A stretch of DNA of 64,000 nucleotides from NCBI RefSeq assembly GCF_016811075.1, contig NZ_JAFBGL010000009.1:62001-126000 (forward strand), given 5' to 3'. Shown piece by piece: positions 1 through 64,000 of this stretch. The notes under the pieces are model-generated. The model saw only the letters and a program-made list of their open reading frames with translations. It searched no databases and was not told where the DNA came from. Source of the DNA: Oceaniferula flava. GTDB lineage: Bacteria > Verrucomicrobiota > Verrucomicrobiia > Verrucomicrobiales > Akkermansiaceae. The position numbers and the translations under genes are program-made. How positions within the stretch are numbered: position 1 is the first letter of the stretch; each line of letters begins with the position of its first letter.

Positions 1-2
1 CT

Positions 3-551
3 GAGGTCCCGGTGGTGTGGCTGGATACCGGCTATCTTTTCCCGGAAACCTATCAGTATGCCGAGCAGCTGATCGAGACGCTGAACATCGATGTCAAAGT
101 CTATCAGCCAAAGCTAACAGCAGCTCGCCAAGAGGCACTCTACGGCAAGCTCTGGGAGCAGGGGGAGGAGGGGAACAATCGCTACGGCCTGATCAACAAG
201 GTCGAGCCGATGAACCGCGCCTTGCAAGAGCTCGGCACTGACATCTGGATCAGCGGCTTACGCCGATCGCAATCCAGCACCCGGGCTGACCGCCAGTTTG
301 CCGAGCAGCAGAAGCAGACGCTCAAGGTATATCCCATCCTTGATTGGTCGGATCCGCAAGTCTCCGCCTATTTCTACGATCAGAAGCTTCCCAAGCACCC
401 GCTGGAGTCCGAAGGTTACGCCACGATGGGCGATTGGCATTCCACCCAACCTGTAGGCGAAGGCGAATCGGCCGAGAGCTCAAGGTTCGGAGGCACTAAA
501 TACGAATGCGGTCTGCACCTCGATTCCGGCGCCCAGGATTTCCAGATTTAA
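3..551 (+). CDS. cysH: Phosphoadenosine phosphosulfate (PAPS) reductase, 5'-truncated by window edge
   Basis: Reduces PAPS to sulfite with thioredoxin in assimilatory sulfate reduction (cytoplasmic). The reading frame is open at the window edge (frame begins at base 3), so the N-terminal P-loop-like region is missing. Visible motifs are the VVWLDTGYLFPET segment, the GLRRSQSSTR segment and the C-terminal ECGLH motif carrying the catalytic cysteine. The paired cysteines that ligate the Fe-S cluster of plant-type APS reductases are absent from the visible part, which favours PAPS over APS as substrate. A sirohydrochlorin chelatase-like gene lies 0.9 kb downstream on the same strand and fits siroheme supply for sulfite reductase. 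Confidence 0.92.
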   Translation, partial: EVPVVWLDTGYLFPETYQYAEQLIETLNIDVKVYQPKLTAARQEALYGKLWEQGEEGNNRYGLINKVEPMNRALQELGTDIWISGLRRSQSSTRADRQFAEQQKQTLKVYPILDWSDPQVSAYFYDQKLPKHPLESEGYATMGDWHSTQPVGEGESAESSRFGGTKYECGLHLDSGAQDFQI

Positions 552-588
552 GCGCTCCGAAAGGGAGGGTTTGTGAGGTGAAGTGCAC

Positions 589-625
589 AAAAAAACCTCG
601 CCGACGTAGCAACGTAGCGGCGAGG
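589..625 (-). terminator. Intrinsic terminator of the lipoprotein gene
   Basis: An 8-bp GC-rich stem (596-603 with 618-625) is followed on the minus strand by a run of seven T (plus-strand A run 589-595). It lies downstream of the minus-strand lipoprotein gene and also separates it from the convergent cysH. Confidence 0.8.
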
Positions 626-658
626 TAGGGAAGGATGTTCGTTGATCAGTCCCGTCAT

Positions 659-1237
659 TTATCTCAGCACCCAGGTGTAGGAGAAATCCACGACGTAATA
701 GAGATCTCCGTTGGAGTTTCTGTATTTAACCGTTTTTTTCGCTCTGGTTTGGCGGCTGGCAGGTGTCGGCACGGTGATGTTGTAACCACCGATTTCGTCG
801 CTGTTCGATCTGTCGCGGTCGAACAGTCCGACGTGCACTCGGCGGTGACGATCAAAGTTCATGGAAGAGCTGTTGACTGTTAGGTAGGTGCTGTTGCGCG
901 GGCTGTGATCATGTCGGGTCACTGAGGTGCCGATGGTGCGTCCGTTGGATTTCAGCACAGCAAAGACATCGGGGTTACGCGTGTTTCCCAAGCTGGGGTC
1001 CCATGGGATACTGCCTGATTTTCTTTTGGGCAATTGATAGATACGGATGCCGGTGATGCGGTAGCTATCGATCTCGTATTTTTTGGGAGTGGGGACAATT
1101 CCTCCACCAGGAGGTGTGATTCCTCCGCCGGGAGGTGTGCCGCCACCGGGTGGATAGTACGCGCCCGGAGGCATGTAGCAGCTGGAAAGGGTGAAGGATA
1201 GTGACGCGGCTCCGAGGAGTGGGGTGTATTTTTTCAT
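659..1237 (-). CDS. Lipoprotein with a possible C2-like beta-sandwich domain
   Basis: The protein has 192 aa from the ATG at 1237. A longer in-frame start at 1390 exists, but only the 1237 start gives a proper type II signal peptide with lipobox LSSC near residue 20, so it is preferred. A Pro/Gly-rich linker (PPGGG repeats, residues about 22-46) precedes a globular domain. The pattern NPDVFAVL, then an Arg/His strand, then VGLFDRDRSNSDEIGG resembles C2 domains, where Asp residues in loops bind calcium. That assignment is inferred from motif shape only. It is probably anchored in the outer membrane or periplasm. It is a single transcription unit with its own terminator. Confidence 0.75.
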   Translation of the reverse strand: MKKYTPLLGAASLSFTLSSCYMPPGAYYPPGGGTPPGGGITPPGGGIVPTPKKYEIDSYRITGIRIYQLPKRKSGSIPWDPSLGNTRNPDVFAVLKSNGRTIGTSVTRHDHSPRNSTYLTVNSSSMNFDRHRRVHVGLFDRDRSNSDEIGGYNITVPTPASRQTRAKKTVKYRNSNGDLYYVVDFSYTWVLR

Positions 1238-1437
1238 AGCGTTGTGTAGGGTTTGTTTTTTGTGCAGGTAGTAGGGGGTGTGAATGCGATGCCTCGCTCG
1301 TTCATTGTTCGAGCAAATGGTCATCTGGACGATATGACGCGAGATAAAGAATTCACATTCGATTAGATTGAAAAAAAAGCGTTTAGACAATCTTGAAATG
1401 CCTTTTCTTAGTTCATAACTGATTTAGCCTTGGTCTC

Positions 1438-2196
1438 ATGAACGAGGAGCAAGACACGGCATTACTGGTTCTCGGTCATGGATCGAGCAAGCATCCGGAC
1501 TCGTCGCAATCGGTTCGAATGCATGCTGAGACGCTCGGTTCCAGTGGTCGATACAAGCAAGTTCAGTGTGCCTTTCTCAAGGAGGAACCGTTCATCGATG
1601 CCGAACTCTTGGCGGGCTTGAATGCGGAGACGGTTTGCATTGTTCCGGATTTTCTCGCGGAGGGGTATTTCACCCGGCAGGTGATCCCGGTAAAACTGAA
1701 GCTGGCGGAGCAGGGAGGGCAGGTGCGCTACTGTCCACCGGTAGGAACGCATCCTCTGATGGTGGAGCTCATGCAAGCGGCGGCGGAGGATGTGTTAGGC
1801 GATTGGTCACCGCAGCAGACGAGCCTGTTAGTGATCGGTCACGGTTCCACCAAAAACACCTGCTCTAAACAGACGCTAAAATCCCACCTCGCCGAACTGC
1901 GGGCTCAGAGTGCGTGGAGTCAGGTGGCTGACCTGTGGCTGGAGGAGCCTCCGAAGGTGGACGAGTGGGCCTCCGTGGCGAGCTGCCGGCAGGTGGTAAT
2001 TCTGCCTTTCCTGCTCAATGACGGTCAGCACGGCGGTTGGGATATACCGGCCGACCTCGGCATCGAACCGGGCGTCGCAGTCCATGGTGTGACCCACGAG
2101 CTGAGTGGCCGGCAGGTCCGACTCGCACCCGCGCTGGGCACCTCACCTCGCTTTGCCGAGGCGATTGAGGCGATTGTGCGCATCTGGGGGCAATAA
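1438..2196 (+). CDS. CbiX/SirB-type sirohydrochlorin chelatase, two tandem domains
   Basis: The 252-aa protein contains two chelatase-like halves, each opening with a metal-site motif: VLGHGSSKH near residue 11 and VIGHGSTKN near residue 131. The second half also has LLNDGQHGGWDIPADLG. Family members insert Fe2+ or Co2+ into sirohydrochlorin for siroheme or cobalamin. The nearby cysH suggests the siroheme (sulfite reductase) role, but cobalt insertion cannot be excluded. The start is the first ATG of the frame. A bidirectional hairpin terminator follows. Confidence 0.82.
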   Translation: MNEEQDTALLVLGHGSSKHPDSSQSVRMHAETLGSSGRYKQVQCAFLKEEPFIDAELLAGLNAETVCIVPDFLAEGYFTRQVIPVKLKLAEQGGQVRYCPPVGTHPLMVELMQAAAEDVLGDWSPQQTSLLVIGHGSTKNTCSKQTLKSHLAELRAQSAWSQVADLWLEEPPKVDEWASVASCRQVVILPFLLNDGQHGGWDIPADLGIEPGVAVHGVTHELSGRQVRLAPALGTSPRFAEAIEAIVRIWGQ

Positions 2197-2199
2197 AAA

Positions 2200-2232
2200 A
2201 CGGACGCCCCATGTGAGGACGTCCGTTGATTT
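2200..2232. terminator. Bidirectional terminator between convergent genes
   Basis: A 7-bp stem (2200-2206 with 2220-2226) lies between the convergent chelatase and TlpA-like genes. It is flanked by an A run on the left, which gives a T run on the minus strand, and by TGATTTTA on the right. Confidence 0.75.
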
Positions 2233-2250
2233 TAAATCTGGAACCGAAGT

Positions 2251-3114
2251 TTACTTGGCGATGTGCTCGCCGACGGTTTTCTCAAGCGCCTCGCCGCGCA
2301 GGTTGGTGGCGACAATCGTGCCGTCCTTACCGATCAAGAAAGTGGCAGGAATGCTGGTGATGCCATATTCGATGGCAAAGCGATTGCCGGACTGTTCTTC
2401 TTCGAAGTGCTGGGGCCAAGGCATCTTTCTCTTTTCAATGAAGGCCTCCAGTTTCGCTCTGTCGCTTTTCTTATCGAGGGAAATGCCGATGACCTCGAAC
2501 CCTTGCTCGTGGTATTTCTCGTAAGTCTTCATCACGTGCGGCAGCTCGGCGATGCATGGGCCGCACCAAGTTGCCCAGAAATCAATGAGCACAACCTTGC
2601 CTTTCATCGCGGCCAAGTCGATCTCCTCGCCCTGCACGCTGGTGAACTTCATCGCCATGGTGTCACCTTTGCCCGGTTTGTTGAGTCGACCCTGCAAAGT
2701 TTGGAATGCCTGCTTGAGCTGTGCTTCCTTTGGGTTGCCGGTGGCTTTTTCGATCGCTTGCGCCACCACGGCTCCCGCTTCCTTTTTCATGCCAGCTTTC
2801 AGCATCAGATTACACAGGCTGTTGGTGGTGCTGTAGAGTGCCATGGTCGGGACCTCGGCGCCTGATCCCAGGGCATCGAATTTCTCTTGGAAAATGCCGA
2901 TGCTCTTTTGAGTTTCACCAGTGGTGTTGTAGGAGACCAACAGCGCTTGATGGGCGCGGCTTTTATCCTCGGCGTCGGGGTTTTCCTTCAGGTAGGCCTC
3001 AAGCTCTGCGGCAGTGGCTTTGGCGTGTTTGTTGACAATGTCTTGGGCGGGGCCGGCGATGAGCAGACTGCTCAAGGCAAGGCCAAGGCTGGCGTAGAAT
3101 GATGTTCGTTTCAT
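2251..3114 (-). CDS. TlpA-like secreted thioredoxin-fold protein
   Basis: The 287-aa protein has an N-terminal signal peptide (residues 1-22, ending near the Ala/Gly-rich stretch). A helical region of about 130 residues follows, then an AhpC/TSA-redoxin domain with the redox motif WCGPC at 183-187 and a cis-proline motif SIPATF. The family reduces periplasmic disulfides, for example in cytochrome c maturation, or acts as a thiol peroxidase. With WCGPC and the long helical N-terminal part, a TlpA/ResA-type reductase is most likely. It is a single gene and shares a terminator with the chelatase gene. Confidence 0.88.
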   Translation of the reverse strand: MKRTSFYASLGLALSSLLIAGPAQDIVNKHAKATAAELEAYLKENPDAEDKSRAHQALLVSYNTTGETQKSIGIFQEKFDALGSGAEVPTMALYSTTNSLCNLMLKAGMKKEAGAVVAQAIEKATGNPKEAQLKQAFQTLQGRLNKPGKGDTMAMKFTSVQGEEIDLAAMKGKVVLIDFWATWCGPCIAELPHVMKTYEKYHEQGFEVIGISLDKKSDRAKLEAFIEKRKMPWPQHFEEEQSGNRFAIEYGITSIPATFLIGKDGTIVATNLRGEALEKTVGEHIAK

Positions 3115-3267
3115 AAATGCTTAACGCCACCCATAACAGACCGGAGGAGGGAAGCGATTATGAAAGGGAGTTTTTGCGAAAACCCAGAGGCATGAAAATG
3201 ACCTTGCGGAAACTTCGTCACAAACAACTAACTGTGATCCCGTGAAGAGGCGAGTGGGTAAAAAAAA

Positions 3268-3287
3268 CTGAGCCAGTTAGGGCTCAG
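3268..3287 (-). terminator. Terminator downstream of tRNA-Arg
   Basis: A 7-bp stem CTGAGCC/GGCTCAG (3268-3274 with 3281-3287) is followed on the minus strand by a T run (A run 3260-3267). It lies 56 bases downstream of the tRNA gene. Confidence 0.8.
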
Positions 3288-3342
3288 TGAGTAATTAAAT
3301 TTCAGACGGCAAATGGTCTGGAAGATGAAGGAGAGAAAAAAA

Positions 3343-3419
<77 letters not shown>

Positions 3420-3526
3420 ACTGTTTGCGCTTCATCGGCGCGGGCGCAAAAAGCCATAAAGCGGAGTTAAGGTCAAGACATCTCGGTAAAAAACATGCAT
3501 TTTTTTCAGATCTCTTGAGTTTGGCC

Positions 3527-4672
3527 TTATTTTACGTCGATCGGTGAGGTGGACACTGCCGGATAATGGAATTTTTTCCCCTCATAATTACGCAAGGTGA
3601 TGCCTCCATCATCGTGTTTGACCACATAATCCGGGTTGACCGGGATTTTTCCACCGCCTCCTGGACCATCGATGACGTATTGGGGGATGGCGTAGCCGGA
3701 AGTGTGGCCACGCAGCCCTTCGATGATATCGATGCCTTTCTGAATGCTGGTGCGCAAATGCGCCGAGCCCTCGATGAGGTCGCACTGATAGAGATAGTAG
3801 GGACGCACACGGCACATCAGAAGTTTATGCACCAGATCTTTCTGGTCCTCCACGGAGTCGTTGACGCCATTGAGCAGCACCGACTGATTACCCATGACAA
3901 TACCGGCGTCAGCCAGTCGGCCCAATCCGTCACGCACCTCGGAGGTTAGTTCCTTCGGATGGTTCGCGTGAATGGAGATGAACAGCGGGTGATACTTCTT
4001 CAGCATATCACAGAGCGCGGGTGTGATGCGTTGAGGGAGGAAAATCGGAATGCGTGAACCGATCCGGACAAATTGAATGTGGGGAATGGCATGAAGGCGC
4101 TTGAGCAGCCGTTCCAAGCGGGCGTCCGAGAACAGCAGGGCGTCGCCTCCAGAGATCAGCACGTCGCGGACCTCGGGTGTTTTTTCCAAATATTCAAAAG
4201 CAGCTTCCCACTGAGTCTCCAACTTCTGCTCGGACACTCCGGAAACCACACGACTGCGGGTGCAGTAGCGGCAGTAGGAGGCGCAGCGATCGGTCACGAG
4301 AAACAGCACGCGGTCCGGGTAGCGGTGCACCAGCCCCGGCACCGGCATGTGAGAATCCTCGCCACAGGGGTCCGACATTTCTGCCGGATCGGTCAAGGTT
4401 TCCTCGATCCGTGGGATCACCTGGCGGCGGACCGGGCAGGTGGGATCGTCTGGATCGATCAGATTGAAAAAGTGCGGCGTGATGGACATGGCCAGCTTAT
4501 TACCAGAGAGCAGAACTCCGGCGCGCTCTTCCTCGGTGAGGTTGAGATGTTTCTCCAGGCCCTCGAGAGAGGTCACCCGGTTCTTTAGCTGCCATACGTG
4601 ATTGTCCCAGTCGTCCTGATCGGCGTCAGGCCAGTATCCTGGCGTGTGTGATTGAAAAGTGATGTCCGACAT
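3527..4672 (-). CDS. kamA: Lysine 2,3-aminomutase family radical SAM enzyme
   Basis: The 381-aa protein has the radical SAM CxxxCxxC cluster at C130, C134 and C137 and the PLP-binding lysine in PGGGGK (K342). It also carries the two acidic residues that hold the substrate lysine side-chain amine in characterised enzymes (D298 in CDLIEG and D335 before PGGGGK). This supports conversion of L-lysine to beta-lysine, via lysine fermentation or the osmolyte N-acetyl-beta-lysine. The related EF-P modifier EpmB lacks support here because no epmA or efp is adjacent. A winged-helix regulator is transcribed divergently from 4794. Confidence 0.87.
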   Translation of the reverse strand: MSDITFQSHTPGYWPDADQDDWDNHVWQLKNRVTSLEGLEKHLNLTEEERAGVLLSGNKLAMSITPHFFNLIDPDDPTCPVRRQVIPRIEETLTDPAEMSDPCGEDSHMPVPGLVHRYPDRVLFLVTDRCASYCRYCTRSRVVSGVSEQKLETQWEAAFEYLEKTPEVRDVLISGGDALLFSDARLERLLKRLHAIPHIQFVRIGSRIPIFLPQRITPALCDMLKKYHPLFISIHANHPKELTSEVRDGLGRLADAGIVMGNQSVLLNGVNDSVEDQKDLVHKLLMCRVRPYYLYQCDLIEGSAHLRTSIQKGIDIIEGLRGHTSGYAIPQYVIDGPGGGGKIPVNPDYVVKHDDGGITLRNYEGKKFHYPAVSTSPIDVK

Positions 4673-4793
4673 CTTGCGATGACTTTAAGGGGGATTGGGC
4701 GTTTGTCAAAGGACTGCGTTAGAAAAGCCGGTCGTCGAATAATTATCCAAATGAAGATTGGATTAGCGGCGCAGCCTCAGTAGCATTGGGGCG

Positions 4794-5447
4794 ATGTTTC
4801 CCCAGGCCCTTCTCGATGTTTGTAAACCCAGTTACCTCGCGATTATTGGCGAGCTGAAACGCTCCGGAGGCTTGGCCATTCCTGAGTTGAGTAAAATGCT
4901 GGAAATGAGTTACATGGGCGTGAAGCAACATTGTGTGAAGCTCGAAGAGCTAGGCTATCTGAAGGTCTGGCGGGTGCCGCGGGTGCAGGTGGGTAGGCCG
5001 CAGAAGCTCTATAAGCTGACAGCCAAATGCGATCCGCTCTTCCCCGATGGCGGTGGCGCGCTGGTCTTGGACCTGCTTGAAGGAGTGAAAAACTCCTTTG
5101 GCGACTCGGCACCGGAAAAGCTTCTCTTCCACTATTTCGAGAAAGAGCGCGACCACTGGCTCTCGGTGGTGAGTGCCGGGCAGTCGCTGGTGGAAAAAGC
5201 CACCCGTTTTGCCGATGCTCGCATCAAGGCCGGCCACTTCTGCCACTGTCAGTATTCCCCTGAAGAGGGATTTGTGATCGAGGAATACCACCATCCCTTG
5301 CAGCGGATTTTTCAAGCCTATCCGGGCCTCATCACCCTCGAAACCCGTATGATCGAACAAACCTTGGGGAGCAAAGTGGATCGGGTGGAGAAAAAAGGCA
5401 GCCAGGGGGTAAAATGCACCGTCTACCGCATCAGCACCCTGGGCTGA
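4794..5447 (+). CDS. Winged helix-turn-helix transcriptional regulator (SufR/COG2345-like)
   Basis: The 217-aa protein has an N-terminal winged HTH (residues about 8-80): LAIPELSKMLEMSYMGVKQHCVKLEELGYL is the helix-turn-helix and GRPQKLYKLT is the wing. Its C-terminal part carries a few cysteines and histidines (GHFCHCQY), a feature of the SufR-like family in which Cys can ligate an Fe-S cluster. Whether a cluster binds here is unknown. It lies divergently 121 bp from kamA, whose product is an Fe-S radical SAM enzyme, so kamA is a plausible target. Confidence 0.7.
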   Translation: MFPQALLDVCKPSYLAIIGELKRSGGLAIPELSKMLEMSYMGVKQHCVKLEELGYLKVWRVPRVQVGRPQKLYKLTAKCDPLFPDGGGALVLDLLEGVKNSFGDSAPEKLLFHYFEKERDHWLSVVSAGQSLVEKATRFADARIKAGHFCHCQYSPEEGFVIEEYHHPLQRIFQAYPGLITLETRMIEQTLGSKVDRVEKKGSQGVKCTVYRISTLG

Positions 5448-5826
5448 GTGGGCTGGGGTCTATTCAGACGCTTTTATGGGTGAGAACAACTTCGTGGTTG
5501 AGGTGAGAAATCACTCATACAAAGGCCGTTTTGCACCATGTTCAAGCAGAGTGAATAGTTAAGTTTTCCGAATCGTGTATTTTTTTGAAACGAAAAAGGT
5601 TTTTGTGAAATATTAAGTCCGGTTAAATGTCTGTGAATGCCTAGTTTATAAGCGCTTTTTGATTGGCTTGAAGAATTGGCTCGAATCCCCCTAAATCAAA
5701 GGTTTACACAAAATATCATAGTTAACTGATGTTATTTGTTACATGTTAATTTAATATTTATGTAAGCGTATTTTCAAAAGAGCAACAATTTAAGGGCTTT
5801 GTGAGCATCCAGTTTAGGCCTTCACA
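5448..5826. other. AT-rich non-coding region
   Basis: No gene of convincing length lies here. The stretch is clearly AT-richer than its neighbours and probably contains the promoter of the PEP-CTERM gene at 5874. No single -35/-10 pair stands out. Confidence 0.5.
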
Positions 5827-5869
5827 GGGAGGGGAAATCGTTAAGGTGAAGTCGTAATTCACCCCTCCC
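5827..5869 (+). promoter_or_regulatory. 5' UTR hairpin just upstream of a PEP-CTERM start codon
   Basis: GGGAGGGG (5827-5834) can pair with CCCCTCCC (5862-5869), and an inner GTGAA/TTCAC pair tightens the fold. The start codon is at 5874. The purine-rich arm looks like a Shine-Dalgarno site sequestered by the complementary arm, or brought close to the start by folding. The regulatory role is inferred. Confidence 0.5.
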
Positions 5870-5873
5870 AAAC

Positions 5874-6662
5874 ATGAATACCCAAACAACGACTCCACAA
5901 CGCGCTGGCAAGCTACTAGCCCTTGCGAGCGCCATCCCCTTCGTCGCGCTACCTTTTAGCGCTCAAGCTCAAAGTGCTTCTGAGCATATCTACGTTGAAG
6001 TTTCTTTCGATGAAGTTTCCGCAGGTCTTGATCACGGGACGCTCTTCTCCGGTGATGAATATGCCTCATCCGGCGTTACTTTTTCGGTTGATTCTAACGG
6101 CCAGCACAATCAGTTGCTGATTTTCGATACAGACGTGAGTTCAACCCGCGACACTGATCTGGAAAATCCATTCATTGGAGGCAACCTGCAAGGCGTTACC
6201 GGTCTTGGGAACGCTCTGATCATCGCTGAGAATGTGATCGATCGTAACGGCGACGGCTTGGTCGATAATCCGGACGACGAGGCCCGTGGAGGCACGATCG
6301 GTGTGGTATTTGCCAATGAGCAGGTAACTGATGTGGGTTTCAATCTCTACGACACCCCAGAAAACAGCCGCAGCGATGTCAGCATTGTTTTCAAGGATTC
6401 CTCCGGAGCTGAGGTGATCTGGAGAGCTGACGACCTCATTGTCAATGGCAGCAACGTTGAGTTTGGTAATCATTACGGTAACTCATTCACCGACATCACG
6501 GCTGCTTCCCTCGGCTTGACCAATATCAAATCGATCGATTTCAACATCGAGAGTGGTGCCGTGGATCATCTGCACTTCTGCGCGGTAGTTCCTGAGCCAT
6601 CTTCTGTCGCTCTGCTTGGACTGGGTGCCCTCGGCATGCTGTTCCGCCGCAAGCGCGCCTAA
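5874..6662 (+). CDS. PEP-CTERM sorting-domain secreted protein
   Basis: The 262-aa protein has an N-terminal signal peptide (Ala cleavage site near SAQAQS, residue about 33). Its middle is rich in Asp, Asn and Gly, with DRNGDGLVDNPDDE resembling a calcium-binding loop. The C-terminal VPEPSSVALLGLGALG plus RRKRA is the classical PEP-CTERM sorting signal: Pro-Glu-Pro, a membrane helix and a basic tail. Exosortase is expected to remove the tail, leaving a surface or exopolymer-associated protein. The enzymatic role is unknown. A strong terminator follows. Confidence 0.9.
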   Translation: MNTQTTTPQRAGKLLALASAIPFVALPFSAQAQSASEHIYVEVSFDEVSAGLDHGTLFSGDEYASSGVTFSVDSNGQHNQLLIFDTDVSSTRDTDLENPFIGGNLQGVTGLGNALIIAENVIDRNGDGLVDNPDDEARGGTIGVVFANEQVTDVGFNLYDTPENSRSDVSIVFKDSSGAEVIWRADDLIVNGSNVEFGNHYGNSFTDITAASLGLTNIKSIDFNIESGAVDHLHFCAVVPEPSSVALLGLGALGMLFRRKRA

Positions 6663-6690
6663 CAATTTTTTGTTTTCATTGTTTATTGTC

Positions 6691-6730
6691 CGCCCTGTCG
6701 CCTCACTGGTGACAGGGCGGTTGCTTTTAT
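6691..6730 (+). terminator. Terminator of the PEP-CTERM gene
   Basis: A perfect 10-bp stem CCGCCCTGTC/GACAGGGCGG (6691-6700 with 6712-6721) is followed by TTGCTTTTAT. Confidence 0.85.
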
Positions 6731-6896
6731 GTTGGGGGGGGGCTTTGTGATGGTTCATGGCCTAGAAGAGTCGCCGAATTGGATGGATTTTCGGCATTCT
6801 GGTGATTCCACTTTACCAGTCACAGTCAGCAGCTAATGTGAATCGGCCGAGCGATGCCATGAGGTCGATTCGCTCGCATGACGGCTGCAATTTCAC

Positions 6897-7640
6897 ATGC
6901 GTATTTCTAACGGATCGAACGGGCGCACGAAGGCTCGACTGGACACCCTGCAAAGCATCGAGCTTGCCGAGGGCGTGGAGATTCAGCTGCGTATCGCCGG
7001 GCCTTATGTGCGGGTTCTGGCTTATTTGTTGGATTTGCTGATCCGTGCCGGAATCTGTATCGCGGCTTATCTTTTGCTCATGTTTATCGGCATGATCATT
7101 GGGTTCACCGTGGCTCAGGGCTTGAGTATGCTGCTGATGTTTTTCCTGACCTTTTTCTACTACATCGTCTTCGAAGCGGGGAAACGGGGGGCATCACCGG
7201 GGAAGAGAGCGATGGGCTTACGGGTGGTGGATACCTCGGGGGCGCCTATTTCCTGGGGGCAGGCATTTATTCGCAACATGCTGCGTTTTGCCGACGGGAT
7301 GCCGTTCTTCAGCTACGGATTCGGCTTGCTCACCACACTACTCACCAAGCGATTTCAGCGCCTTGGCGATCTGTTAGCTAATACCGTGGTTGTTTATGAT
7401 CGTCAGCCGAAGCTGCATCTCTCATCGCTGCCGCCGGCGATGACCAGTGTGGCTCCCAGTGCGCCGCTGACGCGTGAGGAACAGGCGGCTATTTTAGGAT
7501 TCAAAGAACGTGGCGGTATGTGGTCGGAAGCCCGACGGGTGGAACTGGCGAATCACGCCAGTGCACTCACCGGGGCGAGCGGAGAGAAGGGAATGACCAA
7601 GCTGCTAGGCGTGGCTCAGTGGTTGGGAGATAAACATTAA
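6897..7640 (+). CDS. RDD family membrane protein
   Basis: The 247-aa protein has an RDD domain: the signature AYLLDLLIRAG, two or three hydrophobic helices (residues about 40-85 and 135-155), and GKRGASPGKRAMGLRVVD. A soluble C-terminal tail follows. Function is not established; RDD proteins are often encoded with MoxR/DUF58 genes, as here. It is the first gene of a long same-strand run with SpoIIM (15 bp downstream). No strong ribosome binding site precedes the ATG. Confidence 0.88.
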   Translation: MRISNGSNGRTKARLDTLQSIELAEGVEIQLRIAGPYVRVLAYLLDLLIRAGICIAAYLLLMFIGMIIGFTVAQGLSMLLMFFLTFFYYIVFEAGKRGASPGKRAMGLRVVDTSGAPISWGQAFIRNMLRFADGMPFFSYGFGLLTTLLTKRFQRLGDLLANTVVVYDRQPKLHLSSLPPAMTSVAPSAPLTREEQAAILGFKERGGMWSEARRVELANHASALTGASGEKGMTKLLGVAQWLGDKH

Positions 7641-7655
7641 GCGGAAGGCGATCGA

Positions 7656-8684
7656 ATGCAGGGAAAAGAATTTGAAGAAAAAAATGCCGAACGCTGGGCT
7701 GAGTATGATCAGACCCTGAGTCGACTGGAGAAGAAGCGCGACCCATCGATCGATGTCTCCACGCTGCCGACCCGGTTCCGTGAGATCTGCACGGATTTGG
7801 CACTGGCGCGTCACCGGATGTATGGCATGCCGATGAACGAGCACCTCAATGAGCTGGTGATCCGTGGTCACAAGATGATTCATCGCAGAGCGGGAGGCAC
7901 CTGGGAGATGCTGTTGCGCTTCGTAGCGGTGGATTTCCCCGTGGCTGTTAGGAAAGAGTGGCGTCTGCTCATCGTGGCCACGCTGAGCTTTGTGCTGCCG
8001 CTGATAGGCGTGGCCTTGGCGGGGTTCTACTGGCCGGATTTTTCATGGATTCAAGCCGTGTTAGGACCGCAGATGATGCAGCAGCTGGACATGATGTATG
8101 GCAGCAGCGACGACCAAATTTCCAACCTGCGCGATGAATACGGGTCGAACTTCATGATGTTCTGCCACTACATCTGGAATAACATCGGGATTGATTTTCG
8201 AATTTACGCCGGGGGAATCTTGGCCTGTCTGGGGAGTTTGTTTTTCCTGATCTACAATGGCGTGTTTTTTGGTGCGGTGATCGCTTACATTCACACGGCA
8301 TGTAGCACCAAGGCCTTTTACACCTTCGTGGCCGGGCACTCGTCGTTCGAGCTGATCGCCATGGTGATCGCAGGTATGGCCGGACTGCGCATCGGTCTGG
8401 GCTTGCTCCATCCGGGCCGCAAAACCCGCCGCAAGTCGCTGATGGATGCCGGGAAGAAATCGCTGCCTCTGATACTCGGCGCCGCGCTGATGACTTTTGT
8501 GGCGGCGGCGATCGAAGGGTTTTGGTCGGCTCAAGCACTGCCGGAGATGCTGAAATACAGCGTCGGTATTGCGCTGTGGTTTGTCTGTGTGCTCTACCTG
8601 GCCTTGGCCGGGCGTGGTGCCCGACAGAGCTCCAGCGCAGTCTTTGGTAAAAAAAGCATAGAGGGAGGTCAGGGTGCAGCTTGA
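7656..8684 (+). CDS. Stage II sporulation protein M (SpoIIM/DUF95) family membrane protein
   Basis: The 342-aa integral membrane protein has a soluble N-terminal part (about 100 residues) and then five or six hydrophobic segments, including LLIVATLSFVLPLIGVALAG and YAGGILACLGSLFFLIYNG. The position between an RDD gene and a DUF4129 gene is typical of SpoIIM-like proteins in non-sporulating bacteria, where they sit in MoxR operons. GGAAGG precedes the ATG by about eight bases. The stop overlaps the next start by 11 bp, indicating translational coupling. Confidence 0.85.
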   Translation: MQGKEFEEKNAERWAEYDQTLSRLEKKRDPSIDVSTLPTRFREICTDLALARHRMYGMPMNEHLNELVIRGHKMIHRRAGGTWEMLLRFVAVDFPVAVRKEWRLLIVATLSFVLPLIGVALAGFYWPDFSWIQAVLGPQMMQQLDMMYGSSDDQISNLRDEYGSNFMMFCHYIWNNIGIDFRIYAGGILACLGSLFFLIYNGVFFGAVIAYIHTACSTKAFYTFVAGHSSFELIAMVIAGMAGLRIGLGLLHPGRKTRRKSLMDAGKKSLPLILGAALMTFVAAAIEGFWSAQALPEMLKYSVGIALWFVCVLYLALAGRGARQSSSAVFGKKSIEGGQGAA

Positions 8685-10179
8685 GAATGTCACCGCAGAA
8701 ATCCGGCCGCGGGCGCCGTGGGAATCGATCGATCTCGGTTGCTCATTGGCGCGCAAGCATATCGGAGACATCTGGAAAGCCTGGGCGTTCACCGTGTTAC
8801 CACTGTGGCTGGTGCTGGCGGTGGTGCTGCGAAATCATCCCTTCGTGCTGATTTTGTGTATCTGGTGGCTCAAGCCACTTTACGATCGAGTGCCGCTGAT
8901 GGTGGTGAGTCGGGCGCTTTTCGGATCGGCCCCGAGTGTCCGCGAGGTGGTCAAGGCCTGGCCGAAGATGATGTTCCGGCGGATCTGGTTTGCGCTGGTG
9001 CTGGGGCGATTTTCTCCTGCGCGCAACCTCACGCTGCCGGTGGCTGAGCTTGAAGGTTTACGCGGTGCCGCTTACCGACAGCGGGTGAATTTGCTCGAGC
9101 GCAACGGTGGTGAAGGCGCCACTATGGCCACACTGGCAGGCATTATTTTGGAAATGGTCACCGCCGCTGGATTAGTGATGTTAGTCATGCTGATGGTGCC
9201 GGACCACATCGCCACCCGCTGGATGGAAGGCCTGGGTGAGTTTTTCGAACACGATAACCTTTCCGAGTTTTCCGACGGCTTTTTCTGGCTGGCTGCTGGA
9301 GTGCAAATGTTTGCCTACATGGTGATGGAGCCGTTTTACGTCAGTGCCGGTTTTGCCCTGTATATTAATAGTCGAACTCTAACCGAAGGGTGGGACATCG
9401 AGCTGGCATTCAAGCGCTTGGGGCAGCGGTTGCAGAAACTCCGTTCCGGTGCCGCCCTGTTGCTAGTCGGTTTCGCAACGGCCATGGCCGTGCCCAATGC
9501 CAAGGCCGAAAACTCACCATACCGCGAGAGTGCCGAGCAGGTTCTGGCCGATGAAGATTTCACCATCCACCACCGCACAATTGAGGTGCCGGTGGATGAC
9601 GGCAGTGACGATAACTCGTTCTTCGAGTGGCTGGCCGATGCCCTCGGCGGCTCCGGGATGCCGGGCTTCATGGGGATGTTGGGAACGATTCTTTTCTACG
9701 TGATCCTGGCAGCTGTGATCGCGGGGATCATCTATCTGATTGTTAGAAATCGACACGTTTTCAACGCCAGCGGTAAGGTCGGAAATCTGAGCGAAGGACG
9801 GGCGAAAATCGAAGCGGTGATGGGCATGGATGTCCGTCCCGAGTCCTTGCCGGACGACGTGGTGGCCGCCGCGAGGGACGCATGGCGCGATGGCGATAGT
9901 CACCTGGCGCTGAGCTTGCTTTACCGGGGTGCCATTGCCTGGCTGGTCCATCGCGAGACGCTGCCGATTGAGGAAAGCGATACCGAAGGCGACTGCTTGA
10001 GACGCGTCGAGCTGGTCAACAACACCGAATACGGACCCTATTTTAAAACCCTAACATCGACCTGGATCGACGTTGCCTACGGCCAAAAAGAGCCCGATGG
10101 CAATCGCATGATTGAACTCTGCGACCGGTGGCCCTTCGATGCCCTGAATCACTCGAAAAAAGGAAGGAGTGCCCGGTGA
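8674..10179 (+). CDS. DUF4129 domain membrane protein
   Basis: The 501-aa protein starts at a GTG inside the end of the previous gene. It has several N-terminal membrane segments (residues about 35-65, 155-175 and 205-230), a periplasmic stretch, a further helix near 330-355 and a cytosolic C-terminal domain (about 390-490). That last domain contains AARDAWRDGDSHLALSLLYRGAIAWL, the pattern of DUF4129 found at the C-terminus of TgpA-like and MoxR-operon proteins. Function is unknown. It is coupled to the downstream DUF4350 gene through a GTGA overlap. Confidence 0.8.
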   Translation: MQLENVTAEIRPRAPWESIDLGCSLARKHIGDIWKAWAFTVLPLWLVLAVVLRNHPFVLILCIWWLKPLYDRVPLMVVSRALFGSAPSVREVVKAWPKMMFRRIWFALVLGRFSPARNLTLPVAELEGLRGAAYRQRVNLLERNGGEGATMATLAGIILEMVTAAGLVMLVMLMVPDHIATRWMEGLGEFFEHDNLSEFSDGFFWLAAGVQMFAYMVMEPFYVSAGFALYINSRTLTEGWDIELAFKRLGQRLQKLRSGAALLLVGFATAMAVPNAKAENSPYRESAEQVLADEDFTIHHRTIEVPVDDGSDDNSFFEWLADALGGSGMPGFMGMLGTILFYVILAAVIAGIIYLIVRNRHVFNASGKVGNLSEGRAKIEAVMGMDVRPESLPDDVVAAARDAWRDGDSHLALSLLYRGAIAWLVHRETLPIEESDTEGDCLRRVELVNNTEYGPYFKTLTSTWIDVAYGQKEPDGNRMIELCDRWPFDALNHSKKGRSAR

Positions 10180-11387
10180 AATTACTAAGAATGATTCTCG
10201 CAGGCCTCACGCTGTGCCTGCTACTGAGCTCCTGCGGTGAGAAGGAAATCAAGCGCCGCACGGTGGGATACAAGGGGAAGGCCAAGTCCAATCCCTTCCT
10301 CGCGGCCGAACGCTTTCTCGCGGAGCAGGGCAAGGACGCTGGATCGGAACACGGACTGGGCCGACTCGATGAGGACACTGGCACCCTGTTCCTGCCACCG
10401 ACCTCCATCAACACCGTCGGCCGCGCGAAACGTCTGCTCGACTGGGTGGCTGAAGGCGGTCATCTCGTCCTGATGTTAGAAGGTGGTGAAATGGGCGGCA
10501 ACGACTTCAGCATGACTCCCAGCTTCAACTTCGGCGGCGATGAAACGTCGGCTGGGGTGGATTACATTTTGGACGAACTCGAGGTGGGCTATGAAGGTCC
10601 GGAAGCGGTGTCGTTTTCCGGCAGCTCGATGGACATCGATGACTGGGAAGCCATGGACGAAAAAGATCGCGTGCTGCTGGACTCGTCGATCAGCCAAGTG
10701 GACCTCGGCCACGGCAAGATGGAGCTGCGCTATTGGACGGGGAATGGCTTGGATTACGATTCGCAATACATGGGCGAATACCTCGGAACCTCGGCGAAAA
10801 AGGGCGATGACGCGCTGCGCTTCCTGAGTATGCTCTACGGAAATGGTCGGGTCTCCTTGCTCACCGATGCCCGACCGCTGAGAAACCGCTATCTGGCCTA
10901 CGCCGATCACGCCGAGTTCCTCGCCACCCTCGTGGAACTCTCGCGCGAAGGGAAGGTGGTCTTTTCCTCAGGTGAGGGCGACGGATTTTTTGCCATGGTC
11001 TGGCGTCATTTCAAGATGGCAGTGTTAGGCTTGCTGGCCGTCGTGGTGTTCTGGCTTTGGCGGCACCTGCCACGCTACGGTCCGGAGCAGGACATCGGCG
11101 AGGGCAATACCCGCGAGTTCTCTGACCAGTTGCGAGGCATTGGTCGCTTTCTCTGGCATCACAAGCGCGACGACACCCTGCTCGGTGCACTGCGCTCCAA
11201 TGTGAACCGCGAACTCTCGCTGCAACCCGGCATGAGTCACGAGGGGATCTTTGAACAGCTCGCCACGGCCTCAGGCCTTCCGGTGGAATCGGTGATCGAG
11301 GCGATGACGCGCGAGCACATCCACGAGCCCAGTGTGATGGTGCGCGTGACCACCAATCTTCAGAAAATTCTCAAACACATCCAATAA
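10176..11387 (+). CDS. DUF4350 domain lipoprotein
   Basis: The GTG at 10176 is chosen because it is preceded by AAGGAAGGAG, overlaps the upstream stop codon, and gives a clean lipoprotein signal with lipobox LLSSC. An upstream in-frame ATG would bury this signal. The 403-aa product has a DUF4350-like region (residues about 30-210, with the segment LLDWVAEGGHLVLMLEG). A single membrane helix follows (about 275-292, ending WLWRHLPRYGP), then a cytoplasmic tail. In related operons this gene sits just before moxR, as here. Confidence 0.82.
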   Translation: MKLLRMILAGLTLCLLLSSCGEKEIKRRTVGYKGKAKSNPFLAAERFLAEQGKDAGSEHGLGRLDEDTGTLFLPPTSINTVGRAKRLLDWVAEGGHLVLMLEGGEMGGNDFSMTPSFNFGGDETSAGVDYILDELEVGYEGPEAVSFSGSSMDIDDWEAMDEKDRVLLDSSISQVDLGHGKMELRYWTGNGLDYDSQYMGEYLGTSAKKGDDALRFLSMLYGNGRVSLLTDARPLRNRYLAYADHAEFLATLVELSREGKVVFSSGEGDGFFAMVWRHFKMAVLGLLAVVVFWLWRHLPRYGPEQDIGEGNTREFSDQLRGIGRFLWHHKRDDTLLGALRSNVNRELSLQPGMSHEGIFEQLATASGLPVESVIEAMTREHIHEPSVMVRVTTNLQKILKHIQ

Positions 11388-11398
11388 TCCAAGACATC

Positions 11399-12439
11399 AT
11401 GAACGACCATCAACCACCCTCAGTGAACCCCGCGGGCCAAGATCCGGCGCAGCAGCCTCAGGCTTCTTATCAAGCGGCTCCTTCCGTATCGCGTGCGGCG
11501 ATGCTTACGCAGCAAATCCATGGTGAGCTGCGCAAGGTATTCTTCGGTCAGGACCACGTGGTGAATCAGGTGCTGGCCGCCTTGCTGGCTGGTGGTCATG
11601 TTTTGTTAGAAGGTAAACCCGGTCTGGGGAAAACGCACCTGGTGCTGGCTCTGGCACACAGCTTCGGCGGAGATTTTGGTCGGATCCAATTTACTCCGGA
11701 TCTGATGCCCACGGATGTGACTGGTTTCACCTTGTTCGATATGAAAAGTCAGACCTTTCAAATGCGCCGAGGTCCGGTGTTCACCAACTTGCTCTTGGCC
11801 GATGAGATTAACCGGGCCCCCGCTAAAACCCAGGCTTCGTTGTTAGAGGTGATGCAGGAACAGCAGGTGACGATCGATGGCGAAAGCATCAAGCTGGAAG
11901 CTCCCTTCATGACCTTGGCCACTCAGAACCCGATTGAGCAGGAAGGCACCTATCCACTGCCGGAAGCGCAGCTGGACCGATTCCTGATGAAGGTGGTGAT
12001 CGATTACCCGGATCAGGTGAGCGAGGAGCACGTGGTGGGGCAGGTAACGTCCGTGGCATCGGGCCAAGGGCTGAATGCCAAGACGGTGGATCAGGTCTGC
12101 GCCCAAAGCGATATCATCGAAGCACAGCGCGAGTGCGCGGCCATTCGTGCCGTGCCGGAGGTGGTGCGCTACGCCGTGAACATCTGTCGGGCCACTCGCG
12201 AAGCCCAAGGGATTAGCCTGGGGGCCGGCACGCGGGGGGCGATCAGTCTTGTGCAAGTGGCCAAGGCCTACGCGCTGATGAGCAACCGCGACTTTGTCAC
12301 TCCCGATGATATTAAATCGGCGGCTCTGCCGGTGCTGCGCCACCGGGTTCAGCTGGCACCAGAGCTCGCCATTAGTGGCCAGAATATCGACGATGCGGTC
12401 ACCAACATCGTCAACTCCGTCGAGGCACCTCGCATCTAA
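11399..12439 (+). CDS. MoxR family AAA+ ATPase
   Basis: The 346-aa protein has a Walker A GKPGLGKT at 72-79, Walker B LLLADEINRAP, and the MoxR sensor regions TLATQNPIEQEGTYPLPEAQLDRF. The N-terminal 35 residues are Pro/Gln-rich and look disordered. MoxR ATPases act as chaperones for the assembly of complexes, usually with VWA or DUF58 partners; the DUF58 gene follows 34 bp downstream. The substrate here is unknown. It is part of the RDD-SpoIIM-DUF4129-DUF4350-MoxR-DUF58 run. Confidence 0.95.
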   Translation: MNDHQPPSVNPAGQDPAQQPQASYQAAPSVSRAAMLTQQIHGELRKVFFGQDHVVNQVLAALLAGGHVLLEGKPGLGKTHLVLALAHSFGGDFGRIQFTPDLMPTDVTGFTLFDMKSQTFQMRRGPVFTNLLLADEINRAPAKTQASLLEVMQEQQVTIDGESIKLEAPFMTLATQNPIEQEGTYPLPEAQLDRFLMKVVIDYPDQVSEEHVVGQVTSVASGQGLNAKTVDQVCAQSDIIEAQRECAAIRAVPEVVRYAVNICRATREAQGISLGAGTRGAISLVQVAKAYALMSNRDFVTPDDIKSAALPVLRHRVQLAPELAISGQNIDDAVTNIVNSVEAPRI

Positions 12440-12473
12440 TCTCTGACAGGCCAAGCCTAGCGATCACCGAAAT

Positions 12474-13772
12474 ATGCAGCCGACTCAACGCGTCATCCTC
12501 CTCGCCATCCTCTGGGCCTTGCTCGGATTTGGTGCCAGCCTGTGGTCACCGCTGGTGCCTTTCTGGCTCTGGGGCGGTGGGGTAGCGGCGGTGTTTCTGC
12601 TGGTGGATGCTCTCTGGGGACGCTGGCAGAAGGTGCCTTCGGTCGACCGCTCACTGCCCGGCCGCTTTGCCATTGGCATCGAACAGTTGGTCCCCATGAA
12701 GCTGCACAATCCGGGGAATCTCGCGCTCAAAGTCCGCTGCTACGATGGCTTGCCCGGCGATGCGCTGAGTGATGAAATGCCGTGGACTGGAACAATCCCT
12801 GCCGGAGGCCACACGGAGATCAAGTATCCAGTGACCATTGCCGAGCGTGGTCTCAAGCAGTTTGCGCCCGTGCATCTGCGCGTGTTCTCGCCGCTGGGGT
12901 TTTGGACACGGAGCTGTCGCAGCGGCCAGGACCAATTTACCCGAGTCTATCCGAACTATGAACCGGTGCTACGCTACGCCTTGTTAGCCATGGCGAATCG
13001 CGCCGAGCAAATGGGGATCGTGAAGAAAAACCGCACCGGAATGAGTCGGGAATTCCACCAACTGCGCGACTATCAATTAGGCGATCAACTCTCGAAAATT
13101 GATTGGAAAGCCAGCTCGAAGCGACTCTCTCTGATCACTCGCGATTACCAGGAACAGCGCGACCAGACGGTGATTTTAGCGGTCGACTGTGGCAGGCGCA
13201 TGCGTGCCCTCGATGGCGGCGTGCCCCAGTTCGATCATTGCCTGAATGCCATGCTACTCCTCGCATACACCGCACTGCGGCAGGGAGATCATGTTGGGAT
13301 TCTCGGTGTCGGTGGCTCCGACCGCTGGCTGCCACCGGTCAAGGGTGTGCAGGCGATGACCACCATTTTAAACCACCTCTACGATTACGAAACCTCTACC
13401 TCACCGAGTGATTTTTCCGAAGCGGCGGAGCACCTGTTGACCCGGCAGCGTCGACGCTCCTTGGTGGTGATGCTCAGCAACATCCGCGGTGAAGATGGTC
13501 ACCAGCTGGTCGAACCATTGCGGATGATTCGCCGGCGCCACGTCACCATTCTCGCCAACCTACGTGAAGCCTCGGTGACTCGACGCATGGAAACCCCGGC
13601 CGCTGTGTTAGATGATGCCCTCGAGGTGGGAGCAACTGCCATTTACCTTGAGGAGAGGGCGAGAGTGCTCGGGGAGCTCAGGCAGCACGGCATTTTCACG
13701 GTGGATAGCCTCGCCAAAGAGCTTCCGATCGCGCTGGCCAATGCCTACCTCAATGCCCGCGAGCAGGTTTAA
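12474..13772 (+). CDS. DUF58 domain protein (MoxR partner)
   Basis: The 432-aa protein has two N-terminal membrane helices (residues about 7-45), a beta-rich region, and the DUF58 motif YQLGDQLSKIDWKASSKRLSLITRDYQEQRDQ. A VWA-like Rossmann segment follows (VILAVDCGRRM). Proteins of this family are partners of MoxR ATPases and are thought to recruit ligands through the degenerate VWA fold. It is followed 12 bp later by a DUF2238 gene. Confidence 0.93.
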   Translation: MQPTQRVILLAILWALLGFGASLWSPLVPFWLWGGGVAAVFLLVDALWGRWQKVPSVDRSLPGRFAIGIEQLVPMKLHNPGNLALKVRCYDGLPGDALSDEMPWTGTIPAGGHTEIKYPVTIAERGLKQFAPVHLRVFSPLGFWTRSCRSGQDQFTRVYPNYEPVLRYALLAMANRAEQMGIVKKNRTGMSREFHQLRDYQLGDQLSKIDWKASSKRLSLITRDYQEQRDQTVILAVDCGRRMRALDGGVPQFDHCLNAMLLLAYTALRQGDHVGILGVGGSDRWLPPVKGVQAMTTILNHLYDYETSTSPSDFSEAAEHLLTRQRRRSLVVMLSNIRGEDGHQLVEPLRMIRRRHVTILANLREASVTRRMETPAAVLDDALEVGATAIYLEERARVLGELRQHGIFTVDSLAKELPIALANAYLNAREQV

Positions 13773-13784
13773 GCCACTTCCATC

Positions 13785-14498
13785 ATGAACTTACTGAAGA
13801 CATTCCACTGGTCAAAACTCACCGTCACCCTGGCGGCGCTGGTGGTGGCGATTTTGGTGAAATCCACACCGGTGATGATTGTCTCGGCCTGTTTTCTCGG
13901 CCTGATCGCCTTTGAGCGTCGGCTCGATATTCTGGTGCCACGGGGCCTGGCCTTGGCCTTCATGATTTTCTGCATCTGCTCGCTGGTGCTCGGAAGCTAC
14001 TACAACTTCTATGAAAAATTCAGCTGGTGGGACGACATGCTGCACGCCTTTTACGGCGGCGCCTTCGCGCTGATCGGTTTCCTTTTCATCCAATACCTTT
14101 CCTACAAGCGGGGCGTGGAGAATGATGTCCTGATCATCTGCATGTTTTCCTTCTGCTTCTCGGTCACCTTCGGTGCTATCTGGGAGATCTATGAATACAG
14201 CTACGACATCCTCACGGGCGGCAACATGCAGCGCACCGAGGTCGGGCGCGGGGTTGATGATACCATGCACGATATCATCCTCGAGAGCAGCTCCGCGCTG
14301 GTGCTGAATATTTTCATCTACATTTACCTCCGAAGCGGCGCACACAATGTGGTGGGGCGCGTTTGGGAATCGTTTCTGGAGCTCAACCCACCTCGTCGTG
14401 TGATCCGCGATGAAATCAAGCGGCTGAGGGAGCGCAAGCAGATGAAAAAATCCTACCGAGGACTGCGCTCCGGCCGCAACTCGCGGCGTGGGGATTAG
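13785..14498 (+). CDS. DUF2238 (YjdF-like) integral membrane protein
   Basis: The 237-aa protein has five or six membrane helices. Family-type polar residues lie inside the membrane region: WWDDMLHAFYGG, WEIYEYSYD and DDTMHDIILE. The C-terminal tail is strongly basic. Function is unknown; the conserved His, Asp and Glu residues suggest a metal or catalytic site. It follows the DUF58 gene by 12 bp and probably belongs to the same transcript. Confidence 0.8.
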   Translation: MNLLKTFHWSKLTVTLAALVVAILVKSTPVMIVSACFLGLIAFERRLDILVPRGLALAFMIFCICSLVLGSYYNFYEKFSWWDDMLHAFYGGAFALIGFLFIQYLSYKRGVENDVLIICMFSFCFSVTFGAIWEIYEYSYDILTGGNMQRTEVGRGVDDTMHDIILESSSALVLNIFIYIYLRSGAHNVVGRVWESFLELNPPRRVIRDEIKRLRERKQMKKSYRGLRSGRNSRRGD

Positions 14499-14550
14499 CC
14501 GGATATCGGTGTTGCGCGATGGGCTCGTGATGTTCAGACTGCGGGCGGAA

Positions 14551-15834
14551 ATGAACAGCTTTTACAACGCATTCGACCACGAACGGCTTTCTAACTGGGA
14601 AGCAAGTGGCGACTTTCGCACGCCTTTTCAAATGGACCGCGATCGGGTGCTGCATACGCCTGCATTTCGTCGGATGCAGAGCAAGACCCAGGTGTTCTGG
14701 AGTGGCGAGTATGATTTCTACCGCACCCGCCTGACCCACTCGCTGGAAGTGGCGCAGATTGGTCGATCGATCTGCCACTGGCTGAAACAAGACTCCGAAC
14801 TGCTGCGCGACGACCACTTCATTGACCCCGAGTTGGTCGAGGTGATCTGCCTGTCGCACGATCTCGGGCATCCACCCTTCGGCCACGCCGGCGAGCGGAG
14901 CCTCAATTTCCTGATGAAGGATTACGGCGGCTTCGAGGGCAACGCGCAGACGCTCCGACTGCTCACCGAGCGCATCTTTTCCGTCAAACGAAGCGGCATG
15001 GATCCAACCCGCGCCTTTCTCGATGGCGTGCTGAAATACAAAACCCTGTGGAGTGAGTTGAACAAGCAGGGCGAGGCACCCGAAAACCACTTTATCTACG
15101 ACAGCCAGGCGGCGTATCTCGATTGGGCCATCGGCGGCAATGATTTCCCGGTGGAATACACACCGGGGGACGAGCGCGACAAGTTCAAGTCGATCGAGTG
15201 CCAGGTGATGGACTGGGCTGACGACACCGCCTATTCGCTCAACGACCTTGCCGATAGTGTCAGGGCCGGCTTTTTGTCGATCCACCGCATCGAACAATGG
15301 GCGGAAAAAACCGGAAACTCCTGCGGTGAGGGATCGCCGCTGGGGGATTTGATCAAGGCGATTCGCGGCAACCGAGTGGAACCGTTTGCTGGGAAAAGAA
15401 TTGGGAAATACATTCAGTCGGCCCGCCTGGTCGAGGACACGAACTGCATGAGCGCCTTGACCAACCGCTATCGCTATCGACTGGAGGTCGATGCAGATAT
15501 TCGCGCGGAGTCCGAGGTGTTCAAGAAGCTGGCATTTCAGGTCGTCTTCCTCTCGCCGGAACTGAAGCAACTGGAGCACAAGGGGAACTTCATGTTAGAA
15601 CGACTCTGGGAGGTGCTGAAAACGCGCTACATCGACGGCCTAAGCATCGGCGGTCAAAATTTTCAAATCCTCCCCAAAGATGATGCCGAGGAAATTGAAG
15701 CCCAGGACGACGTCAACGAACGCGCCCGCTTGGTGTGCGATTTTCTGGCCGGCATGACTGATAGCTCGGCGGTGCGTTTGTACAAGCGCCTGTTCATTCC
15801 CGACTTCGGCTCGATCGGCGATCTAGTCGGTTAG
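14551..15834 (+). CDS. dgt: dGTP triphosphohydrolase-like HD domain protein
   Basis: The protein has 427 aa from the ATG at 14551, which is preceded by GGGCGGAA. In-frame starts at 14488 (GTG, overlapping the upstream gene) and 14530 are possible. HD-superfamily metal ligands are visible: H63 (RLTHSLEVAQIGR), H103-D104 (SHDLGHPPFGHAGE) and a distal Asp in MDWADDTAYSLNDL. The family hydrolyses dNTPs to nucleoside and triphosphate, lowering dNTP pools, and some members restrict phage. Nothing phage-related is nearby, so a housekeeping role is more likely. Confidence 0.92.
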   Translation: MNSFYNAFDHERLSNWEASGDFRTPFQMDRDRVLHTPAFRRMQSKTQVFWSGEYDFYRTRLTHSLEVAQIGRSICHWLKQDSELLRDDHFIDPELVEVICLSHDLGHPPFGHAGERSLNFLMKDYGGFEGNAQTLRLLTERIFSVKRSGMDPTRAFLDGVLKYKTLWSELNKQGEAPENHFIYDSQAAYLDWAIGGNDFPVEYTPGDERDKFKSIECQVMDWADDTAYSLNDLADSVRAGFLSIHRIEQWAEKTGNSCGEGSPLGDLIKAIRGNRVEPFAGKRIGKYIQSARLVEDTNCMSALTNRYRYRLEVDADIRAESEVFKKLAFQVVFLSPELKQLEHKGNFMLERLWEVLKTRYIDGLSIGGQNFQILPKDDAEEIEAQDDVNERARLVCDFLAGMTDSSAVRLYKRLFIPDFGSIGDLVG

Positions 15835-15858
15835 GGATGGTGGTTAGTTGTTAGTATT

Positions 15859-15882
15859 CACCAGTGATAAAGAGCACTGGTG
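15859..15882. repeat. Perfect inverted repeat after dgt
   Basis: CACCAGTG and CACTGGTG (8 bp each, 8-base spacer) lie 25 bp after the dgt stop. There is no T run on either side, so it may be a weak or factor-dependent terminator or an operator for the lipid operon that starts at 16024. Confidence 0.5.
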
Positions 15883-16023
15883 GGCGATACATTGCGTGGG
15901 TAGATCTAACGTTGATTTCGTAATGTATTGATTATTACTGGGTTCGGTGTTATGGTGCAATGTGAGAGATGTACAATGCACTAGTTGGACAGTGCGTCTG
16001 TGGATCTTTCATCCCCGCAGACA

Positions 16024-17097
16024 ATGAACCAGATTTTCAAAGCTACCCGAAGCATGCCCGCACCCCATGTGGTGCGAGCCGAGGGAGTGCGGTTTTTGAA
16101 AAATGCTTGGGAGAAGGTTAAGCAGTTTAGTCTCATCGAGCCCACCATCGAGACTCGGCCTCCTCGTATTGGCATTGCTCTCTCATCTGGAGGTGCCAAA
16201 AGCTTGGCCCACGTCGGAGTGATCCAGGTGTTAGAGGAGAACGGGATTGAGGTGCACGCCGTTGCTGGCTCGAGCATGGGGGCCTATGTCGGCGCTCTAT
16301 GGGCCGCAGGCTGCGATGGCGCGCAGCTGTTCAAGCTCGCTGCCGAAATGCAGGACCGCACCGTGCTCAAGCAGCTGGCCGACCCAGCACCGCCCTTTCT
16401 CAAGGGCTTTCTGAAAGGGGAGAAAGCCAGAGATCATCTGGGGGCAAGCATCGGGGATGTGTCGTTTGATCAGCTACAGAAACAGCTCATCATCGTGGCC
16501 GCCGACCTCGATAGCTACGAACGCATTGTCTTCCGCCACGGTTCCGTTCTTGATGCGGTGCATGCCAGCTGCGCCATGCCCGGCGTGGTGGTTCCGGTCA
16601 CCGTGGATGGAAAACGCTGCACCGATGGCGGTGTGGTCGAGCCGGTGCCGGTGTCCTCTATGCGGAAATTTTGCGACGTCGATCTCGTCATCGCGGTGAG
16701 CACCCTGCCTGATTTCACCCAACTGAACCACAAACGCGAAAGTGAGGACGCGGAAATTCAGCAGGAGATCTCTAGCAGCCTGTGGGGGCGCATGGCCAAG
16801 ACCATCACCGGGAGTATCAGTCTTACCGCCGAGGGGAACACCATCGACACCCTGCGACGCAGCATCCGCATCGGCCAGATCCGGATCGCCCACGATGCCT
16901 GCAAGAATGCGGACGTCGTGATGCATGCCCACACCCACCAGGAGAGTCGCTGGCACGATTATCATAACTTTGAACATTTCATCGAAGTCGGCCGACACGC
17001 CGCAGAAGCCCAGCTCCACACCATCCGCGAGCTCATCGAAAACTACCAACCAGAAACTTCTCAACATGAATCTAAAGTTCAAAAATTGGTGGGATAA
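16024..17097 (+). CDS. Patatin-like phospholipase (RssA type)
   Basis: The protein has 357 aa from the ATG at 16024; a TTG 39 bases upstream is less likely. The patatin fold is shown by the oxyanion-hole motif SSGGAKSLAHVG, the nucleophile elbow GSSMG and the catalytic Asp in TDGGVVEPVPV. There is no signal peptide, so it probably acts on cytoplasmic or membrane lipids to release fatty acids. It overlaps the acyl-CoA ligase gene by 32 bp and heads a five-gene beta-oxidation operon. That supports a role in freeing acyl chains for degradation. Confidence 0.88.
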   Translation: MNQIFKATRSMPAPHVVRAEGVRFLKNAWEKVKQFSLIEPTIETRPPRIGIALSSGGAKSLAHVGVIQVLEENGIEVHAVAGSSMGAYVGALWAAGCDGAQLFKLAAEMQDRTVLKQLADPAPPFLKGFLKGEKARDHLGASIGDVSFDQLQKQLIIVAADLDSYERIVFRHGSVLDAVHASCAMPGVVVPVTVDGKRCTDGGVVEPVPVSSMRKFCDVDLVIAVSTLPDFTQLNHKRESEDAEIQQEISSSLWGRMAKTITGSISLTAEGNTIDTLRRSIRIGQIRIAHDACKNADVVMHAHTHQESRWHDYHNFEHFIEVGRHAAEAQLHTIRELIENYQPETSQHESKVQKLVG

Positions 17098-18514
17098 GGC
17101 CTCCCCGGAAGAGGTCGAACGTCATCAGTCGAAGCTCCTGCAAAAACTGATCACCACCCGCGTTGCCCCGTTTTCCAAATATTACCGCGAGATGTTTGAG
17201 CGCGAGGGGATCGACCCGGCATCGATCCAGTCCACCGATGATCTGGTGCGACTGCCGTTCACCTTCAAGCGCGACCTCGGCGAGACCAAGGACTTTGTCA
17301 TCGTGCCGGAAAAAGAGGTGCTGCAAAGACAGTCGGGCACCTTTCTCAAAATGCTGCGTCACGGTCCTCGTGGGGTGAAAAAGGTGCTCGAGGACGAACT
17401 GCGTCCCATTTTCATGACCAGCACCACCGGTCGATCTTCCGCGCCCGTGCCCTTCCTTTACACCCAACAAGACATCGCCATTCTCGAAGAGAGCGGACGT
17501 CGGCTGATGGAAATGTGTGGCGCCACGCCGGATTTTAAAATCGTCAACGCCTTTCCCTTTGCTCCCCACCTGGCTTTCTGGCAGGCACACTACGCTGGCA
17601 CCGGAGATAATAAATTCACCCTCTCCACCGGAGGCGGTAAGGTGATGGGGACCTCCGGCAATGTGGAGGTGATTGCCAAAATCCAACCCGACGCCATCAT
17701 CGCGATGCCGACGTTTTTGTATCACTTGCTGCAAAAAGCCGCCGAGGGGAAGCAGCGCTGGCCGAACTTGAAACGCCTGGTGTTAGGTGGCGAAAAAGTC
17801 CCCGAGGGCATGCGCCGCAAGCTGCGCACTTTCTGCGCGGAACTCGGTGCGGACAAGGTGGATATTCTCTCCACCTACGCGTTCACCGAAGCCAAGATGG
17901 CCTGGGCGGAATGCGCCGCAGCCGAAGGTGAGGAGTCGGCCGGTTTCCATCTCTATCCCGACCTGAGCATCATCGAAGTGGTCGACCCCAACACGGGCGA
18001 ACGGGTGCCTGACGGTCACCCCGGTGAGATTGTCTACACGCCACTGCAGAGTCGTGGCTCGATCGTGCTGCGCTACCGCACCGGCGACCTGATCGAGGGC
18101 GGCATCGTGCGCGACCTCTGTCCGATCTGTGGTCGCACCTGCCCGCGCTTGGTGGGAAAAATTTCCCGAGTCTCGGATATCCACCGACTGAATATCGGCA
18201 AGCTGAAAGGCACCTTGGTCGATTTCAATCAGCTGGAAAACCTGCTCGACGATACCGAAGGCCTGGGTGCCTGGCAGTTGGAGCTGCGTAAGGAGAATGA
18301 TGATCCGTTAGATCTCGATGAAATCATTATCCACGCGGTGCCAATGGACTGCAAGCAGGCCACCCTGGCGGAAAACATCCGGCAAAAACTCAAGAATGCC
18401 ACCGAACTGAGCCCGAACGACATCCGTTTCTACGATTGGAAAACCATGCGCAAAATGCAGGGGGTCGGTAAGGAGCTGAAGGAGAAGAAAGTCATCGATA
18501 ATCGCCCGAAATAA
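17066..18514 (+). CDS. PaaK-like acyl/aryl-CoA ligase (AMP-forming)
   Basis: The protein has 482 aa from the ATG at 17066; the frame extends upstream inside the patatin gene, but that part is a shadow. Adenylation-domain motifs are the P-loop-like FMTSTTGRSSAP, LVLGGEKVP and YRTGDLIEGG. A C-terminal CPICGRTCPRL resembles the Cys-containing loop of phenylacetate-CoA ligases. It activates a carboxylic acid to its CoA thioester. The operon context suggests fatty or aromatic acyl substrates, but specificity cannot be read from sequence. It replaces the FadD type usually found at this step. Confidence 0.82.
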   Translation: MNLKFKNWWDKASPEEVERHQSKLLQKLITTRVAPFSKYYREMFEREGIDPASIQSTDDLVRLPFTFKRDLGETKDFVIVPEKEVLQRQSGTFLKMLRHGPRGVKKVLEDELRPIFMTSTTGRSSAPVPFLYTQQDIAILEESGRRLMEMCGATPDFKIVNAFPFAPHLAFWQAHYAGTGDNKFTLSTGGGKVMGTSGNVEVIAKIQPDAIIAMPTFLYHLLQKAAEGKQRWPNLKRLVLGGEKVPEGMRRKLRTFCAELGADKVDILSTYAFTEAKMAWAECAAAEGEESAGFHLYPDLSIIEVVDPNTGERVPDGHPGEIVYTPLQSRGSIVLRYRTGDLIEGGIVRDLCPICGRTCPRLVGKISRVSDIHRLNIGKLKGTLVDFNQLENLLDDTEGLGAWQLELRKENDDPLDLDEIIIHAVPMDCKQATLAENIRQKLKNATELSPNDIRFYDWKTMRKMQGVGKELKEKKVIDNRPK

Positions 18515-18534
18515 TCACCCGAACCCATGACATC

Positions 18535-19794
18535 ATGCAAATCTTAGCCGCCACCCGCACCCCGTTCACTCGCATGGGATCCAGCCTCTCTGCCCTGAGC
18601 GCCGCGGAGCTGGGTCGACACGCAGCGTCCGCTCTACTCACCGAGATCGGCATTGACCCCGCCACATTGGACGAGGTGATCATCGGCTGCGTGTGTCAGC
18701 CGGTGGACGCTGCCAACATCGCCCGAGTGATCGCGCTGAAATCCGGAGTCCCCATGGCCGTGCCCGCGGTCACCGTGCACCGAAATTGCGCCTCGGGGAT
18801 GGAGTCCATCACGACGGCGGCCGAACGCATTGCCGCTGGCAGAGGGGGGCTTTATCTGGTCGGTGGCGTCGATAGCATGAGCAACGTGCCTCTGCTCTAC
18901 CGCAAGTCGGCGGTGCAAAAGTTCACCCGGCTCTCGAAGGCCAAGACCTTCGACCAGCGACTCGGTGTCTTCACTTCGTTTCGGCCTGCGGATTTCTCAC
19001 CGGTGATCGGATTAAAACTGGGCCTCAGCGATCCGGTTTCCGGACTGAACATGGGGGAGACCGCCGAGCTGCTGGCGCGTGAATTCAACATCAGCCGGGA
19101 GGAGCAGGATGCCTTCGCCGTTGCGTCCCAACACAAAGCATCTGCCGGGCGAGAGTTTTTAAATGAGGAAATCTCACCCGCCCATATCCGCGGCCAAGTG
19201 GTCGATACCGATGATGGCATCCGCGATGACAGCTCGGTGGAGAAATTGGCCAAGCTGAAGCCGGTGTTTAATCGCACCACCGGCACGGTCACTGCCGGAA
19301 ATTCATCGCAGATCACCGATGGCGCCGTGATGATGTTAGTGGCGACGGATGAAAAGGCGGCGGAGTTGGGAATCGAGCCGCTGGGTCGACTCACAGGATA
19401 CGCTTACACCGGCTGCGATCCGAAACGCATGGGTCTTGGGCCCGTCAAAGCCATTGCCGAGGCTAACCGCCTCACCGGATTGAGCCTGGGGGATGCCGAT
19501 ACGATTGAGATCAACGAGGCCTTCGCGGCCCAGGTGTTAGCCTGCTGCAAGGCACTGTCAGACCCCGGCTATGCGTCACGTGCAGGCCTGGAAAATCCCC
19601 TCGGTGAGATCCCGGCGGAAAAGCTCAACCCGCACGGTGGCGCCATTGCCTTGGGACATCCGGTCGGGGCGACCGGATCGCGTCTGGTCTACACCGCCTT
19701 GCATCAACTTCAGAAAAACGGAGGCAAGCGCGCTCTGACATCTCTCTGCGTCGGCGGAGGGCAGGGGGCTGCACTCTGGTTGGAAACCAATTAA
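18535..19794 (+). CDS. Acetyl-CoA C-acyltransferase (3-ketoacyl-CoA thiolase)
   Basis: The 419-aa thiolase has the acyl-accepting cysteine at C85 (HRNCASGME), the INEAFAAQ motif, NPHGGAIALGHPVGATGSR with the catalytic His, and the second catalytic Cys in SLCVGGGQGAALW. It catalyses thiolytic cleavage of 3-ketoacyl-CoA, the last step of beta-oxidation. It begins 20 bp after the ligase gene and ends 12 bp before the FadJ-like gene, matching a two-subunit fatty-acid oxidation complex. Confidence 0.94.
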   Translation: MQILAATRTPFTRMGSSLSALSAAELGRHAASALLTEIGIDPATLDEVIIGCVCQPVDAANIARVIALKSGVPMAVPAVTVHRNCASGMESITTAAERIAAGRGGLYLVGGVDSMSNVPLLYRKSAVQKFTRLSKAKTFDQRLGVFTSFRPADFSPVIGLKLGLSDPVSGLNMGETAELLAREFNISREEQDAFAVASQHKASAGREFLNEEISPAHIRGQVVDTDDGIRDDSSVEKLAKLKPVFNRTTGTVTAGNSSQITDGAVMMLVATDEKAAELGIEPLGRLTGYAYTGCDPKRMGLGPVKAIAEANRLTGLSLGDADTIEINEAFAAQVLACCKALSDPGYASRAGLENPLGEIPAEKLNPHGGAIALGHPVGATGSRLVYTALHQLQKNGGKRALTSLCVGGGQGAALWLETN

Positions 19795-19806
19795 CCACTC
19801 ACCATC

Positions 19807-21804
19807 ATGGCTAACATAAAAAGATCCACCGAAGACCATATCGCCATTCTCACTTTCGACCGGGAGAACAGTGGTGCGAATATTTTTGATCGTGATGTGT
19901 TGTTAGAACTCGATGACCACATTGCCACGATCGAGCAAGACTCGGCATTGCAGGGCTTGCTCATCAACTCGGCCAAACGATCCATCTTTATTGCCGGAGC
20001 GGACATCAAGACCTTATTCAGTGCCCCGAAGGATGAGTTGGCGCAGTTGTTGGAGCTGGGGCAGCGTGTGTTTGATCGTCTGGCGGCGCTGAAAATCACC
20101 ACCGTCGCGGCGATTCACGGTGCCTGCGCCGGAGGTGGCTGTGAGCTGGCCTTAGCCTGCGATTGGCGCGTGCTCTCGGATGCGTCCGCCACCCGGATAG
20201 GTCTGCCGGAGACGCAGTTGGGGATTTTACCGGCTTGGGGTGGCTCGACCCGGCTCCCGAACATGATCGGGCTACCTGACGCTCTCGGCCTGATCCTTGC
20301 CGGTAAACTGCTCAAAGCCGGTGCCGCCAAACACAAGGGGCTGGCTGATGCTGTCTGTCCACCCGAGGACCTCAAAGATTACGCCAAAACATTTCTGCAA
20401 CGAGGGAAACGGAAATACGATTCCCACTCCATGCTGCACAACCGCCTCAGCGTTTCGATGATTCGGAAGAAGGCCGAGGCCAATGTGATGAAGAAAACGC
20501 GCGGACTGTATCCCGCCGCGCTGAAGGCCTTGGAGGTCGTCTCTGGGGCGGTGAACTGCAGTCATCACGACAGCTTGGGGAATGAGCGCGCGGCCTTCTT
20601 GGAGCTGGCCGAACTCCCGCAGACCAAGCGGCTGATCGGTTTGTTTTTCCTCAATGAACGCTTCAAAAAACTCAAGCCTAACGATGTTGGTCCAGCACCG
20701 GTCGAGACCGTGGCGACCATTGGCGCCGGCGTCATGGGCTCTGGCATTGCTTACTGGCTGAGCACCCGTGGCAAGAAGGTCATTCTCCAAGATATCAACG
20801 ACGAAGCCATCGCCAAAGGTCTGGCTGGCATTGAAAAGCTCTATCAGGGGTCGGTGAAAAAACGGGTGATGTCCAAGGTGGAGGCCGTCCGTGGTTTCGA
20901 CCTCATTCATGCCTCGGCCAATCGTGTGCCACTGCAGCTCTGCGATATGGTGATCGAGGCCGCTTCGGAGAATCTGGAGATTAAAAAGAAGATCTTCGCG
21001 GATCTCAGTGAGCGCACGAGTGCAAAGACGATCTTAGCCACCAACACCTCGGCCCTGCCGATCCATGAGCTGGCTCCTGTCATCAGCCACCCGGAACGAC
21101 TCGTGGGGCTGCACTTTTTCAACCCGGTGCATCGCATGAAACTGGTCGAGGTGGTGCAAACGGAAAGCACCTCTCCGGAGACGCTGGCAACCGCCGTGGC
21201 TTTTGTGCAGAAAATTGGCAAGCTGCCGGTGGTGGTGAAAGATCGACCTGGCTTCCTGGTGAATCGGATTTTACTGCCGTATCTGGTGGAGGCAGGGGAG
21301 ATGTTCTCCCGAGGCGGCGACCCCCGGGAGATCGATCGGGCGATGCTCGATTTTGGCATGCCCATGGGGCCGATCAGGCTGCTGGATGAGGTTGGACTCG
21401 ATGTCGGGATCCACGTCGCCAAAACCTTGGCCGCCGCCTTTCCAGATCGCATGAAGGTGCCGGAGATCCTCACTGAGATGGTTGAGCAAGGGTTCTTGGG
21501 TAAGAAAACGGGGCAAGGGTTCTATCTCTATCAGGGCAGTGGCGAGCTAGTGCCGAACCCAGAGGTGTTAGCCATGCGAACTGGGCATGAAGCGCCTGAG
21601 GACATTGCCGCAAAGCTGGCCGGCATGATGACGGATGAAGCCATTCTCTGCCTGGACGAAGGTGTCGCCTCGGCGCCCGAGGATATCGATTTCGCCATGG
21701 TCATGGGCACCGGTTTCGCACCCTTCCGTGGTGGTCCGCTGCGCTACAGTGACGATAACGATCTGCACAAGCGCAAGTTTTACCAACAATCACCCAGCCC
21801 CTAA
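19807..21804 (+). CDS. Bifunctional enoyl-CoA hydratase / 3-hydroxyacyl-CoA dehydrogenase (FadJ/FadB-like)
   Basis: The 665-aa protein has two fused domains. Residues 1-190 are a crotonase: the oxyanion region is GACAGGGCELALACDWR and the catalytic Glu lies in LPETQLGILPAWGG. Residues from about 300 on are a Rossmann dehydrogenase, with NAD site GAGVMGSGIAYW and catalytic His in GLHFFNPVHRMKLVEV, followed by two C-terminal helical dehydrogenase domains. It catalyses hydration and oxidation of enoyl-CoA. It is slightly shorter than E. coli FadJ, and the C-terminal domain ends soon after the motif GFAPFRGGPLRY. Confidence 0.94.
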   Translation: MANIKRSTEDHIAILTFDRENSGANIFDRDVLLELDDHIATIEQDSALQGLLINSAKRSIFIAGADIKTLFSAPKDELAQLLELGQRVFDRLAALKITTVAAIHGACAGGGCELALACDWRVLSDASATRIGLPETQLGILPAWGGSTRLPNMIGLPDALGLILAGKLLKAGAAKHKGLADAVCPPEDLKDYAKTFLQRGKRKYDSHSMLHNRLSVSMIRKKAEANVMKKTRGLYPAALKALEVVSGAVNCSHHDSLGNERAAFLELAELPQTKRLIGLFFLNERFKKLKPNDVGPAPVETVATIGAGVMGSGIAYWLSTRGKKVILQDINDEAIAKGLAGIEKLYQGSVKKRVMSKVEAVRGFDLIHASANRVPLQLCDMVIEAASENLEIKKKIFADLSERTSAKTILATNTSALPIHELAPVISHPERLVGLHFFNPVHRMKLVEVVQTESTSPETLATAVAFVQKIGKLPVVVKDRPGFLVNRILLPYLVEAGEMFSRGGDPREIDRAMLDFGMPMGPIRLLDEVGLDVGIHVAKTLAAAFPDRMKVPEILTEMVEQGFLGKKTGQGFYLYQGSGELVPNPEVLAMRTGHEAPEDIAAKLAGMMTDEAILCLDEGVASAPEDIDFAMVMGTGFAPFRGGPLRYSDDNDLHKRKFYQQSPSP

Positions 21805-21819
21805 CAACTATATAAAACC

Positions 21820-23664
21820 ATGAGCGAAGAATACAAATCTACCATCGATACCTCAAGCATGTCCGAGGGCCAGCGCGCCGCTCTGGAAATGGCGGAAGAG
21901 TCGCGCGATACCCGCGCGGCATCCGGTTTTGCCTCCAGCTTGTTCATGGGCGTGCCGGATTTTTCCAAGATCACTCCCTTCACTCGACAGAGTCCGGAGG
22001 ATCAGCAAGCGGGGGACGAGTTCATCGCCCAACTGGATGCGTATTTGAAAAATCATACCGACCCGGATGCGATCGATCGCGAAGGTGAGATCCCCGACGA
22101 AGTCTTCAAGGGACTCGCTGAGCTGGGGTCATTCGGCATCAAAATCCCGAAGGAATACGGCGGTCTCGGGCTCTCGCAAACGAATTACTCGCGTGCCGCG
22201 ATGCTGTTGGGAACCTGGTGTGGCAACATGACCGCGCTCCTATCCGCGCACCAGTCCATCGGGGTGCCTCAGCCGCTGATTGTTTTTGGCACCGAGGAGC
22301 AGAAGAAAAAATACCTGCCGCACTGCGCTGCCGGTGGTGTGTCCGCTTTTGCTCTCACAGAGGTCGGCGTGGGGTCTGACCCCGCCCGGATGAAAACCAC
22401 CGCCACCAAGAGCGAGGACGGATCGCATTTTCTGCTCACCGGCGAGAAACTGTGGTGCACGAACTTGCTGAAATCACGCTACATCATCGTGATGGCCAAG
22501 ACGCCGACCGAGGCGAAACCACATTCCACCACCGCTTTTTTAGTCGATACCGAAGCCGAAGGGGTGAAAATTGTTAGGCGCTGCCACTTCATGGGGCTAA
22601 AGGCGCTCTACAATGGGGTAGTGAAGTTCACCAATGTTAGAATCCCGAAGGAGGATGTGGTGCATGAGGAAGGCAAGGGCTTGAAGGTGGCGCTGACGAC
22701 GCTGAACACGGGTCGCCTAACACTTCCTGCCGCGTGCAGCGGTCTGATGCGCGAGTGCATCGATATCTGCCTACGCTGGTGCCGCGAGCGCGAGCAGTGG
22801 GGGGCACCGATTGGCAAACACGCCGCCATCGCTGGCAAGCTAGCCGATATGGCGGCCGATGCCTTTGCCACCGAGGCGATGGTTTACTACGTCTCTGCCT
22901 TGGTGGATGCCGATAAAAAAGCCGACATCCGCATCGAGGCCGCGATGGCCAAGCTCTGGGGAACCGAAGCCGGTTGGCACACGGTGGACGAAACTATGCA
23001 GATTCGTTCCGGCCGTGGTTACGAAACGGCCGACTCTCTGCGCGCCCGTGGGGAGTCGCCTGATCCGGTCGAGCGCATGTTTCGTGATTGTCGAATCAAT
23101 ACCATTTTCGAAGGCTCGAGCGAGATCATGCGCTTGTTCATCGCCCGTGAAGCGCTCGACCCCCATCTGCGCCGCGGCGCTGCCGCCATCGATACCCGCT
23201 TACCGATGGGTGACCGGCTGTCTGCCGGTGCCAAAGCCGGCATGCACTACGCTTTTTGGTATCCTGCTCGATTCCTGCCACGTGGAGCGGGTATCCCTGA
23301 TGAGATGCACCCGACCTTGCGAAAACACATGAGTGCGATTAACCGGCTCAGTGCCAAGTTGGCGCGGAGTCTGTTCATGGCGATGGTTTTCAATGGCCCG
23401 AAATTGGAAAAACTTCAGCTTCTGTTAGGTCGCTACGTCGACATCGCCACCGAGCTCTTCGCGATGTCTTGTGCCTGCTCTCGGGCACAAGCTGAGATCA
23501 AGCGTCAGGCGAAGGATGTGTTAGGAAATAATGCGCTGCAAACGTCGGACTACATCTGTCGCCGTGGCTGTCGTCGGATCGCTACTTGGTTCACCGAAGC
23601 TGGCAAGGCCCCGGACGCCGAAGGCTACAAACTCGCTCAGAAATTGATGCAGCACGAAGACTAA
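21820..23664 (+). CDS. Acyl-CoA dehydrogenase (long form)
   Basis: The 614-aa protein catalyses the first, FAD-dependent step of beta-oxidation. Visible motifs are AFALTEVGVGSDPARM (FAD and substrate binding), LWCTN, and RMFRDCRINTIFEGSSEIMRLFI, which contains the family glutamate region. The extra C-terminal 150 residues match the longer very-long-chain/ACAD9-like architecture rather than the usual 380-residue form. It is the last gene of the patatin-ligase-thiolase-FadJ operon. No etfAB genes are adjacent, so the electron acceptor is encoded elsewhere. Confidence 0.93.
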   Translation: MSEEYKSTIDTSSMSEGQRAALEMAEESRDTRAASGFASSLFMGVPDFSKITPFTRQSPEDQQAGDEFIAQLDAYLKNHTDPDAIDREGEIPDEVFKGLAELGSFGIKIPKEYGGLGLSQTNYSRAAMLLGTWCGNMTALLSAHQSIGVPQPLIVFGTEEQKKKYLPHCAAGGVSAFALTEVGVGSDPARMKTTATKSEDGSHFLLTGEKLWCTNLLKSRYIIVMAKTPTEAKPHSTTAFLVDTEAEGVKIVRRCHFMGLKALYNGVVKFTNVRIPKEDVVHEEGKGLKVALTTLNTGRLTLPAACSGLMRECIDICLRWCREREQWGAPIGKHAAIAGKLADMAADAFATEAMVYYVSALVDADKKADIRIEAAMAKLWGTEAGWHTVDETMQIRSGRGYETADSLRARGESPDPVERMFRDCRINTIFEGSSEIMRLFIAREALDPHLRRGAAAIDTRLPMGDRLSAGAKAGMHYAFWYPARFLPRGAGIPDEMHPTLRKHMSAINRLSAKLARSLFMAMVFNGPKLEKLQLLLGRYVDIATELFAMSCACSRAQAEIKRQAKDVLGNNALQTSDYICRRGCRRIATWFTEAGKAPDAEGYKLAQKLMQHED

Positions 23665-23674
23665 AAGACCGCAG

Positions 23675-23824
23675 GTCGGTAGGGATGATTGGCCTCAATC
23701 ATCCGGACCGAAGCGATTGATGTCGGTTACAAGAATGCGCTTTCAATGGCTTCGATCTGAATGTGTTCGAGGATCAATGATCGATGATGCCATCCGGAAG
23801 ATTGAGGCCAATCTTCCCTACCGC
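23675..23824. repeat. REP-like palindromic inverted pair
   Basis: Arm 1 (23675-23706) and arm 2 (23793-23824) are nearly perfect inverted copies about 32 bp long. Each contains its own palindrome centred on GGCC (GATGATTGGCCTCAATCATC and GAAGATTGAGGCCAATCTTC). Between them CGAAGCGATTGA pairs with TCAATGGCTTCG with one mismatch, giving a third nested hairpin. The whole 150 bp could fold as one structured unit. It starts 10 bp after the acyl-CoA dehydrogenase stop. I saw no second copy in the window. Confidence 0.75.
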
Positions 23825-23907
23825 TACGCCCGAGAAAAAACCGACAGTTTGATGCTGAAATGCATTGACCCTGGTTGGGGCTGGGATTACTGACGACGGC
23901 AATTCGT

Positions 23908-24351
23908 ATGCTTGCCGTATCGACACCTTGGATGAGCTCCTTCCGCCACAGAGTGGTTGAAGGGATCCGTGTCGGTTTGATCTTTTTGCTGACGCTGCTG
24001 ATTAGCGGTCTGCTACCGATGTTGATCCAAACTTACGGCTATTACGACATGGCGCAGAAGTCAGGCGGCATCGAAAACATCGTCGAAGTGGTCACCGAGG
24101 CACCGGCCTGTGAGTTCTGTATCGCCGCGCAGGAGCTACAGAATAAGTCGGAGCCCGACAAGCAAGCGCCGGTGAACGAAGACCGGGTGGAAATTGTTAA
24201 AAGCCACGCGATTTTCCACGATCAAGATTTTTTCAGAGCCCCACCTGTCGGCCCATTTGAGGCAGGCCGGAAATCTCGCTCTGGTGATGAATTGGCACCC
24301 GACAGTTGGGTGCTGGCTCCGGTGACACCACCGCCGGAAGTTTTTGGATAA
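23908..24351 (+). CDS. Small membrane protein with CxxC motif
   Basis: The protein has 147 aa from the ATG at 23908; a TTG start at 23875 is possible. One N-terminal membrane helix (GLIFLLTLLISGLLPMLI) is followed by a short periplasmic part with APACEFCIAAQE. A CxxC motif after a single helix recalls DUF2946-like proteins near metal-resistance genes, but the match is weak. It precedes a Met/His-rich outer-membrane barrel gene by 143 bp, which suggests a shared metal-related role. Confidence 0.6.
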   Translation: MLAVSTPWMSSFRHRVVEGIRVGLIFLLTLLISGLLPMLIQTYGYYDMAQKSGGIENIVEVVTEAPACEFCIAAQELQNKSEPDKQAPVNEDRVEIVKSHAIFHDQDFFRAPPVGPFEAGRKSRSGDELAPDSWVLAPVTPPPEVFG

Positions 24352-24494
24352 TACACAGCATGTCGCCCCCATGTGTGAGGGCGCTATTTGATGACTCGAT
24401 TTCCCCGGCCACGCTTCTGAGTGGTAGGAAATCCCGCCTTGTCCGTGCGCGGTAAAACCATGCGGACACCAACCATTACTTATTATTATCCAAA

Positions 24495-25529
24495 ATGAAT
24501 TCTTTTAAAAAATCGATGATCCTCGGCGCGGCCGCAGGACTTACTTCAGGTCTGGCCCTCGCCGGAGAAGCCACTGGCAGCCTGACTACTCCAACCACCT
24601 CAGACTACGATGCCCACCGTGTCGACGCCCACGCGCCCATCGGTGTCATGGGGGATCACACCCACGAAGTCGGCGAGTGGATGCTTTCCTACCGCTACAT
24701 GTTCATGAGCATGGACGGCCAACGCGCCGGCACGAACTCGCTTTCCAGCCAGCAGGTATTTGGTCGTGGCTACATGATGGCCGCCACCGAGATGGACATG
24801 GAAATGCACATGTTCGGGCTGATGTATGCGCCCAGCGAGCGCCTCACTCTGATGGCGATGGCCAATTACGTGCGCAAGGACATGACCATGGAAATGATGT
24901 CCGGCATGGAACACAGCCACTCCAGTGAGGGACTCGGTGATGTGACTGTGGGTGCTCTCTTGAGCGTCTACGATCGTGGTGCGCACCGTGTGCACCTCAA
25001 CCTCGGCTTGGTGCTTCCTACCGCGGAGGTGGACGTGAAAGATAGCGGTGTCTATCAGCCCTATGGTATGCAGCTCGGTAGTGGCACTTGGGACGCTCAG
25101 TTCGGGGTGACATACACCGGGCAAAGCGAGAACTGGTCATGGGGCGCCCAGCTGCTGGGACGGGTCGGACTGGAAGACGAAAACGAGAGCGGTTTCTCCT
25201 ACGGGGACTCCCTGACCGCGACCACTTGGTTGGCGAGAAAGCTGACCGATTCCGTTAGTTTGTCCGCTCGTCTGGCATACGTTACCCAGGATCGTGTCGA
25301 TGGCCACTATGACGGTCCGCACAGCCACCACGCACCTTCCCATTTCCAAGAAAACTACGGGGGGGATGTTCTTGAGGCGGGGCTTGGAGTCAACTTCCTG
25401 TTCCAGAACGGTGTTCTCAAAGGTCACCGTCTGGCCGCTGAAGTATTGGTTCCCATCTATCAGGACGCCAATGGTGTCGGCATGGATCGTGACTACACCT
25501 TCACCCTCGGCTGGCAGAAAGCATTCTAA
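24495..25529 (+). CDS. Met/His-rich outer-membrane beta-barrel protein
   Basis: The 344-aa protein has a signal peptide (residues 1-23, cleavage after LALA-GEA) and alternating amphipathic strands ending in an aromatic residue (GWQKAF), typical of outer-membrane barrels. It has many Met and His residues, for example EMDMEMHMFGLMYAP, MTMEMMSGMEHSHSS and HYDGPHSHHAPSHF. It resembles transporter-like barrels of the phenol MetA-degradation superfamily that occur in copper loci, and Met/His clusters are known copper ligands. The copper role is inferred. A strong terminator follows the stop. Confidence 0.75.
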   Translation: MNSFKKSMILGAAAGLTSGLALAGEATGSLTTPTTSDYDAHRVDAHAPIGVMGDHTHEVGEWMLSYRYMFMSMDGQRAGTNSLSSQQVFGRGYMMAATEMDMEMHMFGLMYAPSERLTLMAMANYVRKDMTMEMMSGMEHSHSSEGLGDVTVGALLSVYDRGAHRVHLNLGLVLPTAEVDVKDSGVYQPYGMQLGSGTWDAQFGVTYTGQSENWSWGAQLLGRVGLEDENESGFSYGDSLTATTWLARKLTDSVSLSARLAYVTQDRVDGHYDGPHSHHAPSHFQENYGGDVLEAGLGVNFLFQNGVLKGHRLAAEVLVPIYQDANGVGMDRDYTFTLGWQKAF

Positions 25530-25548
25530 GAAATCCTTCTAGCAATAC

Positions 25549-25582
25549 AGCCCCATTCGGTGAGAACCGGATGGGGCTTTTT
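25549..25582 (+). terminator. Terminator of the Met/His-rich barrel gene
   Basis: A stem AGCCCCAT/ATGGGGCT extended by CGG/CCG pairs (25549-25578) is followed by a T run. It begins 20 bp after the stop codon. Confidence 0.88.
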
Positions 25583-25705
25583 GGTGGATGGATCGGTCTG
25601 TTCTCCGGTAGGTTCTATATGGCCTTAGATCAACTTGCGACGCGGCTAGCTGATGGCTCTGCACAAATCTCCCGGAGATTGTCTCTTGCTTCGGCAGCCG
25701 AAGGA

Positions 25706-25993
25706 ATGGATATTTCCTCTATCATGATGCGCCCGCTACTGCTATTGCTCCCAGGAATGTTGATGCTGTTCTCGCTGATGGCTTGCTCGAATGACGTGCG
25801 CGATTGGCAAATGCATGATCCGAACAAAAACGCGACCCTCGCCAGCGATCTCAGCCATCCACGCTACTACAACAGCGAGACCTCGACCACCGAACGTCGC
25901 GCACTGGAAGGTTGGGAAGAGCGGGGGACTTCCGGTGAAAGTAGCACCCGCCTGAGTGGCGAACTTTCCTTGGGCGTGTCGGCCGGTTTTTAA
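25706..25993 (+). CDS. Small lipoprotein of unknown function
   Basis: The protein has 95 aa from the ATG at 25706. The open frame extends to 25571, but that would start inside the terminator, so the internal start with AAGGA before it is preferred. A hydrophobic signal ends in lipobox LMAC. The mature part is polar, and its last residues (LSGELSLGVSAGF) end in a Phe. No family is recognised. It follows the Met/His-rich barrel gene beyond a terminator and may belong to the same functional group. Confidence 0.6.
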   Translation: MDISSIMMRPLLLLLPGMLMLFSLMACSNDVRDWQMHDPNKNATLASDLSHPRYYNSETSTTERRALEGWEERGTSGESSTRLSGELSLGVSAGF

Positions 25994-26006
25994 GGCGGCC
26001 CCAGGG

Positions 26007-27044
26007 TCAGGTCGTGGCTTTCAGAATGGACTTCACCAGCGGTGGCCCGTGGTAAATGAAGCCGGTGTAAAGCTGCACCAATTTGGCTCCCGCCTTGAGC
26101 TTGGCCTGGGCGTCCTCCGCTGTCATGATGCCGCCCACTCCGATGATGGGAACCTGTTCGCCAAGATGACTGTGGAACTCGGCAATGACATCGGTCGCGC
26201 GCGGAGTGAGTGGCGCTCCCGAGAGGCCTCCCGCCTGAGATTCAAAATCACAACCGGCCACTTCCTTGCGGCTGATCGTTGTGTTCGTTGCAATGAGACC
26301 GTCGAGGCCTCCATTGAGGAACACCTTCGCCAGATCCGCAATGTGCTGCGGTTCCAGATCGGGGGCGACCTTGAGAGCGATGGGCACTCTGCGGCCGCTC
26401 GTAGCAGTGAGCCTTTCTTGTTCCTGCTTGAGTGTTTCTAACAATTTAGCTGTTTCGTCGGCCGCTTGAAGGTCGCGCAGACCGGGGGTGTTAGGCGAGG
26501 AAAGGTTGACGGTGATGTAGTCGGCGACGTCCCACGCACCGCGCAGGCAGGCGAGGTAGTCGTCGACCGCGTGCTCGTTCGGCGTCACCTTGTTTTTGCC
26601 GATGTTAAATCCGACCACGCCACCTTGTTTGCGGAAGCTGTGGGAGGCGGCGACGTTGGCCACACCGGCGTCGATGCCTGGGTTGTTGAAGCCCATGCGG
26701 TTAATGATCGCTTCTTTTTCAACGATGCGGAACAGGCGCGGCTGCGGGTTTCCTTCTTGGGGACGCGGGGTGATGGTGCCAATTTCGACCGATCCAAAAC
26801 CGAGCCGACCGAGGGCATCGATGCAGTTGCCCTCCTTATCCAGTCCGGCGGCGAGGCCTACACAGTTAGGAAAGGTGATGCCCATGCATTCCACGGGAGT
26901 CGCCTTGGGCGCGGCACCGCTGAGTGCTGCGAGCAGGTGAGTTTTTTCCAGCCAGCGAAGGCTATCGAGCGAGACATGGTGTGCCTTTTCGGCATCGAGA
27001 CGGAAGAGAAGGTTACGGGCAAAGCGATACTGGCTGGGAGACAT
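26007..27044 (-). CDS. pyrD: Dihydroorotate dehydrogenase (quinone), class 2
   Basis: The 345-aa protein performs the fourth step of pyrimidine synthesis at the membrane. Its N-terminal helix (YRFARNLLFRLDAEKAHHVSL) is the class 2 membrane-association region. FMN-domain motifs are GLAAGLDKEGNCIDALGRLGFG, EIGTITPRPQEGNPQPRLFR, NRMGFNNPG and the catalytic Ser region NLSSPNTPGLRDLQ. The C-terminal phosphate site is GVGGIMTAEDAQAKLKAGAKLVQLYTGFIY. It sits 24 bp downstream of the CII-like regulator gene and probably shares its transcript. Confidence 0.95.
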   Translation of the reverse strand: MSPSQYRFARNLLFRLDAEKAHHVSLDSLRWLEKTHLLAALSGAAPKATPVECMGITFPNCVGLAAGLDKEGNCIDALGRLGFGSVEIGTITPRPQEGNPQPRLFRIVEKEAIINRMGFNNPGIDAGVANVAASHSFRKQGGVVGFNIGKNKVTPNEHAVDDYLACLRGAWDVADYITVNLSSPNTPGLRDLQAADETAKLLETLKQEQERLTATSGRRVPIALKVAPDLEPQHIADLAKVFLNGGLDGLIATNTTISRKEVAGCDFESQAGGLSGAPLTPRATDVIAEFHSHLGEQVPIIGVGGIMTAEDAQAKLKAGAKLVQLYTGFIYHGPPLVKSILKATT

Positions 27045-27068
27045 TAGAAATCGGTGATGGGTGGAGAC

Positions 27069-27563
27069 TTAGTAGAGTGTGGTGCGCGGTTTGTCAGCTT
27101 CTTCCTCTTCTTTCATGAGTTCGAAATCTCCTTCTTCACAGCAGCGGACGAATCCCTCGGCAAAGCTTTTCAGCTTGTCCCAGCAGTGACGGATTTCCTC
27201 GGCTTCATCCGAGGTGATGGAGTTGTCGAGCGCGGCTTGAGAGATACGCGTGAGCAGGCCGGAGAACTGGCCCACGATCTCATTGGTCGCAGGCAGCACT
27301 TCGTAACCTTGGTCGCATTGGCTGTGTGGGTTTCTAACAAAGTATCCGCCGCTCTGTTCGCAGAGCCATTCGATCAGGCTGTAATCCTCGGTGAGGTTGT
27401 GAATTTCCAGCACGCGGTCCAGTGGGTTACGGCTGCCGGATCCTGCCTCGGATTGCTCCTGAGCCCATTTGTAGACGAGCGACAATGACACGCCCAGCTC
27501 GGCGGCAATGGCTTTTGGGCTGCTAGCCTCAAAAGACTTCTTCAGAACCTCATGGGATTTCAT
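27069..27563 (-). CDS. Phage CII-like regulatory protein (chromosomal)
   Basis: The protein has 164 aa from the ATG at 27563. An N-terminal HTH (SPKAIAAELGVSLSLVYKWAQ) is followed by RNPLDRVLEIHNLTEDYSLIEWLCEQSGGYFVRNP, the characteristic layout of the phage regulatory CII (CP76) family. The C-terminal half is helical with two cysteine pairs. No phage genes surround it; it lies immediately upstream of pyrD. The role is probably transcriptional regulation, target unknown. Confidence 0.72.
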   Translation of the reverse strand: MKSHEVLKKSFEASSPKAIAAELGVSLSLVYKWAQEQSEAGSGSRNPLDRVLEIHNLTEDYSLIEWLCEQSGGYFVRNPHSQCDQGYEVLPATNEIVGQFSGLLTRISQAALDNSITSDEAEEIRHCWDKLKSFAEGFVRCCEEGDFELMKEEEEADKPRTTLY

Positions 27564-27622
27564 GACCGATACGCTAGTGAGCTTTGCGGTCACTGGCAAG
27601 CCCCAGCTTTATCTCAGCCACG

Positions 27623-28297
27623 TCATTTTTTGATGATGCCACTGAGCCAGGCGATGGTCAGCAGGAAATCTCCCAGCACGCGGCGCAGCGTGCCGTGCCG
27701 GAATCGGCGGGCGTCGCTGATGACGGGGGAATCGATCACCGTCCAGCGGCCGTGGGCTTTGGCGCGGATGGCAAGATCGAGATCCTCGAACCTTGGCAGT
27801 CGCTGATAGCCGCCGAGAGCTTGGAAAATATCGCGCCGAATGAAGATCGCCTGATCGCCATATGCCCAGAAGGTTTTCCGCACCCTCCAGCCGGCCCAGG
27901 CGCTGGTGATCTTGAGCAGTGGATGGTCGCCACTGAACTCGCGATCAAAGCAACCCATGGAAAACCCGGACTCAATCCGATCGATCACCGCCCTGCAGCC
28001 GTCGTCCGGCAGCAGGGTGTCGGCATGTAAAAAAAGAAGCGTCTGCCCGCGTGCGACCCGGGCGCCCGCATTCATCTGGCGTGCCCGGCCGGGGGGGGAG
28101 TGAACGATGGTCAGAGGGAACTTTTGCGCGACCTCCAGCGTGCCATCATGGCTGCCTCCGTCACAGAGAATGATCTCGATCTCAGGGCCGGTGACGTGCT
28201 CCGCAGTGAGCTGGGTCAAACACGCGCGAAGCCCTGCAGAATCGTTCAACACGGGGATGATGACACTTAATTTTGGCAACGGTGTAGTCACTTTCAT
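27623..28297 (-). CDS. Family 2 glycosyltransferase, arsenosugar / rSAM-selenodomain-associated type
   Basis: The 224-aa GT-A enzyme has an N-terminal LSVIIPVLNDSAGL, the ILCDGGSHDGT motif, PPGRARQMNAGARVARG, the metal-binding FLHADT, and a C-terminal FEDLDLAIRAKAHG. These match the family called rSAM/selenodomain-associated transferase 2 (TIGR04283), now linked to arsenosugar biosynthesis. Partner genes (transferase 1, the radical SAM protein ArsS) are not in this window. The presence of a tRNA-Sec gene in the same genome is compatible with that linkage. Confidence 0.82.
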   Translation of the reverse strand: MKVTTPLPKLSVIIPVLNDSAGLRACLTQLTAEHVTGPEIEIILCDGGSHDGTLEVAQKFPLTIVHSPPGRARQMNAGARVARGQTLLFLHADTLLPDDGCRAVIDRIESGFSMGCFDREFSGDHPLLKITSAWAGWRVRKTFWAYGDQAIFIRRDIFQALGGYQRLPRFEDLDLAIRAKAHGRWTVIDSPVISDARRFRHGTLRRVLGDFLLTIAWLSGIIKK

Positions 28298-28374
28298 TTT
28301 TATGAATAATAATCGAATGATTCCATTGCCTGAGCGTCTGACTGGGAGTATGCTGCTCTGCGCCTAGGAAGACC

Positions 28375-29619
28375 ATGTTCCTACAGCAGGTCAACACAAA
28401 CCATTCCTGCCTCAACCTCGATCTCTATACCCCTGTGACATCCAAACCTGGAGAAGCTTATAAAGTCATGCTGTTGCTCGCATCGGCAGTCTTAATCGTA
28501 ACGGGGCTGAAGTTGGCGCAGACATTTTTCATCCCCGTCTGCCTGGCCTTTTTCATCGCTGCGGTGAGCTTTCCTATCACCAACTGGCTGCGCGAGCACA
28601 AGGTGCCCCGGTTCTTTGCCGTGTTCATCACCGTGCTAGTGGTATTTGCCTTCCTGACCGGGGTCATCGTGGTCAGCTCCATGCTCGTCAATGACCTCGC
28701 ATCGGGTGACCGACTGCAGCAATACGGGAACAAAATGTATGAAGTCGCCCTGAACGCGGGCGCCCAGCTGGAGGAGTGGAAAATCGAGGGGGCTCAGGAG
28801 GAAATTAAAAAGTTCCTGACCGCCGAGAAAATTGGCGACTTCTTCAAAGACAACATCGCCTCATTCCTGGCCAAGATTTTGGACATCGTGAAGGTTTCCT
28901 TCATTGTGCTCATCCTGTTAGTTTTCATGCTCAGTGAAGCCCGCTTGTTCGGTCGACGTTTCGAATCGATCGTGGAAGCCAAGGGACCCAACCTGCAGCG
29001 CATGCTCACCGCCACGCGCGACATCCAAAAGTATCTTGGAATCAAAACCATGATCAGCATCGCCACCGGAGGCTTGGCCGGCTTGCTCTGCTGGGCGGCG
29101 GAGATCGATTTTCCTCTGCTCTGGGCGATCCTTGCCTTTGGCCTGAACTACGTGCCGGCAGTGGGCTCGATCATCGCGGGGATTCCTCCTGTGTTGCTCG
29201 CTTTGCTCACTCATGATGCGCGCCATGCGGTTGCCGTGGCCTGTGGGTATCTCGTGATCAATGGTTTCCTTGGAAACTTCATGGAGCCTGCCTTGCTAGG
29301 TCGCCGTTTCGGACTTTCCACCGTGGTGGTGGTGATCTCCGTGCTCTTCTGGGGCTATGTCTGGGGGCCAGTGGGAATGCTGCTCGCAGTGCCGCTGACC
29401 ATGCTGGTCAAGGTGGCCATGGACAGCAGTTACGAACTCCGCTGGCTGGGCGTCGCCATCAGCCAGGGAAAGATGGCGAACCACGAACAAGAACGCCGGA
29501 TCATCAACGAGTCCGCCAAGGCTGGCAATTCCGGCGATCAAGCGAAGTCGGAGAAAAAAACCAAGGAGCCTGCCGCCGAGGTGTCTCAGCCGCCAGTGGT
29601 CACTCCCGAAGGCTTGTAA
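28375..29619 (+). CDS. AI-2E family transporter (PerM-like)
   Basis: The 414-aa membrane protein has the AI-2E arrangement. Two hydrophobic pairs lie near the N-terminus (MLLLASAVLIVTGLKLAQTFFIPVCLAFFIAAVSF), followed by an amphipathic soluble middle. Four to five C-terminal helices contain ILAFGLNYVPAVGSIIAGIPP and NFMEPALLGRRFGLSTVVVVIS. The family includes autoinducer-2 exporters and Na+/H+ antiporters, so the substrate is unknown. The C-terminal 45 residues are polar and Lys/Pro/Glu-rich. It is a single-gene unit, divergent from the glycosyltransferase. Confidence 0.9.
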   Translation: MFLQQVNTNHSCLNLDLYTPVTSKPGEAYKVMLLLASAVLIVTGLKLAQTFFIPVCLAFFIAAVSFPITNWLREHKVPRFFAVFITVLVVFAFLTGVIVVSSMLVNDLASGDRLQQYGNKMYEVALNAGAQLEEWKIEGAQEEIKKFLTAEKIGDFFKDNIASFLAKILDIVKVSFIVLILLVFMLSEARLFGRRFESIVEAKGPNLQRMLTATRDIQKYLGIKTMISIATGGLAGLLCWAAEIDFPLLWAILAFGLNYVPAVGSIIAGIPPVLLALLTHDARHAVAVACGYLVINGFLGNFMEPALLGRRFGLSTVVVVISVLFWGYVWGPVGMLLAVPLTMLVKVAMDSSYELRWLGVAISQGKMANHEQERRIINESAKAGNSGDQAKSEKKTKEPAAEVSQPPVVTPEGL

Positions 29620-29642
29620 GCCGCAAAAACCGGCAGCAAAAG

Positions 29643-30287
29643 CTACTCCGCTTTTTCCAAGGCCGCCAAGGTGTCAGTGAGGTGCAGGGAACAGCGCTCG
29701 GCGAAGACTTCCACGGAAACTTCACGACCACATTCGCTCTCCACACTGGTCATGGAGACCCCCGCGATACCACAGGGGGTGATGGAGAGGAAGCCAGTGA
29801 GCGATTCCTTGGTGATGTTAATGGCAAAGCCGTGCATGCTGATCCATCGGCGCACTCCGACACCGATCGAGGCCAGTTTGCGGTTTTCCACCCACACGCC
29901 GGTCAACCCGTCGCGTCTTCCCGCCGGCACATCATACTCGGCACAGGTGATGATCAGAGCTTCTTCGATCGCGCGGATGTAGGCATGGAGGTCACGCCCG
30001 AGCGGTTGCAGGTTTAAAATCGGATAGCCGGTGAGCTGGCCAGGTCCGTGGTAGGTCGCTTGGCCACCACGGTTGATCTCTACCACCGGATGGGGGAGCA
30101 TGGCGGTGTTTTCACCGAGCGATGTCTGATCGCGGGTGCGACCGATGGTATACACGGGCGCGTGCTCCAGGGAGAGCATCTGGTTGCCGCTGGTGCCATC
30201 GAGGATTTGCTGCACGATGGCCTGCTGCTTTTCCAGTCCTTCTTGATAATCCACGCCCTGTCCCAGCCAGTGATGCTCCAATTGCAT
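29643..30287 (-). CDS. lipB: Lipoyl(octanoyl) transferase
   Basis: The 214-aa protein moves octanoyl from ACP to lipoyl domains of 2-oxoacid dehydrogenases and GcvH. Motifs are VYTIGRTRD, NRGGQATYHGPGQLTGYPI, the catalytic Lys in NRKLASIGV, HGFAINI, and the catalytic Cys in SITPCGIAGVSMTSV. The length is normal. No lipA lies adjacent. The gene is convergent with the AI-2E transporter gene. Confidence 0.95.
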   Translation of the reverse strand: MQLEHHWLGQGVDYQEGLEKQQAIVQQILDGTSGNQMLSLEHAPVYTIGRTRDQTSLGENTAMLPHPVVEINRGGQATYHGPGQLTGYPILNLQPLGRDLHAYIRAIEEALIITCAEYDVPAGRRDGLTGVWVENRKLASIGVGVRRWISMHGFAINITKESLTGFLSITPCGIAGVSMTSVESECGREVSVEVFAERCSLHLTDTLAALEKAE

Positions 30288-30592
30288 GGCGCAGTGCTAA
30301 GGCCTGACGGCGGGGGAGACAAGTGGCAATCCGACGCATTGTGCTCTTTTTCCATCGCAGCGATTCCTTGCTTCCATCAGCGATGCAGCCTCCGGCTCGC
30401 TAATTATTTCGTATCTCTTAACTAACGGAAAGCACTACATATGGAGCAATTCCCTAGAAAACACACCATATAAGCGATTTTTGCCGTATTTCACTTGGTG
30501 TCAATGAGATCGCCTTTATATTGCGTTGACCGTGCGGAAGGCCTCGCGCCCGTGCAGGTCTCGCTCGCTCAAACCCCGTTCTCCGAACTGCC
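30288..30592 (+). promoter_or_regulatory. smc: Intergenic region with a candidate smc promoter
   Basis: No gene is visible. A -35-like TTGGTG (30495-30500) and a -10-like TATATT (30517-30522) are spaced by 16 bases, 71 bases before the smc start codon. The rest of the stretch shows nothing recognisable. Confidence 0.4.
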
Positions 30593-33500
30593 ATGTATTT
30601 AAAATCTCTCGAACTCCACGGTTTCAAATCCTTCGCGGACAAGACCAAGTTTGAATTTCATCCCAACGGCGTCACCGGCATTGTCGGTCCGAACGGCTGT
30701 GGTAAATCCAATGTGGTGGATGCCATCCGCTGGGTGCTCGGTGAAACTTCCGCCAAGGCACTGCGTGGTGGGGAAATGGCCGACGTGATTTTCAACGGCA
30801 CCGATAAAAGTGGCACCAGCCGCGCCCGCGCCGCTCTAGGTATGGCCGAGGTGACCATGACTCTGGCCGACTGTGAAGAAACCCTGAGTGTGGATTACAA
30901 CGAGGTGGCAATCACCCGTCGGGTGTTCCGCGATGGCAAATCGGAATACCGCATCAACGGCACACTCTGCCGCCTGCGCGATATTCACGAGCTGTTCATG
31001 GATACGGGCATTGGCCGGACCTCCTACTCGATCATGGAGCAGGGAAAAATCGACATGCTGTTGTCGTCGAAACCCGAAGACCGCCGCACCGTGTTCGAGG
31101 AAGCCGCGGGCATCACCAAGTTTAAGAAGGAGAAGAAAGAGGCGCTGCGTAAATTGGAATACACCGAGGCGAACCTGCTGCGTGTTTCCGATGTCCTCGC
31201 CGAGCAGGAACGCCGGATGAACTCGCTCAAGCGCCAAGTCGCCAAGGCCCGCCGCTATCAGGAACTCGCCAAGGATGTGCGCATCCTCGATACCCATCTC
31301 GCGCATCGCAAGTTCACCGAATACACCGCGGAGCTTTCGGAGTTGGAGAACTCGATCCACTCGCTCGAAGTGCGCGAGACCGAACTCGAAGTCGGCCTTC
31401 CGCAGAAGGAGTCCGCCGTGATCGAGGCCCGCGACGCCGCCCAGAGCCTGGAGTCCGAACTATCCGAGATCCGCCAGCAGCTGAATCACCACACTAACTC
31501 CGCCAGCGCCGCCGAGAGCCGGATCGCTTTCAACAAAGAGCGTCAAAGCGAGCTGGAGGCGCGCGTCAGCCAGAACCAGAGCGATATCTTGGAGGCTCAG
31601 AATAAACTTGAGCAGCAGCAGTTTGATTACGCCGAGGCCGAGAAAACCCTGGAGGAGCTGAGCCATCGTATCGAGTCCCAACAGACGCAGTTGGCCGAAC
31701 ATGAATCCCGCGCCGCCGTCCAGCGGGCCGAGCGTGAGGAAAAAGAAGCCGTGCTCCGCAGCCTGCGCAACGAGGCGAACAGCACCCAGAGCGTGATCGC
31801 CGCCAGCCAAGCGAAGATTGAAAGCGCGCTGTCCCAGATGGAGAACAGTCGCGAGCGCTCAAGGAAGCTGAGCGAGGAACACGATCGCCTCCAGGCCGAG
31901 CACGAACAAGCGGTGATGGAGCAGGAGAAAATCTCCGCAGAACTGAATGGTCGCCGCGATAAACTGGCCACTTTCGAAGAGGAAAAAGACACCACCGAGC
32001 GTGCCTTCCAACACTCCCGCGGAGGTCTTGATGCCGCCCGTGAAGCGGCTTCGGTAGCCCACAAGGAGCTGGCGAAAACTTCCTCCCGCCTCGATGTCAT
32101 CAAGCAACTCGTCGACAGTGGCGAGGGATTCCAGAAAGGCACCCAGGCGGTGCTCAAAGGCCTCGATGAGCCAGAGTTTTTCAACAACGGTGTGAAGGGC
32201 GTCCTCGCCGGCCTGATTGAGGTGCAGCCGGAATATGCCGTGGCGGTGGAGGCCGCTTTGGGTAGCCATTTGCAGTCGGTGTTGGTCACCGATTCTAACT
32301 ATGCCCAAGCGATCATTGATCGCCTCACCGAGAAAAAACTTGGCGAAGCCGCCATCATTCCTGCCGATTTTGTGGCACCGACGGCCAGTGGTCAGATGAT
32401 GACCGTGCCGGATGGCGCCGAGACCTGGGCCATGGACCGGGTCAAAGCCGATGCCAAAATTGCTTCGGTGATTGAGAATTTGTTAGGCAAGGTGTTGATC
32501 GTCAGCGATCTCACCACCGCTCTGGAAATGCGCAAGTCGCTGCCGGATGTCACCCTGGTCACGATGCGCGGTGATGTCTGTTCGCCGGAAGGCACCGTCA
32601 AGGGCGGCATCAGCACCGGCAAGCAGAATTCCGTGTTGGAGCGCCAGAATGAAGTGCGTAGCCTGGAACTCGAGGTCGCCGAACTGGAAAAGGCCGAGGA
32701 GCAGGCTCGCAATCACTTGGTGACCTTGGAAAATCAAGTGTCCGAGCAGCGTGAAGCCGCCGAGGCCGCCCGCGATCGTCTCCAGCAGGCGCGCGTTGAG
32801 GAATCGACCCTTCAAGGTCAGCTCACCTTGGCGAATCGTGAGGTGGAATCGCTGGAAAGCAAGATCTCCAGCGTCGCTTGGGAGCGCAACGATATCAAGG
32901 AACGTGAGGACAATGCCTTTTCCGGCAGGGAGGCCTTGGAAGCCGACCTCAGTGCCGCCCGCGCTCGCCAAGAGCAGTTGGAAGCTGATCAGGTCAAGCT
33001 CGCTGGAGAGCTGGAGGAAGCCAGTCGTCGTGAAAACGAAGCCGTTTCCCAACTTCAGGAGTTCCGCACCAGCCTGGCCGTTGAACGCCAGGCATTGGAG
33101 GCCGCCGAGCAGCAACGCTCGCCAATGGCTGCCCGACTCGAAGAGCTGCGCCAGATCAGCACGCGCCGCGACGAGGAAATTGCCAGTTTCAAAGAGCGCA
33201 TGGAAACCGCCCTCAAGGAGAACGCGGAACTTTCCGAAACCATCGAAATGCACCGTGCGGAAGCGCGCGATCTTGAGCAGTTGTTAGAAGAGACCTCCGC
33301 CAGCCGGGGTGGCCTGCATCAGGCGATTGAAAGCTCCGAGAAGGAACTCTCCGAGCTGCGCCGCGAATGCTCGAAAATCACTGAGCAAAAAGGTCGCGAG
33401 GAAGTGGCAGCCACCAAGATCGGTCTGCGTCTCGAGAACCTCAATGAGATGGTCATGGAGCGCCATCAGCTGGAGCTGAAACATTTCCGTCCGGACGCAC

Positions 33501-34357
33501 ACGCTCTGCTTTCCTGCCTGCAGGAACGTGCGAAACAATACGATCGCCAACAGCAGCGCCGTGCCGACAACGAGCAGGACGCAAGCGAAACATCGACAAG
33601 CGACGAAGTGGCCGATCTTCCTGGCGACTCCGGTCCGGACTGGAGCCTGGTGGAAACCATCGTCACCGACCTCAAACGTAAGGTCGATTCCATGGGGCCG
33701 GTCAACGTCGACGCCATCGAGGAATACGACGAGCTCGAAGACCTGCACAACAACCTGCGTAACCAGCACGATGACCTGGTCAACTCCAAGACCGAGCTGG
33801 TCGAGGTGATCGAGCGGATCAACATCGAAACCAAAAAGCGTTTCACCGCAACCTTCAACCAAGTCGCCGCCAACTTCAAAGAGATGTTCAAGGTCCTCTT
33901 TGGCGACAAGGCCATTGCCAACCTGGTGCTGGTGGACGAGGACGACCCGCTGGAAAGTGGCATCGATATCATCGCCAAGCCTCCGGGTAAAAAACTTCAG
34001 TCGATCACCCTGCTCTCAGGCGGTGAGCGCTCGATGACCGCTGTGGCACTGCTGTTCTCCATCTATCAGATCAAACCCAGCCCATTCTGTGTGCTGGACG
34101 AGCTGGACGCGCCACTCGACGAGGCGAACATCAACCGTTTCCTCAAGGTGCTGGACAAGTTCATCAATAACTCCCAGTTCATCATCGTCACCCACAGCAA
34201 GCGCACCATGGCCCGAGCCGATGTCATCTACGGGGTCACCATGGAGGACTTTGGTGTTTCCAAGCCGGTGGGCATGCGCCTCACCGACTCCGAAACCGCC
34301 AACAAAACCGAAGCCAAAACCGCCGCCCAAAAAGCCGCGCTGGAGCTGGATGCGTGA
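30593..34357 (+). CDS. smc: Chromosome segregation protein SMC
   Basis: The 1254-aa protein has the full SMC layout. Walker A GPNGCGKS is at 32-39, and a long coiled coil precedes a hinge around residues 525-680 (including [25 protein letters not shown]). The second coiled coil and the ABC signature [10 protein letters not shown] follow, with Walker [20 protein letters not shown] dimers condense and align the chromosome with ScpA/ScpB, which are not encoded nearby. The protein is slightly longer than the usual 1150-1190 aa. An acidic, Asp/Ser-rich insertion sits before the C-terminal head (near [14 protein letters not shown]). Confidence 0.97.
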
Positions 34358-34450
34358 TCGCTCGTTTCCGGTCATGAGCGGATGATCGGTGTGTCGTCCG
34401 AGGGAGACCTCCGCCGCCAGATGCAGCTGAGGCAGTGCGCCGCATGACAA

Positions 34451-34485
34451 AGAAAAACCACACTCTGCAGCTGCAAAGTGTGGTT
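34451..34485 (-). terminator. Terminator of the amber-interrupted PEP-CTERM gene
   Basis: The stem AACCACACT/AGTGTGGTT (34456-34464 with 34477-34485) has an inner palindrome CTGCAGCTGCA. On the minus strand it is followed by TTTCT. Confidence 0.75.
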
Positions 34486-34510
34486 GAAAAGAAGAGGACG
34501 ATGTCCCAAT

Positions 34511-35269
34511 TTACTTCCTGCGACGAAGAATCAGAGCCAATCCTCCCAGGCCGAGCAGAGCGGCAGAGGAGGGCTCGGGGACTACTTCGAGGGTGACACT
34601 TTCGTAAACCCCGTAGGACTCCGAATCTTGAAAGTAACCTTCAAAGCGGTATTCCTGGGTGAAGTCGAAAGCACTGGCGAGGGTGCCGCTTTGGCTTACA
34701 CCGTCAACGGAGTAAGTGTAATCCAGCCCATTGGCAGCGACGGAGATCACAATGTCCTGAAAGCCTGCGGTGCTATCTACGTTCAGTGAGTTGTCCACAT
34801 TGGTTCCTTCGAAAGAGAGACCTGTGTCCGAGCTGCCGTGGACCGCCGTAAAGGCAATGGTATCGCTGCCTGTGAATACACTGGAATTGCGCGCTTGTGC
34901 AACAGTCGAAGGCACGAGACCGAACATGGAATGCGAAGCATTGCCACTTACAATGGCTCCCGAAAGAAGATCGTAGCTGACTGTGAGTGTGAAGCCGCCA
35001 GTTAAATCATAGCTGTCGGTCGTGAAGAAGTTCCCTCGGTCGTTGTGCCCTGAGGACGGAACTGTGAGGTTACCGTCATCTGTCATACTCAGACCCGTAG
35101 CGCCACCACTGCCATTTCCGGCAACGATTTGCGACAGTCCTCCGCCGATGCCGGTATTGGTAGCCAAGCCGTCGTTGTCGAAATTATCTTGCTAGACAAC
35201 GGTGGCCGATGCCGATCCTGCGCTTGCTAATGCGGCTAAAGCCCATAGCGTTTTTGTTTTTAGTTTCAT
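34511..35269 (-). pseudogene. PEP-CTERM protein gene interrupted by an in-frame TAG
   Basis: From the ATG at 35269 the frame encodes a perfect signal peptide (MKLKTKTLWALAALASAG, then SASATVV) and reaches a TAG at codon 26 (35194-35192). The same frame then runs on without further stops for 227 codons to the real end. The downstream part contains a lectin-like beta-sandwich region and a C-terminal VPEPSSAALLGLGGLALILRRRK sorting signal. Without the signal peptide the downstream part could not be exported, so the gene is either freshly inactivated, read through, or carries a sequencing error. A one-base change (TAG to TAC, TAT or CAG) would restore it. Confidence 0.85.
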
Positions 35270-35637
35270 AATTAGTGTGTGTTCTTATTTGAGGGGATGT
35301 CAGCATGAGGAAATACCAAGCCGATTTGTCGAAGCCGACGATGGTATCCGAACATAAACAATAACTGATCATCTATTAGCACACACAGAGAATGGTGGGA
35401 TGTGTCAAAGTATCTAGTTGCGGTTACCTGGGTTAGTGATTGATCTTGAGTTAGTTGTGAAGGTGGGGGCGAGTCCATCGCCAATTGGGATGGCAGATCC
35501 AAAGGATTGGATAAGCTGGGAAATGCCCGTTGTGCTTGTGAGGCTGGATCATATTTTGCCTGGGACGCATTCCTTGGTTTTTTGAAAGTTGTCTTTTCGG
35601 CGCTTGGTATCAATGATCTTCAAGCACCAAGTAGGCA
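35270..35637. other. Intergenic region between divergent PEP-CTERM and sulfatase genes
   Basis: No convincing gene is present. It should contain both promoters. A weak CTTGGT/ACCAAG inverted pair lies just before the sulfatase start. Confidence 0.45.
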
Positions 35638-37584
35638 ATGAATTACAATCTAACAAAAACTCTCCTGACGATGACGGCGTTTCTCTCCCTCGCGTCTGTG
35701 CAAGCGGAGCAGCCGAACATTCTTTGGCTTACCTTTGAGGATACCAGCGCGTATGAATTTGCGTGCTATGGGAACCCTGACGTCGCTACTCCCAACGTGG
35801 ACAAACTGGCAGAGACAGGCATCCAGTTTATGCAGGCCAGCTCGACAGCTCCGCATTGTTCTCCGGCACGCTCCACCTTGATCACAGGCTGTTATGCCAC
35901 CACCTTTGGCATGGATAACCATCGTCGCCGCTGGAACACACCAGCAGGGATTTTTTACCCGGAGATCATGCGTAAGGCTGGTTACTTCTGCACCAATAAT
36001 TACAAAACCGATTACAATACCACGCGCAATCATAAGGCGATCTGGGACGAGTGCGGGAGAAGTGCGACGTATAACAGTCCCAAGCGGAAAAAGGATCAGC
36101 CGTTCTTCGCTGTGTTCAATGCGAACATCACCCACATGAGTCGACTCACCAGTGTGACCCTGGAAGGCCGACGCGATTTCGCGGCAAAGGGGCTCGATCC
36201 CGCAAAGCTAAAACTGCCACCTCATGTGCCGGACCTCAAGGAGACCCGCTCCGACTACGCCTTTCACCTGGAAGGGGTGCAGGATGTGGATCGATGGATC
36301 GGGAGTTTTCTCAAGGATTTGGAACAACGTGGATTGTTAGAAAACACGATCATCCTGGTCAATTCCGACCACGGTGGCTGTTCGCCCCGAGGGAAAGGCT
36401 TCCCTTTTGAATCTGGATTGCGCGTGCCGATGGTGCTGCGTTTGCCCGCGAAGTATCAGCACTTGTCGAAGCTTAAGCCTGGCAGTCAAACGGATCGCTT
36501 GGTCGGTTTTGTCGATGTCGCCCCGACCTTGCTCAGCTTGATGGGGCTGAAGCCACCGGCAGCGATGCAGGGGAAGGCATTCATGGGGCCCTACGAAGAG
36601 GCTCCTCGGAAATGGCAGTTCGGTTTTCGCACGAATCAGGAAAAACATTACGATCCATGTCGATCGGTCTCGGACGGGCGGTGGAAATACATCCGTTCTT
36701 ATCTGCCGATGAAGCCGTTTAATTTGCGCAATGCGTTTCAGTGGCAAATGCCATCGAACTTGGCTTGGGATGCGTATGCGCTCAAGCATCAGAGCCCCGA
36801 GGCCGGCGAGCCCAATCCGGCATGGATGCAACCTTATCAAATGAAGCCGGCTGAAATGTTGTTCGACCTCAGCAAGGACCCCTTCGAGTTGAACAACCTG
36901 GCCGGCGATGATCGCTATGCGGACATCTTGACGAAAATGCGCAGCGCGGTTTCCAAGCATGTGCGCGAGACTCGCGATCTGGGGTTTTTCCCACCGACCA
37001 CGAAAGAGAAGAAAAAGGGCGTCGCCTTGTATGACTGGGTTCGGGACACCGGGTATGATTTGGAGCCATTGTTCGCCGCTGCGGAGCTCGCCTCGCTGCC
37101 GGATGCCTCGAGTCGCGATCAGTTGATCTCCTACGTTGGCGCCGCAGAACCTGAAGTTCGCTTCTGGGGAGCGTATGGTCTGGGGCTGCTTGCCGAACGA
37201 GGTGAGCTAACCGAGTGTCCCGCGCCACTGCGCAAGGCCGTGAGCGATTCCGATAGCTCCGTGGCCGCCGCCGCCGCGCTGGCCTGCTGTCTGGCCGGCG
37301 AAACGAAGATTGGCATGGATGCGTTGATCCAGGGGCTCGCAACTCATCGTGGGGAGGCCAAAGATCCCTTCTATTCCGCTTTGGAAACCTTGTCGTGGAT
37401 GCCATCCCAGCAGGCCACGCTCCGGGCGTATCTGGAGCCGATCCAGAAGACCGGTGGGTTTCCGGCCAAATCGATCAGTATCAACCTCGGCGATCAGTCT
37501 CTCGAGAGCATGTTTGGTCAGAAGGCCCGCAAGAAGGGGATCTTGGTCAACAAGGACCTACGCGATCAGCAACCGATGCCATAA
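35638..37584 (+). CDS. Secreted sulfatase (type I, formylglycine-dependent)
   Basis: The 648-aa protein has a signal peptide (residues 1-23). The sulfatase core begins QPNILWLTFEDTSAYEFACYGN. The active-site motif CSPARS puts the cysteine to be converted to formylglycine at C74, and a metal-site LVNSDHGGCSPRGKG follows. Residues from about 490 form alanine-rich helical repeats (SYVGAAEPEVRFWGAYGLGLL) like HEAT repeats, an extension common in planctomycete and verrucomicrobial sulfatases. It probably desulfates algal or host polysaccharides in the periplasm or outside the cell. A ThuA-domain gene lies 137 bp downstream. Confidence 0.92.
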   Translation: MNYNLTKTLLTMTAFLSLASVQAEQPNILWLTFEDTSAYEFACYGNPDVATPNVDKLAETGIQFMQASSTAPHCSPARSTLITGCYATTFGMDNHRRRWNTPAGIFYPEIMRKAGYFCTNNYKTDYNTTRNHKAIWDECGRSATYNSPKRKKDQPFFAVFNANITHMSRLTSVTLEGRRDFAAKGLDPAKLKLPPHVPDLKETRSDYAFHLEGVQDVDRWIGSFLKDLEQRGLLENTIILVNSDHGGCSPRGKGFPFESGLRVPMVLRLPAKYQHLSKLKPGSQTDRLVGFVDVAPTLLSLMGLKPPAAMQGKAFMGPYEEAPRKWQFGFRTNQEKHYDPCRSVSDGRWKYIRSYLPMKPFNLRNAFQWQMPSNLAWDAYALKHQSPEAGEPNPAWMQPYQMKPAEMLFDLSKDPFELNNLAGDDRYADILTKMRSAVSKHVRETRDLGFFPPTTKEKKKGVALYDWVRDTGYDLEPLFAAAELASLPDASSRDQLISYVGAAEPEVRFWGAYGLGLLAERGELTECPAPLRKAVSDSDSSVAAAAALACCLAGETKIGMDALIQGLATHRGEAKDPFYSALETLSWMPSQQATLRAYLEPIQKTGGFPAKSISINLGDQSLESMFGQKARKKGILVNKDLRDQQPMP

Positions 37585-37721
37585 GGGGGGTGCGCTGGGA
37601 ACGATCGAGCTGCGCGACCCAGCCAGCCTCATCGAGTAAGGAAGACATGGTTTTCGCTCGTCTTGTCAAAGGGTGCGTTTAGTTTGACTCGACCCCTGCG
37701 AGTGTCTCTCGCCATCTACCT

Positions 37722-38621
37722 ATGAATCCACATCAAGTCCTTCGTCGTTTTCTCTCCGGCATAGCGCCCATCGTTGCTCTGCTCGTTGGCTCATTCACCT
37801 CAGTTGTCGCGAAGGAGTCGCCCCATGCGGTGCTCATTGCTGGCACCCACCATTACTCGCCGCATGTGTCGATGCCGAAATTTGCCGCCGAGTTGGATCG
37901 CTTGGGGTTTACGACCACGGTGGTGAATCCAGACTGGGATCCGGAGAAAGACAAGCGCGGCCTGCCTGGGCTGGAAGCTCTGGAACGTGCCGACGTGGCG
38001 GTGTTTTTTATCCGCTTCCTCAAGCTGGAAGAAGCGCAGCTCAAACACATCATGGATTACGTCCGGGCGGGGAAACCGGTAGTTTGCCTGAGAACCAGCA
38101 CGCATGGCTTCAACTACCAGAAAGATCACCCTCGACAGGACCTCAATATGTCCTTTGGGCGCGACGTGTTTGGCACACCCTATCAGATTCACTTGAAGGG
38201 CGGAACGACCATTCAAGTGGCCAAGGGCGCCGAGAAACATCCGATCCTAACCGGCGTGGATTTGGCAAATTGGAAGTCGCCCGGCACCTTGTATCTGGTG
38301 AAGCCACAGCCGGGGATCACGCCTTTGCTCATGGGCACCGGGCGGTCAGGGAAGGTGGGGAAAAAAAGCAATCAGTTCGGTTCGTTTGACCTCAAGGAGG
38401 AGATGACCGATGTGGTGGCCTGGACCTGGAAAAACAAGTGGAACGGTCGGACTTTTACCACCTCGTTGGGGCACATGGGCGACTTCGCCGTGGCGCAGTC
38501 GATGCGGGTCATGGTCAACGGCGTCTTCTGGGCGGCGGGAGAACAGGCGCCTGCCGCGGAGACAGAAATCCGCACCCTCCAGTTCAAAGGCGCTAAGCAG
38601 AAGAAAAAGCCGGCACGCTAG
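37722..38621 (+). CDS. Secreted ThuA-domain protein
   Basis: The 299-aa protein has a signal peptide (residues 1-31). A glutamine-amidotransferase-like ThuA fold follows: HAVLIAGTHHYSPHVSMPKFAAEL, LERADVAVFFIRFLKLEEAQL, YVRAGKPVVCLRTSTHGF and TFTTSLGHMGDFAVAQSMRVMVNGVFWAAG. ThuA proteins are tied to sugar metabolism, but the reaction is not defined. The position after a sulfatase suggests polysaccharide use. The C-terminus is strongly basic (AKQKKKPAR). Confidence 0.85.
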   Translation: MNPHQVLRRFLSGIAPIVALLVGSFTSVVAKESPHAVLIAGTHHYSPHVSMPKFAAELDRLGFTTTVVNPDWDPEKDKRGLPGLEALERADVAVFFIRFLKLEEAQLKHIMDYVRAGKPVVCLRTSTHGFNYQKDHPRQDLNMSFGRDVFGTPYQIHLKGGTTIQVAKGAEKHPILTGVDLANWKSPGTLYLVKPQPGITPLLMGTGRSGKVGKKSNQFGSFDLKEEMTDVVAWTWKNKWNGRTFTTSLGHMGDFAVAQSMRVMVNGVFWAAGEQAPAAETEIRTLQFKGAKQKKKPAR

Positions 38622-38656
38622 CGCTGAACCATGTAGCGGCAGTCGGACCGATACAC

Positions 38657-38688
38657 AAAAAAATGGGCCGAAGATGACTCCGGCCCAT
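38657..38688 (-). terminator. Terminator of the DoxX-like gene
   Basis: The 8-bp stem ATGGGCCG/CGGCCCAT (38663-38670 with 38681-38688) is followed on the minus strand by a T run. Confidence 0.85.
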
Positions 38689-38714
38689 TCGTGAATGATT
38701 GGATGTGAAAAATC

Positions 38715-39164
38715 TTAAGCGCTGGCTTTGACCAGGCCTCGGCTCGCCAGCAGCGGGCGGAACTTTCCAAGATGGGGGAGCAGGTTGACAATGGCGACCA
38801 CCATGACGGCGATGGCGATGTAAACCAGAGGCATTTTCACCTCAGTTCTGAGGAAAAACTCGGACAGGAGGGCTCCGGTCATGGCGCCGATGGCGTAGAG
38901 GTTATTGGCGGCAAACCACAGCAGCCCTTTACCCTCGCGCTGCTTGCGCAAAGCGATCAAGACGACGTTGGTGAAGAATGCCAGGGTGGCGAATCCGATG
39001 ATGAAGCCGGTGCCGATTCTGAACATGGTGGGGTCGATCCCCAAAGGTTTGGCCATGTCCTCAAAGGCCGCCACAGAGACTGGCCACGCGGCGAACTTGG
39101 AGATCGTGAACCGCGTCAGGATAAGGCCAGCGAGGAGGTTGAAGAGGATGGATAGGTATTTCAT
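38715..39164 (-). CDS. DoxX-like four-helix membrane protein
   Basis: The 149-aa protein has four hydrophobic segments (residues about 4-20, 48-70, 82-102 and 112-132) and an N-terminal half resembling DoxX-like proteins (LAGLILTRFTISKFAAWP). No conserved catalytic residues are apparent, and the function is unknown. It is a single gene with its own terminator, convergent with the ThuA gene. Confidence 0.65.
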   Translation of the reverse strand: MKYLSILFNLLAGLILTRFTISKFAAWPVSVAAFEDMAKPLGIDPTMFRIGTGFIIGFATLAFFTNVVLIALRKQREGKGLLWFAANNLYAIGAMTGALLSEFFLRTEVKMPLVYIAIAVMVVAIVNLLPHLGKFRPLLASRGLVKASA

Positions 39165-39372
39165 GTTCAGTGTTTTGGATTGTCCTCATGTGAGCATCTC
39201 GCGGGAGATTCTATTCCACGAATGTGTGTTTTTTTATTCACGGAGCGATGGAGTGTTGAAGGGGAGAGTGATTTTTTCGCCCGATTGCAAATAAAATGAA
39301 AGATTTCTCAAAAAACTTCGTGGTTGCGATTTTTCAATCTGGTAGCATGCTGATGGAAGCCCTCTTTACCCC

Positions 39373-40326
39373 ATGATGAAACGCTCTATTCTGTTCTTAC
39401 TCAGCCTGTGCGCACCTTGTGCGCTCATCTCGAACGTCTCCGCTCAGACTACGGCGAAGGATGCCGGGGAGAGCCTGAAGAAAAGTGAAACCGCGAATCT
39501 GCTGGACGATTCTTCAGGAAATTTGTCCAAGTTTGCTCAGTTACTGCTGGGTAAAAACGGGGGGAACCGACTGTTCTATTTTCCTACCCGAGACGAACCC
39601 TACACCCCGGCGAAATACGGCTACCAATACGAGGACGTGAACTTTAACTCGGCCGATGGCACCGAGCTGCATGGCTGGTTCCTACCTGCCACGGTGGGCA
39701 CTAAAAAGGCGAAGGGCACCGTGGTCTTCTCCCATGGAAATGCCGGCTCGATCGCGCACCATTTTGGTTTTGTCGATTGGTTGGTGCGCGCAAACTATAA
39801 TGTGCTTCTCTACGATTACCGAGGCTTCGGTAAGTCCAAGGGCGTCATCACAAGGAAAGGTGTGATCGAGGATGTGCAGGCGGCTTTTTCCTATATTCGG
39901 ACGCGCAAAGATGTCGATGTGAACAAACTGATCTCGTTCTCCCACAGCCTCGGAGGGGCGAAATCCGTGACCGCTCTGGCGTTGAAGCCGGTGAAAGGAT
40001 TGTGCGGGGTCATTGTCGATGGCGGCTTTGCTTCCTACCAGGACATGGCGCGTCAGAAGGCCGGGCAGTTTGGCGTGAACATCACCACCGATGAACTTTC
40101 CGCAGTGGACTACGTCGATCAAATTGCGCCAGTGCCTCTGTTGATTGTTCACGGCAGCAACGATACGATGGTGCCCATTTCCCAGGGTGAAAAACTCTTT
40201 GCCAAGGCGAAGCAGCCGAAAACGTTCTTCCGCGTCGCCGGTGGCAGCCACACCAATGCGCTCGGCCGCAACCACGGCGAATACCGTCAGAAAATGCTCG
40301 CGTGGATGGAAAAGGCTCTGCGGTGA
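39373..40326 (+). CDS. Secreted alpha/beta hydrolase
   Basis: The 317-aa protein has a signal peptide (cleavage near VSAQ-TT, residue about 25). The alpha/beta-hydrolase fold has an oxyanion region FSHGNAGS, nucleophile elbow SHSLGG, acid HGSNDTMV and catalytic His in AGGSHTNA, as in the ABHD13/BEM46-like family. It is probably a periplasmic esterase or lipase of unknown substrate. No operon partner is evident. Confidence 0.88.
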   Translation: MMKRSILFLLSLCAPCALISNVSAQTTAKDAGESLKKSETANLLDDSSGNLSKFAQLLLGKNGGNRLFYFPTRDEPYTPAKYGYQYEDVNFNSADGTELHGWFLPATVGTKKAKGTVVFSHGNAGSIAHHFGFVDWLVRANYNVLLYDYRGFGKSKGVITRKGVIEDVQAAFSYIRTRKDVDVNKLISFSHSLGGAKSVTALALKPVKGLCGVIVDGGFASYQDMARQKAGQFGVNITTDELSAVDYVDQIAPVPLLIVHGSNDTMVPISQGEKLFAKAKQPKTFFRVAGGSHTNALGRNHGEYRQKMLAWMEKALR

Positions 40327-40431
40327 GCTGGGCGAAACGTGGGGGCGAGTGGTCAATCCGTGAGCACACGAACTCGGCAAAGCCATCGCTACGAGTCAGC
40401 TATGCCGCCTAACACGTCCCTTGTAATGATG

Positions 40432-41112
40432 TCATCGAACAAGCCTGGGCGACTCGCGGATTTCCTCCATCAGCTTGGGCGATCGTGTGGTCCGCCGCAC
40501 TTGGATGCCCGCTGCGCGTAGTAAGTTGGCTGTCCAGATGTTGCAGGTTTGTGGGTAGAAGTATTTCGATCGGCTGCGGTAGTAGCTGCTGTTGGGTTTC
40601 AATCCCGGCCCGAGATCGATCAGTCTGAGCTTTCCCTGGCCGTCTTTGCTGCGGGCGAAGGATCGGCTTAAGTGCGTGACCAGTCGGTCGGCTTCTTCTT
40701 CGGTGAGGTCGAACGTTTCCAGTTGGCTGTAAGGATAGTGCTGGTAGGGCGATTCGTCAAAGCGCTCAATATGCATCACCGCAGCGGTCGGCCAGAACAG
40801 GCCTCGAACGATCATTGGAGTATTTAGTCCCTCGGTGCGGTAAAATTCCTCAGACCCCCAGCCAAGTTCCACATATTGGTTCTGAGCGATCTGCAAATCC
40901 TCGGTCCAGGCATGACGCCGTAAAGCGCTTGCCGGGAGAACTAGCCCTGCATGCCAGCCGTGGCTGTAAACTTGAATCCGGACGCGATCCTCAGCCATCT
41001 GCGTCGCAGGAGCCTGGTGCGGCGCTGCAGGGCGGGGTGTTTTGATGTAGCTCGTGATGCTGCACGAGGTGGATAAGAGGGTGAGCGCGAGCAGAAAACT
41101 GTCTCCCTTCAT
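40432..41112 (-). CDS. DUF2459 lipoprotein
   Basis: The protein has 226 aa from the ATG at 41112, chosen because it gives a signal peptide with lipobox LSTSC. An upstream in-frame ATG at 41175 is less likely. Family motifs are YSHGWHAGLVLPA, VELGWGSEEFYRT and the C-terminal TCNIWTANLLRAAGI, with conserved His, Cys and Asn that look like a papain-like or NlpC-like arrangement. DUF2459 function is unknown. The gene lies downstream of the GDSL hydrolase with a structured gap between them. Confidence 0.8.
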   Translation of the reverse strand: MKGDSFLLALTLLSTSCSITSYIKTPRPAAPHQAPATQMAEDRVRIQVYSHGWHAGLVLPASALRRHAWTEDLQIAQNQYVELGWGSEEFYRTEGLNTPMIVRGLFWPTAAVMHIERFDESPYQHYPYSQLETFDLTEEEADRLVTHLSRSFARSKDGQGKLRLIDLGPGLKPNSSYYRSRSKYFYPQTCNIWTANLLRAAGIQVRRTTRSPKLMEEIRESPRLVR

Positions 41113-41187
41113 GTGCTGGAAAATTAGCATGTGGGAAATCTGACCACTGCCCTGATTTTGCGCAAGAAGAAACAAGTGAATGAGTCC

Positions 41188-41216
41188 TTGACCTCAGCCG
41201 TGCGGTGGCCCATAGA
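41188..41216 (+). promoter_or_regulatory. Candidate promoter of a small RNA
   Basis: TTGACC (41188-41193), a 17-base spacer and CATAGA (41211-41216) form a plausible sigma70-type promoter. A start near 41219-41222 would lead directly into three consecutive hairpins. Confidence 0.4.
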
Positions 41217-41218
41217 GC

Positions 41219-41316
41219 GCCTGTCTGCGGGATGGTATCCTTCAGACAGCGGGCTTCACACCCGCACCGGTCGCTACCTGGATGAGTTTACTCAAAGAGG
41301 TAGCGGCTATTTTTTT
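41219..41316 (+). ncRNA. Candidate structured small RNA ending in an intrinsic terminator
   Basis: Three hairpins follow each other. CTGTCTG/CAGACAG is 41221-41227 with 41243-41249. CGGG/CCCG around the 7-base loop CTTCACA is 41250-41264. CGCTACCT/AGGTAGCG with an inner GAGT/ACTC is 41272-41305 and is followed by seven T (41310-41316). The region is otherwise non-coding, between the DUF2459 and GDSL genes, and the T run overlaps the last codons of the antisense GDSL gene. The second hairpin resembles an anticodon arm with anticodon TCA, but acceptor and T arms are missing, so this is not a tRNA. Existence as a transcript is inferred. Confidence 0.45.
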
Positions 41317-41969
41317 GTCGAGCTGGCCGCAGGTAACAAGGGCCGGACTGCTATGGCCACATGCTTGGCGATGATGGTATTTCCTGCGGGGCTAGGGTGC
41401 ACGCCGTCTTTGTGCATCCATTGCTTGTCGCCTAACAAAAGTTGGTGAAGTTCAACCACAGGGACTTTATTTTTACTGGCGACTTCGCCCGCGGCGAGGC
41501 TGTATTGCGTGAGCAAATGGGAGAGGCCGCCGGCGTCATCGTAGATTTTTTGGTCGTGGCGCTTGAAATAGGCCGCGGTATCAATCGGCGGAGGTGTGCA
41601 CAGCACCACCTTGGCGCCCTGCTTCTGGCAGCGATTGATGATTTCCTGAAGGTTCTTGCGATAATCATCCAGTTTGACGTGCTTTTTGGCATCCACCCGG
41701 ATGTCGTTGGTGCCGAAGAATACCACCACGATGTCAGGGTTTTTCGCTAGCACATCGCGGTTCATCCGGTGCAGGCCTTGGGCCGAGGTATTGCCGGCCA
41801 CCCCTGCGTTGATGGTTTCCACATCGAGCATGGTTGCGAGCTCAGCTGGGAAGCCGCGTTTGGTGATGCTGTCGCCCAGGCAGGCGACTTTGGTTTTTTC
41901 CGCCAAAAGCTGGCCGGCGGAGAGTAGAGAGAGGGTGAGTAGGAGGAGGGGGCGGAGTGTTGATTTCAT
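41307..41969 (-). CDS. Secreted GDSL/SGNH hydrolase
   Basis: The protein has 220 aa from the ATG at 41969; the frame opens further upstream through the tRNA-Sec gene, which is a shadow. A signal peptide (residues 1-23) precedes the SGNH blocks: Ser in CLGDSITKRG, Gly in INAGVAGNTSA, Asn in VFFGTNDIR, and Asp/His in KDGVHPSPAG. It is probably a periplasmic or extracellular esterase acting on acetylated carbohydrates, which would fit the nearby sulfatase and ThuA genes. The tRNA-Sec gene ends 55 bp upstream on the same strand. Confidence 0.9.
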   Translation of the reverse strand: MKSTLRPLLLLTLSLLSAGQLLAEKTKVACLGDSITKRGFPAELATMLDVETINAGVAGNTSAQGLHRMNRDVLAKNPDIVVVFFGTNDIRVDAKKHVKLDDYRKNLQEIINRCQKQGAKVVLCTPPPIDTAAYFKRHDQKIYDDAGGLSHLLTQYSLAAGEVASKNKVPVVELHQLLLGDKQWMHKDGVHPSPAGNTIIAKHVAIAVRPLLPAASSTKK

Positions 41970-42023
41970 GGGATGTGAGAGGGGGACTCGATCATCGGGC
42001 CATCGATGGCCAAAGGGGGGAAT

Positions 42024-42118
42024 TGGCGGAGAGGGAAGGAATTGAACCAACCGGAGACCGTGACAGCCTCCCAACGGTTTTGAAGACCGCGGCGACCACC
42101 AGGCACGCTTCACTCTCC
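42024..42118 (-). tRNA. selC: tRNA-Sec (anticodon TCA)
   Basis: The gene is 95 nt with encoded CCA (42024-42026). The anticodon stem GCGGT/ACCGT encloses loop CTTCAAA, anticodon TCA. The G73 discriminator, long variable arm (GGAG/CTCC) and D arm with CCTGGTGG match bacterial selenocysteine tRNAs. The acceptor begins GGAGAG with CTCTCC. By my reading the T stem has two adjacent U-U mismatches (GTTGG against CCTTC), and the acceptor plus T arms sum to 12 rather than 13 positions. A strong promoter lies just upstream. Confidence 0.85.
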
Positions 42119-42138
42119 TTGTTACGATGAACAGGCTG

Positions 42139-42166
42139 AATCTATCCGGAGGTGGAATGTTGTCAA
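42139..42166 (-). promoter_or_regulatory. selC: Promoter of tRNA-Sec
   Basis: On the minus strand a consensus -35 TTGACA (42166-42161), a 16-base spacer and a -10 TAGATT (42144-42139) place transcription start about 12-14 bases before the tRNA 5' end. Confidence 0.65.
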
Positions 42167-42299
42167 ACTATAGCGACCCATGGTTTCTCAAAATCGCGGT
42201 TGCATTCAGCTGGCGATTAAGACAGGTTAAATATCGTCAAACGGTGATCCCAAGCCGTTTACAGCCTCATTTTTTACAAATTCCTCCCCGAATTGACCC

Positions 42300-44138
42300 A
42301 TGGCAGAATACACAGAAGCAGACATTAAGAGTCTCGATTGGAAAGAGCACATCCGCATGCGCCCGGGCATGTACATCGGCAAGTTAGGCGATGGTAAAAG
42401 TGCAGACGACGGCATCTACATCCTGCTCAAAGAGGCCTTGGATAACTCCATCGATGAATACGTCATGGGCTACGGCTCGGAAATCAAGGTGACCATCGAT
42501 GACGATAGTCGCGTGGAAGTCCGCGATTACGGTCGGGGCATTCCGTTAGGGAAGCTCATGGACTGCGCCGCCAAGATCAACACCGGGGCGAAGTATGACA
42601 GCGAAGCATTTAAAAAATCCGTCGGCCTGAACGGCGTGGGGATCAAGGCGGTGAACGCCTTGTCGACGTTCTTCGAAATCCAAGCTTGGCGCGAGGGCGA
42701 AACCAAAGCGATCGAGTTCAGCAAAGGGGAGGTGGTCGAGGAAATGGCCAAGCCGCGCAAGGATGCGGGGCAAAACGGCACCCGTCTGGCCTTCGATGTC
42801 GATCGCACGATCTTCCCAGCCAAGACCCGCTTCCGCGCGGGTTATGTGGAGAAAATGTGCCGCTACTATTCCTATCTCAACCCCGGCTTGGCTGTCATTT
42901 TCAATGGCAAGAAATTCAAGTCCAAGAATGGTTTGTTAGACTTGTTGAAGGAGGAGATGGATAGCGAACCGCTCTATGCGCCGATCCACCTTCGGGAGAA
43001 AGATATCGAAATTGTTTTCACCCACAGCGAGGAGAGCGGCGAGGAATATTACTCCTTCGTCAATGGCCAGAACACCACCCAGGGGGGCACCCACCTGGCG
43101 GCATTCCGTGAGGCGATTGTGCAGGTTTTGCGCGGCTTCTATAAAAAACAATACAACCCGGCGGACATCCGTAGCGGCCTGGAAGCTGCGGTGCTGGTGC
43201 GCATCGAGGACCCCGTCTTCGAGAGTCAGACCAAGACCAAGTTGGGTAGCATGACAGTCTCTGAAAAAGGGGAAACCATCCGCACCTTTGTCAGCAATTT
43301 CCTCAAGGAGCATCTCGATAATTACCTGCACAAGAACCCCAAGGTTGCCGAGGCATTGCAGAAACGGATCCTCGCGGCCGAGCGCGAACGTAAGGAGCTT
43401 TCCGGCGTGAAAAAGATCGCCAGAGAGCGTGCTCGCAAGGCGAAGGTGCATAATAAAAAACTCCGAGATTGCCGGGCACACTTTGCCAGCAAACACAAGC
43501 GTCGTGAGGAATCCACCGTGTTCATCACCGAGGGCGACTCCGCCAGTGGCTCGATTACCAAGAGCCGTGATGTTGAGACCCAGGCGGTCTTCTCTCTGCG
43601 AGGGAAACCTCTGAACTCCTTTGGTCTGAAGCGAAACGTCGTTTATGAAAACGAGGAGTTCAACCTGCTCCAGCACGCGCTTGATATCGAAGAGAACCTC
43701 GAGACTCTGCGCTACAACCGGGTGGTGATTGCTACCGATGCCGATGTCGATGGCATGCACATTCGCTTGCTGCTGCTGACCTTTTTCCTGCAGTTCTTCC
43801 CTGAGCTTGTTAGGAACGGGCACCTCTACATTTTGCAAACTCCTCTGTTCCGGGTGCGGAATAAAAAGGAGACCCGCTACTGCTACGATGATGATGAACG
43901 CGTCGCCGCGATGAAAGCTCTGGGCAAGGCTGCCGAGATCACTCGCTTCAAAGGTTTGGGGGAGATCTCGCCGGACGAATTCAAGTTCATGATCGGCCCT
44001 GACATGCGTCTCGACCCGGTGCTGATGGAAGAAGGTAAGGGGATCAAAGAAATGCTCACGTTCTACATGGGCAAGAATACCCCCGATCGCCAAGAATTCA
44101 TCATCGAGAACCTTCGCGAAGACGTCGATGCGGCCTAG
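42300..44138 (+). CDS. parE: DNA topoisomerase IV subunit B
   Basis: The 612-aa protein has GHKL ATPase motifs: LDNSIDEYV (catalytic Glu in the KEALDNS segment), DYGRGIPLG and [13 protein letters not shown]. The TOPRIM domain has [10 protein letters not shown] and [13 protein letters not shown], and the C-terminus has [12 protein letters not shown]. The opening [22 protein letters not shown] and the short length match the ParE of Bacteroidetes and relatives rather than proteobacterial GyrB. The partner parC is not adjacent. The gene is divergent from tRNA-Sec and is followed by a large hairpin. Confidence 0.92.
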
Positions 44139-44154
44139 CTGAGGAATCGACGGG

Positions 44155-44204
44155 CACTGCGCTGACTCACTTGTCTCCCGTCTTGCTGGGGACAAGGCGC
44201 AGTG
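44155..44204. repeat. Large hairpin between convergent genes
   Basis: The outer stem CACTGCGC/GCGCAGTG (44155-44162 with 44197-44204) encloses a second stem CTTGTC/GACAAG. There is no T run, so a terminator role between parE and the convergent hypothetical gene is only plausible. Confidence 0.5.
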
Positions 44205-44225
44205 GACTGTCGCTGTTTCGAGCGA

Positions 44226-44675
44226 TTATCTCAGATGCTTTTGCTGGTCGATAAATGGACTCCAGGCACTGGGGAAAACACCTTCAGCAGCGGCACCCAG
44301 CCCCTTTTTCCAATCGTTCTCTGTTAGTTCGTTGATTTGCTTCTCACCGCCTCGACCACTTGGGTAGAACTTGCTGCGCAGCTCTACTAGTTTCTTGTAG
44401 ACGATTTCAGGAGCATCCGCCAGATGCGTTGCGGTCCACGATTCCGAGTGAATGCGAACAATGAGCGACGAATCATACAGGTAGAAACAGGCGTCCGCTT
44501 CATTGAAGAGGGCCGTTCCGTTGGTCGAGAAAAACCGCTTCACGCCAGCGATGGGTTCAGAAGGAATGAACTCGATATGATCTGCTCCCATGTGATGCTC
44601 ACCACAAAACTCCACTGAAATGGCTTTGCCAAAAGACGAAGTAATCGTGCTCTGGTGAATGATGGGCAGGGACAT
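44226..44675 (-). CDS. Hypothetical protein
   Basis: The protein has 149 aa from the ATG at 44675 (an upstream in-frame ATG at 44714 is possible). It has no signal peptide and no membrane helix. An N-terminal IIHQSTITSSFGKAISVEFCGEHHMGADHIEFIP and an aromatic middle (ACFYLYDSSLIVRIHSESW) suggest a small mixed alpha/beta protein. The family is not recognised. It is convergent with parE. Confidence 0.6.
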   Translation of the reverse strand: MSLPIIHQSTITSSFGKAISVEFCGEHHMGADHIEFIPSEPIAGVKRFFSTNGTALFNEADACFYLYDSSLIVRIHSESWTATHLADAPEIVYKKLVELRSKFYPSGRGGEKQINELTENDWKKGLGAAAEGVFPSAWSPFIDQQKHLR

Positions 44676-44735
44676 GTGAATTATCTTAGGGGTTTTTTGC
44701 AGTGCTATGCACACCTGTTGTCGGCTTGCTCTGTG

Positions 44736-44990
44736 CTACTTGTCTTGGGTGGTGTAGACGAACAAACGTCTCGGGAGTCGCCCCTCGTTTGTCGCAATAT
44801 AGGAAGCCTGAATGGGGCCGTTTTGGCGACTGAAAGAGCCTCCGACCGCACAACCACCTGATCCCCCGTCGGATCCTTCAATACGGACAAATCCACCGGC
44901 TTCTGACAAATCGAATAGATCATCGATGTAATAACCGCCCGAACTTGAGGCTGCCGCAGAAGCGACAGGAGCCTTTTTCCTGATTATCAC
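44736..44990 (-). CDS. Small hypothetical ORF, possibly a gene remnant
   Basis: The frame has 84 codons from an ATG at 44990. The Ser/Ala/Gly-rich start and the segment DLFDLSEAGGFVRIEGSDGG look protein-like, but no family is recognised. There is no signal peptide and no clear ribosome binding site. It lies in a loose, AT-richer stretch, so it may be a small real gene or a degraded one. Confidence 0.3.
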   Translation of the reverse strand: MIIRKKAPVASAAASSSGGYYIDDLFDLSEAGGFVRIEGSDGGSGGCAVGGSFSRQNGPIQASYIATNEGRLPRRLFVYTTQDK

Positions 44991-45099
44991 TTAGGTTTTC
45001 TCGTCACCTTGACTGATCGATTCCGGCGGGTGAGCGGATTGGTTTGCGCGGGCTTGTTAGGCGCTGATTGTCATCCGCAAGAGAGATGGGTATTCGCTT

Positions 45100-45717
45100 T
45101 CAGCGGTTGCGGCGTGCCAATAATACTAAAAATCCTAGGCCCAAAAGAACGCTTCCGGATGGCTCAGGAACGGCTGCAGTGGCAAGGAATCGATAAGCTT
45201 CATTATTCGCACCTTGTAGAGCATTCCAAGTGAAGGTTTGCACCCCGCTGATCGTGAATGAACCCCAATCCTCATTGGCTCGCGGAGCTCCCGACGAGTG
45301 ATCGCCACCATCGGTGATTTTATTTGTGGTGATTGTACTACCCGAGATCACATACCAAGGGGAAGGGTCGCTTACCAAACTGGAAGTCAGAGTCCCTGCG
45401 GTGAAACTCCAAGATCCGGTATCGCCAACAAAAGTATTATTAGGACTCGTGTTACTAAACACAGCGGTCGTATTTGAAAGATGAGGTGCAATAGTCAAGT
45501 CAACTGGAGCCGTGAACGTAATCGTGATTGTATTGTTCTCGGCTGTATTGATACCTTCGTTCTTTATGGTGATCTCCTCGGTGCTAGTGACGGTATAGGT
45601 CGTAGAGGTGCCCAGAATGGTGCCCGAAGTTGAATCGATCACAGTAAGTGCTGAGAATCCGGTGCTAGTCATCAACAGGAGACACAACGGAACGAGATTG
45701 ATTTTTTTAAGTGTCAT
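45100..45717 (-). CDS. PEP-CTERM sorting-domain secreted protein
   Basis: The protein has 205 aa from the ATG at 45717. The signal peptide (KKINLVPLCLLLMTSTGFSA) is followed by a Thr/Asn/Ser-rich beta-strand region. A C-terminal sorting signal VPEPSGSVLLGLGFLVLL plus ARRNR follows. The coding DNA is visibly AT-richer than most neighbours, with frequent AAT, ACT and ATT codons. That suggests either weak codon selection or acquisition. Function is unknown; it is probably surface-exposed after exosortase processing. Confidence 0.85.
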   Translation of the reverse strand: MTLKKINLVPLCLLLMTSTGFSALTVIDSTSGTILGTSTTYTVTSTEEITIKNEGINTAENNTITITFTAPVDLTIAPHLSNTTAVFSNTSPNNTFVGDTGSWSFTAGTLTSSLVSDPSPWYVISGSTITTNKITDGGDHSSGAPRANEDWGSFTISGVQTFTWNALQGANNEAYRFLATAAVPEPSGSVLLGLGFLVLLARRNR

Positions 45718-46027
45718 ATAATTTAACAAAAATTAACAGCTTGTTGATCTTGATTACAATGAAAAACAGAAGGTTAGAGAGGTCAAAATTTGGTGATGAT
45801 GTTTACAAATAGCTCACAAATTTTTCCAAAGAAGACTCACTCCGTAAACTTGTCACAAGCTGTCCGAGAGCGTTTTTCGACTTCTGGGTTGAACTTTGGA
45901 TGAGTATCGTATTTTTGGTTTGGGGATATGTTTGTTCACTATCAATGCATTATGCATTTCTTTGCCGATCGAATGAGCTCTTCTTAATCGTCACAGCGCA
46001 TGATGGGACTGGCACGCATAGCCTTGT
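45718..46027. other. AT-rich intergenic region
   Basis: No gene is seen. It should carry the promoter of the PEP-CTERM gene at 45717. The composition is strongly AT-rich, and no clear promoter pair, repeat or RNA was recognised. Confidence 0.45.
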
Positions 46028-46471
46028 TCAGATTTTTTTGAGTGACTGGACGAATTGAGCTGGAAGTGCACGAAGCAGCTTTGATGGTATTGAACCGGAG
46101 TCTTTAATTTCACTGATGCTGTCTTGGTATGTTTTGGGTTTCACCGTTCTGAATGTGTATTTCCAAAGGCGGGAGTCTCCGTCGAACATCCAAATTTCAT
46201 TTCTACCTTCTATCCAGAATCTCCAAGGTTTTCCTGGCTGCAATACGCCGGCTTTTGGTCCAATCGTTTTCTTTCGGTCTGGACCATCGAGTGAGATCGA
46301 AAATTGAAGTCGATTGTTCTTCTCTTCAATAGAAACAATACGCTCAGAATTCGACCATTGATATTCGCCGGTGGTTTCAATGAATGATTCAATCGGCTTC
46401 GGTTCACTAAGGGCATGCGTGAGTGTGGTTAGAGTGATCAATAAGATTAGGGGGATCATTGTGTATTTCAT
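46028..46471 (-). CDS. Hypothetical secreted protein
   Basis: The protein has 147 aa from the ATG at 46471, chosen because it gives a signal peptide (MKYTMIPLILLITLTTLTHA). The frame extends upstream to 46543 without support. The mature part is beta-rich and aromatic (PWRFWIEGRNEIWMFDGDSRLWKY). No family is recognised. It is a single gene in an AT-richer stretch. Confidence 0.6.
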   Translation of the reverse strand: MKYTMIPLILLITLTTLTHALSEPKPIESFIETTGEYQWSNSERIVSIEEKNNRLQFSISLDGPDRKKTIGPKAGVLQPGKPWRFWIEGRNEIWMFDGDSRLWKYTFRTVKPKTYQDSISEIKDSGSIPSKLLRALPAQFVQSLKKI

Positions 46472-46691
46472 TCTATTTCTGAACAGGGGTATTGGTGGAC
46501 TCGGGTAGTAAAAAAACTCAGATGCTCTGCGACAATGAAGCATAAAGTTGATACCTAGTTTCTTATGTGATTCTACTCTGTTAGTTTGAGAGCCGATAAG
46601 AGAAATACATGGTCGCGTATCGAGTCTGCGACTGACGCGATGGGGGAGTAACTTTCTGGTTATTTGGGGGACGAAGGTTGGTGGTGATCAC

Positions 46692-46727
46692 AAAAAAAAA
46701 GCTGACACCGTGGAGGTGTCAGCTTTT
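46692..46727 (-). terminator. Terminator of the ilvB-ilvH operon
   Basis: The 11-bp perfect stem AAGCTGACACC/GGTGTCAGCTT (46699-46709 with 46715-46725) has a 5-base loop. On the minus strand it is followed by a long T run. Confidence 0.92.
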
Positions 46728-46757
46728 GAAAGAGGGAGGCTCGCGAGTCCTGAGGGA

Positions 46758-47294
46758 CTAGGTCGGCTTCTCGCTGCGGGCCATGACGACCTTGCCGGTG
46801 CGCACGGTCTCGATGATCTCAAACTGGGAGAACATGGCGAGGGAGGCATCGATCTTGGAGGACTCACCGTTGATCATGGCGATCATGGAGGTCGGGGTGA
46901 GGTCGACGGTTTTGCCATCGTAGTGATCGATGATTTGCAGCGCTTCCGTGCGGTCTTCCTTGTCGACCAGGAACTTGACCAGCAGCAGCTCCTTGACCAC
47001 GGAGTGATCGCTATCGTGTTCGACGCAGTGGATCACGTCCACCAGTTTGGTCACCTGCAGAATGATCTGCTCCAGGCCGGCGGGGTCGCCACTGATGCCG
47101 ATGGTCATGCGGGAGAATTGTTTGTCGCGTCCTTGGGACACGACCAGGGAATCGATGTTGTAGCCGCGGCGTGCGAACACCTGACAGATGCGCATGAGCA
47201 CACCAGCCTTGTTGTTCACCAGCACGGAGAGGGTGTGCACGGGAGCTTCGGAGATGAAAAATTCAGGTGGATTGTCTGTTGTTACGAGAGACAT
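46758..47294 (-). CDS. ilvH: Acetolactate synthase small (regulatory) subunit
   Basis: The 178-aa protein is the ACT-domain subunit that mediates valine feedback on acetolactate synthase, in branched-chain amino-acid synthesis. Motifs are HTLSVLVNNKAGVLMRICQVFARRGYNIDSL and FSRMTIGISGD, with a C-terminal ACT-like region IEIIETVRTGKVVMAR. It lies 54 bp downstream of ilvB on the same strand, and a strong terminator follows. Confidence 0.95.
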   Translation of the reverse strand: MSLVTTDNPPEFFISEAPVHTLSVLVNNKAGVLMRICQVFARRGYNIDSLVVSQGRDKQFSRMTIGISGDPAGLEQIILQVTKLVDVIHCVEHDSDHSVVKELLLVKFLVDKEDRTEALQIIDHYDGKTVDLTPTSMIAMINGESSKIDASLAMFSQFEIIETVRTGKVVMARSEKPT

Positions 47295-47348
47295 AATAAA
47301 TGGATGATTGAAGGTTGAGCATTCAGGATGTTGATCAGGAATGGATTC

Positions 47349-49076
47349 CTAGGTGGATCCTGTGGGTTTGGCCATTTTGTGTTTCGGTGGCTCGGTGAGC
47401 ATGTCCTCGAGAGCGGCTCCAGCCGGGATCATGGGGAAGACGTTGTCGGTCTTGACACACTCGGCGTGGATCAGCACGGGGCCGTCTTTCACCGCAAAGG
47501 CTTTCTCCAACTGCTTGCGCACATCGGCCGGGCGCTTGATGTTGAATGACGGGATGCCGTAGGCCGCTGCGAGTTTGCAGAAGTCCGGGTTGCCCTCGAG
47601 ATCGACGCCGGATTTCCGGTCTTCGAAGAACAGCTCTTGCCACTGACGCACCATGCCGAGGTAGTGGTTGTTCAGCACCACAATCTTGACCGGCAGCTTG
47701 TGCAGGGCGGCGGTGGCGAGCTCGAACAAGGTCATCTGGAAACCTCCGTCTCCGGAGATGGAGATCACGGTTTCGTCCGGGCAGGCGAGCTGGGCACCGA
47801 TGGCGGCGGGGAAGCCGAAGCCCATGGTGCCGGCACCTCCCGAGGAGATCCACTTCCATGAAGCATTGGTTTTGTAGAACTGGGCGGCCCACATCTGGTG
47901 CTGGCCGACGTCGGTGGTGACGATGGCATCGCCACCGGCCACTTGATACATTTCATCGATCACTTGCTGCATGCGCAGTCCACCTTGCTTGCGGTAGCTG
48001 AGTGGGAACTTCTTCTTCCAGCTTTCGATTTGCGCGAGCCATGGCTCGGTATCGAGGCCGGAGATGCGTTTGTTGATCTCGGCGAGTGCCGATTTGGCGT
48101 CGGAAACGATGCGCACGTCTGGTGTGATCATCTTGTTCATTTCGGACGGGTCGATATCGATGTGAATGATCTTGGCACCGGCGCAGAACTTATCGGCTTG
48201 GCCGATGATGCGATCGTCAAAGCGTGAACCGACGTTGATCAGCAGGTCACAGTCGCAGACGGCCTTGTTGGCATAGGCTGTGCCGTGCATACCTAACATT
48301 CCGACAGAAAGTTCGTGCTCCTCGGGGAACACACCTTTGCCCAACAAGGTGGATGTCACCGGGCAGCGCAGCGTTTCCGCCAGCTCCTTGAGCTCGGCAT
48401 CCGCACCGGAGATCATCGCACCGTGACCGGCGAGGATGAGAGGTTTGCTGGCCTTGTGGATCAGCTGCAGGGCGTGATCGATATCGGAGGCGTCCACGGA
48501 GTAGAACTTCTCAGGCTGGTAGCCTGGGAGATCAAACTCAGGGTCCATGTCGCCCGTGAACGGGCCTTGGGTGATGTCCTTGGGAAGGTCGATGAGGACG
48601 GGGCCGGGGCGGCCAGATGTGGCAATGTGGTGTGCCTCGCGAGCTACGCGGGGGATTTCATTGGTGTCCTTCACCAGGTAGTTGTGTTTCACCACAGGCA
48701 TGGTGATGCCGAAGATATCGGCTTCTTGGAAAGCGTCTTTGCCGAGCATCCAGGTCACTTGCTGACCGCAGAGGATGATCATTGGCACGGAGTCCATCTG
48801 GGCGGTCATGATGCCGGTGATGGTATTTCCCGCACCAGGGCCGGAGGTGACGAGCACCACGGCTGGTTTGCCGGTGGCACGGGCATAGCCGTCCGCCATG
48901 TGGCAGCAACCTTGCTCGTGGCGAGCGAGGATGAATTTGATATTGCTCTTGACGGTGACGAGAGCATCGAAAATTGGAATCGCGGCTCCGCCTGAGTATC
49001 CGAAGATATATTCCACCCCTAGATTATCCAGGGTCTTGATAAGAGCTTGTGCTCCGTCTATTTCTTGAGTGTCCAT
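47349..49076 (-). CDS. ilvB: Acetolactate synthase large (catalytic) subunit
   Basis: The 575-aa ThDP enzyme condenses pyruvate (with pyruvate or 2-oxobutyrate), the first common step to valine, leucine and isoleucine. The N-terminal ThDP Glu region is GYSGGAAIPIFDAL, RHEQGCCHMADGYARATGKPAVVLVTSGPG is typical, and the ThDP/Mg motif GDGGFQMTLFELATAALHKLPVKIVVLNN is near the C-terminus. FAD-domain residues are present, as in anabolic enzymes. The length is normal. It forms an operon with ilvH. No leader peptide or attenuator was recognised upstream. Confidence 0.96.
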   Translation of the reverse strand: MDTQEIDGAQALIKTLDNLGVEYIFGYSGGAAIPIFDALVTVKSNIKFILARHEQGCCHMADGYARATGKPAVVLVTSGPGAGNTITGIMTAQMDSVPMIILCGQQVTWMLGKDAFQEADIFGITMPVVKHNYLVKDTNEIPRVAREAHHIATSGRPGPVLIDLPKDITQGPFTGDMDPEFDLPGYQPEKFYSVDASDIDHALQLIHKASKPLILAGHGAMISGADAELKELAETLRCPVTSTLLGKGVFPEEHELSVGMLGMHGTAYANKAVCDCDLLINVGSRFDDRIIGQADKFCAGAKIIHIDIDPSEMNKMITPDVRIVSDAKSALAEINKRISGLDTEPWLAQIESWKKKFPLSYRKQGGLRMQQVIDEMYQVAGGDAIVTTDVGQHQMWAAQFYKTNASWKWISSGGAGTMGFGFPAAIGAQLACPDETVISISGDGGFQMTLFELATAALHKLPVKIVVLNNHYLGMVRQWQELFFEDRKSGVDLEGNPDFCKLAAAYGIPSFNIKRPADVRKQLEKAFAVKDGPVLIHAECVKTDNVFPMIPAGAALEDMLTEPPKHKMAKPTGST

Positions 49077-49141
49077 AGCTTGGTTGTCTGAAAATTAACT
49101 TCTCGCGGTCGAGTTAGGCTAGATTGCGAGGTTTGTAAAAT

Positions 49142-49174
49142 GAAAAACGGGCTGTTTATAGGAAAATAGCCCGT
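49142..49174 (-). terminator. Terminator of the transaldolase gene
   Basis: The 7-bp stem ACGGGCT/AGCCCGT (49147-49153 with 49168-49174) is followed on the minus strand by a T run. It separates the transaldolase gene from ilvB. Confidence 0.8.
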
Positions 49175-49225
49175 TAGTTGAATTTTTTCTTATTGAAATC
49201 GCTGTTTTTCGGCGAAAATCAGCGA

Positions 49226-50191
49226 TTATCCAAGAAGGTCTTCGATCAACTTTTCAAGTTTCACAATATCAGCGGAGAATCCGCGAATCCCTTGAGCCGT
49301 CTTCTCGGTAGCCATGGCGTCTTCGTTGAACATGAAGCGGAAGGCTTTTTCGTCGAGGCTGATTTTTTCCTCGTCGCAAGACTCGGCAGTGGCCGGGTTA
49401 AGTTTCTCTTCCAGCTCACCCTCGGTGTTCTGGAGTTCTTCAAGCAGGCCGGGGCTGATGGTGAGGAGATCGCAGCCTGCGAGCTCGGTGATCTGGCCGG
49501 TGTTGCGGAACGAGGCACCCATGACTTCGGTTTTGTAGCCGAATTTCTTGTAGTAGTTGTAGATCTTGGTGACGGAGAGCACACCTGGATCCTCGGCGCC
49601 TTTGTAGTCGATGCCGGTGTCGTTTTTATACCAATCGTAAATACGGCCGACGAAGGGGGAGATCAGCTGGACCTTGGCTTCGGCGCATGCCACGGCTTGG
49701 GCAAAGGCGAACAGCAGGGTGAGGTTACAGTGGATGCCTTCACGCTCGAGCTCTTCAGCGGCGCGAATGCCTTCCCATGTGGAAGCGATCTTGATCAGGA
49801 TGCGATCGCGGCTGATGCCTTCTTTTTCATACATGGCAATCAGCTGGCGTGCTTTGGCCACGGTGCTTGCTGTATCGAAGGAAAGACGGGCGTCGACCTC
49901 GGTGGAGACACGACCGGGGACAATCTTGAGGATTTCCAGTCCGAAGAGGATCAGGATGCGGTCGATGATGCTTTCAACGAGCGCGTTGCCCTCCAGATCG
50001 GAGTCCTTGTGCTCGTTGACGGCTTGCTCAACGAGGTGCTTGTATTCAGGCTTGTTGGCGGCCTGGAGGATGAGAGATGGGTTGGTGGTGGCATCCTGGG
50101 GTTGGTATTCCTGCATGGATGCGAAATCGCCGGTATCTGCGACGACGGTAGTGTATTTCTTAAGTTGCTCGAGGTGATTGGTTGCACTCAT
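49226..50191 (-). CDS. tal: Transaldolase (TalB type)
   Basis: The protein has 321 aa from the ATG at 50191; an upstream ATG at 50227 adds a non-homologous stretch. It transfers a dihydroxyacetone unit between pentose-phosphate and glycolytic sugars. Motifs are [22 protein letters not shown] and [12 protein letters not shown], with the Schiff-base Lys at 134. Length and motifs fit the TalB subfamily. It has its own terminator. Confidence 0.95.
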
Positions 50192-50735
50192 GGGTGGGAT
50201 TGATAGACAATGGTCGGTGCGATGCAAGGAGGATATTTGGCATCTATCGAATAATAAGGGGATCGATGGGTGGATGATGTGAAAATGAGCTGGGCCGCAG
50301 AGGTTGCGTGGTGCGAGCGTGTCGATTCCGTTCGATACTCAATGGCCATGCCGCCTGGATGCCGAGAATGCAGAGGCGCAAAAAAGTCACATTTTTTCAC
50401 CGGCTCTGAACCGGGCCGCACGAGGGGACTCTAGACCTTGGTGGGGCAAGGTTCAAAACACAATATCAACGAGTTATGTCGTTGGTTTTCATGGCTTGGA
50501 TAAGCTGTGGCTACGAGAAAAGTATTGCCAAACTTTCAGCTGCGGAGTAAAAAACGCCACGGAAGTTACTTTATTTAGGTTAATTATAAGCTTAATCAAA
50601 CCATTGATTGCGGCCCAAGCCTAAACTCTGTCGGCTCTCTGTTGGTTTACCCTAACGTGGCAATTCATCCAGACAACGATTGCTCTTACTTAAGACGAAA
50701 AACTATAGCCCCCATTCACAATATTACCCACCGTT
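50192..50735. other. Long intergenic region
   Basis: Short open frames here lack codon pattern and ribosome binding sites, so I call no gene. Near its right end TTGCTC (50680-50685) and TATAGC (50704-50709), 18 bases apart, could be the promoter of the lipoprotein gene at 50736. Nothing else is recognised. Confidence 0.4.
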
Positions 50736-51410
50736 ATGCTTAAACACACTATTCTACTCGGACTCGGCGGACTTTCCCTTTTTGCACTCAGCAGCTGTTC
50801 CTCCAGCCTCTCCAGTGCTCCTTCCACTCTGAGCAAAAGCCGAGCTGAAGCCATTGCCCGTGGTTCCGACAGTTCTCTGCCACAGGCGCCATCCTCTTCG
50901 GTAGTTCATCGTGCAGCTTCACTTCCTAAGGATAAACACGGCATGCCAAGTTACCGTCCGATGACTGATCGCACGCGCTACGTCCGCACCACAGCCTACT
51001 CGCACATGGAAATGGAGCCCGGTGCTCCCGGTCGCATGAATGCCGCTGGTGGTATTTTGAAATACGGCACCGTTCGCAGTGCCGCCGCTGATTGGTCGGT
51101 TTACCCGCTGGGCACCACCTTCCGCATCAAAGGTCAGCCCTACACCTATGTGGTGGACGACTACGGTTCAGCATTGGTGGGAACCAACACCATCGACATT
51201 TTCAAACCTTCACTCAGTTCCATGCGCTACTGGGGAACTCGCAAGGCGGAGATCACTGTGATCCAGTGGGGCTCCTTCGAGCGCAGCCTGCGTCTGCTGA
51301 AAGGCCGCACCAAGTATCCGCACTGCCGCCAGATGTATCTTGGCTGCCTGCGCCATCACGGCTCGAACATGGCAAGCACCCGCGGGGCTGGGAATGCCAA
51401 CTCTCTCTAA
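50736..51410 (+). CDS. 3D-domain lipoprotein (double-psi beta-barrel)
   Basis: The 224-aa protein has a signal peptide with lipobox LSSC. A Ser-rich linker follows, then a 3D domain: TTAYSHMEMEPGAPG, GGILKYGTVRSAAADWSVYPLGTTFRI and VVDDYGSALVGTNTIDIF, with the conserved Asp residues. This fold occurs in MltA-like lytic transglycosylases and related wall-acting proteins. A role in peptidoglycan turnover is likely but not proven. It is 69 bp upstream of nth, without evident functional link. Confidence 0.8.
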   Translation: MLKHTILLGLGGLSLFALSSCSSSLSSAPSTLSKSRAEAIARGSDSSLPQAPSSSVVHRAASLPKDKHGMPSYRPMTDRTRYVRTTAYSHMEMEPGAPGRMNAAGGILKYGTVRSAAADWSVYPLGTTFRIKGQPYTYVVDDYGSALVGTNTIDIFKPSLSSMRYWGTRKAEITVIQWGSFERSLRLLKGRTKYPHCRQMYLGCLRHHGSNMASTRGAGNANSL

Positions 51411-51479
51411 TTCGAGTGATTCCTTTTTCGGCGATTACTTTTTGATTACCTTTTTCAATCGGCGCGTTAATGTTTCGGA

Positions 51480-52103
51480 GTGACGAAACAAGAACGCGCC
51501 GATTATATTGTACAGCGACTCGAAGAGCTGTATCCCGAGACCCCGATCCCTCTCGATCATACCGATCCCTACACCTTGCTGGTGGCGGTGCTTCTCTCCG
51601 CCCAATGCACGGATTTACGAGTCAATCAGGTGACGCCTGCGCTGTTTGAGCTGGCGAACACACCGGAAGCGATGATGCAGGTTCCGGTGGAGGATATCCA
51701 AGCCATCATCCGCCCCTGCGGGCTCTCTCCGAGAAAATCCCAAGCGATCTCCGACCTGTCGAAAATCCTGGTGGAACAGCACGGTGGTGAAGTGCCTCAG
51801 GACTTTGACGCTCTGGAAGCCTTGCCGGGCGTAGGGCATAAAACGGCCTCTGTGGTAATGGCTCAGGCCTTTGGTGTGCCCGCCTTTCCGGTAGACACTC
51901 ACATCCACCGCCTGGCCAAGCGCTGGCGACTCTGCCCGGGGAAGAATGTGGTGGAGACCGAGCGCTATTGTAAGCGTCTCTTTGCCAAAGAGAAATGGAA
52001 CAAGCTGCACCTGCAGATCATCTTTTACGGTCGGGAGCACTGCAGCGCGCGAGGCTGCGATGGCAAAACCTGCGAAATCTGCACGACGGTGAACAGCAAG
52101 TAA
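51480..52103 (+). CDS. nth: Endonuclease III-like DNA glycosylase/AP lyase
   Basis: The 207-aa HhH-GPD protein removes oxidised pyrimidines. The helix-hairpin-helix LPGVGHKTASVV holds the catalytic Lys, and VDTHIHRL holds the catalytic Asp. The C-terminal cysteines read C-x4-C-x4-C-x2-C (CSARGCDGKTCEIC). This differs from the canonical C-x6-C-x2-C-x5-C iron-sulfur loop, so cluster binding is uncertain. Start is GTG at 51480, because no ATG is available in this part of the frame. The domain layout otherwise looks complete. Confidence 0.88.
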   Translation: MTKQERADYIVQRLEELYPETPIPLDHTDPYTLLVAVLLSAQCTDLRVNQVTPALFELANTPEAMMQVPVEDIQAIIRPCGLSPRKSQAISDLSKILVEQHGGEVPQDFDALEALPGVGHKTASVVMAQAFGVPAFPVDTHIHRLAKRWRLCPGKNVVETERYCKRLFAKEKWNKLHLQIIFYGREHCSARGCDGKTCEICTTVNSK

Positions 52104-52149
52104 GTTCTTGGGAAACATCGAAAAGCTTTAGAAAATGGGAGACCTCAGC

Positions 52150-53589
52150 ATGACCGATCGATTGAACTCGCGGAGAAGCTTCATGCGGCAATTCTCGTTC
52201 GGCTCCACCGCCTTGTTGTTGGGGCTGAATCGAGCGGGGGCCGAAAGTGGCTCTGCTGTGGCGCCAGCACCGGAGTTTTTGCAAGCTGGAAGCAAGGGCT
52301 ATGCGGAAGCCTGCCAGCTTTTCAATAGTCGACTCAAACTCCGTCCGTCAATGGTTGCTCGCTGTAGGACGGAACAGGATGTGGCCGCTGCGGTGTCGCG
52401 TGCTGCGGCGAAGCGTCTGCAGATCACGGTGAAAAGCGGGGGGCATAGTTTTGAGGGCTTCAGCTCGAACAACGGCGGCATGATGCTCGATCTCTCAGAG
52501 ATGAAGGCGCTGTCCTACGATGCGGAGCGTGACCTGCTGACCGCTCAGCCGGGCTGTCGACTCGGCGAGGTGGGCGATTTCCTCTTTCCCAAAGGCCGCC
52601 TTTTGCCCTCCGGCTCCTGCGCCGGTGTGGGCATCGCGGGACTGACCCTCGGCGGTGGTTACGGATTGTTTTCCCGCAAGTTTGGCCTGACCTGTGATCA
52701 TCTGACCGGCCTGCGCATGGTGGACGGGGCTGGGAAGGTTCACGACAGCGATCAGCACCCGGAGCTGCTGAAGACCTGTCGGGGCGGCGGCAATGGCAAC
52801 TTCGGCATCGTCACCGAGCTGCGCTTCCGCACCGTCGTGGCGCCGAAGACGTTCCGCAGTCAGCGCATCCGCTATCGGCGATTATCTCCCGCACGAGCTG
52901 CGGAGCTTTGTTCCGCCTGGTTCATCGCCACCCAGAAGCTCCCCGGTGATGTTTTTTCCGCCTTTGTGCTGAATGGCAGTAGCTTGACGATCCTGGTCAC
53001 CTTTTTCGAGTCGGGCAGTCAGGCGATGGTGAAAAAAGCCTTCGCCACCTTGTCGAAGCAGGCTTGGAAAGCTGAACCAGTGCACATTGCGCCGACGCAG
53101 CAGGCCATCCGGAGGTATTACGGTCGGCCCGGTCCGCTGCCGTTCAAGAACGCATCGGCCGGCTATTACAAAAGCTACCAAGACATCGCATCCGTCATGC
53201 CCAAGCTGGCCGCCCAGGTGGCGAAGGTTTCCGGCACCGTCTGGCAGGTGAACACGCTGGGCGGCAGGATCAATCGTCGCGACTACGCGGCGGAATCCGT
53301 CTATCCGCACCGCAGCTACCCGTGGCTGGGTGAGATTCAAGGATATTGGCAGCAAGCGAGTCGGGCTGCGGCTTGCATCAAAAACGTGCAAGCGGTGCAG
53401 AGCATTCTCGCCGATGCCGGTATCGACAAGCACTACCGAAATTACCCGGACATCGACTTTGCCAACTGGGAGAGTGCCTATTACAGCGAGGAAAGCTTGC
53501 GGATGATCCGCGAAATGAAGCGGCGCTACGATCCGGAAAACGTCATCCGCCACCCGCAGAGTCCGCGTCTTGCGGAGGCAAGCGAGTAG
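52150..53589 (+). CDS. Tat-exported FAD-linked oxidase (berberine-bridge-like)
   Basis: The protein has 479 aa from the ATG at 52150, which has GGGAG about 8 bases upstream; an ATG at 52135 is an alternative. A twin-arginine signal (NSRRSFMRQFSFGS) suggests export of the folded flavoprotein. PCMH-type FAD motifs include VKSGGHSFEGFS with the His, and SGSCAGVGIAGLTLGGGYG with the Cys; in berberine-bridge enzymes these two residues bind FAD bicovalently. The C-terminal BBE segment is NYPDIDFANWESAYY plus the RYDPENVIRHPQS region. The substrate is unknown, possibly oligosaccharides or alcohols. Confidence 0.86.
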   Translation: MTDRLNSRRSFMRQFSFGSTALLLGLNRAGAESGSAVAPAPEFLQAGSKGYAEACQLFNSRLKLRPSMVARCRTEQDVAAAVSRAAAKRLQITVKSGGHSFEGFSSNNGGMMLDLSEMKALSYDAERDLLTAQPGCRLGEVGDFLFPKGRLLPSGSCAGVGIAGLTLGGGYGLFSRKFGLTCDHLTGLRMVDGAGKVHDSDQHPELLKTCRGGGNGNFGIVTELRFRTVVAPKTFRSQRIRYRRLSPARAAELCSAWFIATQKLPGDVFSAFVLNGSSLTILVTFFESGSQAMVKKAFATLSKQAWKAEPVHIAPTQQAIRRYYGRPGPLPFKNASAGYYKSYQDIASVMPKLAAQVAKVSGTVWQVNTLGGRINRRDYAAESVYPHRSYPWLGEIQGYWQQASRAAACIKNVQAVQSILADAGIDKHYRNYPDIDFANWESAYYSEESLRMIREMKRRYDPENVIRHPQSPRLAEASE

Positions 53590-53635
53590 CGCATTTCTCT
53601 TGCTTCCCGCGTGCGGAGTATCGAGGGTCGGCGCC

Positions 53636-55651
53636 ATGGAAATGCGCGAAGCGGCAGAGCGGTTATTGTTTTCTTCATCACTGGAAGAAAAGCTGGCGCT
53701 GGGGCCGGAATCCGCCACCGACGATTCACCGGGGCCGCAGATCTTGCTGCCGGACGCTCCTGGTCGACCTGATGAGCTGCGCATCCAGGCCAAGGGCGTG
53801 CGCGCCGAGTTCCCCGGGGTCAACAAGCTCGATGACGACCGCGAACGCGGGAAGATGCTGCATTTTCTCGCCAACCACGAACTCCTCGCCGCCGAGTTGA
53901 TGGCGCTGGTGCTGCTGCGTTTCCCCACTGCTCCCAAAGCCTACCGCGCCGGTGTTTACGAAGCGATGCGTGAGGAGCAGATGCACACGCTGATGTATTT
54001 GCGCCGGATGAAAGACTGCGGCATCCACTTCGGCGAGCTGCCGTTGAATGATTATTTCTGGCGTCTGATCGCGCCGATGGAGACGCCCATGGACTTCGTC
54101 ACTCGCCTGAATCTCACCTTCGAACAGGCGAACCTCGATTTTTCCAAACACTACGCCGGCCTGTTCCGTCAGGTGGGCGATACCGGCACTGCCGCGGTGC
54201 TGGAAAAGATTTACCTCGATGAAATTGGCCACGTCGGCCACGGGGTGAAGTGGTTCCGCAAATGGAAGGCCGAGGGGGAGACCGACTGGCAGGCCTTCGG
54301 CAAATCGCTGACCTTTCCGCTAGCTCCGGCCAAGGCCAAGGGGATTGCTCCTTTCAATGCGGAGGGGAGGCGCTTGGCGGGCTTCGACGATGATTTTATC
54401 GCTCATTTGGAAGTCTGCGAGCAGTCGCGCGGACGCACGCCGGTGCTGCACTGGTTCAATGCCAATGCCGAATCTCAGGTGGCGGCGGCGGTGAGCGGCA
54501 AGCGCTTCGATGGAAACAAAATGGAGCGTGCTCTGGAGGCGGATTTGGAAATGCTGACCTTTGCCTGGTGTCGGCGTGACGACATCGTGCTGCTCCGTCA
54601 GCAACCGGGGAAAGAGCATCTGGCGCGCCTGCAGGAAGCGGGGATCAGGCTGCCGGAGGTGGTGACGATCGATGCCATGGAGCACGAGGATTTTGCCGGT
54701 CGCAAGCTGGGGGGCGTTCGGCCCTGGGCGTGGTCGCCTGACGCATCGGCGCAATTGGCCACGGTCGCCGATCGAATTTCCAACAATGTCCCATGGCAAT
54801 GGCGCAAGCCGCTGCCGCCGATCTGTTTTAGCAAGGAGCTGGGGAACCGACTGGAGCTGCAGCTGGAGCAAGAGGGCGCTGTGCAGGTCGGTGGTGTGTT
54901 CTGTTTATCGGTCGATGCCGTCGTTGAGGCGCTGGTCGCCGCGCAGCAGAATGGCAATGTGCTGCTCAAAGCCGCCCACGCCTGCGCAGGGCGGGGGCAT
55001 CGCAAGGTGCTGCAGAACGATCCGTTGGAAGAGCACCAAGCATGGATCGAGAAAATGCTGCGGCATCACGGTGGTCTGGTGGTGGAGCCATGGCTCGATC
55101 GGGTGCTCGATTTTTCCAGTCTCTACGAAATCAATGCCGAGGGCAAGGTGCAGCACGTTGGCATGACGCGGATGGAAAACGATCGTCAAGGTCGCTTCCT
55201 CGGCACCGTGGTGCATCACAAATGGGGCAGCGATCTCGAGCCGGACCTGCGTGAATTTCTCTTCCGGGAGTCCAAGGTAATGCCCTTTTACCGACAGGAA
55301 ATCCCCGCGGCATTGACGCAATTATTCAGTGAGATCGCACCCGATTATTCTGGTCCGGTGGGGGTGGATGCGATGGTTTTCCGGCACCCGGATGGTCGGC
55401 TCGGGCTGCGTCATGTGGTGGAGTTGAATGTGCGCATGACCATGGGCAGGGTGGCCTTGGAATTGTTCCGCAAGCTGCACCTCAAGAAAGAGCAATCCTG
55501 TCCCGGGCGCTTCCGGATTTTGCGCAAAAACAAGCTGCCGGCCGATGCTTTCCTCACAGGTCATTCACAGCTTATTCACAATCGCAGGGTGGTGCTCAAC
55601 GACCCAAATACTGCCCAAGCCTTCATTGCGGTTTGGGAGTATTTGGATTAA
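53636..55651 (+). CDS. DUF455 ferritin-like domain fused to an ATP-grasp-like domain
   Basis: The protein has 671 aa from the ATG at 53636; a longer frame overlaps the upstream gene. Residues about 40-225 are DUF455/ferritin-like with probable diiron ligands E82, E87, E114, H117, E196 and H199 (NHELLAAE, REEQMH, DEIGHVGHG). Residues about 270-620 have ATP-grasp features: LLKAAHACAGRGH (K445), GPVGVDAMVF and VVELNVRMTMGR (E596, N598). This suggests an ATP-dependent ligase tied to an oxidative iron domain; substrates are unknown. The start lies 46 bp after the upstream oxidase gene, so they may be cotranscribed. Confidence 0.75.
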   Translation: MEMREAAERLLFSSSLEEKLALGPESATDDSPGPQILLPDAPGRPDELRIQAKGVRAEFPGVNKLDDDRERGKMLHFLANHELLAAELMALVLLRFPTAPKAYRAGVYEAMREEQMHTLMYLRRMKDCGIHFGELPLNDYFWRLIAPMETPMDFVTRLNLTFEQANLDFSKHYAGLFRQVGDTGTAAVLEKIYLDEIGHVGHGVKWFRKWKAEGETDWQAFGKSLTFPLAPAKAKGIAPFNAEGRRLAGFDDDFIAHLEVCEQSRGRTPVLHWFNANAESQVAAAVSGKRFDGNKMERALEADLEMLTFAWCRRDDIVLLRQQPGKEHLARLQEAGIRLPEVVTIDAMEHEDFAGRKLGGVRPWAWSPDASAQLATVADRISNNVPWQWRKPLPPICFSKELGNRLELQLEQEGAVQVGGVFCLSVDAVVEALVAAQQNGNVLLKAAHACAGRGHRKVLQNDPLEEHQAWIEKMLRHHGGLVVEPWLDRVLDFSSLYEINAEGKVQHVGMTRMENDRQGRFLGTVVHHKWGSDLEPDLREFLFRESKVMPFYRQEIPAALTQLFSEIAPDYSGPVGVDAMVFRHPDGRLGLRHVVELNVRMTMGRVALELFRKLHLKKEQSCPGRFRILRKNKLPADAFLTGHSQLIHNRRVVLNDPNTAQAFIAVWEYLD

Positions 55652-55700
55652 ATCAAACGCGTGCAAATAGACGCGTTAAACTCATCGTTAGCTAATTGAG

Positions 55701-57185
55701 TTATTTTAAAAACCTACGTTTCAAGTGGTCGAGGTGGAACCGTGGGTTGGTTCCTTCTCCGGTGGCGGCCTTCATGAGATCCTGAGGGAAGAGAACGCTG
55801 CCCTGCTGGTGGATATTTTCGCGCATCCATTGCAGCAGCGCTTGGTAGTTCGCCTGCTCGCAGCCCGAGGCCACTTGCTGATCCTGCATTGCGCTGTGAT
55901 ACAGCTGGGCAGCATTGAAATTCCCCAGGGTGTAGGTGGAGAAATACCCCAGTCCACCCATCGACCAGTGAATGTCCTGAAGGCAGCCATGGGTGTCGTC
56001 CGGAGGAGTCATGGCGAACAGCTTTTCGAAACTCTCATTCCACGCCGCCGGCACGTCTGCCACCTCGATTTCCCGGTTGAGCATTTTGCGTTCGAGACCG
56101 AAGCGCAGCAGGATGTGGAGATCGTAGGTCGCCTCGTCAGCCTCCACCCGGATGAAGGTTTTCTCCGCCCGATTGATAGCAGTCAGAAAGGTGTCGAGAT
56201 CGAGCTTCGCCAGGTTGGGGAAGATTTCCTGTGCCCGTGGCAGCCACTTGGTCCAGAACGCCCGCGAGCGCCCGACGTGATTTTCCCACAGTCGTGATTG
56301 TGATTCGTGGATGCCGAGTGAGACCGCATTGCCTGCCGGCAGACCGTGTTGGTCTTTGGGCAGCCCCTGGTTGTATAGTCCGTGGCCCGCCTCGTGCAGC
56401 ACTCCGAACAGAGAGGAGGTGAAATTGTCCTCCAGGTAGCGGGTGGTCAGTCGGGTGTCGCCAGGTCCAAGACCGGTGCAAAATGGGTGCGTGGTGGTAT
56501 CGATCCGTCCACCGTCGAAATCAAAGCCGACGTCCTCGGCAATCTCGCGGTTGAGGGTTTGCTGGTCGGCAATGGGGTAGTGGCCGCTGAGAATATCGCT
56601 TGGCTGGGACAGTGATCGTTCACAGGCCTCTTGGGCGGTGGCGGCGAGTTCATCATCCACGGCATCGAAAATGGCGGCCACCTGCGAGGTCTTGGCTCCG
56701 CGCTCGAAACCTTCCAGTAAGGCATCGTAAGGTTCCTCCTCGTAGCCCCAGAGCTCTGCTTTCTGCCGGGCAATATCCAAGAGCGTGGATAGGTGAGGGG
56801 CGAAGAGGGAGAAGTCTGATTTCTGGCGAGCCTCTGCCCAGGCGGCCTTGCCGAGCGAGGTGGCTTCACTGCTTTTTTCCACCAGCTCACGCGGCAGTTT
56901 GGTCGAGCGGTCATAGCTGTGCCGGATCTCGCGCACGTTGGCCTGTTGCGTCGCATCGCCCTCTTCCTGCTCAGCCCCTTCGAGCGCCTCGCGGAAGTCG
57001 TCCGAGGTGCCGAGCTCGTGGATTTTTCCAGAGAGCCACGACAGTTGCTTGGCCCGATACGCCACGCCATTTTTCGGCATATAAGTTTCTTGGTCCCAGC
57101 CCAGCACGCCGGCGGTGTTTCCTAGAAGTGAAATTTCACGGCTTTTGGCACAGAGGGAATCGTATTGAGATGAATCGGATGACAT
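55701..57185 (-). CDS. M32 family carboxypeptidase (carboxypeptidase Taq type)
   Basis: The 494-aa metallopeptidase has the zinc motif HEAGH at 264-268 (GVLHEAGHGLYNQGLP), the M32 helper motif GIHESQSRLWENHVGRS, and ITTHPF-like DTTTHPFCTGLGPGDTRLTTRY. It removes C-terminal residues from peptides in the cytoplasm. Length and motif order are normal. It is convergent with the DUF455 fusion gene and divergent from the HNH gene. Confidence 0.94.
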   Translation of the reverse strand: MSSDSSQYDSLCAKSREISLLGNTAGVLGWDQETYMPKNGVAYRAKQLSWLSGKIHELGTSDDFREALEGAEQEEGDATQQANVREIRHSYDRSTKLPRELVEKSSEATSLGKAAWAEARQKSDFSLFAPHLSTLLDIARQKAELWGYEEEPYDALLEGFERGAKTSQVAAIFDAVDDELAATAQEACERSLSQPSDILSGHYPIADQQTLNREIAEDVGFDFDGGRIDTTTHPFCTGLGPGDTRLTTRYLEDNFTSSLFGVLHEAGHGLYNQGLPKDQHGLPAGNAVSLGIHESQSRLWENHVGRSRAFWTKWLPRAQEIFPNLAKLDLDTFLTAINRAEKTFIRVEADEATYDLHILLRFGLERKMLNREIEVADVPAAWNESFEKLFAMTPPDDTHGCLQDIHWSMGGLGYFSTYTLGNFNAAQLYHSAMQDQQVASGCEQANYQALLQWMRENIHQQGSVLFPQDLMKAATGEGTNPRFHLDHLKRRFLK

Positions 57186-57327
57186 ACCCTAATTTCCACA
57201 TTTGAAGCGTATGGAGCCAGCGAAAAAACGCCGCGAAAGAGGTCAAAGTTATTCAGTGGAATATGATTTGCACCTTGAAAATCGGTCACCGTTAGGGTAA
57301 GTGAGCTTCACTTGTTGAATTGCGCCT

Positions 57328-57915
57328 ATGATCAATATTCTGAATCTCAATGTCTTGGTCCTCAATAAGGTGTGGCAGCCGATCCAAACGTGCTCGGTGC
57401 GGCGAGCCATGAAACTTCTCTGCCGGGGTCATGCGCATGTGGTCGAGGCGGAGGGCGAAATGAAATACCAGACTCACGATCTGGGGTCTTGGCTGGAGCG
57501 ATCGAGTGAGGCCTCTGAACCTGTGTCCGAGAAAGTCATCCGCACTGTTAGCTACGCGATCAAGATCCCCAAGGTGATTGTCCTCGCGGTCTATGATCAA
57601 CTGCCTAGCAGAGAGCTGAATTTCACTCGCCACAATGTGTTTCTACGCGACCACCACACCTGTCAATACTGCCACCAAGTGTTCCCCGAGCGCGAGCTGA
57701 ACCTCGATCATGTGGTGCCACGCGACAAGGGAGGGGGGACCAGCTGGGAGAACATTGTGACCTCCTGTTTCAGCTGCAATAACCGTAAAGCAAATAAACT
57801 TCCGCAGGAGGCCCAGATGTTTCCCAAAGTCCCACCGCGAGCACCCGCGTGGCGGCCCCTGTTCGGTTATCGGCGTCGAGGGGCCATTGACGACAGCTGG
57901 CAGAGTTTCCTGTAA
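57328..57915 (+). CDS. HNH endonuclease family protein
   Basis: The 195-aa protein has a zinc-stabilised HNH core: HHTCQYCHQVFPERELNLDHVVPRDKGGGTSWENIVTSCFSCNNRKANK, with two CxxC pairs and the catalytic His in LDHVVPR. The N-terminal 110 residues (LNLNVLVLNKVWQPIQTCSVRRAMKLLCRGHAHVVE) match the stand-alone McrA-like/HNH proteins common in bacteria, whose substrates are not known. No restriction or phage genes adjoin it, so a housekeeping or repair role is possible. Confidence 0.88.
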   Translation: MINILNLNVLVLNKVWQPIQTCSVRRAMKLLCRGHAHVVEAEGEMKYQTHDLGSWLERSSEASEPVSEKVIRTVSYAIKIPKVIVLAVYDQLPSRELNFTRHNVFLRDHHTCQYCHQVFPERELNLDHVVPRDKGGGTSWENIVTSCFSCNNRKANKLPQEAQMFPKVPPRAPAWRPLFGYRRRGAIDDSWQSFL

Positions 57916-57947
57916 ACGCAAACTGCTTAAGCTTTCGTGAATATATG

Positions 57948-57977
57948 CATTGCTTGAAGGGGGAGCTTCAAGCAATG
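57948..57977. repeat. 12-bp perfect inverted repeat (hairpin)
   Basis: CATTGCTTGAAG and CTTCAAGCAATG are separated by six bases (GGGGAG), 33 bp after the HNH stop. No T run follows, so it is either a weak terminator, an operator or a folded UTR of the downstream gene at 58055. Confidence 0.7.
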
Positions 57978-58054
57978 GATCTATCATGTTTCAGCCTAGG
58001 CGAGTATCGGCATGGTTTGGCAATTTTTGATTTTCCAGATATAGCTAACGAGTT

Positions 58055-59869
58055 ATGTCATGTCGTCTGCGTCTCGTCATTCATCAGCTCACGGCGCTTG
58101 GGCTAGTGGTGATGCTGGCAGGGCTTTCTGCGTGTCGGCAGAGTGAGGTTGATGACTCCGGAGCATCGGGTAGGGCCTTGTTGGATGCGGTGAAATTGGG
58201 TGACGATTCCCAAGTGGCCAATCTATTGGAAGAGGGGGTTTATACCGAGGTGCGCGATTCCCGGGGCTACACGCCGCTGCTGTATGCGGTGAAAATTGGC
58301 AACGTTGATTTGGTGCGTGTGCTGTTGAAAAACGATGCCAAGGTTGATGTCCGCTCAAGTAATGGCAAAGGCCCGTTGGAACTGGCTCTGGATGCTGGTA
58401 GTCACGACATGTTGCAGTGCTTGTTAGAGGGGGGCATTTCACCTAATGGGATGGCCCGCGATAACAACCCACTATTGCTCAAGGCGGTGCAACTCCATGA
58501 TGATTCCGCGGTCAGGTTGTTCTTGGAAAAGGACGCGGATGTCAACGCCGCAGGCAAGGATGGCTCCACGCCCTTACACGTCGCGTCACGTCAGGGCTTG
58601 CCCAAGAGCATTGAGATTCTGCTGGATGCTGGAGCGAACCCCGACTTGAAGGACGACCTTGGGGCGACTGCTCTGTGGTATGCCATCAGCCACGGCTCGG
58701 ATGCCAAATGGTCGCCGCAGAAGCGACAACAAGCTGAGCTCTGTCTGGCCAAGCTTCTCAAAGCCGGAGCCGACCCCTCCGCCACCGGACCAGAGCAGAT
58801 GCCCTTGCTCTGTGAGGCTGTGCGGCACGATTCCTCTTCGGATGCTCTGCAGTTGATCATTCACGGTGCCGATGTCGATCAGGCGAATGCTCGAAATGGT
58901 CTCACACCGCTGGCCTTGGCGGCGCAATCTTCGTCGGTGGACCTGGTGGCCTTGCTGCTTTCCAGAGGGGCGGACGCATCCAGTTTATTCTATCAATCGG
59001 TGAAATCCAAGGACGTCCCCATGCTTAGATTGCTGCTCGCTTTGGGCATGCCCTTGGACGCCTGGGAAGGACCGGAAAAGGACTCCTTGGTGGCCCACAG
59101 TGTGCGTGAAGGGGATGTGGAAATGGCTGAGCTTGTTCTCCGCTACGGCGCTGACCCCAATGCCAAAGGTCAGGAGGGACAGCCGCCGCTGCACATGGCG
59201 ATTGCTCTGAGAGACACCGACCTGGTTCACAGTCTACTGAATCATGGAGCCGACCCCAATGTGCAATTCGCCCGGCCTGCTTCGAAGGAGTTCTTGGACC
59301 TGACCAAGAAGGAATCGATGCAGTGGTTTCTGAAAAACGAACGCCGCCTGACACCCTTGATGATGGCGGCGAACAATGGCGATTTGGCCATGATCAAGGC
59401 ACTGCTGCATCATCGCGCCAAGAAATATATCTGGTCGGGGCGGCACCGGTTTTACCCGCTGAACTTCGCTTCCCGCCGTAGTGACGTGAAGGCGATGCAG
59501 GTGATGTTAGGGCAGGATCCGGAGAAGGAGAAATACCACGCCGTGCTGGATCTTTCGGAGCAGCGCGTTCGGCTCTACAATGCCAAACGCGAGGTGGTCT
59601 TTAGTAGTAGGGTCTCCACTGGGAAAAAAGGCTTTCGCACGCCCACCGGCACCTTTGTGATCACTGACAAACATCGTCAGCACAACTCGACCATCTACGG
59701 CTCGAGTATGCCGTATTTTCAACGTTTCAGTTGCTCGGCCATCGGTTTTCATGCGGGTAGTTGCCCTGGCTACCCAGCCTCACACGGCTGCATCCGAATG
59801 CCTTACAGTTCTGCGAAAAAACTCTTTTCAATCACCCCGCCGGGCACCCGGGTCACGATCCAAAGGTAG
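58055..59869 (+). CDS. Ankyrin-repeat lipoprotein fused to an L,D-transpeptidase domain
   Basis: The 604-aa protein has a signal peptide with lipobox LSAC (C27). About ten to twelve ankyrin repeats (residues about 40-490, with repeated patterns such as GYTPLLYAVKIGNVDLVRVLL) follow. The C-terminal YkuD domain (about 495-604) has H566 in GFHAGS and ASHGCIR with catalytic C579. YkuD enzymes form 3-3 peptidoglycan cross-links or anchor proteins to the wall. The ankyrin part may recruit a partner or regulate access to wall sites. Lipidation places it at a membrane facing the periplasm. Confidence 0.9.
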   Translation: MSCRLRLVIHQLTALGLVVMLAGLSACRQSEVDDSGASGRALLDAVKLGDDSQVANLLEEGVYTEVRDSRGYTPLLYAVKIGNVDLVRVLLKNDAKVDVRSSNGKGPLELALDAGSHDMLQCLLEGGISPNGMARDNNPLLLKAVQLHDDSAVRLFLEKDADVNAAGKDGSTPLHVASRQGLPKSIEILLDAGANPDLKDDLGATALWYAISHGSDAKWSPQKRQQAELCLAKLLKAGADPSATGPEQMPLLCEAVRHDSSSDALQLIIHGADVDQANARNGLTPLALAAQSSSVDLVALLLSRGADASSLFYQSVKSKDVPMLRLLLALGMPLDAWEGPEKDSLVAHSVREGDVEMAELVLRYGADPNAKGQEGQPPLHMAIALRDTDLVHSLLNHGADPNVQFARPASKEFLDLTKKESMQWFLKNERRLTPLMMAANNGDLAMIKALLHHRAKKYIWSGRHRFYPLNFASRRSDVKAMQVMLGQDPEKEKYHAVLDLSEQRVRLYNAKREVVFSSRVSTGKKGFRTPTGTFVITDKHRQHNSTIYGSSMPYFQRFSCSAIGFHAGSCPGYPASHGCIRMPYSSAKKLFSITPPGTRVTIQR

Positions 59870-59961
59870 GAAGGCTTCAGAGGAGGAGGTGACGACTCCC
59901 TAAGAGGAGCCAGCAGCAGAATCGACGCTTCTGCGTGTGCGATGAAACAAAAAGGCCAAGC

Positions 59962-60333
59962 TTAGATCGGCGGAGCCATATCGTTGCGGTCGTCCTGCAC
60001 TTCTTTCCAGGCCACGGCCATCTGCATCAGACAGATACCGGCCATGCCTGCGATCAGGCGAGTTTTGGCGAGGTCAAAGCTTTGGAAGGCTTCATACTGA
60101 TAGATGCGCACTGCGGCGGAGATGACTCCGAGCAGGGCGATGATCACGCCGCCGTAGAGGCCGTGCCGATAGTGCTGTCGGCCAAATGCCAGGCAAATCA
60201 GCAGGGCGCCGCCAAAGAAGACCGGCATTAGCATTTCCGCCGGGTTTCCCTCGGCCCCCATTTTTTCCCAGCCCAGAAAGCCGGCGAGGCCCAAGGCGAT
60301 CAAACAAATGGAGTTCAGAACCGTTAAAAGCAT
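59962..60333 (-). CDS. Small four-helix membrane protein
   Basis: The 123-aa protein has four predicted membrane segments: LNSICLIALGLAGFLGW, MLMPVFFGGALLICLAF, YGGVIIALLGVISAAV and RLIAGMAGICLMQMAVAW. The layout resembles TMEM14-like small proteins, but the match is weak. It is convergent with the ankyrin/YkuD gene and divergent from the AsmA-like gene. Function is unknown. Confidence 0.7.
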   Translation of the reverse strand: MLLTVLNSICLIALGLAGFLGWEKMGAEGNPAEMLMPVFFGGALLICLAFGRQHYRHGLYGGVIIALLGVISAAVRIYQYEAFQSFDLAKTRLIAGMAGICLMQMAVAWKEVQDDRNDMAPPI

Positions 60334-60416
60334 GGAGCTAATTATCCCCAGAGCCTCAAGGATGCAAGAAATGATTAAGAGGTTGAGCGATCAGTCGCGA
60401 TCCCTATCATGCCGCC

Positions 60417-61814
60417 ATGAGCAGCGATTCCCATCATCCACATTCCAGCCGTCGCCGTGGTGCCCGCCGCAGTCAGCGCAAGTGGCTCAAGCTGCTGGCG
60501 GTGGTGCTAGCGCTTGCCATCGTGTTACCCGTGGTGGCGATGGTCGCGGTGAAAACCTACATCAACGAGGAGTTTGTGGTGAACGAAATCGAGGCGGCGA
60601 TCAACAGCGAGGTGGAGATCGGAGAGCTCGATCTCGCCTTGCTCAGTTTTCCCACCCGGCTGAAGCTGTCCGATGTGGCGCTGCGATCCAAATCCGAGCG
60701 CGATTCTTCAGGGAGTGTGAAAATGGCCTCCCTCGAGCTGGAAGTGAACTTCTGGAAGCTGGTGAAACGCCATATCGAAGTTTCCAAGATCACCATCGAT
60801 CGAGCGGAGATTACGTCCACATTTTTTGAAGACGGCAGCACCTCGCTGGAGGAAATGTTCCGTTCGCCAGAGGACGAGCCATCTGCTCACGACTCAGAGG
60901 ACGGCGGCGTCTCCGCGTCTGAGGGAGGGTTCAACGCCTTCGAGCAGCAGGACTTCGTGACCTCGCTTGGTGGTCTGGAGATCAAGGATTCACGCGTGGA
61001 TATCACCCTGGAGAAAACCGGCCTGCGGATTCGCTGCGAGGATGTGCATATGGAGCTCAGCTCAATCACCGTCGACCCCAACAATTTGCACCAAACCAAC
61101 ACCGCCCAGCTCAAGATCAGCAGCATGGTGCGACTGCATTCCACCAAAGGCTGGCACTACGGAGATCTCGATCTCTCAGGCGAAGCTAAGGCCCGCATTT
61201 TCAACCCGGAGACCGGCGACACCGAACCGAACGTCGAAGGTCGCTTTGACCTTGCGGACTCGTCTTGGCTGAACACTCGCGTGCCGGTGATCACCAAGGC
61301 GTGGAAAACCTTGTCCGTGTTAGAAAAGGTGGGTGTCAAGGTGGCGCCGCTGCCCGAGCGGGCTACCTTTGGTCGCAGCAATGCCGTGGCCGCGCATTAC
61401 CATCTGGGGAAGGTCACTGTGCGCGAGCCTTTGTCGATCTGGGTGGGCGATTGGGAGCTCGCGGCTCTCGATGGCTCTTGGTTGCAAACCGAGACCGATC
61501 AGCACGAAATCAATGCGGAGTTGGTGGCCTCAGTGAAATCCAGCGAACGCTTCCTTGGGCTGATTGGTGCCGTGGTGAGACTGGTGCCGCAACGCTTGGC
61601 CGATGCCTTGATCGAAGATGTCAAAGATCGACTGTATCGCGACGATCGTCTGCTGGTGAAAATCCAATCCACCGGTGAGTTCTCCGATCCGAAAATCCGC
61701 CCAGTCGACGGGGTGCCGGACCTTTACGAAAATGCCAAGAAGGCAGGCGAGGACATGCTCAAGGAAAAGGCGGCCGGTCTGCTTCGTGGTCTGTTAGGTG
61801 GCGATGACGATTGA
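60417..61814 (+). CDS. AsmA-like family protein
   Basis: The 465-aa protein has a short basic N-terminal tail and one membrane helix (LLAVVLALAIVLPVVAMVAV). The long periplasmic part has VNEIEAAINSEVEIGELDLALLSFPTRLKLSDVAL, a typical AsmA-like opening. AsmA/TamB-type proteins are thought to bridge the periplasm and move phospholipids. The middle (about 160-190) is a low-complexity acidic Ser/Asp linker. Its stop codon directly abuts that of the convergent acpH. Confidence 0.75.
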   Translation: MSSDSHHPHSSRRRGARRSQRKWLKLLAVVLALAIVLPVVAMVAVKTYINEEFVVNEIEAAINSEVEIGELDLALLSFPTRLKLSDVALRSKSERDSSGSVKMASLELEVNFWKLVKRHIEVSKITIDRAEITSTFFEDGSTSLEEMFRSPEDEPSAHDSEDGGVSASEGGFNAFEQQDFVTSLGGLEIKDSRVDITLEKTGLRIRCEDVHMELSSITVDPNNLHQTNTAQLKISSMVRLHSTKGWHYGDLDLSGEAKARIFNPETGDTEPNVEGRFDLADSSWLNTRVPVITKAWKTLSVLEKVGVKVAPLPERATFGRSNAVAAHYHLGKVTVREPLSIWVGDWELAALDGSWLQTETDQHEINAELVASVKSSERFLGLIGAVVRLVPQRLADALIEDVKDRLYRDDRLLVKIQSTGEFSDPKIRPVDGVPDLYENAKKAGEDMLKEKAAGLLRGLLGGDDD

Positions 61815-62408
61815 TCACCGGCTCCGTTTCCACTCGCTAACAAAATCTACCAGCTCGGGCATATAGGCATGGAAATGCCGTTCGAACTTGCCGTAGTGAC
61901 GCGTAAAATCTTCGATGCCCGCGGCAATGCCGCCGACACGTGGTGACCTGCGCGAGACTCGCTCGAGGGTGAGTTCGATGCCGTCTACGGTGGCGTAGGT
62001 CATCAGCCAGTTTTCCTGTTTCATCAGCGGCCAGGCGTCGTGGAGTCGGCCCGCCCGCCATTCCGGATGTCGCTCAAAGGCCGCGTAAACTTGCTGGCAG
62101 AAGGACTCGAGGGGCGTGTCACAGTAATCGGTCCAACACTGGCAGAGGAAGTGATCGAAAAAGATATCCACCACCACTCCGGCAAAGCGCCGCCGCTCTG
62201 GCGCCAACAGTCCCCGGCATTCCTTGAAAACTGGGTGTGAGTCGGTGAAGCGATCCACCGCGCGGTGCATCGCTATCCCCGTCATCACCTCCGGTGGAAA
62301 CACCTTGGCGAGTTCATCCAAGGAGCCCTTGGTGAAGTCGCCTAACAGGTTCCCAATGCGCGAGGCATCCGTATCGTCGGCAAGCAGAAGATGGGCGAGG
62401 TAGTTCAA
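61815..62408 (-). CDS. acpH: Acyl carrier protein phosphodiesterase
   Basis: The 197-aa HD-superfamily protein (DUF479/AcpH) removes the phosphopantetheine arm from ACP. Motifs are MNYLAHLLLA at the N-terminus, GNLLGDFTKG, GIAMHRAVDRFTDSHPVF, and GVVVDIFFDHFLCQCW with the metal-binding His/Asp residues. It lies 16 bp downstream of hemH on the same strand and may be cotranscribed. Confidence 0.9.
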   Translation of the reverse strand: MNYLAHLLLADDTDASRIGNLLGDFTKGSLDELAKVFPPEVMTGIAMHRAVDRFTDSHPVFKECRGLLAPERRRFAGVVVDIFFDHFLCQCWTDYCDTPLESFCQQVYAAFERHPEWRAGRLHDAWPLMKQENWLMTYATVDGIELTLERVSRRSPRVGGIAAGIEDFTRHYGKFERHFHAYMPELVDFVSEWKRSR

Positions 62409-62424
62409 TGCGGGGGCAGTCGGA

Positions 62425-63480
62425 TCAGGTGGCGGAACTCAGCGTCTTGGTCTCGGCGCCGAGGCTTTGCTCCCACTTGTTGATCCTGTTAGAAAGGAAT
62501 TTGATCCAGCTTGGATGCGCATTCATGCAGGGCACCAGAGTCAGCGATTCCCCACCGGTGGAGGTGAATTCCTCCACGCCGCGCATGCCAATTTCCTCGA
62601 GGGTCTCAAGGCAGTCGGAAACGAAGGCGGGGCACATGACCTTGATTTTTTTCACCCCTTCTTTGCCAAATCGTTTCAGCTCAAAGTCGGTGTATGGTCC
62701 TAGCCATGGATCGCGCAACAGGCGGGACTGGAAGGAGATGGCAGTCTTTGATTGATCGATGCCGATCTTGTCAATGAATGCCTTGGTGGTGGCGAGGCAT
62801 TGATGTTTGTAGCAAGTGGCGTGGCAGGGGTGGGGGGTGACGCAGCAGTCATCGCGCACCAGGCAGTGGGCGTGGGAGGGATCGGATTTCTGCACATGCC
62901 GCTCCGGGATGCCGTGGTAGCTGAACAGTAGCAGGTCATCGTCGTCTTCGAGGTGTGGCTTGGCACTGTCGACCAAGGCCTCAATGTAGTCGTCGTCCTG
63001 ATAGAATGGCTGCAGCAGGTTGGTCTTCATGCTCGGCTTGAGCTTGTTGATCTCATCCATGGCCGCCACCACGGCGGTCTCGTAGCTCGACATCGCATAG
63101 TGCGGATAGAGCGGCATGATGAACAGGTCGGTGACGCCGTCGTCGACAATCTGTTTGACGATGTCGGCGGTGGAAGGGTTGCCGTAACGCATCGCCAGGT
63201 AAACCGGCATATCACACTGCTCGGAGACCAGTTTTTGCTGCTCAAAGCTGGTAACGATCAGGGGCGATCCTTCATCGGTCCATACCTCGGAGTAGGCTTC
63301 GGCAGACTCGGCTGGACGCTTCGGCAGGATGAAAAGCTTGAGGATGAGCGATCGTTTCCAAGCGGGAATGTCGAGGACGCGGTCGTCGCTCAGGAATTCT
63401 TCAAGATAACGTCTAACGTCTGGAATGGAGGTGCTGTCGGGGGAACCTAGGTTGAGTAGTAAAGCGGCTGGCTTGGACAT
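62425..63480 (-). CDS. hemH: Ferrochelatase with a Cys-rich insertion
   Basis: The protein has 351 aa from the ATG at 63480; an upstream start at 63540 gives an implausible N-terminus. It inserts Fe2+ into protoporphyrin or coproporphyrin in haem synthesis. Motifs are LLLNLGSPDS, RRYLEEFLSDDRV, FSYHGIPERH with catalytic H189, and CPAFVSDCLETLEEIG. Between 206 and 228 there are six cysteines (C206, C212, C213, C219, C223, C228), more than usual. Some bacterial ferrochelatases hold a [2Fe-2S] cluster with internal cysteines, so a cluster here is possible. Confidence 0.93.
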   Translation of the reverse strand: MSKPAALLLNLGSPDSTSIPDVRRYLEEFLSDDRVLDIPAWKRSLILKLFILPKRPAESAEAYSEVWTDEGSPLIVTSFEQQKLVSEQCDMPVYLAMRYGNPSTADIVKQIVDDGVTDLFIMPLYPHYAMSSYETAVVAAMDEINKLKPSMKTNLLQPFYQDDDYIEALVDSAKPHLEDDDDLLLFSYHGIPERHVQKSDPSHAHCLVRDDCCVTPHPCHATCYKHQCLATTKAFIDKIGIDQSKTAISFQSRLLRDPWLGPYTDFELKRFGKEGVKKIKVMCPAFVSDCLETLEEIGMRGVEEFTSTGGESLTLVPCMNAHPSWIKFLSNRINKWEQSLGAETKTLSSAT

Positions 63481-63596
63481 GGTGAATAATCTGATGATCT
63501 GGTGCGCGCAGCATACCGAGGAATCAGTGCTTGTCCACACTTGGGCAGGATATGATATGAAATTGACAATTGATGGGCGATAAGCGATGCGAGGTC

Positions 63597-63962
63597 ATGC
63601 GCGCGCGATTGACCAAGGACTTCTGTTTTGAAGCCGCCCACCACCTGCCCAGTTTGCCGGAAGGCCACAAGTGCATCCAGATGCACGGCCATAGCTTCAA
63701 GGTGGAGGTCAGCATTGAAGGGGAGGTCGATCCGAAAATTGGCTGGATCTACGATCACAAGTGCATTTCTGACGCGATGAAACCCTTGCTCGATCAGCTC
63801 GATCACGCGGTGTTAAACGACGTCGAAGGGCTGGAAAGCCCCACCATCGAGGTGATGTGTGCCTGGTTCTGGCGCAAGCTTGAGCCCGATCTTCCGGGGC
63901 TCGCCGAGATCACGATCTTCGAGACCCCCACGGCCCGCTGCTCCTTCCGGGGAGAATTTTAA
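63597..63962 (+). CDS. queD: 6-pyruvoyl-tetrahydropterin synthase / QueD family protein
   Basis: The protein has 121 aa from the ATG at 63597; ATG 63573 is in frame but has no ribosome binding site. Zinc ligands and active site are visible: FCFEAAHHLP, and HKCIQMHGHSF with nucleophile C26 and His 30/32. The CxxxHGH spacing and short length fit 6-carboxytetrahydropterin synthase (QueD), the second step of queuosine/7-deazaguanine synthesis, rather than the biopterin enzyme. No queC or queE is visible before the window ends. Confidence 0.87.
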   Translation: MRARLTKDFCFEAAHHLPSLPEGHKCIQMHGHSFKVEVSIEGEVDPKIGWIYDHKCISDAMKPLLDQLDHAVLNDVEGLESPTIEVMCAWFWRKLEPDLPGLAEITIFETPTARCSFRGEF

Positions 63963-64000
63963 GCACCCCACAATTTCTGGGTTTACTGCCGGGCCACTTG

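Follow-up and report, generated by a model that had tools for sequence, protein, structure and literature searches.

A conserved 12-layer tRNA-Sec with T-stem mismatches goes with a distinct SelA and SelB clade in Verrucomicrobiota

The window, a stretch of 64,000 nucleotides from the Oceaniferula flava genome, carries a selenocysteine tRNA gene (selC) that is very probably functional. With the same high confidence, and as judged from sequence comparison, its 12-layer, partly unpaired helix would represent a conserved, inherited type of tRNA-Sec that goes with a distinct SelA/SelB clade. What we observed comprises the gene and its conservation, a promoter sequence, selA and selB, a selD that contains TGA, and the agreement of tRNA type with SelA/SelB clade. 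The 12-bp tRNA-Sec is already known from other phyla, as the passage on it in PMC5330540 describes; what is new here is a variant with fixed mismatches. The interest of the gene rests more on the history it shares with SelA and SelB than on the mismatches alone: an ordinary function would be served by an unusual, conserved body.

Results

The selC gene of the window

ARAGORN and the sequence itself identified the minus strand from 42118 to 42024 as a tRNA-Sec gene with anticodon UCA and an encoded CCA. The gene matched Rfam family RF01852 with 57.6 bits against a gathering score of 47, and thus lies above the curated cut-off, which some tRNA-Ser also pass (L037, L085, L087-L090). Both programs bear out the first-pass annotation, which had called a tRNA-Sec from the anticodon, long variable arm, D arm and G73. 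The gene combines the features of a tRNA-Sec: UCA, a long variable arm, a D stem of six pairs with a 4-nt loop, and G73. Its parts are listed below, with counts out of 71 referring to the parsed 12-nt genes described in the section on conservation.

42024..42118, minus strand: selC, the tRNA-Sec gene, from G1 to the encoded CCA (ARAGORN; Rfam RF01852, 57.6 bits)
42113..42118, minus strand: acceptor 5' strand, positions 1-6, pairing with 42028-42033 (1-72 to 6-67 standard in 71/71)
42112..42112, minus strand: U7, unpaired, facing C66 at 42034 (7-66 standard in 0/71: U·C 68, A·C 3)
42111..42111, minus strand: G8, possible partner of C66 if U7 is bulged (8-66 standard in 64/71)
42092..42108, minus strand: D arm with six pairs, 4-nt loop UGGU and a bulged U at 42105 (Rfam alignment; helix 99.5% paired in alignment A1)
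42081..42083, minus strand: anticodon UCA, which reads UGA (ARAGORN)
42053..42072, minus strand: long variable arm (MFE fold; sequence)
42052..42052, minus strand: G48, alternative partner of C66 (both invariant, 71/71; paired in the MFE fold)
42047..42051, minus strand: T stem 5' strand, G49 U50 U51 G52 G53 (parsed genes)
42049..42050, minus strand: U51 and U50, facing U63 and U64 (U·U in the window's order: 50-64 in 30/31, 51-63 in 22/31)
42036..42037, minus strand: U64 and U63 of the tandem U·U (parsed genes)
42035..42039, minus strand: T stem 3' strand, C61 to C65 (49-65 is G-C, C-G or A-U in A1)
42028..42034, minus strand: acceptor 3' strand of only 7 nt, positions 66-72 (parsed gene)
42027..42027, minus strand: discriminator G73 (sequence; G in every parsed gene, the parser favouring G there)
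42139..42166, minus strand: promoter TTGACA-16-TAGATT, second hexamer ending 20 nt before G1 (alike in 7/8 same-genus relatives)

From C61 to C72 the gene has 12 nt in its 3' strand, in place of the 13-pair acceptor plus T domain of the canonical 8/5 tRNA-Sec, which agrees with the first-pass count of 12 rather than 13 positions. GGAGAG pairs with CUCUCC in the acceptor, and U7 lies opposite C66. The T stem consists of G49-C65, U50·U64, U51·U63, G52-C62 and G53-C61, and thus holds the two adjacent U-U mismatches that had been read in it before. Like the 7/5 subtype, the gene has 7 nt between the T stem and G73. The two U·U positions set it apart from the five paired T-stem layers of that subtype; its seven acceptor layers would be reached with a bulged U7 and a G8-C66 pair, 7-66 itself being paired in none of the 71 genes. 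In the minimum free energy (MFE) fold, the two U·U form an internal loop and G48 pairs with C66; the z-score of −1.95, with 7 of 200 shuffles folding equally well, is a weak signal taken alone. Scanning of the window for a second copy of the selC 3' end found none.

Promoter and neighbourhood

The adjacent promoter proposed in the first-pass annotation was recovered as TTGACA-16-TAGATT, which agrees with the consensus at 10/12 positions; one such site was found upstream of selC, against a shuffled mean of 0.2. Seven of the eight same-genus relatives with a located selC have TTGACA, a 16-nt spacer and a TA...T hexamer upstream (L028 does not), although two of the seven, L024 and L026, have similar upstream DNA, and single sites in the genus were matched by up to 31% of shuffles. 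The distance from the hexamer to G1 varies between 9 and 26 nt among the seven. Outside the genus, 12 loci were checked: L017 has a 10/12 site and the rest reach 9 or less, one upstream stretch being too short for scoring.

The genes selC, selA, selB and selD of the window's genome are each on a separate contig. Among the genomes compared, the start of selA falls within 5 kb of selC in 13/31 genomes with the 12-nt type, 9/19 with the 13-nt type and 2/3 with a third type described below. Beside selC, at 42300-44138 of the window, a 612-aa type II topoisomerase B subunit is encoded; its matches to the gyrB and parE models are below their cut-offs, and it is perhaps a divergent paralogue.

Conservation of the 12-nt type

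The 12-nt strand and the unpaired 7-66 of the window recur in 28 relatives of the same genus, family or order, among which L015 alone has a paired T stem. A search across 387 genomes of the phylum added 28 new loci, of which 23 were tRNA-Sec and 5 tRNA-Ser. A covariance model trained on 36 sequences was then applied to 384 genomes from the class; it gave 60 matches in 58 genomes, of which 50 scored at least 84 bits and 10 between 57 and 65 bits. All 50 high-scoring matches were of the 12-nt type; the remaining 10 were nine 13-nt tRNA-Sec and L228, which is tRNA-Ser-like.

The parsed set comprised 71 genes of the window's 12-nt type, from 71 genomes, and 22 of the 13-nt type, excluding two duplicates (L195, L200) and the third-type genes L080, L084 and L086. 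Pairs 1-72 to 6-67 were standard in all 71 of the 12-nt genes, partly by construction, since the parser relies on acceptor pairing both to place the 5' end and to choose between 12 and 13 nt, and it prefers G73. Positions 7-66, 8-66, 48-66 and the T stem played no part in this choice. Pair 7-66 was standard in 0/71 genes (U·C in 68, A·C in 3), 52-62 and 53-61 were standard in 71/71 and 49-65 in 70/71. Position 50-64 was U·U in 30/31 genes of the window's order, with a U-G pair in the remaining one, and in 4/40 outside the order, where it was paired in 35/40. Position 51-63 was U·U in 22/31 genes inside the order and in 0/40 outside; within the order it varies between U·U, G-C, G-U and C-G.

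In the 36-sequence alignment A1 (34 distinct rows), all five pairing measures exceeded those of all 500 shuffles and of the slid controls, and 49-65 was seen as G-C, C-G and A-U. As far as sequence comparison can tell, the T stem thus forms a genuine helix that is weak at two positions, of which one hardly varies within the window's order. Two arrangements are available to C66. It could pair with G8 across a bulged U7 (64/71 genes), or, alternatively, a 6/6 layout would pair it with G48 (71/71), for which there is no covariation evidence because both positions are invariant.

With RF01852, the 13-nt genes of the phylum scored up to 82.4 bits, against the 57.6 bits of the window's gene. Rfam matches whose loci were not fetched reach 50.5 bits in one search and 53.7 bits in another, in a score range that holds both tRNA-Ser and tRNA-Sec: of the loci read in it, ARAGORN called six tRNA-Ser (L037, L085, L087-L090), and L030-L036 and L086 are tRNA-Sec. 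There may thus be more tRNA-Sec among the unfetched matches.

Two further observations concern selC genes of the phylum. In 9 of the 22 genes of the 13-nt type (L066-L070, L072, L074-L076), 49-65 is an unpaired U·C, and four of these also have C·A at 50-64. Contig DCQY01000027.1 holds two complete, slightly different copies of selC (L110 and L146).

Distribution of the U50·U64 pattern

Across 84,980 species genomes, 82 stretches matched a T-arm pattern that fixes U50·U64 but leaves position 51 open. Among the 80 matches listed, 79 carried titles of Verrucomicrobiota or a subgroup thereof, and one was titled 'Bacterium'. These 80 loci comprised 71 complete genes, 6 with only the 3' part and 3 cut by contig ends; of the complete genes, 49 have U at position 51, 20 have G and 2 have A. 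Three isolates are among the listed records, Roseibacillus persicicus, R. ishigakijimensis and Rubritalea marina; all have U50·U64 and the 12-nt strand, the first two with G51·U63 and the last with U51·U63.

The six partial loci (L104, L108, L114, L116, L126, L133) retain just the 3' half of selC, which begins near the anticodon loop and follows unrelated DNA. Three of their assemblies hold further copies of such halves (L155 with L114, L171 with L126, L156 with L108). From their sequence, the six halves look like attachment-site repeats of elements integrated at selC.

The selenocysteine machinery

The first-pass annotation had predicted selenoproteins elsewhere in the genome and had suggested a search for selA, selB and selD. 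All three genes are present in the genome, which is 98.48% complete. We found selA with 499 bits and no internal stop, selB with 310.9 bits in a 647-aa frame, and selD with 372 bits and a single in-frame TGA, in ...SLASCAGUASKLD..., where U falls at what we take to be the usual Sec/Cys site of SelD. Plain folding of the DNA after this TGA gave no signal for a hairpin (z 0.57; 143 of 200 shuffles folded equally well). Formate dehydrogenase was rejected as a second selenoprotein: the best alpha-subunit match in this genome falls short of the family cut-off and contains no internal stop or TGA. Of the two families checked, selD and formate dehydrogenase, selD is the sole predicted selenoprotein of the window's genome.

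Among 58 genomes compared for these genes, 27 have both a located selC and selA, 4 have selA only, 2 have selC only and 25 have neither. SelD is above cut-off in 34/58; it contains one TGA in 29 of the 34, and a selA match accompanies it in 26 of the 29. The holdings do not agree everywhere: selC occurs without a found selA in G006, G039 and G658, selA without a located selC in G004, G005, G007 and G010; selB was not found at E 1e-60 in G658 and G453; and G011 has selB and a TGA-containing selD, with selA not found and selC not located. Incomplete assemblies may explain these cases. Separately, G055 and G036 (L051, L052) have a strong selD without TGA, and no selA was found in them, which suggests from their gene content that selenium is used there otherwise than as selenocysteine.

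tRNA type and SelA/SelB clade

Of the 60 rows in a SelA tree, 37 come with the window's 12-nt type, 20 with the 13-nt type and 3 with a fully paired 12-nt type. The three tRNA types form three groups on this tree; their distribution takes 2 changes, the minimum possible, and 0 of 200 shuffles gave a value as low. The split of the 12-nt type is supported with 100/99. The rows of one metagenome-assembled genome (MAG), G452, were labelled by hand (L267 shares a contig with a 13-nt gene, and L289 received the other label after the first tree), and with both rows removed the count is still 2 changes. A SelB tree of 29 rows separated the 12-nt from the 13-nt genomes with support 100/100, although some of its rows are partial or long-branched and long-branch warnings apply to it and to the SelA tree built alongside. 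Labels on both trees partly track species relatedness; families f85 and f94 contain both tRNA types, and therefore the match of tRNA type with SelA and SelB is not a matter of species descent only. Judged from these trees, the 12-nt architecture is inherited, and a distinct clade of SelA and SelB accompanies it. The U·U label takes 4 changes on the SelA tree, and the deepest branches of the 12-nt type, as drawn, are U·U. On this tree, whose root was not inferred, U·U may be an old state that gave way to pairs in other families.

The third tRNA-Sec type of the phylum (L080, L084 and L086, from G388, G330 and G111) also has 12 nt in the 3' strand; its 7/5 stems are paired, and its SelA form a separate group. 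The MAG G452 (74% complete, 4% contamination) holds a 13-nt and a 12-nt tRNA-Sec (L225, L203), two SelA and two SelB, one per clade. Either one cell has two Sec systems or the bin is mixed, contamination being a live alternative.

Discussion

Function and rival explanations

The first-pass annotation had left two options, a fold unusual for the lineage or a drifting gene. The fold is unusual beside that of E. coli, yet it is the rule in this lineage, and drift is refuted because the mismatches lie at fixed positions in dozens of genomes beside intact or covarying pairs. Although a T stem poorly paired by canonical rules and an Rfam score below that of the best 13-nt genes would fit a decaying selC or pseudogene, the mismatches are the same across the order, neighbouring pairs covary, the promoter form recurs, selA and selB are intact and selD contains its TGA. 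We rejected this reading as very improbable on the ground that the same mismatches are conserved across genera. Even less credible is an assembly or sequencing error that dropped one base of the 3' acceptor strand. One added base in that strand would, from the sequence, restore the 8/5 layout, but the same 12-nt strand stands in the 71 genes from 71 genomes and in named isolates; its identity in independent isolate genomes led us to reject the error.

In the functional, inherited tRNA-Sec that we favour, known biology would assign the steps as follows. SerRS would serylate the tRNA via its long variable arm and G73, SelA would convert Ser-tRNA to Sec-tRNA, and SelB would deliver the product to UGA in at least selD. 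The acceptor and T helices would stack to 12 layers, not 13, with 7·66 always unpaired and, in the window's order, a U·U at 50·64 that is often joined by a second one at 51·63; the window's SelA/SelB pair would accept these 12 layers.

What the mismatches do is a question within this explanation. We lean slightly towards a working tRNA whose U·U pairs are a neutral, old trait that is tolerated, with a T stem that is stable enough and a tRNA-Sec that is little used. The variation of 51-63 inside the order and the 4 changes of the U·U label point this way; 50-64, however, is far less free, being U·U in all but one gene of the order and a standard U-G there. A doubtful though still worthwhile alternative is that the mismatches are antideterminants: where the 13th pair is missing, the unpaired 7·66 and the U·U at 50·64 (with that at 51·63) would keep EF-Tu off and be read by a co-inherited SelB. 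According to the relevant passages, C7-G66, G49·U65 and C50-G64 of E. coli tRNA-Sec are SelB identity elements that reject EF-Tu (PMC9976931), and a longer stem normally does this rejection and separates tRNA-Sec from EF-Tu (review, PMC7609411). Two of these three positions (7-66, 50-64) are unpaired in the window's tRNA-Sec, 7-66 is never paired in the 71 genes, U·U at 50-64 is nearly fixed in the order beside intact flanking pairs, and SelB falls in its own clade. On the other hand, 50-64 is paired in most genes outside the order, so that U·U is not required there, and the third 12-nt type has fully paired stems.

A broader proposal, a little more tentative still, is that two Sec-decoding machineries of separate descent exist in Verrucomicrobiota, each with its own selC architecture, SelA and SelB. 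The window's SelB/EF-Tu discrimination would then work via the fixed 7·66 and 50·64 mismatches in a 12-layer helix, not via a 13th pair, and the two systems could be mutually exclusive even in one cell, such as that of the MAG G452, which appears to have both sets.

Significance

In the usual account, a 13-layer helix sets Sec-tRNA apart from ordinary tRNAs. With a 12-layer helix, fixed mismatches at two of the three E. coli EF-Tu-rejecting pairs and a separate SelA/SelB clade, what elongation factors read becomes testable. In addition, the lineage may be a source of selC, SelA and SelB that work beside the standard set without cross-reaction, which would help when selenocysteine is to be built into proteins. 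In annotation, a modest tRNA-Sec score in this phylum should not be taken to mark a pseudogene.

Comparison with known systems

The premise of the first-pass annotation that a bacterial SelA/SelB substrate needs 13 layers does not hold in general: 12-nt tRNA-Sec go here with a separate SelA and SelB clade, and 12-layer tRNA-Sec have been published (PMC5330540). Among the titles and abstract openings listed from the open-licence PMC literature, none reported on tRNA-Sec structure in Verrucomicrobiota. A 12-layer tRNA-Sec with an extra nucleotide is known from several other bacterial groups, in the pertinent passages of PMC5330540 and PMC4607533; the former names Gammaproteobacteria, Clostridiales, Spirochaetes, two Alphaproteobacteria, Rubrobacter and Dehalogenimonas.

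The canonical 8/5 (E. coli type) shares with the window's tRNA-Sec the UCA anticodon, the long D stem with a 4-nt loop, the long variable arm and G73. It differs in its 13-nt 3' strand, against 12 nt, and in the same phylum it goes with a different SelA/SelB clade. Allo-tRNAs with a 12-bp acceptor domain of 8/4 or 9/3 layout (Mukai 2017, as summarized in PMC7609411) are likewise 12-layer and tRNA-Sec-like, but mostly have, according to that summary, non-serine anticodons over many codons, whereas the window's has UCA, with selA, selB and selD in its genome. In the epsilonproteobacterial 7/5 tRNA-Sec (PMC4607533), covariance likewise favours 7/5 over 8/5; the lineage is different, and the passage in question does not describe a mismatched T stem.

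The closest known system is the 12-bp (7/5) tRNA-Sec of Santesmasses et al. (2017; PMC5330540). As in the window, its passage on 7/5 describes a spacing of 7 nt from T stem to G73, one additional nucleotide on the 5' side, either bulged or placed in the linker as 7a, and genomes with selA and selB. The D stem is bulged in both, at 13a in Clostridiales and in the window at a position not matched to that numbering. That passage does not name Verrucomicrobiota or mention T-stem mismatches. Unlike the 7/5 form described there, the window's type never pairs 7-66 and carries U·U in its T stem.
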